A DNA stretch of 31,971 nucleotides, taken from IMG/VR virus record IMGVR_UViG_3300008107_000224, positions 1 to 31,971 of that record. One strand, given 5' to 3'. This document shows, one piece after another, positions 1-31,971 of this stretch. The notes beneath the pieces were generated by a model. It worked only from the letters and a program-made list of their open reading frames with translations, was not told the origin of the DNA and did no database searches. Both the position numbers and the translations under genes were made by a program. Positions within the stretch are counted from its first letter, which is position 1, and every line of letters begins with the position of its first letter. The DNA is from a virus.

Positions 1-258
1 GCGAGAAAACTAGGTGAGTTACAAAAAAGACAAGCTTTAAATCCTAGGGCACAAGGCTCAAGATCAGCGAGAAGACAATCCGAAGCTGAGTTTGAAAGTA
101 ACGCAAAAAAATCTGTGACGAGATTAAACGCAAAGCCGAACACTGGAGATCCTAGCTCTGACCATCAATACCATCTTGGTCCCGAAGATAAGACTTCATA
201 TTATCCAGAAGTGCCTACCGATTATCGCGCCCGCAAGCGCAGAGCAAGTGGCCGCTGA
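1..258 (+). CDS. Partial basic late protein (C-terminal end)
   Basis: The window opens inside a plus-strand reading frame with no start codon; 85 residues precede the TGA at 256-258. The fragment is strongly basic, with many Arg, Lys and Gln residues, and ends in an Arg-rich tail (RARKRRASGR). There is no enzyme motif. Composition and position just upstream of the replication operon resemble the basic C-terminal halves of the late proteins at 3915 and 11490, so it may belong to the same set of possible internal head proteins. That assignment is inference, since the diagnostic N terminus lies outside the window. Confidence 0.6.
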   Translation, partial: ARKLGELQKRQALNPRAQGSRSARRQSEAEFESNAKKSVTRLNAKPNTGDPSSDHQYHLGPEDKTSYYPEVPTDYRARKRRASGR

Positions 259-262
259 CCCC

Positions 263-291
263 TTGACAACCAACCCAAAACATGCTACAAT
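263..291 (+). promoter_or_regulatory. Sigma70-type promoter of the clamp/clamp-loader operon
   Basis: TTGACA at 263-268, a 17-base spacer and TACAAT at 286-291. A TGC triplet directly precedes the -10, and CTTGACAACC surrounds the -35; both are shared with the promoter at 4726. Expected start is near 298. It should drive the early unit from 339 to regA using host RNA polymerase. Confidence 0.85.
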
Positions 292-323
292 ACGGTCGTC
301 CACCCAAAAGGACGGCCGTTTTT
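292..323 (+). terminator. Terminator overlapping the promoter start site
   Basis: Arms 292-301 and 310-319 form a 10-bp stem with one G-U pair and loop 302-309, followed by five T residues. The 5' arm begins right after the -10 box. RNA reading in from upstream contains the whole hairpin, while RNA started at about 298 lacks most of the 5' arm. The layout would insulate the early operon from upstream transcription. Confidence 0.7.
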
Positions 324-338
324 ATTGAAATATAATTT

Positions 339-650
339 ATGAGCACATCAAAAGAAAACTTCTGGAAGTTTAACGAAGGAGAAGTTCTTAAGCAAGTAGA
401 GGAATACATCATCTCAACTTACGGGGCTCATTATGCCTCAGAGGATAATTCTATCCAGGCAATTGACCTAATTAACTCAATCGGACACGGGGCATCATTT
501 TCCCAGGATAATGTCATTAAGTATGGTGCTCGTTATGAGCGTAAGGGACAATCAAAATCTGATGCTCTGAAGATCATCCATTACGGAATCTTACTCTATC
601 ACTTCTCCGGTCACGATAAGCCCCTACCCCAGAACTATAACCTAGCCTGA
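339..650 (+). CDS. DUF3310-like small protein
   Basis: A 103-residue protein. Residues about 38-87 resemble the DUF3310 family common in phages of cyanobacteria: Q-AIDLI, a Gly-containing turn, then NVIKYGARYERKG and a final hydrophobic helix that in homologs reads as KALWYL. It is the first gene after the sigma70 promoter at 263 and lies 16 bases upstream of the sliding clamp, so it is co-transcribed with the replication genes. The start ATG follows a T-rich TTTATG context seen at many genes in this window. DUF3310 has sometimes been labelled a nucleotide kinase, but no P-loop is present here, so I do not claim an activity. Confidence 0.7.
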   Translation: MSTSKENFWKFNEGEVLKQVEEYIISTYGAHYASEDNSIQAIDLINSIGHGASFSQDNVIKYGARYERKGQSKSDALKIIHYGILLYHFSGHDKPLPQNYNLA

Positions 651-666
651 TCTTTACAACTATATT

Positions 667-1344
667 ATGAAGCTATCACCTGAAACGCTCGCAATTCTGA
701 AAAACTTTGCGAGTATTAATGAATCTATTCTTTTCCGACAGGGAAACAAGATTCGCACAATGAAATATCCAGCAAAGACTATTCTTGGAGAAGCTGTTGT
801 CCCGGAGACTTTTCCCAAAGAGTTTGCCATCTACAACCTGAATCAATTTCTCAACGGATACTCACTTCTGGACAATCCTGAACTGGACTTTTCTGATGAA
901 GAAGATCGTTTTGTAATTCTTAAGGAAGGGAAGCGTAAGATTAAATACTTCTTCTGCAACCCTGAAATGATCAATTCTCCACCGGATAAACCTCTTGTTC
1001 TACCATCAGAAGATGTGGCATTTAATCTAAGTGCAGAACATCTAGATAAGATCCTCAAGGCTCGCAGCATCTATCAGCTACCCGACCTATCTGTTGTGGG
1101 CGATGGAAGTGAGATTTCATTGGTTGTTCATGACAAAGAGAACCCTTCATCTAATGAATACACGATTGTTGTCGGTGATACCGGGAATACCTTTACTTTT
1201 AATCTTCGCATTGAAAACATCTTGATCCTTAAGGGTTCCTATGATGTTACTATCTCTAAGTCAAAGATTTCACGTTTCAACAATACAGCAACGGATCTTG
1301 TCTACTACCTACCCCTGGAGCCTGACTCAGATTTTCAGGAATGA
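667..1344 (+). CDS. 45: DNA polymerase sliding clamp gp45
   Basis: The 225 residues match the length of T4 gp45 (228). The N terminus (MKLSPETLAILKNFASIN) and the overall clamp-like pattern of strands and short helices fit the family, and the gene order 45-44-62-regA is the T4 arrangement. gp45 forms a trimeric ring that tethers gp43 polymerase to DNA; in T4 it also activates late transcription with gp33 and gp55. The C terminus is acidic (PDSDFQE). The gene ends 100 bases before gp44, and that gap contains two hairpins. It is likely early/middle expressed from the promoter at 263. Confidence 0.93.
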   Translation: MKLSPETLAILKNFASINESILFRQGNKIRTMKYPAKTILGEAVVPETFPKEFAIYNLNQFLNGYSLLDNPELDFSDEEDRFVILKEGKRKIKYFFCNPEMINSPPDKPLVLPSEDVAFNLSAEHLDKILKARSIYQLPDLSVVGDGSEISLVVHDKENPSSNEYTIVVGDTGNTFTFNLRIENILILKGSYDVTISKSKISRFNNTATDLVYYLPLEPDSDFQE

Positions 1345-1345
1345 T

Positions 1346-1419
1346 GAATTTTCACAAAACTTGAAAATTCAGATAAGTTGAAAAATGTGCAGTAGTTCTC
1401 AAATAATGGGAGCTACTGC
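1346..1419 (+). promoter_or_regulatory. Two hairpins in the gp45-gp44 intergenic leader
   Basis: The first hairpin pairs GAATTTTC (1346-1353) with GAAAATTC (1363-1370). The second is a continuous 12-bp stem, 1389-1400 with 1408-1419, including two G-U pairs and a 7-base AAATAAT loop. Neither is followed by a T run, so these are not simple terminators. They lie 26 bases upstream of the gp44 start, which has no clear Shine-Dalgarno sequence. They could be processing or translational control sites; T4 regulates this same cluster with RegA. Function is inferred. Confidence 0.5.
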
Positions 1420-1444
1420 AATAATCCTATACATTATGTTTCTT

Positions 1445-2386
1445 ATGAGTCAAGACTTTCTATTCTGCGAAAAATATACGCCAAAGACAATGGAGGAAGT
1501 CATCCTCCCAAAGGACCTAAAGAATCTGTTTATTGGCATCCGAGATTCAGGGAAAACTTCCCATATGACTCTTGCCGGGCCCAAAGGCTGCGGCAAAACC
1601 TCCACAATTAGGGCGCTTGCAAAAGAGCTTCAAGTGGACTTTATGATGATTAATGGATCCAAGGAAAGGTCCATTGATACCATCAGGACTACAGTTGAAT
1701 CTTATGCAAGTTCAGTATCAATGTATTCATCAGGGAAGAAGATCCTTCTGATTGATGAGGCAGACAACCTGACACAAGATGCCCAGAAGGCTTTCCTTGG
1801 TGTTATTGAGGCAACACAAAAGAACTGTACTTTTGTTCTTACTTGCAACTACCCAAATCGCATTGATTTGGCAGTTCTATCCCGCTGTCCTATTGTAAAC
1901 TTTAAGTTCCCCAAAGAAGAAAAGCCTCAGTTACTTGCGGACTTCTATACCTCAATTCTTAAAATCCTTGAGGAAAATAAGATCAAGGTAGAAGATAAGA
2001 AGGTGGTTGCTAAGCTAGTAGCAAAATATTTCCCTGATTTCCGTAGGACACTGAACATCCTTCAGCAATATTCTGCATCTGGGGAAATCAATTCAAGCGT
2101 CCTGGCTCAAGTATCGGACATTAAGGTTTCAACTCTTTATAAGGCAATGAAAGAGAGAAACTTTGGTGAAGTGCGCAAATGGGCAATCAATAATCTTGAT
2201 AATGATGCCACTATGGTTCTTCGGTCTGTCTATGATGGCCTAGAGGGTGTTATGAAACCATACTCTATCCCAGCAGCAATCCTTATCATTCATGAACACA
2301 TGGCATGTAATGTTATGGATAATGAAGTTAATCTGATTACTTGTTTTATTAAATTGATGATGGAGGATGCAATTGAATTTCTATGA
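1445..2386 (+). CDS. 44: Clamp loader large subunit gp44
   Basis: An AAA+ ATPase of 313 residues (T4 gp44: 319). It opens and loads the gp45 clamp at primer-template junctions as a complex with gp62. Visible motifs: Walker A GPKGCGKT (residues 45-52), Walker B LLIDEAD (101-107) and the clamp-loader SRC motif (146-148), followed by helical lid and collar domains. I chose the ATG at 1445 (MSQDFLFCEKYTPKTMEEV), where family similarity begins; an upstream ATG at 1385 would put about 20 hydrophobic residues in front and would lie next to the leader hairpin. The stop overlaps the gp62 start (ATGA). Confidence 0.95.
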   Translation: MSQDFLFCEKYTPKTMEEVILPKDLKNLFIGIRDSGKTSHMTLAGPKGCGKTSTIRALAKELQVDFMMINGSKERSIDTIRTTVESYASSVSMYSSGKKILLIDEADNLTQDAQKAFLGVIEATQKNCTFVLTCNYPNRIDLAVLSRCPIVNFKFPKEEKPQLLADFYTSILKILEENKIKVEDKKVVAKLVAKYFPDFRRTLNILQQYSASGEINSSVLAQVSDIKVSTLYKAMKERNFGEVRKWAINNLDNDATMVLRSVYDGLEGVMKPYSIPAAILIIHEHMACNVMDNEVNLITCFIKLMMEDAIEFL

Positions 2387-2769
2387 AGCTAGAACTTAAA
2401 GATTGGTTAGATTCTATTTTTAATACAAAAGAAGATCTAATGAAGAAGTATCCAGAATGTAAAAATCAATATCCAGCTTTCATCATCAACCGTATGATGG
2501 CTGGGCATATTGATTGCATTTTGGCTGCTCAGGAAATGAATAAACACTTTACAATGCCCCCTGAGATGCAGTACAAATTTTATCTTAACTCAATAAGAAA
2601 GCAGAAAAGGTTTACTCCGTTCATTAAAAAAAGCAAACTAGATAATGTCCAGTACATTATAGATTACTATAATGTCAGTTTGACAAAAGCAGAAGATTAC
2701 CTAAAGATTCTAAGTATTGAGGAAGTGCAATACATCAAAGATCAGCTAAACAAAGGAGGGTCTAAATAG
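2383..2769 (+). CDS. 62: Clamp loader small subunit gp62
   Basis: A 128-residue helical protein whose ATG overlaps the gp44 stop codon (ATGA), the arrangement that keeps 44 and 62 translationally coupled in T4-like phages. T4 gp62 is 187 residues; shorter versions are normal in cyanophages. It has no ATPase motif, as expected for the non-catalytic subunit. The call rests mainly on position between gp44 and regA and on the pattern of residues such as MAGHIDCILAAQEMNKHF. Identity is well supported by context, less by motif. Confidence 0.85.
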   Translation: MKLELKDWLDSIFNTKEDLMKKYPECKNQYPAFIINRMMAGHIDCILAAQEMNKHFTMPPEMQYKFYLNSIRKQKRFTPFIKKSKLDNVQYIIDYYNVSLTKAEDYLKILSIEEVQYIKDQLNKGGSK

Positions 2770-2799
2770 TGAATAGTTATTATAATTTGGATGATTTTT

Positions 2800-3252
2800 A
2801 TGAGTGGAAGTGTTGATACCAACTATTTGCCCTTTGATCCTGAAAAAATGATGGTTGAGGTCCGCCTGAAGGACCCCGATTCATTTCTTGTTATTACCGA
2901 AAGTCTGAGTCGTATTGGTGTTTTGAGTGTAAAAAATAAGACTCTTACTCAGAGCAGCCTACTTCTACACAAACAAAATCGTTATTACATTTGTAACTTC
3001 AAGTATCTGTTCGCTCTTGATGGGCGGGATACTACGATTACGCAAGAGGACGTAGAGCGCAACAATACAATTGCACGTTTACTAGAAAGTTGGTCACTAC
3101 TTGAGATTGTTAATCCTGAGATTATGACCAGCTTTGCCCCACTCAATAAAATTAAGATCCTTACCTATAAGGAGAAAATGAGCGGGGAGTATCAGTTGAA
3201 GACCAAGTATACTATCGGTAAAAAGAAGCGCCCACAAACAAAAGAGCAGTAA
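2800..3252 (+). CDS. regA: RegA translational repressor
   Basis: RegA binds the translation initiation regions of many early T4 mRNAs, including 44 and 45. The 150-residue protein carries the family core: a hydrophobic FLVITESLSRIGVLS segment, then QSSLLLHKQNRYYICNFK, LFALDGR, and an E-x-x-x-N-x-I-x-R-LLE-x-W helix. A C-terminal Lys-rich tail extends past the T4 length (122). I favour the ATG at 2800 because it has the TTTTTATG context common here; an in-frame ATG at 2791 would add three residues. It is the last gene of the clamp/clamp-loader unit. Confidence 0.92.
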   Translation: MSGSVDTNYLPFDPEKMMVEVRLKDPDSFLVITESLSRIGVLSVKNKTLTQSSLLLHKQNRYYICNFKYLFALDGRDTTITQEDVERNNTIARLLESWSLLEIVNPEIMTSFAPLNKIKILTYKEKMSGEYQLKTKYTIGKKKRPQTKEQ

Positions 3253-3290
3253 GTTCGGGTATCCACACTTGCCTTTTCTCCATAGTTAGT

Positions 3291-3298
3291 GTTAAATA
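3291..3298 (+). promoter_or_regulatory. Late promoter for hsp20
   Basis: GTTAAATA resembles the T4-type late promoter TATAAATA/nCTAAATA and precedes the leader of the hsp20 gene. The start site would fall at about 3304, inside the leader hairpin. Confidence 0.55.
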
Positions 3299-3300
3299 AG

Positions 3301-3330
3301 AGCATGGATCGCCCATTAGGGGATCCTGCT
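3301..3330 (+). promoter_or_regulatory. Leader hairpin before hsp20
   Basis: AGCA (3301-3304), GGAT (3306-3309) and CCC (3312-3314) pair with GGG (3319-3321), ATCC (3323-3326) and TGCT (3327-3330) around an ATTA loop. Outside these, GTGTTA (3289-3294) can pair with most of TAAACAC (3330-3336). A T run sits 10 bases further on, then the strong Shine-Dalgarno AAGGAGG and the ATG at 3359. It could be an attenuator or mRNA stabiliser. Confidence 0.4.
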
Positions 3331-3358
3331 AAACACTCGCTTTTTTAAGGAGGAACAA

Positions 3359-3793
3359 ATGTCTAATCTTTCTACCTATGATTCCCATGACCTTACTAAG
3401 TTCTGGAATGATGTTAGCACTTACACCATTGGTCTTGATGAATGGTTTAATCGGCTAACAACTCGGCATTATACCGAAGCCAACTATCCGGTTTATAATC
3501 TTGTTAAAGAAAAAGGTGGGGCCAACTACCGACTTGAAGTTGCTCTTGCTGGATTTAAGAAAGAAGAAATCTCAGTAGAAACTCAAGATGGAAAGCTCTT
3601 TGTTATTGGTAAAGTAAACAAAGATGAGTCTGTTGAATACATTCATCGTGGACTATCCAAACGATCATTTACTCGTAGTTGGACACTATCTGATGATGTA
3701 GAAATTACAGATGTAGATTTTAGTGAGGGTCTACTTGTTATTAAGTTCCAACGGATCATCCCAGAACACCAGAAACTTAAGAAGTGGCTCTGA
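3359..3793 (+). CDS. Small heat-shock protein (Hsp20/alpha-crystallin)
   Basis: A 144-residue ATP-independent chaperone of the Hsp20 family, found in nearly all T4-like cyanophages. The alpha-crystallin domain spans about residues 51-130: YRLEVALAGFKKEEISVE (beta strands), GKLFVIGK, HRGLSKRSFTRSWTL and the family signature GLLVIKF near 120-130. The N-terminal arm is short and there is a brief C-terminal tail. The gene has a strong Shine-Dalgarno sequence (AAGGAGG) and is expressed alone from a late promoter at 3291, ending at the terminator at 3857. It probably assists folding of abundant virion proteins late in infection. Confidence 0.93.
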   Translation: MSNLSTYDSHDLTKFWNDVSTYTIGLDEWFNRLTTRHYTEANYPVYNLVKEKGGANYRLEVALAGFKKEEISVETQDGKLFVIGKVNKDESVEYIHRGLSKRSFTRSWTLSDDVEITDVDFSEGLLVIKFQRIIPEHQKLKKWL

Positions 3794-3856
3794 TAAATAG
3801 TTATACTATTGTCGCCGCTGTTGTGTCTTTGTCAAAAATCAAAGTCTAGCACATTT

Positions 3857-3882
3857 AGCCTCCTAGTGATAGGAGGCTTTTT
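3857..3882 (+). terminator. Rho-independent terminator after hsp20
   Basis: AGCCTCCT (3857-3864) pairs perfectly with AGGAGGCT (3871-3878) around a 6-base loop, followed by a T run. It ends the hsp20 transcript. Confidence 0.9.
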
Positions 3883-3890
3883 CATAAATA
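3883..3890 (+). promoter_or_regulatory. Late promoter for the gene at 3915
   Basis: CATAAATA, one base off the T4 late consensus TATAAATA, lies 25 bases before the ATG at 3915 and directly after the hsp20 terminator. Confidence 0.75.
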
Positions 3891-3914
3891 AGTATAAAAG
3901 TTTAGGAAATTTTT

Positions 3915-4715
3915 ATGGACTCGTTAGACATTCGGAATCTTTATGCAGCCTATAGATCTGTCTATGAAGATCAACAGAGCTTGACTGAAGATGTAGATGT
4001 TGAGCTTGATGAATCTAAGGCAGACAAAACAGTTCCCGCAGAGCATAGATCCAAACTAAGAAATGCTAGGGCGGGATTTCAAGTCATAGACCCAAACAGC
4101 GCAACGGCAACAAAAGTAAGAAGAAGGGAGCATAAAGAGCGCAGAGGTATGCGAGGTAATATTGGAGGAGAAGGCGCTTCTTCTTATCGTTATGATGATA
4201 ATCATGATAAAGATTACCCCTCTATCAAACTTCGCGGAAAAGGATACATGGAAGAAGAACTAGATGTTTACGATCTAGTTCTAGACCATCTGCTAGACGA
4301 GGGTTATTGTGACGATGCAGAATCTGCTGAAGTCATTATGGCTAACATGAGCGAAGAGTGGCTAGAAGAGATTCTTGATGAGGCTAATCGCGGAGAACGC
4401 CACTATAATTTGAGCCCAGAAGATGTTCATGTAAGAAGGACCAGGGCATCTGCTTCAGATAGGAGGGCGGCTGAACAATGGAAACAACATGATTCAGGCA
4501 GAAATGCCCTCACTGCTAAAATGACAAGAGGAACTGGAGGTAATGAGCAGGGCAACCCAAAAGTAAAAAGAGGTAATAGCGTATTCTATGACAGAACTGC
4601 TTCACATGACAGTAAGAGAGGGGTGAAGAAGAGAAAGGGACAAAAAACTGCACAAATGCGCGGCCCAAACCCCAATGTTGCCAATCATTATGCGGTTAAA
4701 GGTAGGGAAGATTGA
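3915..4715 (+). CDS. Putative internal head protein with acidic helical module
   Basis: I do not recognise a named family. The 266-residue protein starts with a short amphipathic helix (IRNLYAAYRSVYED). A very acidic helical module follows at about 112-155 (YDLVLDHLLDEGYCDDAES, then MSEEWLEEILDE), and the rest is highly basic (many RR, KR and KKRK runs). The acidic module is closely echoed at the N terminus of the protein at 11490, which has SAE and ISEEF at matching places. LxE-type sites (SLTE near 24, ILDEA near 155) resemble T4 gp21 prohead-protease cuts. It is a single-gene late unit between the promoter at 3883 and the terminator at 4757. A role as a DNA-binding internal or core protein of the head is inference. 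Confidence 0.75.
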   Translation: MDSLDIRNLYAAYRSVYEDQQSLTEDVDVELDESKADKTVPAEHRSKLRNARAGFQVIDPNSATATKVRRREHKERRGMRGNIGGEGASSYRYDDNHDKDYPSIKLRGKGYMEEELDVYDLVLDHLLDEGYCDDAESAEVIMANMSEEWLEEILDEANRGERHYNLSPEDVHVRRTRASASDRRAAEQWKQHDSGRNALTAKMTRGTGGNEQGNPKVKRGNSVFYDRTASHDSKRGVKKRKGQKTAQMRGPNPNVANHYAVKGRED

Positions 4716-4725
4716 CAAGAGGGGC

Positions 4726-4754
4726 TTGACAACCAGCCAAGACCATGCTATAAT
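4726..4754 (+). promoter_or_regulatory. Sigma70-type promoter of the gp43-uvsX-gp41 operon
   Basis: TTGACA (4726-4731), 17-base spacer, perfect TATAAT (4749-4754) preceded by TGC. It shares CTTGACAACC and TGCTA..AT with the promoter at 263. Expected start is near 4761, only about 23 bases from the first ATG. A second TTGACA lies at 4712-4717 and overlaps the preceding stop codon. Confidence 0.9.
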
Positions 4755-4756
4755 AC

Positions 4757-4783
4757 GGGGAGGAATCGGACCTCCCCTTTTTT
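4757..4783 (+). terminator. Terminator overlapping the promoter start site
   Basis: GGGGAGG (4757-4763) pairs with CCTCCCC (4771-4777), followed by six T residues that run directly into the ATG at 4784. As at 292, RNA starting at about 4761 would lack most of the 5' arm and escape termination, while upstream late RNA would stop. Confidence 0.8.
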
Positions 4784-5089
4784 ATGAATCCAAAATTAAT
4801 CCTATTGAAAAACGGAGATTATATTGTCTCTAAAATCCAAGAAGCCTGGGATGATGGTAAATTTTTGTTTTATGTTTTAACAGATCCTCGGCTCATCAAA
4901 ATCACTGGTACTTACGCTATTGATGATAAGCACGGAACCAGCGTATCCCTATTCACCTGGCCTCAGTTCACTACTGATAATGTAGTGGAGCTAGATAAGG
5001 ATGCTAAGCTCACTATTGTGGACCCAACTCCAGACCTAATTGACCTATACAACGAATCCTGTGGAAATAGCACTACTGATCTTTCCTGA
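4784..5089 (+). CDS. Conserved cyanophage small protein, first of two paralogs
   Basis: A 101-residue protein of a type widespread in T4-like cyanophages. Its pattern is compact and beta-rich: LLKNGDYIVSKIQEA, a central FYVLTDPRLIKI strand pair, SLFTWPQFT, and a C-terminal LTIVDPTPDLIDLYNE. The spacing recalls small Sm-like barrels, but I cannot establish that fold. The next gene is a diverged copy sharing ILL-xx-T/NGD-like starts and the TIVDP-P-L-x-x-x-Y ending. It is the first gene after the promoter at 4726, upstream of gp43, so a role in replication or RNA handling is possible but unproven. Confidence 0.72.
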   Translation: MNPKLILLKNGDYIVSKIQEAWDDGKFLFYVLTDPRLIKITGTYAIDDKHGTSVSLFTWPQFTTDNVVELDKDAKLTIVDPTPDLIDLYNESCGNSTTDLS

Positions 5090-5327
5090 TAACACAAAAA
5101 TCCTAACTCAAGCAAAAGATCTTGAGCCCCAAGAAATTGGGGATCCCGACTGGCTCTTGATTGAACCGTTCTTGGTAAAAGAAGATCTAACTCTTGAGCC
5201 TTGGTTACTACAATACACAACTCAGAATAAGTTTAAGATTCATTCTGATAAAGTGCTGACTATTGTAGATCCTAATCCATTACTAAAGCAGAAATATCAA
5301 CAAGTTCTAAAAGGTGAGAATGAGTGA
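5061..5327 (+). CDS. Conserved cyanophage small protein, second paralog
   Basis: An 88-residue protein starting at a GTG, 29 bases inside the preceding gene. Layout matches the neighbour at 4784: an opening hydrophobic strand (VEIALLIFPDNTKILTQ), a central segment with WLLIEPFLV, then WLLQYTTQNKFKI and the shared ending LTIVDPNPLLKQKYQQ. This suggests a tandem duplication that has diverged. An alternative TTG at 5040 would give a longer overlap; I prefer 5061 because the paralog alignment begins there. The stop overlaps the gp43 start by eight bases, so the two are translationally coupled. Confidence 0.65.
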   Translation: MEIALLIFPDNTKILTQAKDLEPQEIGDPDWLLIEPFLVKEDLTLEPWLLQYTTQNKFKIHSDKVLTIVDPNPLLKQKYQQVLKGENE

Positions 5328-7824
5328 AAAATGGTATACATCAGTTAAGCAAATTGGTAACAACATCTATGTAAGGGGTTACGACAACGGAGAGCATTAT
5401 AAAGACAAGATTGAGTATTATCCTACTTTCTTTGTAAGGTCAAGAAATAAGACCGAATATAAAACTCTCCATGGTGAATATGTTGCTCCCGTAAATCCCG
5501 GAACAATCAAAGAGTGTCGTAACTGGTTAGAACAATATAATCAAGTAGAAGGCTTTGACATTTACGGCAACGAAAATGCCGTCTTCCAATATATCTCAGA
5601 TGCTTTTTCAAATGATATTGAGTTTGATATAAACAAAATCAAACTTGTAACCATTGACATTGAGACTACAGCCAATGCTGGTGTTGATGTTCAAGCCGCA
5701 AATGAGCAAATTGTTCTCATTACTCTTCAGCATTACTCAACCAAGAAAACCCTAACATGGGGCTCCAAGCCTTTTGCAGAAAGGGTAGAAGATAATACTT
5801 ATTTTGAATGTGAAGATGAAGCTGATCTACTAAGAAAGTTTCTTGAATATTGGCAATCTGATTACCCCGAAGTAGTTACTGGTTACAATGTTCGCACCTT
5901 TGATATCCCCTACATCGTAAAGCGTTGCCAGCGGGTCTTGGGGGAAGCTGAAGCCAAAAAGCTTTCTATTTGGAAGATCCTCAAAGAAAAGACAGTCACC
6001 AATAATACTGGCAAAGAAGACATTACATATGATCTTTATGGCATTGCAACCCTTGATTTTCTTGAGCTTTATCGTAAGTATTCATTCAAGAATCCAGAGA
6101 ATTATCGTCTGGATACTATTGCTGAAAATGAACTAGGTGAGAAAAAGTTAGATCATACTGAGTACAATACTTTCAACGAATTCCAAGAGAAAAATTGGCC
6201 TCTTTTTGTTAAGTACAATATTCAGGACGTTAAGCTTGTAGATAAGCTAGAAGCAAATCTAAAGCTCATTGAGATGGCAATGGCCCTTGCCTATCAATCA
6301 AGAACAAATTATGAAGACGTATTCCACCAAGTAACAATGTGGGATGCAATCATTTATAATTATCTCAAGAAAAAGAACATCGTCATCCCAAAGAAAAAGA
6401 TCTCAAGTAAAGATGATAAATTTGGTGGAGCTTATGTAAAAGAGCCTATTCCGAACAAGTACGGATACACTGTATCCTTGGACGCCACTAGCCTGTACCC
6501 ACATATCCTAATGGGGGTAAACATCAGTCCTGAGACTCTTGTTAATGAGCATTTTTCCGGTATTGATGTTGATTCTATTCTTGAGCAAAAGGTAGATACT
6601 TCCAAGTACCCAAATTACTCTATTTCCCCGAATGGGTCAATGTATCGGAGGGATATTAAGGGATTCCTGCCTGAAATCATTGAGCAAATGTTTGAAAAGC
6701 GTAAGCAATTTAAGCAATTGATGCTCGCCGCTCAGCAGGAGAACGAGATTAATAAATCAGAAGAGCTAGCCAAGAAGATCTCAAGCTATCGGGTGAAGGA
6801 ACAGGGCCTAAAGGTTTGTCTAAACTCAGCCTATGGCGCCAGTGGCTCACCGTATTTCCGTTTCTATGATCTGCGAAATGCCGAAGCTGTAACCTCATGG
6901 GGGCGTTTGGCTATTAGATGGGCCAGCAATAAACTGAATGGGTATCTTAATGCTGCTCTACAGACTACCGATGTTGATTATGTTATCTACATTGATACTG
7001 ACTCATTGTTCTTAAATGTTCAACCTCTTGTTGATAAAATCTTTGAAGGTAAGGATCCGACAAAGGAACAAGTAGTTAACTTTTTAGATAAACTCTGTTC
7101 AACCAAAATTCAAGAGTATCTCAATCGTGCCTATCAAGAATTGGCCGACTACATGCACTCTTACTCCCAAAAAATTCATATGAAGAGGGAAAAGATTGCA
7201 GACTCTTTTATTATTCTAGCAAAGAAGAAATACTTCATCAATGTGTGGGATAATGAAGGAGTGAGGTATCATGAACCCAAATTATCAATTACCGGCCTAG
7301 AGGCCATTAAGTCTTCTACTCCGGGTTTTTGTAGGGAAAAGATTAAGCAAGCATTCTCCTTGTTTGTAAATGGAACCGAGCAAGAAGTTATTGATTTTAT
7401 TGATCAAACCAAGAAAGAATTTTTTGCACTTCCTCCAGAAGATATCTCTTTCCCTAAAGGTATTTCAACCTTAACAAAATATCATGACCACAAGCTCATT
7501 TATAAGAAAGGTATAAACGTGCCAATGCACGCAAGAGCTGCCCTTCTTTATAATCACCATATCAAAAAGAATGGCCTGGAAAATAAGTATCCCTTGATAA
7601 ACAATGGAGAAAAAATCAAGTATTGCTACTTAAAATTACCGAATACAATCAAGGAAAATACTATAGCCTTTGTTCAAAGGTTTCCTACTGAGTTAGGTCT
7701 TAATGAGTATGTTGATTATCGTACTCAATTTGATAAGACATTTTTGCAGCCACTCAGGCCGGTTTTGGATATTATTGGCTGGAGTGAAAAAGAAACAAAC
7801 ACATTAGATAATTTCTTTTTATGA
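5320..7824 (+). CDS. 43: DNA polymerase gp43 (family B)
   Basis: The replicative polymerase with proofreading exonuclease, 834 residues (T4: 898). Exo I is TIDIETT with D113 and E115, Exo II is NVRTFDIPYI (190-199), Exo III is YNIQDVKLV near 299. Polymerase motif A is SLDATSLYP with D388, followed by the T4-like NISPETL; motif B is KVCLNSAYG (498-506); motif C is YIDTDS (557-562). The KKKYF motif follows. All catalytic acids are present. The ATG at 5320 is preceded by AAGGTGAG; an in-frame GTG at 5314 is less likely. It works with gp45, gp44/62, gp41 and gp61. The stop overlaps the next start (ATGA). Confidence 0.97.
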   Translation: MSEKWYTSVKQIGNNIYVRGYDNGEHYKDKIEYYPTFFVRSRNKTEYKTLHGEYVAPVNPGTIKECRNWLEQYNQVEGFDIYGNENAVFQYISDAFSNDIEFDINKIKLVTIDIETTANAGVDVQAANEQIVLITLQHYSTKKTLTWGSKPFAERVEDNTYFECEDEADLLRKFLEYWQSDYPEVVTGYNVRTFDIPYIVKRCQRVLGEAEAKKLSIWKILKEKTVTNNTGKEDITYDLYGIATLDFLELYRKYSFKNPENYRLDTIAENELGEKKLDHTEYNTFNEFQEKNWPLFVKYNIQDVKLVDKLEANLKLIEMAMALAYQSRTNYEDVFHQVTMWDAIIYNYLKKKNIVIPKKKISSKDDKFGGAYVKEPIPNKYGYTVSLDATSLYPHILMGVNISPETLVNEHFSGIDVDSILEQKVDTSKYPNYSISPNGSMYRRDIKGFLPEIIEQMFEKRKQFKQLMLAAQQENEINKSEELAKKISSYRVKEQGLKVCLNSAYGASGSPYFRFYDLRNAEAVTSWGRLAIRWASNKLNGYLNAALQTTDVDYVIYIDTDSLFLNVQPLVDKIFEGKDPTKEQVVNFLDKLCSTKIQEYLNRAYQELADYMHSYSQKIHMKREKIADSFIILAKKKYFINVWDNEGVRYHEPKLSITGLEAIKSSTPGFCREKIKQAFSLFVNGTEQEVIDFIDQTKKEFFALPPEDISFPKGISTLTKYHDHKLIYKKGINVPMHARAALLYNHHIKKNGLENKYPLINNGEKIKYCYLKLPNTIKENTIAFVQRFPTELGLNEYVDYRTQFDKTFLQPLRPVLDIIGWSEKETNTLDNFFL

Positions 7825-8132
7825 TGGACAATACGACTACGAAAGACTTCCATGAGTGGAAGCACCAATTACAAAGAAATTGTACTTGGAGAGACTATGA
7901 TCTTTATTTTGATATTCAGGAAATTATTCCACATATCAACGGATACCTGACTTTCTCTGATTCTTGCGATCCAGAAGTAGAAAATGGCACCTTAATCTCA
8001 GATTCCATGAATTTTTCTAACTATCAAGATTTAGTGGAACATATTAAATCATCTAGTAAGCGAAAATATCTACACTCTGTTCTTAAGCATAAGCAAGAAG
8101 AACGCTATTGTCTATGGATGGCTACTGCCTGA
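7821..8132 (+). CDS. Hypothetical protein coupled to gp43
   Basis: A 103-residue protein of unknown function whose ATG overlaps the gp43 stop (ATGA). It is rich in aromatic and charged residues (FHEWKHQLQRN, WRDYDLYFDIQEIIPHI) and has no recognisable motif, signal or membrane segment. A small gene between the polymerase and UvsX is a recurring feature of cyanophage genomes. A replication-related role is suggested only by position and coupling. Confidence 0.65.
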   Translation: MMDNTTTKDFHEWKHQLQRNCTWRDYDLYFDIQEIIPHINGYLTFSDSCDPEVENGTLISDSMNFSNYQDLVEHIKSSSKRKYLHSVLKHKQEERYCLWMATA

Positions 8133-8146
8133 AATGACCTCATACC

Positions 8147-8154
8147 TATAAATA
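8147..8154 (+). promoter_or_regulatory. TATAAATA late-type promoter before uvsX
   Basis: A perfect T4 late consensus TATAAATA lies 66 bases upstream of the uvsX ATG. The leader in between has no other gene. It could give uvsX, gp41 and dut extra expression late, on top of the early promoter at 4726. Experimental start mapping is lacking. Confidence 0.6.
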
Positions 8155-8220
8155 CCCTTAGTTCACCGTCGTCGCATAAGACAGGACACCGAACTACTTA
8201 AAACTAACTAATTAAAACAC

Positions 8221-9270
8221 ATGGATTTTCTAAAGGATATAGTGTCCCAGATTGGGGGCGACTATGTTTCTCTGGCATCAGAGATTGATGAAAAAGAATC
8301 ATTCGTAGATACAGGATCTTACATCTTTAATGCCCTTGTAAGCGGCAGCATTTTTGGAGGATTTAGCCAAAATAAAATTACGGCTATTTCAGGAGAAACA
8401 AGTACCGGCAAAACATTCTTTGCCATTGCGGTAATTAAAAACTTTCTTGACACTAACCCGGATGGTTACTGTCTATACTTTGATACCGAAGCAGCAATCA
8501 CAAAATCCTTACTGCAAAGTAGAGGGATTGACGTATCAAGAGTTATCATTATTAACGTTGTAACGATTGAAGATTTCCGCACAAAGGCACTTAAGGCAGT
8601 TGATATTTACCTGAAAACACCTGTTAAACAACGTAAGCCGTGTTTCTTTGTTCTTGATTCTCTAGGTATGCTATCAACCAATAAAGAGATTGGTGATGCT
8701 CTTGCGGAAAAAGACACCCGAGACATGACGAAAGCTGCCCTAATTAAGGGGGCATTCCGTATGCTGACGCTTAAGTTAGGCCAAGCAAAAATTCCAATGA
8801 TAGTTACAAACCACTTATATGCAAACATTGGTGGTTATGGTCCCACTAAAGTTCAATCTGGTGGTACTGGACTTCTCTATTCAGCATCAACAATTATTGA
8901 GCTAGCCAAGGCAAAAGAGAAGGATGGTACTGAGGTTATTGGAAATATTATCCGAGCCCGTACATTTAAGTCTCGTCTATCAAAAGAAAATCAAGAAGTG
9001 GAGATTCGTCTATTCTATGATGAGCGTGGTTTAGACAAATATTATGGCCTCTTGCAGTTGGCAGATGAAGGTGGTATAATCAAGAGGACGGGGAACCGTT
9101 ACGAAATTCAAGGTAAACTTCTATATGAGAAGGCAATTCTAAAAGAACCAGAGAAGTATTTTACTCAGGATCTTCTAGAGAAAATTGATCTTTATGCCCA
9201 GATGAAGTTCTCTTATGGGCATAGTAAAGGATCATTCGTTGATGATGTAAATACGGAGGAAACTGATTGA
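8221..9270 (+). CDS. uvsX: UvsX recombinase (RecA family)
   Basis: A strand-exchange protein for recombination-dependent replication and repair, 349 residues (T4: 391). Walker A is GETSTGKT (58-65). A Walker-B-like strand FFVLDSLGML follows, then a RecA-type L1/L2 region with IPMIVTNHLYANIGGYGP and the Gly-rich QSGGTGL. The C terminus is acidic, as in T4 UvsX. The gene ends in a TGA that overlaps the TTG start of gp41. In T4 it works with UvsY, gp32 and the gp41 helicase. Confidence 0.95.
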   Translation: MDFLKDIVSQIGGDYVSLASEIDEKESFVDTGSYIFNALVSGSIFGGFSQNKITAISGETSTGKTFFAIAVIKNFLDTNPDGYCLYFDTEAAITKSLLQSRGIDVSRVIIINVVTIEDFRTKALKAVDIYLKTPVKQRKPCFFVLDSLGMLSTNKEIGDALAEKDTRDMTKAALIKGAFRMLTLKLGQAKIPMIVTNHLYANIGGYGPTKVQSGGTGLLYSASTIIELAKAKEKDGTEVIGNIIRARTFKSRLSKENQEVEIRLFYDERGLDKYYGLLQLADEGGIIKRTGNRYEIQGKLLYEKAILKEPEKYFTQDLLEKIDLYAQMKFSYGHSKGSFVDDVNTEETD

Positions 9271-10640
9271 GCACCACTGAACAGTTAATTCTAGCAAATC
9301 TAATTAATAATGATGACTACACAAGAAAGGTAATGCCCTTTCTTAAGCCTGATTACTTTCAGAACTATAGTGAAAAGGTAGTATTCCAAGAAATCATCAA
9401 TTTTATTGGGGAGTATAATAAGCTCCCTAATAAGGATGTTCTTGAAATTGAGATTAGCAATAGAGAAGATCTTAATGAATCTACCTTCAAGGAATGTTTA
9501 GATTTAGCTGCAAGTCTAGATTCCGAGCCAGTTTCAATTGACTGGCTCTATGACACAACCGAAAAATGGTGTCGGGATAGGGCAATTTATCTTGCCCTTA
9601 TGGAATCTATCCAAATCGCGGACGGTAAGAACGAAAAGAAAAACAGGGATGCAATTCCTTCTATTCTTGAGGATGCCCTTGCTGTATCTTTTGATAATCA
9701 CATCGGTCACGATTTCTTAAATGATAGTGAAGCCCGATTTGAATATTACAACAATGTAGAGGCCAAGATTCCATTTGATATTGAGTACCTCAATAAGATT
9801 ACAAGAGGAGGAGTAACCAGCAAGACTCTTAACGTGATTATGTCACTTTCCAATGTTGGCAAGTCACTTATCTTTACAAGTTTTGCTAGCTCATATTTGA
9901 TGCAGGGTAAGAACGTTCTCTACATCACTCTTGAGATGGCAGAAGAAGAGATTGCCAAGCGTATTGATGCAAATTGCCTTGATATTAGTATTGATGAAAT
10001 CCATAAAGTATCAAAGAACTTTTATAATAGTAAATTCTCGTCATTCAAGACTAAAACTCAAGGCAATCTAATCATCAAAGAATACCCCACTGCGGGAGCC
10101 TCAGTAGTGCATTTCAAGTCATTGATCAATGAGCTACAACTAAAGAAGCACTTCAAGCCAGACGTTATTATCGTTGATTATCTGGGTATTTGTGCATCAT
10201 CAAGGCTCAAGAAAGGTGCTGCTAATTCCTATGAATATGTTGGTGCTATTGCAGAAGAACTGCGGGGATTCGCAAAGGAAGTAGGAGTGCCTTTATGGAC
10301 TGGCGTTCAAGTAAATAGGGAGAACTCTTCTAATGCCGATCCTTCTCTTGCAGCAATTTCCGAATCAGCTAAGATCGGTCACGTATCTGACTTTGTTCTT
10401 GCAGTTATTTCTACTGAAGAACTTGAGCAAGTAGGACAATACTTATGCAAGCAAGTTAAGAATCGCTATAACCGCAAAGGCAAATTACTGCGCTTCACTG
10501 TTGGGGTTGACTATGAGAAGATGAGGCTCTATGATGTAGCACAATCCCAGGATACAAATACGTATTATAACGAAGATGATTTTAAGGACGAACAACCAAA
10601 ACCAAACTTCAAAGACAAATTCAAAAACTTCACCTATTGA
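9267..10640 (+). CDS. 41: Replicative DNA helicase gp41 (DnaB family)
   Basis: A hexameric 5'-3' helicase of 457 residues (T4: 475) that partners with gp61 primase. The N-terminal helical domain is about residues 1-150; the RecA-like motor follows. The P-loop is SLSNVGKS (193-200), which keeps GKS but has Ser where the first Gly is usual. It then has VLYITLEMAEEEIAKR (H1a-like), DVIIVDYLGI (Walker B) and the Gln/Arg region GVQVNREN. The start is TTG at 9267, decided by a strong GGAGGA at 9255-9260 and by overlap with the uvsX stop. A rare TTG start with an excellent Shine-Dalgarno sequence suggests coupled expression. Confidence 0.95.
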   Translation: MSTTEQLILANLINNDDYTRKVMPFLKPDYFQNYSEKVVFQEIINFIGEYNKLPNKDVLEIEISNREDLNESTFKECLDLAASLDSEPVSIDWLYDTTEKWCRDRAIYLALMESIQIADGKNEKKNRDAIPSILEDALAVSFDNHIGHDFLNDSEARFEYYNNVEAKIPFDIEYLNKITRGGVTSKTLNVIMSLSNVGKSLIFTSFASSYLMQGKNVLYITLEMAEEEIAKRIDANCLDISIDEIHKVSKNFYNSKFSSFKTKTQGNLIIKEYPTAGASVVHFKSLINELQLKKHFKPDVIIVDYLGICASSRLKKGAANSYEYVGAIAEELRGFAKEVGVPLWTGVQVNRENSSNADPSLAAISESAKIGHVSDFVLAVISTEELEQVGQYLCKQVKNRYNRKGKLLRFTVGVDYEKMRLYDVAQSQDTNTYYNEDDFKDEQPKPNFKDKFKNFTY

Positions 10641-10644
10641 TTAT

Positions 10645-11286
10645 ATGATTACCAAAGAACTATTCCAAAAACTGAAGCCAGAAATTTATGCTGATGACCC
10701 TAAGTTTATTCCAAGGCCGGCTCACCGAAAGGAAGATGCCGGTGCTGATCTAAGGGCATTTGTCCCGGCAAATGAATATGAAGTGTCGCAAATCATTCTA
10801 GAAGTTATTGCGGCATATCAAAACAATAGGGTTAAAGATATTTGCATTGATGGTAAGGTAGTTGATCCAGACAGCATTTCTGCTGATACGATTGCAGCTA
10901 CTGGTGGATGTATTAGTCTTTTACCTGGGGAGACTAAACTTATCAATTCTGGTTTTAAGATTGCTCTACCCACAGTAGATGAAATCTATCCATTCCTTCC
11001 TGTTTATAAGATTGTCAGCCGAAGTGGCCTCTCTTGTAAACATAAAGTATCAGTAACGAATCGCCCTGGTATTGTTGATAAAGGTTACCGTGATTGGATT
11101 GCAGTTAGTCTGGAGAATGAAGGTCACAGTGCCCATATCTTTACTCATGGTTCTCGTATTGCTCAAGGTCTTTATGAACTTGTAATTGATTTGGGGGCGT
11201 GGGATGTTGATGATCTACGTGTTAGTGAACTAAGTAGCAGCAACCGTGGAGAAAACGGTTTTGGTAGTACAGGTTTAGGAGGTTGA
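10645..11286 (+). CDS. dut: dUTPase with an internal insertion
   Basis: A trimeric-type dUTP pyrophosphatase that keeps uracil out of phage DNA and supplies dUMP for dTMP. All five motifs are visible: I DAGADLRA (31-38), II VSRSGLS (124-130), III RPGIVDKGYRDW (140-151), IV SRIAQGLY (170-177) and V RGENGFGSTG (201-210). At 213 residues it is longer than the usual 140-155. The extra 40-50 residues lie between motif I and the PGETKLI strand (about 41-93) and include a predicted helix EVSQIILEVIAAY. The start at 10645 begins five bases after the gp41 stop; a longer frame would overlap gp41. Confidence 0.92.
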   Translation: MITKELFQKLKPEIYADDPKFIPRPAHRKEDAGADLRAFVPANEYEVSQIILEVIAAYQNNRVKDICIDGKVVDPDSISADTIAATGGCISLLPGETKLINSGFKIALPTVDEIYPFLPVYKIVSRSGLSCKHKVSVTNRPGIVDKGYRDWIAVSLENEGHSAHIFTHGSRIAQGLYELVIDLGAWDVDDLRVSELSSSNRGENGFGSTGLGG

Positions 11287-11288
11287 TT

Positions 11289-11435
11289 ATGGCAAAAATT
11301 AAGTTACAATTAGAAATTGAAGAAGCATCTGATGTTCTTAAAGTTCTTGAAAAAGAAGTTTCTGGATATAGTCTAGTTCATGTCCCTGAACGCATTTCAC
11401 GTCTAAGGTCTGTTATTGAAAAACTAAAGAACTAA
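11289..11435 (+). CDS. Small hypothetical protein
   Basis: A 48-residue protein: MAKIKLQLEIEEASDVLKVL begins an amphipathic beta-helix pattern and the C terminus is basic (RISRLRSVIEKLKN). It starts two bases after the dut stop, with AGGAGG (11278-11283, inside the end of dut) as Shine-Dalgarno, and is followed by the terminator at 11440, so it closes the gp43 operon. No family recognised, but the spacing, ribosome site and codon pattern support a real gene. Confidence 0.7.
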   Translation: MAKIKLQLEIEEASDVLKVLEKEVSGYSLVHVPERISRLRSVIEKLKN

Positions 11436-11439
11436 GCAA

Positions 11440-11463
11440 AAGCCCCTTTAATAGGGGCTTTTT
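11440..11463 (+). terminator. Terminator of the gp43-dut operon
   Basis: AAGCCCCT (11440-11447) pairs with AGGGGCTT (11453-11460) around a 5-base loop, followed by T residues to 11463. Confidence 0.9.
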
Positions 11464-11471
11464 ACTAAATA
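11464..11471 (+). promoter_or_regulatory. Late promoter for the gene at 11490
   Basis: ACTAAATA directly follows the terminator T run and lies 19 bases before the TTG start. It is one of many nCTAAATA sites preceding late genes here. Confidence 0.8.
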
Positions 11472-11489
11472 CCCATAAAAGGTATAGCT

Positions 11490-12074
11490 TTGGATCCGTT
11501 AGTTTCGTTTCTTGTTGATAATAACTATGCTGATAATTATAGATCAGCAGAGAAAATTTTAGAGCATATTAGTGAGGAATTTTATAATGAGTTGCTTGAA
11601 TCCGCAACTCAAAGACTTGCCCAGCTAAATGCTGAAATGAGAAAAGCAATGCAAAGCGGAGACTCAACTAAATTAGCAAAGATTGCGGCAGAAATTAAGG
11701 CAGCAAAAGAAGCAAGCGCACAGGAATATAAGGATAAAGGAAGCCCAAAAGAACAAAAAGCGCCAAGAGTAAAGGGACAATCTCCGCAGACACCAAAAGA
11801 TGGGGCTCGGGGTGTAAGAGATGCAAGAGAAGGACATAGAAGCAGAAATATTGAAAGAGCCGCAGATGAAATCATCGGTGATAGTGTGCCAAAACCAACT
11901 CATTTAAGTCCAAACAAGCCAGCACATATGCAAGGCGGAAATACATCTTGGGCTGCATCTGGGGATCGTAGAAGTGAAAGAAGAGGGGTAACAGGTCAGT
12001 CTAATAGAGAAAGAAGATCTGGTGCAACTGGCAGATATGAGAACCCCAACAGGTTTGATGATCGCCCTAAATAA
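11490..12074 (+). CDS. Putative internal head protein with acidic N-terminal module
   Basis: A 194-residue late protein of no named family. It begins with the module MDPLVSFLVDNNYADNYRSA then ILEHISEEFYNELLE, which aligns with residues 115-154 of the protein at 3915. At LLE|SA (about residue 37) composition flips to an Ala/Lys/Arg-rich helix (QRLAQLNAEMRKAM) and then a basic, Gly/Pro/Arg-rich disordered tail (RRSERRGVTGQSNRERRSG). The flip coincides with an LxE|S site of the gp21 prohead-protease type. The start is TTG at 11490, just after a late promoter. Function as a cleaved, DNA-associated internal protein is inferred. Confidence 0.75.
   Translation: MDPLVSFLVDNNYADNYRSAEKILEHISEEFYNELLESATQRLAQLNAEMRKAMQSGDSTKLAKIAAEIKAAKEASAQEYKDKGSPKEQKAPRVKGQSPQTPKDGARGVRDAREGHRSRNIERAADEIIGDSVPKPTHLSPNKPAHMQGGNTSWAASGDRRSERRGVTGQSNRERRSGATGRYENPNRFDDRPK
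12066..12073 (+). promoter_or_regulatory. Late promoter for the nucleotidyltransferase
   Basis: CCTAAATA overlaps the stop codon of the preceding gene and lies 20 bases before the ATG at 12093. Confidence 0.75.
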
Positions 12075-12092
12075 AAAATAACGAACTATACA

Positions 12093-13271
12093 ATGTTAGA
12101 GTTTTCGGACTTTTTAAATGAAGCTAGAAGTAGGGCAGCAGAAAAAGCAGCCCGACTTGCCCTTGTGTCTGATAATCATGGCGGGTGGGTTGATCGTAGC
12201 GGTAGAACAATTGCTCGCACTGTTAATGGCGAACTTGAATTTATTAGGAAGAAATCTCCTAGCCCAGACAACCCAGAGCCGAACGTAAAAGCTCTACCTA
12301 AGACAGCGCAATATCAACAACAAAAACCAGCAAAACCTGCTGATCTACCAGAACCTAAGAAGCCACAGGAACAACCACAAGCCCCGGAACCAGAGCAAGA
12401 AAAGAAAGTAACAATCGTATTCACAAGAGCCAATCCTCCTACCGAAGCTCATTATAAGTTATTGAAACAGGCAAGGGATATCGCAAACGGTCAAGAACTA
12501 AGGGTCTATCCAAGTAGAAAGCACGATCCTAAAAAGAATCCCCTTGACGTGAAGACTAAGGTTCGTTATATGGAATTGTCTTTTCCTGAGTTTAAAAAAG
12601 AGATCGTTAATGACAAGGACATTATTACAATTTTTGATGCACTTAAACTATTACATGACGAAGGGTTTAAGGAAGTTAATGTAGTCGTTGGTGAAACAAG
12701 AACATCTGAAGTTGAAAGACTTTCATCTCAATACAATGGAGAACTGTATTCCTTTGATCAGATCAATGTGATACCAGCTAAGGGAACGGATCCTGATCTT
12801 GACAATGGAGAACCTAGATCGGCATCAGGGCTTAGAAGTGCTGCAATGAGAGATGATTTCTACGCCTTCAGGGCAGGGTTGACTAGAAAAATTTCTTTTA
12901 AAGATGCAGAGAATCTTTTCCATGCTGTACAAAGAGCACAGCAAGGTAGAGATGGGTATGAGAAAGACCAACCAGAGGAAGAGAATTTAAGAGAACTTTA
13001 TTACCAGAAAAAAATATTCAATGAAGGCGACTTTATTGAAAGTGATATAACTGGTATTAAAGGTAAGATCATTAGACGTGGCCCTAATTATGTGATTAGT
13101 GTTACTGAAGATAATAAGATGTTCAAATCATGGATAACAGACATTTCTGAATGGACCGATGTATCTGGTGTGCCTGCTGACCAAAGGGAGGTTGGTACTG
13201 ATGCCCTAAGAAAATATGTTATGGGTCTGACTAAATCAAAGAAAATAAAGAACTTTGTTAAATCTAAATAG
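12093..13271 (+). CDS. Nucleotidyltransferase with capsid-targeting-like N terminus
   Basis: A 392-residue modular late protein. Residues 1-10 (MLEFSDFLNE) followed by AR resemble the N-terminal capsid-targeting peptide of T4 internal proteins, cut after an (L/I)xE. Residues 26-51 hold the HGGWVDRSGRTIARTVNGEL repeat known from cyanophage head-associated proteins. A Pro/Lys/Gln linker (about 55-104) leads to a cytidylyltransferase/NMNAT-like Rossmann domain: VTIVFTRANPPTEAH (106-120, H120 as second His of the HxGH motif) and SASGLR (243-248, like ISSTxIR). A C-terminal beta module (FNEGDFIES to MFKSWITDI) follows. Known cyanophage homologs are annotated cytitidyltransferase. The substrate is unknown; virion packaging is inference. 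Confidence 0.82.
   Translation: MLEFSDFLNEARSRAAEKAARLALVSDNHGGWVDRSGRTIARTVNGELEFIRKKSPSPDNPEPNVKALPKTAQYQQQKPAKPADLPEPKKPQEQPQAPEPEQEKKVTIVFTRANPPTEAHYKLLKQARDIANGQELRVYPSRKHDPKKNPLDVKTKVRYMELSFPEFKKEIVNDKDIITIFDALKLLHDEGFKEVNVVVGETRTSEVERLSSQYNGELYSFDQINVIPAKGTDPDLDNGEPRSASGLRSAAMRDDFYAFRAGLTRKISFKDAENLFHAVQRAQQGRDGYEKDQPEEENLRELYYQKKIFNEGDFIESDITGIKGKIIRRGPNYVISVTEDNKMFKSWITDISEWTDVSGVPADQREVGTDALRKYVMGLTKSKKIKNFVKSK
13263..13270 (+). promoter_or_regulatory. Late promoter for the gene at 13296
   Basis: TCTAAATA overlaps the end of the preceding coding sequence, 25 bases before the ATG at 13296. Confidence 0.75.
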
Positions 13272-13295
13272 TTAATAGACAATAGATAGATTTCA

Positions 13296-14816
13296 ATGGC
13301 AACTGAAAATACTGTTCGGGCTTTTAATGACCTTAAGCAAATTTACATGGAGTCAATGGCTCCTGAAGCTCTAGTAGAAGCGCGTAAAAAACTTACAGGT
13401 GGACAACATAAGCTTGATGTTGAGCCAAAGGGTGGCGATGGTGATATTGATGCCAAGGATCTTGCAGCCCTTCGCCGCAGAGCTAAGCTACGCAATCTAG
13501 GTCTTAGTGAAGGAGAGCATAATTCAGAACCTTCTTTACAAGCTACTTTTGCTAATGCTCTTGCGCTCAGCGGCCAACAGTATTCAAACTGGAGAGAAGA
13601 GTTCACACCAGAACTTATGGAAGAAATTGAAAATACTGCCAAGGAAGGTGACAGTAAGGAAATTGGCGTTAATAAAAAAATCAAGAATACTGTCAAAATC
13701 AATCCAACTATTGCTACTCTACAAGAAGCTCTTAGTGATTATGAACTAGAGGTTCTATCATCTGAAGAACTAGACGAAGAATATATTCTAGAAGCTGCCG
13801 AAGTAGCAACTGAGTATTTTTATGAGTCTGGTCTTAATGAATATGGAGTAGAAGAGCTTATTGAAGCCCTAGGTGAGCAAAAGTTTGTTGATTTCGTTTT
13901 TGATCTTGTAGAGGATTATGAGTTGAATGAAGAAAATCTACTTGAATGGCGCAGAGGCCCAGGCGGCACTAAAATCCGTGGGGATCAGACCACTAAGAGT
14001 GGAAAGCACTTTAAAGATGTAAAGGGTGGAGCTAAGACCACCGCCGCCAAGGCTACTCCAGAAGCTAAGGCAAGAAAAGCAGAAAAAGAAGCAAAACCAA
14101 CCGGATCTAAAGTTGGGTCCGAGCTATCCAATCTTGCTAACCGCAGCAAAGAACTTCGCAGAGCTTCAGTAGAAACTAAAACTGCTGAAGTTGCTAAGAA
14201 GCCAGAAAATACCACAAAAACCGCAACACCAAAAACTAAGAAAGGTATTCTTGATAGAGTTGCCGGTGCAATCCTTAAAGGTGCCGAGCGTCATCAAGAG
14301 GCAATGAAAGCCGCTCGTCCACATATTTCAAATGCTGCAAAAGCTGCTGGTGCTGCTGCTGGAACTGTAGCTGGTGCTGCCGCTGGCCTAAGAGCCGCTG
14401 GTAAGAGAGCTGAAAATTCCGAAGTTGCCAAGAAGGGCCGCAAAGTTGTAAGTGCCCTAGCTAAAGGCGCATGGGAAGGTGCCGGTCATTATGCAAAGCA
14501 TGATAGTGCTCCTAGGGCACTAGGTCACGCTGCTGGCACCGTAGTTAAGAATCTTAGAAAAGAGGAAGCTGAACATATTGATGAAGAATCAGTAAGTCAA
14601 AATCAACAACAGCTTTTTGGTGCCGCATTAGCAGTAAAAAGAGGAGACACCCCAAGAAGCAAAGTATCTAAAAAGGTACTAGATGTTGCTGACTCTATGC
14701 CTGAGGGTGAAATTCGTAAATTTGCAAAAACTTCACATAAGGGACTTCCAACTACCGTTAGTGAAAACACTCAACTAATTGATAAGGTTCTAAAGATTAT
14801 CAGGGAATCTAAATAG
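13296..14816 (+). CDS. Large late protein with EF-hand-like site, acidic modules and Ala/Lys-rich basic region
   Basis: A 506-residue protein without a named family. It begins with a short helix (FNDLKQIYMES) and an LVE|A site near residues 28-29. Next comes an EF-hand-like loop, GGDGDIDAKDLAALR (about 46-60), as in many cyanophage structural proteins. Acidic helices follow at 145-220 (EVLSSEELDEEYILEAAE, FVDFVFDLVEDYELNEENLLEW). From about 225 it is basic and Ala-rich, with a segment like small-residue helices or histone H1 tails (AAKAAGAAAGTVAGAAAG, KGAWEGAGHYAKH). The WEGA stretch recurs at 21791. It lies behind a late promoter next to the nucleotidyltransferase. A role as an internal, possibly membrane- or DNA-interacting virion protein is inferred. 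Confidence 0.78.
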   Translation: MATENTVRAFNDLKQIYMESMAPEALVEARKKLTGGQHKLDVEPKGGDGDIDAKDLAALRRRAKLRNLGLSEGEHNSEPSLQATFANALALSGQQYSNWREEFTPELMEEIENTAKEGDSKEIGVNKKIKNTVKINPTIATLQEALSDYELEVLSSEELDEEYILEAAEVATEYFYESGLNEYGVEELIEALGEQKFVDFVFDLVEDYELNEENLLEWRRGPGGTKIRGDQTTKSGKHFKDVKGGAKTTAAKATPEAKARKAEKEAKPTGSKVGSELSNLANRSKELRRASVETKTAEVAKKPENTTKTATPKTKKGILDRVAGAILKGAERHQEAMKAARPHISNAAKAAGAAAGTVAGAAAGLRAAGKRAENSEVAKKGRKVVSALAKGAWEGAGHYAKHDSAPRALGHAAGTVVKNLRKEEAEHIDEESVSQNQQQLFGAALAVKRGDTPRSKVSKKVLDVADSMPEGEIRKFAKTSHKGLPTTVSENTQLIDKVLKIIRESK

Positions 14817-14824
14817 TCCAATCT

Positions 14825-14832
14825 TCTAAATA
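14825..14832 (+). promoter_or_regulatory. Late promoter for the gene at 14859
   Basis: TCTAAATA, with a second TCTAAATA at 14808-14815 overlapping the previous stop. Either could serve the two small genes that follow. Confidence 0.7.
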
Positions 14833-14858
14833 CTTATACCTAACACCGAGGTAAAAAT

Positions 14859-15023
14859 ATGGCTAAAATTGTAGAGCTAATTAAGCCAATTCTATTCGCT
14901 TTCATCAACTCTCCTGAGGTCAAGAACCTTGTAGTTGCACTTCTTGAGAAGTACGCTGCTCGTACTGACAACAAGATTGATGATACCGTAGTTGACATTG
15001 TGCGTGATAAGCTACTGAAGTGA
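14859..15023 (+). CDS. Small conserved late protein
   Basis: A 54-residue protein: MAKIVELIKPILFAFINSPE, then VKNLVVALLEKYAAR and a C-terminal helix DDTVVDIVRDKLL. Amphipathic helices dominate; there is no clear membrane span. Similar short proteins are common near structural genes in T4-like cyanophages. It follows a late promoter and its stop overlaps the GTG of the next gene (GTGA), so the pair is coupled. Confidence 0.7.
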   Translation: MAKIVELIKPILFAFINSPEVKNLVVALLEKYAARTDNKIDDTVVDIVRDKLLK

Positions 15024-15193
15024 TCCTAACTTGCATTGTTGTTAATACACTTGCATCTTACGGGGTATCTTTAGTCTTCATCTCATTATTTCTATTCTCT
15101 GAATGGCTGGGTAGAAATCCTAATATAAAAGAAAACGACGTTTATAGCTTCATACATCATATCTTAAAAACATCTACAAAAAGAGGGGAGTAA
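15020..15193 (+). CDS. Small single-span membrane protein
   Basis: A 57-residue frame starting at GTG and overlapping the previous stop (GTGA). Residues 2-28 are strongly hydrophobic (ILTCIVVNTLASYGVSLVFI, then SLFLFSEW), followed by a charged C-terminal tail (KENDVYSFIHHILKTSTKRGE). The pattern suits a membrane protein with one helix. A holin-like or accessory role is possible, but nothing identifies it. It ends within the 5' arm of a terminator at 15182. Confidence 0.55.
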   Translation: MILTCIVVNTLASYGVSLVFISLFLFSEWLGRNPNIKENDVYSFIHHILKTSTKRGE

Positions 15194-15206
15194 TCCTCTC
15201 TTTTTT
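15182..15206 (+). terminator. Terminator before the structural gene
   Basis: AGAGG (15182-15186) pairs with CCTCT (15195-15199), followed by a T run (15201-15206). It includes the stop codon of the small membrane protein. Confidence 0.75.
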
Positions 15207-15211
15207 ATTAT

Positions 15212-15219
15212 TCTAAATA
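15212..15219 (+). promoter_or_regulatory. Late promoter for the structural protein
   Basis: TCTAAATA 33 bases before the ATG at 15253. Confidence 0.8.
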
Positions 15220-15252
15220 GTAATAAGTAAAAGCAATTAAGAGTAGAACAAG

Positions 15253-16242
15253 ATGGCAATCTGGGGTATTGGTACAAACACTGAAACTGCCGATAACAAT
15301 TATAGTATTCCGAAACATCTAAGTGATGCAGATCGGACCAATACACCACACAACTGCTTTGCAGATCAGCGTGGTTGGGTGTATCGTCGTTACGGCACTA
15401 CTGCACATTCTGGACTTTCTACCTCCTACTATGATGAGGTTCTAGTCCCAGTTTCTGGTCTTAATACCACTGGTGTTAGCAGCACTCGCGGTCTTGGCCT
15501 TGCCACTCCTACCGCAATCTTCTTTGAAGATCCTACCCTAGCATCACCAATCAGTGGTACTGCCGGTATCACTACTGGACAAAGAGGTGAAGTACATCTT
15601 GTCTTCAATGAGAATGTTTATGTTGCCGCTGGCGCAACAGTTAAGATTAATATTTCTAACCCACTTGACGTACAGCAGGCTTCCGTTCTAGGTTACGCTT
15701 CTTCCGTTGCTGCCGCTGTTCCAGTTTATAACTTTGTTAATGGTCAGGGATACACTGAGTTTGTAAACTATAATGGGCAGATTACCAACAGAGTAGCATT
15801 TGGTTTTACTGCTCCTACTACTCTTTATACCGCGAACGTACCATTTAGTGTAACCACTGTATCTTCAAACGTTGGTTCTGGTGCTACTATTATTCCTGTT
15901 GGATCACTAACTGGCGTATCTGTTGGATCTTCCCTTAGCGTAGGTTCTGTACTGTTTAACGCTCAAGTAGTATCTATTGGCGCCACTTCAGTTACTATCT
16001 CTACTGCGTCTACCGCAGTTGGTACTATTACTGCTGGCGTTGCTGCTACTTTCTCTACCCGTACTACTGCTGCTAAACTACGCATTGATACCGTTCGTAC
16101 TTTCGTTGGTGTGATCACTGATTTCTCTGGTGGTCTAGGTGTTACCAGCAGCTACTCTGCTGATATGCTACGTAATGTAGGTGGTGCTGGTACTACTGGA
16201 TCTGTTGGAATTGGAACTACTACCCTTACTGTAACTGCCTGA
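15253..16242 (+). CDS. Virion structural protein
   Basis: A 329-residue protein rich in Thr, Ser, Gly, Val and Ala, with a beta-strand pattern typical of phage surface or fibre-associated proteins. The N terminus (MAIWGIGTNTETADNNYSIP, then FADQRGWVYRRYG and YYDEVLVPVSGL) recalls a structural protein found across T4-like cyanophages. The second half carries repeat-like units such as SNVGSGATIIPVGSLTGVSV and VGIGTTTLTVTA, which look like small beta repeats. No enzymatic motif. It is preceded by its own late promoter and terminator, suggesting high late expression. Exact position in the particle is unknown. Confidence 0.72.
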   Translation: MAIWGIGTNTETADNNYSIPKHLSDADRTNTPHNCFADQRGWVYRRYGTTAHSGLSTSYYDEVLVPVSGLNTTGVSSTRGLGLATPTAIFFEDPTLASPISGTAGITTGQRGEVHLVFNENVYVAAGATVKINISNPLDVQQASVLGYASSVAAAVPVYNFVNGQGYTEFVNYNGQITNRVAFGFTAPTTLYTANVPFSVTTVSSNVGSGATIIPVGSLTGVSVGSSLSVGSVLFNAQVVSIGATSVTISTASTAVGTITAGVAATFSTRTTAAKLRIDTVRTFVGVITDFSGGLGVTSSYSADMLRNVGGAGTTGSVGIGTTTLTVTA

Positions 16243-16249
16243 GAAGTGA

Positions 16250-16636
16250 ATGTTTTTTAATGAACTAAATGATGACAACTTCCTCCTTTTTGCAATAAAA
16301 AATTATGAGAACCCTCAGGGGCTCACTAAGGAGGACTTTGATAAAGATCTTAATCATTTCAAATATATAAAACGATTATTAAAGAGATATAAGAATAAGG
16401 GTGAGTTAAAGGTAAATTTACTTTTAAATCACTTTATTATTCTTTATAACATCTTTGGTGAGGCAACGACTCCAATGTTATTCTACAAATTGGATGCGGA
16501 TTTATGGTCTACAATGAAGACATTTATTGTATTCCTTAATAAATTGCCGGATTATCCACATTGTCAGATTCATGAGTTGCCTTTAGATCATTACTGTCTA
16601 GAACAAATAAGGAATCTCCAAGATGGAAAAAATTGA
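16250..16636 (+). CDS. Conserved phage protein (DUF7207-like)
   Basis: A 128-residue protein seen across T4-like cyanophages and some other large phages. Characteristic features are the start MFFNELNDDNFLLFAIKNYE, an F-K-YIKRLLKRY segment, a LLLNHFIILYNIFG core helix and LWSTMKTFIVFLNKLP. Function is not known; it often lies between structural genes. The gene starts seven bases after the structural protein and overlaps the next small gene, so the three are probably translated from the same late message. Confidence 0.75.
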   Translation: MFFNELNDDNFLLFAIKNYENPQGLTKEDFDKDLNHFKYIKRLLKRYKNKGELKVNLLLNHFIILYNIFGEATTPMLFYKLDADLWSTMKTFIVFLNKLPDYPHCQIHELPLDHYCLEQIRNLQDGKN

Positions 16637-16817
16637 TCGGATTATAAAAGCTATAAGAGAAGACATGGCTGTGGGTGACGGTGGGTTTACAGGGAGTGCA
16701 GATCCCTCTGGGCCAACTGCAGGATATGACCCAATCTTGCCTGGGCTAAGAACAAGATTAGATGGAAAATTAGATAAAAGGATCAAGAGATTATACAAGA
16801 AGTGGTTAAACCATTAA
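16623..16817 (+). CDS. Small conserved late protein
   Basis: A 64-residue protein overlapping the previous gene by 14 bases, with GGAA as a weak ribosome site. MEKIDRIIKAIREDMAVGDG is followed by a Gly/Pro/Ser-rich stretch GFTGSADPSGPTAGYDPILP and a basic C-terminal helix (KLDKRIKRLYKKWL). Similar small proteins follow the DUF7207-like gene in other cyanophages, and the Gly-rich core is characteristic. Function unknown, probably virion-related. Confidence 0.72.
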   Translation: MEKIDRIIKAIREDMAVGDGGFTGSADPSGPTAGYDPILPGLRTRLDGKLDKRIKRLYKKWLNH

Positions 16818-16839
16818 ATAAATCTAAAAATGGGGTAAC

Positions 16840-16847
16840 AATAAATA
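16840..16847 (+). promoter_or_regulatory. Late promoter region for the gene at 16872
   Basis: AATAAATA at 16840-16847, with a second candidate ATTAAATA at 16813-16820 overlapping the previous stop. Both precede the ATG at 16872. Confidence 0.6.
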
Positions 16848-16871
16848 CTTCTATAAGTAGCTTCTAATGTA

Positions 16872-17306
16872 ATGCCTGAGGAAAATAACTCATTAAAGAT
16901 TGCCCTTTTAGAGCAACGAATGAACGATTTTTTTAATGTCATCAATAAGTTAGAGTCTGCCATTGAAAAAATCAGTGAGGTTAACACTAATATCATTAAA
17001 ATGCTGGCCGTTCACGAAGAGAAGATAGGTCAAAATGAGAAAAATGAGAGCATTCTTGCAAAGATGGATGCTGATATTAAGGTTGACGCCACTAATGATA
17101 GAAAAGAAATAACCGAAAAGTTTGAACAACTTGCTTCCGAGGTGGAAGACCTAAAGCGATATAAATGGATGAGCGTTGCTTTCGGAATGGTTGCTGCTCT
17201 TGTCGTTGCTGGGGGATTTCAACTAGCCAGTAGCTGGGACGTAAAAATCAACTCAGACCAACCGTATCCACATCCTCAACCCACCCCCTTGACAACCCGC
17301 CCCTGA
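16872..17306 (+). CDS. Coiled-coil protein with one C-terminal membrane span
   Basis: A 144-residue protein. Residues about 5-95 form a long charged coiled coil (IALLEQRMNDFFNVINKLES, EKIGQNEKNESILAKM, EITEKFEQLASEVEDLKR). Residues 99-120 form a membrane helix (WMSVAFGMVAALVVAGGF), followed by a short tail rich in Pro and Gln. This architecture suits a membrane-anchored or lysis-accessory protein, but no family is certain. The last codons (PLTTRP) are encoded by the -35 region of the next promoter, so the coding end and the promoter share bases. Confidence 0.7.
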   Translation: MPEENNSLKIALLEQRMNDFFNVINKLESAIEKISEVNTNIIKMLAVHEEKIGQNEKNESILAKMDADIKVDATNDRKEITEKFEQLASEVEDLKRYKWMSVAFGMVAALVVAGGFQLASSWDVKINSDQPYPHPQPTPLTTRP

Positions 17307-17317
17307 CGTGCTATACT
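17289..17317 (+). promoter_or_regulatory. Sigma70-type promoter for gp61-nrdA-nrdB
   Basis: TTGACA (17289-17294), 17-base spacer, TATACT (17312-17317) preceded by TGC. It overlaps the 3' end of the preceding coding sequence. Unlike the sites at 263 and 4726, no terminator hairpin follows the -10. Confidence 0.85.
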
Positions 17318-17345
17318 AGGGATCCTCTGCACGGCAAGACCATGA

Positions 17346-18320
17346 ATGGATCTCATAGATGAGCAATACATTAATCTACTTGCACCTAAGTTAGATAAGC
17401 TAGTTAAGAAAACTAATAAGGTTTATAATTGTCGTTGTCCTCTTTGTGGAGATTCACAAAGAAATAAGACTAAGGCGAGGGGATACTTCTACGAAGTAAA
17501 AAATAATACAAATTATAAGTGTCACAATTGCTCGGTCACTACAACTTTTTCTAAGTTCCTTAAGCAATTTGACCCTACTCTTTATAGGCAGTATTGTTTA
17601 GATAAGTATACCAATAAAACGGTTGTAAAAAAACCAAAGGAAGAACCTGAGCCAACATTACCAAAACCCGTCTTTAGGGAAAAGCTAGATCTACCAAGGG
17701 CATCGGAAAACAGAATATCCAAGCAATACCTTTTGAATAGAAGGATAGACCCGGATTGTTTTTATTACGCTGACAATTTTAAACAATGGTGTAATACGGT
17801 AAAACCAAATTCCTTCAATGAGAAATCACTGAAGTATGATGAGCCAAGAATTATCATACCTTTATATTTTAATAAGAAGTTAATTGGGATTCAGGGGAGA
17901 AGTATACTTCCTAATGAGATTAAATACATTACCATTATGTTTTCTGAGGATGTTCCTAAGATCTACGGTTACGACAATGTTAACAGATCAAAGGAAGTCT
18001 ATGTTTTAGAGGGTCCTTTTGATTCAACTTTCGTCCCTAATTCGGTTGCAATGTGTGGTGCTGATGTTAATATATCTGAACTTAACATCAAGCATCCAGT
18101 CTATGTTTATGACAATGAGCCAAGAAATAAAGACATTCATCAACGAATGGTAAAGGCTATCAATAAGGGAGAGTCTATAGTAATCTGGCCTTCATACATC
18201 AAGGAAAAGGATGTGAATCAAATGGTAATGTCCGATATTAATGTGGTGGACGTTATCAAAAACAATACATTTTCGGGACTACAAGCAAACCTACAACTTA
18301 CTTTTTGGAAGAAAAAATGA
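17346..18320 (+). CDS. 61: DNA primase gp61
   Basis: Makes the short RNA primers used for lagging-strand synthesis with the gp41 helicase. The 324 residues are close to T4 gp61 (342). An N-terminal zinc-binding region has CPLCG (C31, C34) and CHNC (C59, C62). The RNA polymerase core includes RIIIPLYFNKKLIGIQGRS and a TOPRIM segment YVLEGPFDSTF, followed by the metal-site strand VYVYDNEPRNKD. First gene of the unit driven from 17289; its stop overlaps the nrdA start (ATGA). Confidence 0.94.
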   Translation: MDLIDEQYINLLAPKLDKLVKKTNKVYNCRCPLCGDSQRNKTKARGYFYEVKNNTNYKCHNCSVTTTFSKFLKQFDPTLYRQYCLDKYTNKTVVKKPKEEPEPTLPKPVFREKLDLPRASENRISKQYLLNRRIDPDCFYYADNFKQWCNTVKPNSFNEKSLKYDEPRIIIPLYFNKKLIGIQGRSILPNEIKYITIMFSEDVPKIYGYDNVNRSKEVYVLEGPFDSTFVPNSVAMCGADVNISELNIKHPVYVYDNEPRNKDIHQRMVKAINKGESIVIWPSYIKEKDVNQMVMSDINVVDVIKNNTFSGLQANLQLTFWKKK

Positions 18321-20584
18321 GCGACAAAATTAGTGTAAAGAAGCGCAATGGCAGTGTTGAGCCATTGCAACTAGAGAAAATTCATCGCATGGTATCAGAA
18401 GCCTGTGATGGGATTTCTGGGGTCAGTGTATCTCAGGTGGAAATGTCTAGTGGCCTTCAGTTTTATGATGGAATTACAACTGAAGATATTCAGGAGATTC
18501 TAATTAAATCTGCAGCAGACTTGATCTCCCTTGATCACCCTGGCTATCAATATGTTGCTGCACGTCTTTTACTATTTTCGCTCCGTAAGAAAATCTACGG
18601 TGGTCGGATTGATCTACCTACTCTTGAAGACCAAATCAATAAGGGAATCAAGCAGGGAGTTTATGATCCTTCTTTCCTAGCTAAGTATTCTTCAGAAGAA
18701 ATAGAAAAGCTTAATAGCTATATTGATCATGATAGGGATCTAAATTTTACCTATGCTGGTCTTAAGCAAGTCATTGACAAATACCTAGTTCAAGATAGAG
18801 CAGACAAAACGGTATACGAAACGCCGCAATTCATGTTCATGCTAATTGCAATGCGCAAATTCATGAATTATCCAGAAGACACTAGGCTTTCTTATGTTAA
18901 GCGCTATTATGATTTTAGCAGCAAATATAAGATTAATATTCCTACTCCTATTGCCGCTGGTGTAAGGACTAATAAAAAGCAAGGCGCAAGTTGTACTTTG
19001 ATTAGCGTAGCAGACGATCTTAATAGCATCATTGCATCTGGCGGTGCCGTGATGAAATATGTTGCAGATAAAGCCGGTATTGGTCTTGATGTTGGAAGAA
19101 TTAGGGCACTTGGCTCTAAGGTTAGACAGGGAGAAACTATTTCTACCGGCCTAGTTCCATACCTTAGAAAGTTCCAAAGTGATCTAGAATCAGTACATCA
19201 GGGCGGCCTACGCAAAGGCAGTATGACAGTTTTCTGTCCTATCTGGCACATTGAAATTGAGCAAGTTATTGTTCTTAAGAACAATAAAGGTAATGATGAA
19301 AACCGTGTACGTAATATTGACTATGCTATCGGACTTTCCAAACTCTTCTACGAAAGATTTATTGAGAATAGTGTAATTAGCCTGTTCTGTCCAAATGATG
19401 TTCCTGGGCTATATGATGCATTTGGTCTACCTGAATTTGATGATCTTTATTGTAAGTATGAGAACGATCCCAACATTGCCAAAAAGCAAGTAGGTGCTCA
19501 GGAATTAATCATTAAGCTACTCAATGAGCGCAGTGAGACTGGCAGGGTCTACATCTTCAATATTGACCATGCCAACTCCCATAGTTCCTTCTTAGACAAG
19601 ATTAATCAATCCAATCTATGCGTTGAAATCACTCTACCAACTGATCCAATTTATGATCTTAACGATACAGATGGTGAAATCGCTCTTTGTGTATTGGGTG
19701 CCGTAAATGTGGGAGCGATTAAATCAGATAAAGAACTTGAGGAAGCCCTGGATCTGATTGTTCGTGGACTAGATGAACTGATTGATTTCCAAGATTATGT
19801 TGTGCCTGCAGCAGAGAAGTCAACTAGAGCCAGAAGGTCTCTTGGAGTTGGTGTTATCGGCCTAGCCCATTACTTTGCTAAATTAGGGGTCTCTTATGAA
19901 GAACAAGCTGCATGGGACCACACACATGAACTAGCAGAAAGCCTCCAATACTATCTACTGAAAGCATCTGTTAATCTTGCGAAAGAAAAGGGAGCTTGTG
20001 AATATTTTAATCGCACGAAGTATTCTCAGGGTATTCTTCCTATTGACACCTACAAGAGAGATGTTGATGAAATCACAAGTGTTCCACTCCGACATGATTG
20101 GGAGCAACTTCGCAAAGATATTCTCACTTATGGCCTAAGGAACTCAACCCTTTCTGCATATATGCCTTCTGAATCATCCTCAATTGTTTCAAACGCAACT
20201 AACGGTATTGAGCCCCCGAGAGAACTACTTTCCATTAAGCGCAGACTAAAGCAGATTGTTCCTCAATATTCTACTCTTAAGCATAACTATACTACGGTAT
20301 GGGATATGCAATCTAATAAAGGGTACTTCAATGTTGTATCGGTTCTTCAAAAATTCTGTGATCAGACTATCAGTGCTAACTGGAACTACAACCCAGAGCA
20401 CTATCCCGATAAGTTAGTTCCTATGTCAGAAATTGTAAATGATTTCCTTTATTGCTATAAGTATGGACATAAGACTGCTTATTATCTAAACACCTACGAT
20501 GGTGCAAAAGAAGAAAAAATTATTGACCTTGACGATATTCTAAACGACGATGGAGAAGAAGACTGCGATGGCTGCAAAATCTGA
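18317..20584 (+). CDS. nrdA: Ribonucleotide reductase class Ia, large subunit NrdA
   Basis: Reduces ribonucleoside diphosphates to deoxy forms for phage DNA synthesis. 755 residues (E. coli 761, T4 754). The N-terminal ATP-cone begins ISVKKRNGSVEPLQLEKIHR (5-24). Active-site residues are visible: C226 in GASCTL, and N433-C435-E437 in SNLCVEI. The C terminus CDGCKI provides the redox Cys pair that reloads the enzyme with electrons. The start ATG at 18317 overlaps the gp61 stop; an upstream TTG at 18305 would add four residues. The 3' end overlaps nrdB. No intron or intein interrupts it. Confidence 0.96.
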   Translation: MSDKISVKKRNGSVEPLQLEKIHRMVSEACDGISGVSVSQVEMSSGLQFYDGITTEDIQEILIKSAADLISLDHPGYQYVAARLLLFSLRKKIYGGRIDLPTLEDQINKGIKQGVYDPSFLAKYSSEEIEKLNSYIDHDRDLNFTYAGLKQVIDKYLVQDRADKTVYETPQFMFMLIAMRKFMNYPEDTRLSYVKRYYDFSSKYKINIPTPIAAGVRTNKKQGASCTLISVADDLNSIIASGGAVMKYVADKAGIGLDVGRIRALGSKVRQGETISTGLVPYLRKFQSDLESVHQGGLRKGSMTVFCPIWHIEIEQVIVLKNNKGNDENRVRNIDYAIGLSKLFYERFIENSVISLFCPNDVPGLYDAFGLPEFDDLYCKYENDPNIAKKQVGAQELIIKLLNERSETGRVYIFNIDHANSHSSFLDKINQSNLCVEITLPTDPIYDLNDTDGEIALCVLGAVNVGAIKSDKELEEALDLIVRGLDELIDFQDYVVPAAEKSTRARRSLGVGVIGLAHYFAKLGVSYEEQAAWDHTHELAESLQYYLLKASVNLAKEKGACEYFNRTKYSQGILPIDTYKRDVDEITSVPLRHDWEQLRKDILTYGLRNSTLSAYMPSESSSIVSNATNGIEPPRELLSIKRRLKQIVPQYSTLKHNYTTVWDMQSNKGYFNVVSVLQKFCDQTISANWNYNPEHYPDKLVPMSEIVNDFLYCYKYGHKTAYYLNTYDGAKEEKIIDLDDILNDDGEEDCDGCKI

Positions 20585-21725
20585 GATTGACGGTATGACT
20601 GTTTTTAATAGCAACAAAGTAGATTTTACAAAACAACAGATGTTCTTTGGTCAGCCGCTGGGAGTCCAGCGGTATGACGTAAACAAATATCCAGCATTTT
20701 ATAAGCTAACGCAAGAACAACTAGGGGCTTTCTGGAGGCCCGAAGAGTTTCCCCTTCAGAGAGATAGGGCTGACTACTTAAAACTAAGGCCCGAACAAAA
20801 GCATATCTTTACTTCCAATCTGAAGTACCAGATCATGCTTGATTCAGTTCAAGGTCGTGGTCCTGGCCTAGCCTTTATTCCCTACTGTTCATTGCCGGAA
20901 CTTGAGTCTGCAATGATCGCATGGGAATTCATGGAAATGGTTCATAGCTATTCTTATACTTACATTATTAAGAATGTTTATAATGAACCAACTGAAGTAT
21001 TTGATACAATTATTGATGATGAGCGCATTCTTGAAAGGGCATCAAGTGTAACTGAATCTTATGATGATTTTATTCGCTCTGCCCAGCAATATGGATCTTC
21101 AGAAATGTGGAGATTTAATAATGAAGGCGTAACTCTAGGGAAGGATGAACTTTATGAGGTAAAGCGTAAACTCTACCGGGCTATCATGAATGTGAATATC
21201 CTTGAGGGTATTCGGTTCTACGTTAGTTTTGCTTGTAGCTTCGCTTTTGGTGAACTCCAATTGATGGAAGGTTCGGCAAAGATTATTAAAAAGATTGCGA
21301 TTGATGAGGCCCTACATCTAGTTCTTACTCAGAACATTCTAACAAAATGGAAGAAGGGTGATGACCCAGATATGATAAAGATTGCTCAAGAAGAAGAGGC
21401 TTGGTCTTATGCGATGTTTGATCGTGCAGTAAATGAAGAAAAGCGTTGGGCTCAATATCTTTTCAAAGATGGATCTATGATTGGTCTTAATGAAAAGCTT
21501 CTTTATAATTACATTGAATGGAATGCTAATCGCCGCATGAAGGCCATTGGATTCAAACCAACCTATGACATTCCTTTATCTTCTGATCCTCTTCCTTGGA
21601 TGGCTAAATGGCTCAACTCAAAAAATGAGCAGGTTGCGCCACAGGAAGAAAATATTACAAGTTATATTGTAGGTGGAATCAATCAAGATATGAAGCCAGA
21701 TGCCTTCTCTGGATTTAAACTATGA
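20568..21725 (+). CDS. nrdB: Ribonucleotide reductase class Ia, small subunit NrdB
   Basis: The diiron-tyrosyl radical subunit, 385 residues. All ligands can be placed: D92 (LDSVQGR), E123 and H126 (EMVHSYSY), E213 (EGIRFY), E247 and H250 (IDEALH), and the radical Tyr at Y130, spaced as in E. coli NrdB (H118-x3-Y122). The ATG at 20568 is favoured, with GGAGAAGA (20550-20559) upstream; an ATG at 20550 would add six residues. It overlaps the end of nrdA by 17 bases and ends at the terminator at 21724. Confidence 0.96.
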   Translation: MAAKSEIDGMTVFNSNKVDFTKQQMFFGQPLGVQRYDVNKYPAFYKLTQEQLGAFWRPEEFPLQRDRADYLKLRPEQKHIFTSNLKYQIMLDSVQGRGPGLAFIPYCSLPELESAMIAWEFMEMVHSYSYTYIIKNVYNEPTEVFDTIIDDERILERASSVTESYDDFIRSAQQYGSSEMWRFNNEGVTLGKDELYEVKRKLYRAIMNVNILEGIRFYVSFACSFAFGELQLMEGSAKIIKKIAIDEALHLVLTQNILTKWKKGDDPDMIKIAQEEEAWSYAMFDRAVNEEKRWAQYLFKDGSMIGLNEKLLYNYIEWNANRRMKAIGFKPTYDIPLSSDPLPWMAKWLNSKNEQVAPQEENITSYIVGGINQDMKPDAFSGFKL

Positions 21726-21743
21726 GCCGAAAGGCTCTTTTTT
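21724..21743 (+). terminator. Terminator after nrdB
   Basis: GAGCC (21724-21728) and GGCTC (21733-21737) with a GAAA tetraloop, followed by six T residues. The stem begins inside the nrdB stop codon. Confidence 0.88.
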
Positions 21744-21758
21744 ATTGTTCTAAATTTT

Positions 21759-21766
21759 CCTAAATA
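21759..21766 (+). promoter_or_regulatory. Late promoter for the gene at 21791
   Basis: CCTAAATA lies 24 bases before the ATG at 21791, after the nrdB terminator. Confidence 0.8.
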
Positions 21767-21790
21767 GTTGAAACTCTAACTATAACAAAT

Positions 21791-22915
21791 ATGTCCCGGT
21801 ATCATTTGTCTGAGGCTTATGCCGATATTTACAGCCCTCGTCTACAGGAAGATTTTGACGATAATCTTCGCTTCATTGACTACATGCTAGATGAGGACAT
21901 TGAAGAAGTTGTTGAATCCCTATTCTGGGAATTCCGGGATTATGGACATACTATTCAAGAATCCATTGATCTACTGAGTGATTCAGCTTCAACTGAAGTT
22001 ATTAATGAATCACTTGTGTATCTAAGCGAAGCTCTTACTCCACGTCAACAACAGGATAGAGCTAAATTTAAGGCTAAGCAAGCTGCCGATACTGCTGCTG
22101 TTACTAGAAGCAAAGATAGCACAATTCGTCAGGGTCAGCGTAAGGCTAGAATTGATGGCGCTATCAGTAAAGTAAGAGCTGCATGGGAAGGTGCCAAGGG
22201 TGGTTTTGGTCGTGCAGCTAAAGCTGTTTCTAGCGGCCTTGGTAAAGCCAGCCAATATGTTAGCCAACAGCGTGAAGCTGGCAAGGCTAAACTACAAAAA
22301 CTAATGCGTACTGGTGCTAATGCTGTTAAAAAAGGTATTCGCAAAGGTACTGCAGCAGTTGAGCGCACTAAGAGAGACATTACTGGTGAAACTGGCCGCG
22401 CCCGTGAGAACCGTCAGAGAATCTCTAAACTAAGTGGTCAGGCTTCTAGAAATAAGGAAGCTCGCAAGGATCCATGGGAAGGTAGTTATTCTAAGGCTCC
22501 CGCCGGTAAGAAGCCATCAGCCGGCCGTGCTCTACCCGCTGCAAAAGAACGTGCTGCTCTACCTCCTGCAAAGGAAAAGCCAGCCGCAACATCCCCCCGC
22601 CGCGAAGCTGCTCAAAAACGGGCCGCAAAAGCCGCTAAGGGAGTTGTAGCAAAGGGTAAGCGTTTCGCTCCCCCAGCCGGTAGTGGTGTAGGGGCCGCTG
22701 CTAAGAGATCAAATACTGGATATGCTCAAGCTGCCTCCAGATTTGCTAAGCAAGCTGGTCTATCAGAGAGTGATTCTTATATCCTACTTGATGCCATCAT
22801 TGAAGATTTGATCTTTGAGGGTTATGCAACTAATGAGTATGATGCCGTAGATCTACTCAATTCTCTAAATGAGGATACCATCTACGATATCACTGTAGAA
22901 TACCTAGCTGACTGA
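21791..22915 (+). CDS. Putative internal head protein with two acidic modules and a basic core
   Basis: A 374-residue late protein, not in a named family. It begins with a short helix like the one at 3915 (LSEAYADIYSPRLQED) and an acidic helical N terminus that ends at LSE|AL (near 78-79). The core from about 85 to 310 is extremely basic and Ala/Gly-rich, with amphipathic helices such as FGRAAKAVSSGLGKASQYVS and many KK, KR and RK pairs. It closes with an acidic module, SDSYILLDAIIEDLIFEGYA, which again resembles the modules at 3915 and 11490. Charge pattern and LxE sites suggest a prohead-protease substrate packed with DNA. This is inference. Confidence 0.76.
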   Translation: MSRYHLSEAYADIYSPRLQEDFDDNLRFIDYMLDEDIEEVVESLFWEFRDYGHTIQESIDLLSDSASTEVINESLVYLSEALTPRQQQDRAKFKAKQAADTAAVTRSKDSTIRQGQRKARIDGAISKVRAAWEGAKGGFGRAAKAVSSGLGKASQYVSQQREAGKAKLQKLMRTGANAVKKGIRKGTAAVERTKRDITGETGRARENRQRISKLSGQASRNKEARKDPWEGSYSKAPAGKKPSAGRALPAAKERAALPPAKEKPAATSPRREAAQKRAAKAAKGVVAKGKRFAPPAGSGVGAAAKRSNTGYAQAASRFAKQAGLSESDSYILLDAIIEDLIFEGYATNEYDAVDLLNSLNEDTIYDITVEYLAD

Positions 22916-22922
22916 TAACAAT

Positions 22923-22949
22923 AAGGGTAGTCATTTTGGCTACCCTTTC
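22923..22949 (+). terminator. Terminator-like hairpin after the gene at 21791
   Basis: AAGGGTAG (22923-22930) pairs with CTACCCTT (22940-22947). The T tract is short (TTTCT), so termination may be partial, allowing some read-through into the next gene. Confidence 0.65.
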
Positions 22950-22965
22950 TAATTAAAGAATAGAA

Positions 22966-23796
22966 ATGCAGAACCTAAGTTTTATTGACACCTTAACTGA
23001 TGAAGTTCTAACAGAAATGTTGGAACTTATTTCTTTGGAATATGATAATTTTCACGAATTATTTGAAGAGTTGCTTTCTGAAGAACTGATCTTATCTGAA
23101 GTAGTAGATTCGGCTCAGATTAGAAAAGAACAAAGAGAAAGAACTGAAAGACTTAGGGCTGCTGCTAAGAAAGGAACTAGACTAAGATCAAGACAACAAA
23201 CCGCCCAAGCTGCAGAAAAAGTTAATAAAGGGATACAGGGTAAATATGACAGAAGGCCATGGTATAAGAAGGCTTTCGGTAAATTAAAGAAATGGGTAGG
23301 TAAAGGAGTCCAGGCTCTTAAGGACAGAAGTAAGGAAGATGATTCTGAAGTTGTTTATACAACTGCCCCATCTACCAGTGCAAGAAGAACCTCTAACACA
23401 ACCACAACAACGACCACACCAAACCCACAGGAAACACCTAAGCCGAAAACTGAGACTCAAAAAAGAGCAGAAACTTTAAGAGCCAAAAGACAAGCAACGG
23501 AAACTAAAAAGCAAAACAACTTTAAAAACTTTAGGAAAAAAGCTCAAGAATCCCGCTTCAAGCGGATGGCCCGCCCAATGAGTCCAGCAGCATTAGCCAA
23601 GAAAAATACAACACCAACTCAACCTCAACAATCGGCCCCAAGTCAACCTCAACAATCAACAAATAGACCCAATCCTCTACAAGGACAACCCAAGAAAAAG
23701 GTTATCCCCACTCCGACATTTGCGGCGAGAAAGCAAAGAAAAACAAGATTAAATATAACTAATAATCAAGGACAATCAACCACGATGCGCCCGTGA
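22966..23796 (+). CDS. Putative internal head protein, basic and Thr/Pro/Gln-rich
   Basis: A 276-residue protein lacking a named family. Residues 1-46 are acidic and helical (LTDEVLTEMLELISLEYDNF, then FEELLSEELILSE), ending at LSE|VV, a prohead-protease-type site. It becomes strongly basic at residue 52 onward (RKEQRERTERLRAAAKKGTR) with a helix WYKKAFGKLKKWVGKG, followed by a low-complexity Thr/Pro/Gln/Lys-rich disordered tail. The acidic-then-basic organisation matches its neighbours. I see no clear late promoter just upstream, so it is probably transcribed by read-through from the preceding unit. Confidence 0.72.
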   Translation: MQNLSFIDTLTDEVLTEMLELISLEYDNFHELFEELLSEELILSEVVDSAQIRKEQRERTERLRAAAKKGTRLRSRQQTAQAAEKVNKGIQGKYDRRPWYKKAFGKLKKWVGKGVQALKDRSKEDDSEVVYTTAPSTSARRTSNTTTTTTTPNPQETPKPKTETQKRAETLRAKRQATETKKQNNFKNFRKKAQESRFKRMARPMSPAALAKKNTTPTQPQQSAPSQPQQSTNRPNPLQGQPKKKVIPTPTFAARKQRKTRLNITNNQGQSTTMRP

Positions 23797-23939
23797 TACT
23801 ACCTGAAGATGTATTTGCTCTTATTGCAAGAGTACATAAAATCAAACATTCATTATACAAAGAACCACAATCAGACCTAGCCCATAAAAAACTCAATGAG
23901 GTTCTTTTTGCTCTTGAAGAATTGAAGGCAAAACTTTAG
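23793..23939 (+). CDS. Small hypothetical protein coupled to the preceding gene
   Basis: A 48-residue frame starting at GTG inside the stop of the previous gene (GTGA). It is a regular alternation of helices with hydrophobic spacing: VILPEDVFALIARVHKIKHS, then a hinge KEPQSD and LAHKKLNEVLFALEELKAKL. It looks like a small helical protein. Its 3' end overlaps the convergent endonuclease gene by 47 bases. No family recognised. Confidence 0.5.
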   Translation: MILPEDVFALIARVHKIKHSLYKEPQSDLAHKKLNEVLFALEELKAKL

Positions 23940-24330
23940 AGTAGATATTCTCTTTTTCAGTAGAATAAAATTTACCTTCAATATTTGTATTGTAATAGTC
24001 TTCTCTTAGAAGAACATCTCTTCTGAATTGCTCATAGGTTTCATAGTAGCTCATTGACTTTTTGTGAGGACAGAGATAAAGAATTTCGCGGATAAATTTA
24101 TCTTCCCCAAGCTCTTTAACATCATCCTTTAGTTCATCACAACTACCAAAGTATTTTTGCCAATTACTTTCTTTAGTTTTTCGCCGGCCGGTCTTTGGAT
24201 CTTTTCGTCTTTCCCAGAAGTTCTTTTTGCCGATATATTTTTTATTGTTTGTTGTGTTCGTAATTAGATATACAAATCCCTCCATACCTTTTGGCACTTC
24301 GGTAAATTCTTGATTGTTAAAATACCACAT
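23893..24330 (-). CDS. GIY-YIG endonuclease (Seg-like)
   Basis: A 145-residue nuclease with the GIY-YIG fold: GFVYLI (18-23) and KYIGKK (31-36) with the expected spacing, then W-x-KYFGS and ELGEDKF with the catalytic-region Glu/Arg pattern (FIREIL). The family is common in T4-like cyanophages and includes T4 Seg homing endonucleases. I start at ATG 24330, preceded by GGGAG and a late promoter at 24351; a longer frame from 24459 would cross the promoter at 24368 and has atypical sequence. It probably acts as a free-standing mobile element, or helps with DNA processing. Confidence 0.85.
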   Translation of the reverse strand: MWYFNNQEFTEVPKGMEGFVYLITNTTNNKKYIGKKNFWERRKDPKTGRRKTKESNWQKYFGSCDELKDDVKELGEDKFIREILYLCPHKKSMSYYETYEQFRRDVLLREDYYNTNIEGKFYSTEKENIYSKVLPSILQEQKEPH

Positions 24331-24350
24331 TATTGCTCCCGTTGTGCCGG

Positions 24351-24358
24351 TATTTAGA
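24351..24358 (-). promoter_or_regulatory. Late promoter for the GIY-YIG gene
   Basis: TCTAAATA on the minus strand, 21 bases upstream of the ATG at 24330. Confidence 0.65.
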
Positions 24359-24367
24359 CTGTCACAC

Positions 24368-24396
24368 TTGACAAATAGACATAAGTGGGTTATTAT
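24368..24396 (+). promoter_or_regulatory. Sigma70-type promoter for the small gene at 24422
   Basis: TTGACA (24368-24373), 17-base spacer, TATTAT (24391-24396). The following leader carries AGGAG before the GTG at 24422. It runs divergently to the late promoter of the endonuclease. Confidence 0.8.
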
Positions 24397-24421
24397 ATTA
24401 GGGCAAGCAAAGGAGAATTCT

Positions 24422-24607
24422 GTGAATAAAAAGCAAAAGAAATTGCAGATCGTAGTCAATCAAGTAACTGAATGGGCAAACACAAGGGCAGATAGTCTAA
24501 ATTCTAAAAAACAACATTTAAACGCTGCCGCACTAAGGGCTGAATTCGCTGAATGGTCTGAGGCTCTTGACGATCCATCTATCCCGATCAATGTCATTTC
24601 ACTCTGA
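24422..24607 (+). CDS. Small early protein
   Basis: A 61-residue protein starting at GTG, chosen because AGGAG lies eight bases upstream and the promoter at 24368 ends just before. It is basic at the N terminus (NKKQKKLQIVVNQVTEWANT) and more acidic at the C terminus (LRAEFAEWSEALDDPSIPI), a two-helix pattern. As a single small gene with its own strong host-type promoter and terminator, it may be an early host-modifying protein. That is inference; no family is recognised. Confidence 0.65.
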   Translation: MNKKQKKLQIVVNQVTEWANTRADSLNSKKQHLNAAALRAEFAEWSEALDDPSIPINVISL

Positions 24608-24625
24608 GCCCGCAAGGGCTTTTTT
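24607..24625 (+). terminator. Terminator after the small early gene
   Basis: AGCCC (24607-24611) and GGGCT (24616-24620) with a GCAA loop, followed by T residues. Confidence 0.88.
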
Positions 24626-24629
24626 AATG

Positions 24630-24637
24630 GCTAAATA
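24630..24637 (+). promoter_or_regulatory. Late promoter for the L,D-transpeptidase-like gene
   Basis: GCTAAATA 10 bases before the ATG at 24648, directly after the terminator at 24607. The short spacing implies a very short leader. Confidence 0.7.
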
Positions 24638-24647
24638 CAAATAAAAA

Positions 24648-25169
24648 ATGTCATCTGTTATTGGACCAAAGAAAAATCCAAGAGATTTTGGTTTTAAGGA
24701 GACTGATACCCATCTCATTGTAAATGACTCTGTAGAAACAATGAGGGCATTCTCTTTTGAGGGTAAATTATTGTGGACTATTCCTTGTCTTGCGCGAGGG
24801 CAAGGGGTTGAGAATAACTGGATGGAATATGCAACCGATACCCCACCAGGGCTTTATAAGCTAGGTACCCTTTATAATGATTATGCTAAGTACGGGAAAA
24901 GTCCAGCTTATGATCGTACCCTTGCTGCATATGGCTATTGTTTTTATGACATGATTGAACTAGAAGGGCAGGAACGTCGTTACGGTAGAGCCGGCATCGG
25001 TCTTCATGGTGGTGGGTCTGCCCTTGGATGGCCGGGGGCATGGGCACCTAATCAAAGACTGGTGCCTACCCATGGTTGTTGCAGGATCCGCAATAGTGAC
25101 CTTTTAGAAAAGATTCTACCCCTTTATAACAAAGGAACTGTCTACCTGAGCGTATTCCAAGAGGCTTGA
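24648..25169 (+). CDS. YkuD-type L,D-transpeptidase-like protein
   Basis: A 173-residue protein of the YkuD fold. The core motif is present: H120 in GIGLHGGG, then H142 and the Cys pair C144-C145 in THGCCRIRNSDL, the usual HGC-x-R active site. DTPPGLYKLG (64-73) matches the substrate-binding strand of the family. Family enzymes form or cut 3-3 or stem-peptide bonds in peptidoglycan. There is no signal peptide, so access to the cell wall would need a lysis route or virion placement. It has its own late promoter and its stop overlaps the next gene (TGATG). Confidence 0.82.
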   Translation: MSSVIGPKKNPRDFGFKETDTHLIVNDSVETMRAFSFEGKLLWTIPCLARGQGVENNWMEYATDTPPGLYKLGTLYNDYAKYGKSPAYDRTLAAYGYCFYDMIELEGQERRYGRAGIGLHGGGSALGWPGAWAPNQRLVPTHGCCRIRNSDLLEKILPLYNKGTVYLSVFQEA

Positions 25170-25408
25170 TGACTCCTATTTCACAATGGATACTTGAAGA
25201 CATAAAAAAGAAAAGATTCCAATACAAATACGAGGGCCTTCTTCCAGATATTGTGACTTTAGCCGAAAGGTTAAAGTGGCAAACCGATGATCAGATAGAA
25301 ATAAAAATAATCAGTGAGAACAATAGAAGTAGTATAATTATTGATAACATATCAATTAAGTGCAATACTTTACCTGAATCTAATTTAGTTCAATTTGAAC
25401 CTAAATAA
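25169..25408 (+). CDS. Hypothetical protein coupled to the YkuD gene
   Basis: A 79-residue protein whose ATG overlaps the preceding stop (TGATG). It reads MTPISQWILEDIKKKRFQYK, then a likely beta region (QIEIKIISENNRSSIIIDNI). No recognised family, signal or membrane segment. Coupling to the transpeptidase-like gene suggests a partner role, but nothing in the sequence specifies it. Confidence 0.6.
   Translation: MTPISQWILEDIKKKRFQYKYEGLLPDIVTLAERLKWQTDDQIEIKIISENNRSSIIIDNISIKCNTLPESNLVQFEPK
25400..25407 (+). promoter_or_regulatory. Late promoter for the small Cys-rich protein
   Basis: CCTAAATA overlaps the end of the preceding coding sequence and lies 24 bases before the ATG at 25431. Confidence 0.6.
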
Positions 25409-25430
25409 CATTATTGCGTGTTCACTAGAA

Positions 25431-25634
25431 ATGCCTTGCGAACGTAGATTTGAAGGTCGGAGACATTCAGATTCTAAAAAATGCCAAAAATGTGGCAAGA
25501 AGAATTGTAATATGTTTCACTGTTCGGAAGAATATCGCAATTTTTATTCAATAAATGAAGAGCTTCAGTTAGATTTAAAATACTTGATGGTATCAATCAA
25601 AGAAGCTCTAGAAAAGGATTCACATAATTTGTAG
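25431..25634 (+). CDS. Small zinc-ribbon-like protein
   Basis: A 67-residue protein with Cys at [14 protein letters not shown] plus an earlier C3, an arrangement suited to a small zinc-binding knuckle. The rest is a charged helix ([20 protein letters not shown]). I start at ATG 25431, just after the likely late start site; a TTG at 25395 would extend it into the promoter. It overlaps the convergent endolysin gene by 15 bases. No family assigned. Confidence 0.55.
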
Positions 25635-26426
25635 AGCGCGGTTAAAGTAATATCTACGATCTTCCAATCCTCGCAGCCCACCGTTGACCCTTCTGGTTAC
25701 TTGCTCAACTGTTGGACTCTTATCACATAACTGATTTAACTTGTTTGCCATCCAGAAATATCCAGCAGAAGTGAAAGGATAGTTGGCAGCAACGTAATCA
25801 ACACCTTCCATAACTCTAGGGTCTTTGACAAAGTTGGAAAACCCTTGATAGTTTGCTCTACCAGTGAGTTGGATATATCCAGCCCCCTTGTATTTTGGCC
25901 CGTCTCCTTTTTCGGTATTTCCTAAGTCCAATCTCCCTTCAAGATAACGACCATCAGACAATTCCTTAGTCCATTTACCAGCCCCAGACTCATGAGCAGT
26001 TTGCGCCAAGAAATGAGAGATACGTGATGGGGTATTGATTTCAAAAGTATTCAGGCACTTATTCAGATCAATAATGACGGAATCGGAAATAACTCTTTCG
26101 TTAACATTCCATACATGGGCAAGTTCGCCTTTACTTACAAATGTCCTGAAAGTTGCCTTTCTGTAAATTTCAGCAAATTGTTTTTTAACTGAATCTGGAG
26201 TTGACTCATTGAGGTACTTAAATGCCTCAACTTGATGGTTGAAATTTTTAAAGTGCTTCACCGCATCTAAGATCTTAATATCAGCATTACTACTGATCTT
26301 ATTGCGATAAAGAGTAGCAAACTTTTGTTTGATTTGTAGGGTAGTTGCCTGATCTAGGTAATTAAAGGCTTGTTCCTGATGGTATAGGTTCTTCCAGTTT
26401 TTGACTGCATCTAGAATGTTGATCAT
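25620..26426 (-). CDS. GH19 endolysin with duplicated N-terminal module
   Basis: A 268-residue cell-wall hydrolase. The C-terminal GH19 (chitinase/lysozyme-like) domain spans about 92-268: catalytic E146 in [29 protein letters not shown] (178-193) and [11 protein letters not shown] (247-257). The N terminus has two 38-residue repeats (4-41 and 52-89), both starting ILDAVK and ending in F-A-x-L/I-Y-R; they are probably binding modules. It cleaves peptidoglycan at lysis. The ATG at 26426 overlaps the stop of the upstream nuclease gene (TGATG). There is no signal peptide, so it would need a holin, which I do not identify nearby. Confidence 0.9.
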
Positions 26427-26800
26427 CACCAATCGCATTTGTTACTGAGGTATTTAACAGCAATCTTTTCATCCACCATTAACCTGTTCACTTCTTTTCC
26501 GTTTTTCAAATAGATTCTAGCCAGGGTCCTTTTAAAGAAGTCTTTACCGTAACGGGCAACGACTACATCCTTATCAAGGATCAAATTTCTTAAAAAGTCT
26601 CTTGCCTTTAGAGCATTCTCAGTATCCGCCATACCATGTGAATTTTTCCTTATCTCTGGTGTATCAATGCACATCAGGCGGATCTTTTCATTAGGTCCAA
26701 CTGTGATTGTATCCCCATCATAAACCTGAGTAACTCGTTCTCCATATGCCAATGTGGGCAGTGGAGTCAACACTAAAAGTAGACAGATAAATAGTTTCAT
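26426..26800 (-). CDS. Secreted staphylococcal-type nuclease
   Basis: A 124-residue thermonuclease homolog. A signal peptide (about 1-18, [15 protein letters not shown] core) precedes the SNase domain: VYDGDT (27-31, D28 and D30), [10 protein letters not shown] (40-49, R41, D46, T47, E49) and R91 in [10 protein letters not shown], matching the active-site residues of the family. Predicted to act outside the cytoplasm, possibly on released host or competing DNA. It is driven by a late promoter at 26811 and coupled to the endolysin. The C terminus is short compared with S. aureus nuclease. Confidence 0.88.
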
Positions 26801-26810
26801 TTTTTAAAGG

Positions 26811-26827
26811 TATTTATTGATTAAATA
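26811..26827. promoter_or_regulatory. Divergent late promoters
   Basis: AATAAATA on the minus strand (26818-26811) serves the SNase-endolysin pair and ATTAAATA on the plus strand (26820-26827) serves the gene at 26840. They lie back to back in a 39-base gap. Confidence 0.65.
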
Positions 26828-26839
26828 CTAATAAAAAAG

Positions 26840-27265
26840 ATGTATTACCACCAATGGAAAAACGGTAATAGAACTGGAACTATTCAGTCTCCACATTTTA
26901 TAAGAATTGGAGAGCGTAGGGTTGTACTTCTTGAAAACTGGTGCCCAGAGGGTAAGACTACTGTACCAAAGGGATTCGTATCTGATCTAGGTACCATACC
27001 AGAAATCTTCTGGTGGCTTGCAACACCAGAAGATATTAAGTATTCGTCAATAATGCATGATTATCAGTTTACCTTAGCTGATTATGATCTTTACTCTTAC
27101 AGGGAAGCTAATCTAGATTTTCTTAGACATTGCTGTGATTGGGATAGCATCCCTAATTGGAAAGCCTTTTTATGTTTTGTTGGGGTTGAGATCTTTAGAG
27201 CTTATGTGCAAACAAAAAGAGGACTAAAAGCCCTCTTGTTTATTAAAGGCGGAAGATGGAATTGA
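26840..27265 (+). CDS. DUF1353 family protein
   Basis: A 141-residue protein with the DUF1353 signature: VPKGFVSDLGTIPEIFWW (42-59), then a conserved HDY (73-75) and later helices. DUF1353 occurs in many tailed phages, usually near lysis or tail genes, and has no established activity. The last six codons overlap the 3' end of the convergent tRNA gene by 19 bases, and AAGAGG...CCCTCTT near 27220-27240 can form a terminator-like hairpin inside the coding end. The extreme C terminus may therefore be a recent extension. Confidence 0.78.
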   Translation: MYYHQWKNGNRTGTIQSPHFIRIGERRVVLLENWCPEGKTTVPKGFVSDLGTIPEIFWWLATPEDIKYSSIMHDYQFTLADYDLYSYREANLDFLRHCCDWDSIPNWKAFLCFVGVEIFRAYVQTKRGLKALLFIKGGRWN

Positions 27266-27318
27266 ACCACCAGCCTGGAGCTTATGAGACTCCTGTGCAA
27301 CCGTTACACCTTTCCGCA
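27247..27318 (-). tRNA. tRNA with CAU anticodon (Met or lysidine-Ile)
   Basis: The cloverleaf is 72 bases: acceptor 7 bp with a mismatch at the first pair (U1 against C72), D stem GUGU/GCAC, anticodon stem GGAGU/GCUCC with loop CUCAUAA, variable AGGCU, and T loop UUCAAUU. The first-pair mismatch recalls bacterial initiators, but the anticodon stem lacks their three G-C pairs. No CCA is encoded. A late promoter (27328-27335) places the start site a few bases before the 5' end. Confidence 0.85.
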
Positions 27319-27327
27319 ATGTGTGAT

Positions 27328-27335
27328 TATTTAGT
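27328..27335 (-). promoter_or_regulatory. Late promoter for the CAU tRNA
   Basis: ACTAAATA on the minus strand, ten bases before the tRNA 5' end; expected start about 27321. Confidence 0.65.
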
Positions 27336-27353
27336 CAGGTTTATTTGACTAAG

Positions 27354-27425
27354 AGCGGAAAACGAGACTTGAACTCGCAACATTCTGCTTGGAAGGCAGA
27401 CGCTCTACCATTGAGCTATTTCCGC
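27354..27425 (-). tRNA. tRNA-Gly (UCC)
   Basis: A canonical cloverleaf: acceptor GCGGAAA/UUUCCGC, D stem GCUC/GAGC, anticodon stem UCUGC/GCAGA with loop CUUCCAA (anticodon UCC), T loop UUCAAGU, and U73 as is usual for Gly. CCA is not encoded. It would read GGA and GGG codons. Confidence 0.96.
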
Positions 27426-27434
27426 ATAGTTTGA

Positions 27435-27442
27435 TATTTAGT
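27435..27442 (-). promoter_or_regulatory. Late promoter for tRNA-Gly
   Basis: ACTAAATA on the minus strand ten bases before the tRNA 5' end; the expected start leaves a leader of only a few bases. Confidence 0.65.
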
Positions 27443-28040
27443 TTATTTTTTCCCGATGTACTTTATACCCTTTATATTGCTCTACCTTTCCCTTTGCGAC
27501 TCTATACATGTTGGAATCGCTTAATCCGTATAGATTGCAGAAATCGTACAAATATTTTGTTTTTATTATTTCCCCTTTGGGCGTGGTTATTACATAGTAA
27601 TAATTTATGCTATTTTCATCTCTAGAAATTCTACCTTTTCTGAAGCCATCAGGAATTTTTTCTCCTTTTTTTATTCTATATGTTCCTTCTTTAGTGCCAT
27701 CCGTGATCCACATTGTACCGTACTGAGAATTTTTTTCTCCTTGTTGGTGTTTTATTTCTTCAAACGTTTCTTTTCTTTTCTTTCTAACTTCAGATGTTAA
27801 GGCTTTTTGTCTGCCAAGTTCTACTGCCTTGCAAATAATTTCTTTTTTACCAATGGCTCCAGATAATGCAAGCCAAGCAATCCTATCTTCTTCATTACTC
27901 CATAGCTTATAGTTACAATAATGATACATTGCATGTTGAGTTATAGATACCTCAACTAAGTTTTCTTTTTTATTTGAGCCTCCTTTATATTTTGGCATAA
28001 TGTGATGTTTATGGCGAAGTGGTCCGTTGTCACACGTCAT
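27438..28040 (-). CDS. HNH homing endonuclease
   Basis: A 200-residue endonuclease inserted between tRNA genes. The N-terminal HNH site is KHHIMPKYKGGSNKKENLVE (11-30; H12, H13, N28) followed by H36 and H40. The middle carries a NUMOD3-like segment (GEKNSQYGTMWITDG, then GFRKGR), and the C terminus a NUMOD1-like helix-turn-helix (YLYDFCNLYGLSDSNMYRVA), the DNA-recognition set typical of phage homing endonucleases. The start has AAGGAG at 28048-28053. Its late promoter (28072-28079) and a leader complementary to an upstream element suggest controlled timing. The 3' end overlaps the tRNA-Gly promoter. Confidence 0.9.
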   Translation of the reverse strand: MTCDNGPLRHKHHIMPKYKGGSNKKENLVEVSITQHAMYHYCNYKLWSNEEDRIAWLALSGAIGKKEIICKAVELGRQKALTSEVRKKRKETFEEIKHQQGEKNSQYGTMWITDGTKEGTYRIKKGEKIPDGFRKGRISRDENSINYYYVITTPKGEIIKTKYLYDFCNLYGLSDSNMYRVAKGKVEQYKGYKVHREKIN

Positions 28041-28071
28041 TTCTATTCTCCTTAAGTTGAGTAGTGTGCTT

Positions 28072-28079
28072 TATTTAGT
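28072..28079 (-). promoter_or_regulatory. Late promoter for the HNH gene
   Basis: ACTAAATA; expected start about 28066, so the mRNA would begin at the 12-base complementary segment and have a leader of about 26 bases. Confidence 0.7.
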
Positions 28080-28090
28080 ACAATTTCCAT

Positions 28091-28114
28091 TAAAAAGCCC
28101 CCGAAAGGGGCTTT
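28091..28114 (-). terminator. Terminator, minus strand
   Basis: AAAGCCCC (28114-28107) pairs with GGGGCTTT (28101-28094) on the minus strand, loop near UUUCG, followed by T residues. It ends the tRNA-side transcripts and the proposed small RNA. Confidence 0.9.
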
Positions 28115-28142
28115 ACCTGAAAAGACACTACTCAACTCAGGT
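28091..28142 (-). ncRNA. Candidate small late RNA antisense to the HNH leader
   Basis: A late promoter (28147-28154) is followed about six bases later by a hairpin with ACCTGA/TCAGGT arms and a 16-base loop, then the terminator. The loop exposes 12 bases exactly complementary to the predicted 5' end of the HNH mRNA, next to its ribosome site. There is no reading frame. Existence as a separate RNA is inferred from promoter, hairpin and terminator spacing only. Confidence 0.45.
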
Positions 28143-28146
28143 GACT

Positions 28147-28154
28147 TATTTAGT
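28147..28154 (-). promoter_or_regulatory. Late promoter just downstream of the interrupted tRNA
   Basis: ACTAAATA; the only sequence before the next terminator is the hairpin at 28111-28142, so it appears to serve the candidate small RNA. Confidence 0.6.
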
Positions 28155-28157
28155 CAA

Positions 28158-28278
28158 CGCTGCATCTTGGACTTGAACCAAGGACCGACTGCTTATGAGA
28201 GTACAAGGTATTGCTCCTTGTCTGAGTTTACTTAAAACTCCCGAAGGCAGTTGCTCTTTCCAACTGAGCTAATGCAGC
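28158..28278 (-). tRNA. tRNA with 47-base insertion in the anticodon loop (probable CAU)
   Basis: All arms are canonical: acceptor GCUGCAU/AUGCAGC, D stem GCUC/GAGC, anticodon stem ACUGC/GCAGU, variable CGGUC, T stem CUUGG/CCAAG with loop UUCAAGU. The anticodon loop (28193-28246) is 54 bases instead of 7. Removing 47 bases would leave CUCAUAA, a standard CAU loop. The insert contains two perfect 6-bp hairpins (GAGTTT/AAACTC and ACAAGG/CCTTGT). It is too short for a group I or II intron. It may be an intron-like element needing removal, or the gene may be inactive. A late-type box (AGTAAATA, 28283-28290) lies directly upstream. Confidence 0.8.
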
Positions 28279-28304
28279 TTATTATTTACTACTTGTGGTA
28301 GTAA

Positions 28305-28375
28305 TCGGAGTGGAAGGTACTGCCCCCTCTTCGTCGCGTCCCAAACGCGAAGTTATACTTTTCTACTACACTCCG
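28305..28375 (-). tRNA. Degenerate tRNA-Pro-like gene (UGG)
   Basis: Acceptor CGGAGUG/CACUCCG is perfect and UA follows at 8-9. The anticodon stem UCGCG/CGCGA holds loop UUUGGGA, giving UGG (Pro), and A73 follows. The D arm is very short (GUA/UAU with a 6-base loop, no GG) and the T loop is GGCAGUA, not UUCRANN, on a GAGGG/CCUUC stem. It may be a decayed tRNA or a tRNA mimic. Functional charging is doubtful. Confidence 0.6.
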
Positions 28376-28379
28376 TAAA

Positions 28380-28413
28380 AAGAAAAGAACTGGACGTTTC
28401 CTGTCCTTTTCTT
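28380..28413 (-). terminator. Hairpin between the hli trio and the tRNA-Pro-like gene
   Basis: AAGAAAAG and CTTTTCTT form an outer stem around GGAC/GTCC. On the minus strand it is followed by a pyrimidine tract rich in T (TTCTTTTCTTTTT), which suits termination of the hli transcript or a processing site before the tRNA. Confidence 0.55.
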
Positions 28414-28420
28414 GTGGATT

Positions 28421-28428
28421 TATTTAGT
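28421..28428 (-). promoter_or_regulatory. Late promoter upstream of the tRNA group
   Basis: ACTAAATA overlapping the stop of the small membrane gene; it could transcribe the tRNA-Pro-like and interrupted tRNA genes late. Confidence 0.55.
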
Positions 28429-28510
28429 AGGTATCCAACAGACCTTCTACCGAATAAGCAAGCAACACAAAGAATGCGATGCTACTTAAACCAAACACTA
28501 CTTCACCCAT
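28424..28510 (-). CDS. Very small membrane protein, third gene of the hli trio
   Basis: A 28-residue frame whose ATG overlaps the preceding stop (TGATG). It has one membrane helix (VVFGLSSIAFFVLLAYSV) and an acidic end (EGLLDTY). Size and hydrophobicity resemble tiny photosystem or cytochrome-complex subunits, but it matches none that I recognise. Coupled position after two hli-type genes suggests a thylakoid-membrane role. Confidence 0.6.
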   Translation of the reverse strand: MGEVVFGLSSIAFFVLLAYSVEGLLDTY

Positions 28511-28608
28511 CAAAACACCCCAGGAATAAGTTGACCACTGATTAGGTAGGTTACAGTGAGAGCAACAAACCCTAGCATAGAAGCACGACCAACATTAAGT
28601 AGATTCAT
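28510..28608 (-). CDS. hli: Minimal high-light-inducible protein (Hli)
   Basis: A 32-residue single-helix protein with the Hli signature: GRASMLGFVALTVTYLISGQ then LIPGVF, the typical GRxAMxGF and TGQ-IPG ends. Hlis bind chlorophyll and carotenoids and protect photosystem assembly; cyanophages use them to sustain host photosynthesis. The usual chlorophyll-ligand Glu and Asn of the ExxNGR motif are replaced (Leu and Val), so pigment binding may depend on its partner. It starts in the stop of the preceding gene (TGATG) and ends the same way. Confidence 0.85.
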   Translation of the reverse strand: MNLLNVGRASMLGFVALTVTYLISGQLIPGVF

Positions 28609-28805
28609 CAGAAAGCTCCAAAAAAGAAGTTATTGGTTAGGGAGTATGATACGATACCTGCGATAATACCAATAATACTGAAAATACCATTGATCTTTTC
28701 GGCTCGTACATTATGGGATTCTTGATCTTTGAATTCTTCCCCTACGTACATTGTTGGCTCTTTCGCCCAGTTATTCAGTTTTCCGTCTTTATCAATCATT
28801 GTCAT
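28608..28805 (-). CDS. hli: High-light-inducible-like protein with N-terminal extension
   Basis: A 65-residue protein. The N-terminal soluble part (MTMIDKDGKLNNWAKEPTMYV) resembles the extension of cyanobacterial Hlis. The membrane helix begins AEKINGIFSIIGIIAGIVSY and ends SLTNNFFFGAF. It keeps the E and N of the ExxNG chlorophyll ligand pair but lacks the Arg and the GQxIPG end, both better kept in the next gene. The two are translationally coupled. An alternative start at 28799 would remove two residues. Confidence 0.75.
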   Translation of the reverse strand: MTMIDKDGKLNNWAKEPTMYVGEEFKDQESHNVRAEKINGIFSIIGIIAGIVSYSLTNNFFFGAF

Positions 28806-28817
28806 TTTATGTTATAA

Positions 28818-28845
28818 GGAAAGAAAGGGAGGGAGTTTCCCTCCC
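28818..28845 (-). terminator. Terminator after the porin-like gene
   Basis: A GGGAGGG/CCCTCCC stem (28845-28839 with 28833-28827) around a 5-base loop, followed by TTTCTTTCC on the minus strand. It separates the porin unit from the hli trio. Confidence 0.8.
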
Positions 28846-28852
28846 ATGAACA

Positions 28853-29734
28853 TCAGAACTTGATAGCAGCACCGATGCGACCAACGGGGCTATAGGCAGT
28901 CCCGCGAACACCATCATTCTGGGTAGGCCAGATTAGATCACCAAAAGCAACGAATTTGTTGCTGATACGACGCTCAATACCAGTTACGAAAACTGCCTGA
29001 GAGCCTTCACCAATACTAGCCTGACGATTAGCCTGACCACCATTGGTTAGAGCCCACTGGCCGCCACCGCCAAGATACACATTGGTGTTGGATACGGTAG
29101 ATCCATCCGCAAGAGTAGACTTGCTGATAGACCAGTCATAGGTAGCCAGAGCACCAGCGGCAGCACCGATGCGGCTGTTAGGACCAGCAGCAGCGTTTAG
29201 ATAAGGACGGATGGATACCTCATTGCCCCATAGAGTAGCAACAGGAACACGACCAACCAGGGCAGCACCAGCAACGGTACGCTCAGAATCATAACCACCA
29301 CCGTTTACACCTTGACGGTTAAGAGTAACGGCTGCACCTAGGTAAGTACCAACACCTTTGTCCTTAGCTTCATTGCGAACTTCAAGAGCAGTTACCCGAG
29401 TATTGGTTTTAGCAATCTCACGGGAGAATTCTGCGCGAAGAGCAGCAGCCGTGCGGGCATCAGCTTCAGTGTAGAACTGAGTGATGTTATCAAGGCAAGC
29501 ATTAGTCAGGGCAGCAAGTTCAGCGCGAGTTGCAGGCTGACCGGACTTAAATGTGCCGTTAGGGTAACCAGCAACGCAACCATAACGAGCGACTAGATTG
29601 GAAAGAGCGGAATAAGACCAATCAGTAGGTTGTACGTCACGGAGCTGACCTACGCTGGTTACTTGAGCCAGAGCACTACCAGAAAGTGCGGCAGCACCTA
29701 CAATAGCGGCAGAAAGAATTTGACGAATTTTCAT
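28853..29734 (-). CDS. SLH-domain outer-membrane porin-like protein
   Basis: A 293-residue protein built like cyanobacterial SomA/OprB-type porins but shorter (those are usually about 500). A signal peptide (1-23, ending SALA|Q) precedes an SLH domain (about 29-84, with LRDVQPTDWSYSALSNLVAR and GYPNGTF). A coiled coil (ADARTAAALRAEFSREIAKT, to about 120) and a Gly-rich beta region ending in Phe follow, as expected for a barrel C terminus. It would bind peptidoglycan-linked polymer and sit in the host outer membrane. The ATG at 29734 is preferred over GTG 29746. A host-type promoter (29802-29830) suggests early expression. Its presence in a phage is unusual. Confidence 0.82.
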   Translation of the reverse strand: MKIRQILSAAIVGAAALSGSALAQVTSVGQLRDVQPTDWSYSALSNLVARYGCVAGYPNGTFKSGQPATRAELAALTNACLDNITQFYTEADARTAAALRAEFSREIAKTNTRVTALEVRNEAKDKGVGTYLGAAVTLNRQGVNGGGYDSERTVAGAALVGRVPVATLWGNEVSIRPYLNAAAGPNSRIGAAAGALATYDWSISKSTLADGSTVSNTNVYLGGGGQWALTNGGQANRQASIGEGSQAVFVTGIERRISNKFVAFGDLIWPTQNDGVRGTAYSPVGRIGAAIKF

Positions 29735-29772
29735 ACTTTTTAGCACTAAAATAAAAGGGTTTACAAACGTTT

Positions 29773-29823
29773 GCTGTGGGCGGGATCATTTCCGCTTGGT
29801 TATCCTACCACAGGACCCACAGC
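29773..29823 (-). promoter_or_regulatory. 8-base inverted repeat around the porin promoter -10
   Basis: GCTGTGGG (29773-29780) and CCCACAGC (29816-29823) are exact reverse complements flanking the -10 and start region. They could be an operator, or a hairpin in read-through RNA. No T tract follows. Confidence 0.45.
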
Positions 29824-29830
29824 TTGTCAA
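29802..29830 (-). promoter_or_regulatory. Sigma70-type promoter for the porin-like gene
   Basis: On the minus strand, TTGACA (29830-29825), 17-base spacer and TAGGAT (29807-29802). The -35 overlaps the stop codon of the upstream gene. Confidence 0.75.
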
Positions 29831-30276
29831 GCGATATCTGGAGCGATAAAGAATTGATTTTCCAGAATCTGCTGATTAAAAGACGGCCTTACGAAATAGA
29901 ATCCGTGACGGCTGTTTACAAAAGCAGCTAGATCATCGTATGCACCAACTTTATAACCGCGAGCGGCAGATTGATGCAGGACTTTACCTTCTCCAAGATA
30001 CACACCTACATGGTGCGTATCTCCTGGCCTACCCATCGCCACAACATCACCTTCTTTAAGTGATTTATGGCTATAATGGATGGGGCCAATTTTGGTTACC
30101 GTATCTGCCCAAGGCGTAATTGGAGCGACATTTGCGCCAACACTTGCCAGGAACTTTTTTACCACTCTTGAGCAGTTATTACGATAACCGTCGTAATAAT
30201 TAAATTTGTTTTGGATCTGTTGAAACTTTTCTACGAAGTTGTTTTCAATGATCTGAATTTCGGGTGTCATTAACAT
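29827..30276 (-). CDS. NlpC/P60-like cysteine peptidase
   Basis: A 149-residue protein with features of NlpC/P60 peptidoglycan peptidases: C35 in NNCSRVVKKFL as nucleophile, DTHHVGVYLGEGKVLHQS with H88/H89 and H101, and GDVVAMGRPG before it. These enzymes cut the stem peptides of peptidoglycan. It has no signal peptide. The ATG at 30276 lies three bases after the RlpA-like stop, with AAGGG upstream; the ATG at 30270 is also possible. Cotranscription with an exported RlpA-like protein suggests joint action on the wall during entry or lysis. Confidence 0.78.
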   Translation of the reverse strand: MLMTPEIQIIENNFVEKFQQIQNKFNYYDGYRNNCSRVVKKFLASVGANVAPITPWADTVTKIGPIHYSHKSLKEGDVVAMGRPGDTHHVGVYLGEGKVLHQSAARGYKVGAYDDLAAFVNSRHGFYFVRPSFNQQILENQFFIAPDIA

Positions 30277-30278
30277 AA

Positions 30279-30638
30279 TCAGACCCTTGAATAACACACA
30301 CGGGTAATACCCCTTGATGGACTTGTGATAGAGCTAAAGGCTCCATAGGACAGATCCAATCCGCGACTTGCAATGTATGGTCCCCGGTCGTTGACACGAA
30401 TAACAACAGATCGTCCACTGTTTTGATCTGTTACTTTTAGTCTTGTCCCGAATGGTAGATGGGGGTGAGCAGCGGTTAGTCCGTAAGCATCAAAACGAGA
30501 ACCACTTGCCGTAAGTTTACCATGGAAACCATCATTTTGCCCGTAGTATGATGCAGTTGTGCAGTTGTAGGCTAGGGCAGGAGTTGCAGATAGGGTTGCA
30601 AGCCCGAAAGTTAGAAAAGATAGTAGTTTAAAACGCAT
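30279..30638 (-). CDS. RlpA-like double-psi beta-barrel protein, exported
   Basis: A 119-residue protein with a signal peptide (1-23, ending ALA) and one RlpA domain. The key segments are ASYYGQNDGFHGKLTASGSR, FDAYGLTAAHPHLPFGTRL and VVIRVNDRGPY with D84, the conserved catalytic-type Asp. RlpA is a septal lytic transglycosylase in some Gram-negative bacteria, so this small form may cut glycan strands or bind them. It lacks the SPOR domain of full RlpA. It follows both a host-type promoter (30774) and a late promoter (30744), with a structured leader. Confidence 0.88.
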   Translation of the reverse strand: MRFKLLSFLTFGLATLSATPALAYNCTTASYYGQNDGFHGKLTASGSRFDAYGLTAAHPHLPFGTRLKVTDQNSGRSVVIRVNDRGPYIASRGLDLSYGAFSSITSPSRGITRVCYSRV

Positions 30639-30654
30639 TTAGTTAGTTAACTCA

Positions 30655-30713
30655 GCATCCTGGCTTGAAGGCGGGGCATAGGTCCCAGTTCTAATGGGCC
30701 GCACTTCCCAGGC
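30655..30713 (-). promoter_or_regulatory. Structured leader RNA before rlpA
   Basis: On the minus strand, CCTGG/CCAGG, GAAG/CTTC, GCGG/CCGC and CCCA/TGGG nest into one long interrupted hairpin with a 7-base apex loop (TTAGAAC). No reading frame covers it. A conserved leader element, processing site or decayed tRNA are all possible; nothing identifies a ligand. Confidence 0.4.
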
Positions 30714-30743
30714 TCACGTTCACAGATTTTCATAATGAGAATC

Positions 30744-30751
30744 TATTTAGG
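30744..30751 (-). promoter_or_regulatory. Late promoter for rlpA-nlpC
   Basis: CCTAAATA on the minus strand, downstream of the host-type promoter at 30774, giving this unit both early and late control. Confidence 0.65.
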
Positions 30752-30773
30752 AAATTGGTTTTCCTAGGAATCC

Positions 30774-30802
30774 ATCTTAGCACGGCCAAGCTGGTTTGTC
30801 AA
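30774..30802 (-). promoter_or_regulatory. Sigma70-type promoter for rlpA-nlpC
   Basis: On the minus strand, TTGACA (30802-30797), 17-base spacer and TAAGAT (30779-30774) preceded by TGC. The -35 overlaps the stop codon of the upstream small gene. Confidence 0.78.
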
Positions 30803-30993
30803 GGGGCTGGCCGATACGGTTCTGTTAACTGCCCATTTTCATCAATAAGCCCAGCATCCATTAAAAATTCCCTGGCCTTAAGTGGTTCTTTCAGATCTTC
30901 AAGCAATTGATCAACTTGCTCTCTTGTTAGTCTATCAGATTTATGATTCATTATTTTTGCTAGTATTTTATCATCATAAATTCTTCCATTCAA
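30799..30993 (-). CDS. Small hypothetical protein
   Basis: A 64-residue protein starting four bases after the glycosyltransferase stop. It is helical and charged (DRLTREQVDQLLEDLKEPLK) with a compact end AREFLMDAGLIDENGQLTEP. The C-terminal pattern recalls short proteins of other cyanophages, but I cannot name a family. Its stop codon forms part of the next promoter. Confidence 0.65.
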   Translation of the reverse strand: MNGRIYDDKILAKIMNHKSDRLTREQVDQLLEDLKEPLKAREFLMDAGLIDENGQLTEPYRPAP

Positions 30994-30997
30994 AAAG

Positions 30998-31810
30998 TCA
31001 AGTGGACGGTTGTTCTTCTGGCATAGTGGGGTTACTGATCCTTGATAGGTAGGGATCGTAATTCGTGATTTGCTCTACCGTAAGCTGACCTCCAGCATTC
31101 TGCCAGAAATTCTTTAAACCATCGTAGGACCTTTTATGAAAGATATCAACATGATCTTCATGGATATCACTACCTAGATGGACATTATACAAAAATAGTG
31201 GAGTGGCAAATGTGAGGCCAGTATTGTAGATCAAATCATCCGACACGATCCTTGGTTTTACATTTTGATCTAGCTTGAACTTATCTCCTTTACAGAATAA
31301 ATCAACTAATTTTTGACCATACCGGCGAGTAATGACATAACAACAAGTGCTAAAGTCATTAACAAAACGGTTATGGATAACTACATGGATATCTCCTGTG
31401 CAGATAATAGCAAGTTGAATACAATCCCATCCAATAGGTGCATGAGCAATGAATTCCTTCCAAGTAAAATTCCAATACTTGGCATTGTCAATAATACAGT
31501 CATCTTCCATGAACACCGCATATGGAGTGTCATAGTTATCCAGCCAATGTTTAATGGCCTTAAGGTGACTGGTAAGACACCCAATTTCTTGGCTTGTTAC
31601 ATTGGTTGGATAGCATCCAATTAAATGCTCACTCAAATCACTTGCAGTGCCATCATAAGCGGAAATACGTTCATAATTGGTAATACCCCAATGATCAAAT
31701 TGCTTTTCAATAAAAGCCTTACGATCTGGTTTACGATCTAGATTCAGATAGAAGATAGGACCGAATCCTTCAAGTTTATAAGCGCTTTTGTTTTTATCTA
31801 AAGGTTTCAT
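30998..31810 (-). CDS. Family 25 glycosyltransferase
   Basis: A 270-residue protein with GT25 features: IFYLNLDRKPDRKAFIEKQF (19-38), the R-x-S-A-YDG segment (48-54), EIGCLTSHLKAIKHWL (75-90) and YAVFMEDDCIID (97-108) with the acidic EDD metal/nucleotide site. GT25 enzymes transfer sugars in LPS and related glycans. In phages they may modify host surface glycans, phage DNA or virion proteins. The C terminus is Pro/Ser/Thr-rich. Its ATG overlaps the preceding partial gene (ATGA), so the two are coupled. Confidence 0.85.
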   Translation of the reverse strand: MKPLDKNKSAYKLEGFGPIFYLNLDRKPDRKAFIEKQFDHWGITNYERISAYDGTASDLSEHLIGCYPTNVTSQEIGCLTSHLKAIKHWLDNYDTPYAVFMEDDCIIDNAKYWNFTWKEFIAHAPIGWDCIQLAIICTGDIHVVIHNRFVNDFSTCCYVITRRYGQKLVDLFCKGDKFKLDQNVKPRIVSDDLIYNTGLTFATPLFLYNVHLGSDIHEDHVDIFHKRSYDGLKNFWQNAGGQLTVEQITNYDPYLSRISNPTMPEEQPST

Positions 31811-31971
31811 TTGAAAAAGTTACTTTCTTTTATGTATTGTTCAAGTTCTTCTCTGTTCATCTTGGATACTTTGATCCATTCAGCTTCATTTTCCTGTCTA
31901 TAGGGATTAGTGAACCAAGAGTTAGGTGTGCGAGAATGCTCTAAGTGGTAAACAAGGCTTTCTAATCGTTT
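31807..31971 (-). CDS. Partial protein upstream of the glycosyltransferase
   Basis: The window ends inside this minus-strand frame; the last 54 residues are visible. They include HLEHSRTPNSWFTNPYRQEN and a charged helix NREELEQYIKESNFF. The WF-x-NPYR-x-EN stretch may be part of an enzyme domain, but too little is present to call it. Its stop overlaps the glycosyltransferase start. Confidence 0.65.
   Translation of the reverse strand, partial: KRLESLVYHLEHSRTPNSWFTNPYRQENEAEWIKVSKMNREELEQYIKESNFFK

Follow-up and report, generated by a model that had tools for sequence, protein, structure and literature searches.

A compact, tRNA-like candidate intron that interrupts the anticodon of phage tRNA genes

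Introduction

Introns in tRNA genes are excised by more than one route. In archaea and eukaryotes, short introns in the anticodon loop, canonically between positions 37 and 38, are removed without self-splicing by a tRNA splicing endonuclease that recognises a bulge-helix-bulge, whereas group I introns interrupt the anticodon loops of bacterial and phage tRNA genes and can be mobile with homing endonucleases. A third kind was reported by Devoto et al. in 2019 (PMC6784885), who described enigmatic introns in the tRNAs of Lak megaphages, one of which, in a tRNA-Thr(UGU), may itself encode a tRNA. Two further systems act on related structures. RNase P cleaves model hairpins made of an acceptor stem, T stem and T loop at the canonical site, the 12-bp length of this helix is described as a measuring device, and replacement of the T loop lowers efficiency (PMC11143913). 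Bacteriophage T4 repairs tRNAs cut by an anticodon nuclease, using Pnkp and the RNA ligase Rnl1 to rejoin the halves within the anticodon loop; this system repairs damage and removes no intron.

Here we examine a tRNA gene with an enlarged anticodon loop in a virus record of 31,971 nucleotides (IMG/VR record IMGVR_UViG_3300008107_000224, analysed over its full length and referred to as the window). The neighbourhood is that of a T4-like cyanophage, with clamp-loader and ribonucleotide-reductase genes, a high-light-inducible protein and further tRNAs.

Results

An intact tRNA-Arg(UCU) gene is interrupted within its anticodon

An initial annotation, made from the sequence alone, had described a tRNA with canonical arms, a 54-base anticodon loop and a 47-base insertion holding two perfect 6-bp hairpins, whose removal was thought to restore a CUCAUAA loop. 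The observation itself is confirmed: the coordinates and strand are right, the loop is 54 nt and the insert 47 nt (Table 1). The outer stems are perfect, with 21 of 21 Watson-Crick pairs (acceptor GCUGCAU/AUGCAGC, D GCUC/GAGC, anticodon ACUGC/GCAGU and T CUUGG/CCAAG). ARAGORN with default settings misses the gene, but a local search with the Rfam tRNA model scores it at 54.5 bits (E 1.8e-11) and places the extra ~50 nt in the anticodon loop.

Two details of the initial annotation required correction. First, the splice phase was wrong. With the loop masked, the six best-matching tRNAs among 1552 distinct ones are all tRNA-Arg(TCT), in agreement with blastn hits of both halves to cyanophage tRNA-Arg(TCT), and uninterrupted relatives read CTTCTAA. 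The insert is therefore CTTC-GGGAGTTTTAAGTAAACTCAGACAAGGAGCAATACCTTGTACTCTCA-TAA, and its removal leaves the loop CUUCUAA with a UCU anticodon; the CAU (Met) reading comes from removing the wrong 47 nt. Second, the first of the two hairpins proposed (GAGUUU/AAACUC) competes with a nested stem that closes the insert (P1), which is favoured in the whole-gene fold (mean pair probability 0.66 against 0.33). The fold is stronger than expected by chance (z = -2.4), and P1 and the second hairpin (P3) arose together in only 1 of 20,000 shuffles of the insert.

Table 1. Positions of the interrupted tRNA, its parts and other features in the window and in related records
Record	Position (strand)	Feature	Remarks
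Window	28278..28159 (-) plus 28158	tRNA-Arg(UCU) gene with insert	28158 is the discriminator G
Window	28243..28278 (-)	5' exon: acceptor, D arm, 5' anticodon strand, loop bases C32 U33 U34 C35	Matches tRNA-Arg(TCT)
Window	28196..28242 (-)	47-nt insert (intron) between anticodon positions 35 and 36	
Window	28237..28242 (-)	P1 5' strand GGGAGU	Insert-closing, acceptor-like stem
Window	28216..28221 (-)	P3 5' strand ACAAGG	T-arm-like hairpin; compensatory difference T-A / C-G between L015 and the window
Window	28209..28215 (-)	P3 7-nt loop AGCAAUA	T-loop position, not T-loop consensus here; UUCRAxU in most relatives
Window	28203..28208 (-)	P3 3' strand CCUUGU	
Window	28197..28202 (-)	P1 3' strand ACUCUC	P3 + P1 3' strands = 12 nt
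Window	28196..28196 (-)	Single unpaired A at the insert's 3' end	In the place of a tRNA discriminator base; same A in L007, L009, L015, U in L165
Window	28158..28195 (-)	3' exon: U36 A37 A38, 3' anticodon strand, variable loop, T arm, acceptor, discriminator G	No CCA encoded
Window	27438..28040 (-)	HNH homing-endonuclease-like ORF downstream of the tRNA	phrog_655 E 5.4e-8; Pfam HNH weak, E 0.0045; a neighbour, not shown to belong to the insert
Window	28305-28375 (-)	Weak tRNA-like sequence directly upstream of the interrupted tRNA	34.8 bits in Rfam; anticodon region UGG (Pro); poor D arm, no T-loop consensus
Window	28055-28072 and 28120-28137	18-nt inverted repeat (89% complementary)	Around a terminator-like hairpin between the tRNA and the HNH gene
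Window	23893-24459 (-)	SegE-like GIY-YIG endonuclease gene	PF19835, E 1.2e-38; a second homing-type endonuclease in the window
L015; L163	10195-10282; 8469-8556	tRNA-Ile(UAU)-like gene with a long variable arm	Relatives have a normal tRNA-Ile(UAU)
phiM12	96296-96386 (L513 3832-3922)	Second tRNA annotated as pseudogene 'tRNA-OTHER'	91 nt, odd structure
L268	2928, 3871, 5005	tRNAs with inserts of roughly 80-100 nt	Extra hairpin plus a tRNA-like part; resemble Lak megaphage introns
L289	1421	As for L268	As for L268
L302	2701- and 4651-	As for L268	As for L268
L339	1077-1191	tRNA with T-arm-containing insert	Cut points ambiguous
L314	4498 and 5134	As for L339	As for L339
L324	11169-	As for L339	As for L339

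Inserts at the same site in other phages

Near-identical DNA to the window was not found in phage records. A search of other phages for interrupted and uninterrupted forms of the tRNA found both. A pattern scan of IMG/VR identified three more tRNA-Arg genes with inserts at the same place: L015, with the same insert class as the window, and L007 and L009, with a second class (L numbers denote loci in the records searched). A search through a conserved neighbouring protein gave 80 orthologous cyanophage loci, many of which have an uninterrupted tRNA-Arg with CTTCTAA, while four contigs (L165, L174, L175 and L176) have a tRNA-Asn with a 46-nt insert between CTGT and TAA. Further scans found Asn-type inserts in L404, L491, L410 (and copies), L457, L479 and L493 and a Gln(UUG) case with CCA encoded in the insert, L288. 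Blastn with the cyanophage Asn gene found the isolate Sinorhizobium phage phiM12 and its relatives phiM7 and phiM19, which carry CTGT-GGGAGATAAAGGAAACTTACCAGTTCAATTCTGGTTTCTCCAAGAG-TAA; in the phiM12 record the tRNA-Asn gene lies at 94960-95076, and its predicted spliced loop is CUGUUAA. In total, 12 distinct inserts besides that of the window were found between anticodon positions 35 and 36, in tRNA-Arg(UCU), tRNA-Asn(GUU)-type and tRNA-Gln(UUG) genes of diverse phages, and removal of each gives a 7-nt loop. The isotype is uncertain for L457, L479 and L493, as their tRNA bodies do not clearly match tRNA-Asn (L479 and L493 have a long variable region), and L165 and phiM12 match Asn among their top hits but not first. 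Six other loci (L339, L314, L324, L268, L289 and L302) were seen as interrupted tRNAs but were not counted among the 13 because their cut points are uncertain; the larger inserts of L268, L289 and L302 have 20-35 extra nt before the tRNA-like part. The recurrence of near-identical Asn inserts in four cyanophage contigs and three phiM12-group isolates rules against an assembly error. An exact-pattern search of 386 cyanobacterial genomes for the Asn and Arg versions gave only chance hits, and a scan of genome contigs with the Arg exons gave no interrupted tRNA.

The inserts resemble the acceptor/T-arm half of a tRNA

All 13 distinct inserts have P1, a stem joining the two ends of the insert, and P3, a hairpin with a 7-nt loop that is mostly UUCRAxU, as in a T arm. 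The two together are rare in shuffles of each insert (0 to 0.003). The four outermost positions of P1 and the four loop-proximal positions of P3 are paired in all 13 through two to five pair types each; as P1 and P3 were located by their pairing, this shows pair diversity rather than an independent test of pairing. L009 and L015 share identical exons but differ in P1 (CGCCTT/AAGGTG and GGGAGT/ACTCTC, respectively). In the window, L015, L007, L009, L165 and L288, P1 and P3 make exactly 12 bp, like an acceptor plus T stem, followed by one unpaired base or, in L288, by GCCA. However, the two-T-arm scan is biased toward 24-29 nt spacing, so L288 and L339 are not independent tests of the 12-nt rule. 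The seven other Asn-type inserts (phiM12, L410, L404, L491, L457, L479 and L493) have a mismatched first G, so that P1 starts one base in, a 5-nt purine-rich 3' tail and 10-12 nt from the loop to the end of P1. The tail class roughly follows whether the outer tRNA encodes CCA: none of the five one-base-tail inserts and five of the seven long-tail inserts lie in such a tRNA, and L288 has CCA in both insert and outer tRNA, whereas the cyanophage inserts and outer tRNAs lack it. Thermodynamic folding of whole precursors supports P1 and P3 together in the window, L015, L165, phiM12 and L404 but does not favour P1 in L007, L009, L457, L493, L491 and L479.

The interrupted genes are conserved

In nine interrupted tRNAs, 186 of 189 outer stem pairs are intact. 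The exons of L009 and L015, which hold two different inserts, and of five uninterrupted orthologues are 100% identical, while their 300-nt flanks are 59-98% identical. In the complete phiM12 genome and in the 172-kb cyanophage record of L176, the interrupted gene is the only tRNA-Asn found. These findings argue that the gene still makes a working tRNA and hence that the insert is probably removed. It is possible that the gene is not spliced and that its RNA acts as a structured decoy, sponge or regulator on a tRNA scaffold, or that it is an early pseudogene; there are no splicing data, and anticodon-targeting defences are proposed to shape phage tRNA loops (PMC10264068). We consider this unlikely given the intact stems, the conserved exons, the sole tRNA-Asn of phiM12 and the fact that removal restores the anticodon predicted by the tRNA body wherever this could be judged.

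Mobility and candidate enzymes

The site is polymorphic among close relatives for absence and for two insert classes, and HNH genes lie next to the tRNA in the window and phiM12 and near it in L015. The insert may therefore be a mobile element, a homing passenger moved by HNH endonucleases that cut uninterrupted tRNA genes, with splicing secondary or absent. However, no HNH-like ORF was apparent in the ORF lists, without profile searches, beside the tRNA in L007 or L009, the HNH proteins of the window and phiM12 belong to different families, and the insert itself encodes nothing. Homing may spread the insert and does not exclude excision, but it does not predict a tRNA-like fold, and as a full explanation we regard it as unlikely.

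RNA ligases of the Rnl1 and/or Rnl2 type were found in the large records L176, L457, L493, L268 and L314 and in phiM12, several of these phages carrying both families, and RtcB was found in L302. None was found in L289 or L324 with the families searched, or in the window record, which at 32 kb is too short to judge. As these ligases are also common in phages with uninterrupted tRNAs, their co-occurrence is not diagnostic and shows that the tool is at hand rather than that it is used here.

Discussion

Our results suggest that the insert is a compact tRNA intron that imitates the acceptor/T-arm half of a tRNA. The sequences themselves show that it sits at one exact site of otherwise intact tRNA genes, that it can fold as an acceptor-like P1 with a T-arm-like P3, 12 bp in all, ending in one unpaired discriminator-like base, and that its removal leaves a standard 7-nt loop with the anticodon expected from the tRNA body, here UCU; its excision, and each enzyme that may carry it out, are inferred from sequence alone, in the absence of RNA evidence. 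RNase P leaves a 3'-OH on the upstream piece, RNase Z (the tRNA 3'-end endonuclease) cuts after the discriminator base and leaves a 5'-P on the downstream piece, and T4 Rnl1 seals such ends in tRNA anticodon loops. In this view, the RNase P of the cell would cut 5' of P1, between C35 and G1, using the 12-bp ruler, RNase Z would cut between the unpaired A and U36, the exons would be held together by the outer acceptor, D, T and anticodon stems, and a phage T4-type RNA ligase would join C35 to U36 to make a functional tRNA-Arg(UCU). We consider it very likely that this is a real intron, nearly as likely that the structure is as drawn, and probable that it is removed in vivo; RNase P at the 5' end and a phage ligase are each only slightly more likely than not, and RNase Z at the 3' end is more tentative still. 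The explanation as a whole stands at about even.

There are weak points in this model. The P3 loop of the window has lost the T-loop consensus. In the seven inserts with a 5-nt tail, a cut just after a discriminator would not give a 7-nt loop, and a cut after a 4-nt tail (an N73-N76 analogue) must be assumed, although that tail is not CCA. It is also possible, though less likely, that the intron is cut by a different, unknown phage or host nuclease, for example one recognising the P1/internal-loop region, and sealed by phage end-healing and ligase enzymes as in T4 tRNA repair. The uniform site, the conserved exons, the poor fit of the 5-nt-tail class to RNase Z and the presence of both ligase families in several phages are consistent with this alternative, but it leaves unexplained the exact 12-bp ruler, the T-loop consensus in most inserts and the single discriminator-like base. 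A tRNA left permanently in two nicked halves, held by its outer stems, is very unlikely, as a cut between anticodon bases 35 and 36 would prevent an unligated tRNA from reading a codon normally and ligases are present in most large genomes.

The interpretation in the initial annotation is thus partly supported. It was right that this is a real, compact interruption, too small for a self-splicing intron and not a decayed gene, and of its four suggestions a new type of tRNA interruption fits best, ahead of a cleaved two-piece tRNA, a minimal mobile element, which remains possible without explaining the architecture, and a regulatory decoy, which is disfavoured by exon conservation. Its statement that phages are not known to use such introns needs the exception of the Lak megaphages.

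In the literature that we could search, non-self-splicing tRNA introns of this sort in phages are known only as an unexplained feature of Lak megaphages, and no paper was found that describes compact phage tRNA introns or a mechanism. A compact class with a shared site, a tRNA-like fold and a testable excision mechanism, present in a cultured phage of a standard laboratory bacterium, brings that puzzle within reach of the bench. If the mechanism holds, and we put this forward tentatively, it would be a further route of tRNA splicing, in which a nested tRNA mimic is cut out by ordinary end-maturation enzymes and the outer tRNA is sealed by a phage ligase, making spliced tRNAs possible in bacterial cells without a splicing endonuclease or a ribozyme intron. 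It would also explain why annotation tools miss or misname such tRNAs; the interrupted gene of phiM12 is annotated as a pseudogene 'tRNA-OTHER' and, in phiM7, as tRNA-Thr.

Comparison with described systems places the insert as follows. Group I introns also interrupt anticodon loops, but their catalytic core needs over ~140 nt, the inserts are 43-52 nt, and only tRNA matched in Rfam at gathering scores. Protein-spliced introns of archaea and eukaryotes are likewise short, but here a 4x4 internal loop (CUUC/AUAA) is predicted at the junctions in place of a bulge-helix-bulge, and the archaeal-type splicing endonuclease (PF01974) was found in 0 of 15 phage records, several of them fragments, while archaeal controls were positive. 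The inserts share with RNase P model substrates a 12-bp helix, a 7-nt loop, a (here predicted) 5' cut site at the helix end and mostly G at +1, but lie inside the anticodon loop of another tRNA. With T4 tRNA repair they share the proposed rejoining of halves in the anticodon loop by a ligase family found in these phages. The Lak introns likewise lie in phage tRNAs, and in one case the intron resembles a tRNA; L268, L289 and L302 look like this type. The class described here is much smaller, lies exactly between positions 35 and 36, is a minimal acceptor/T-arm mimic with a 12-bp ruler, occurs in cyanophages and other phages including an isolate, and suggests a specific mechanism, of which the Lak introns may be larger forms.
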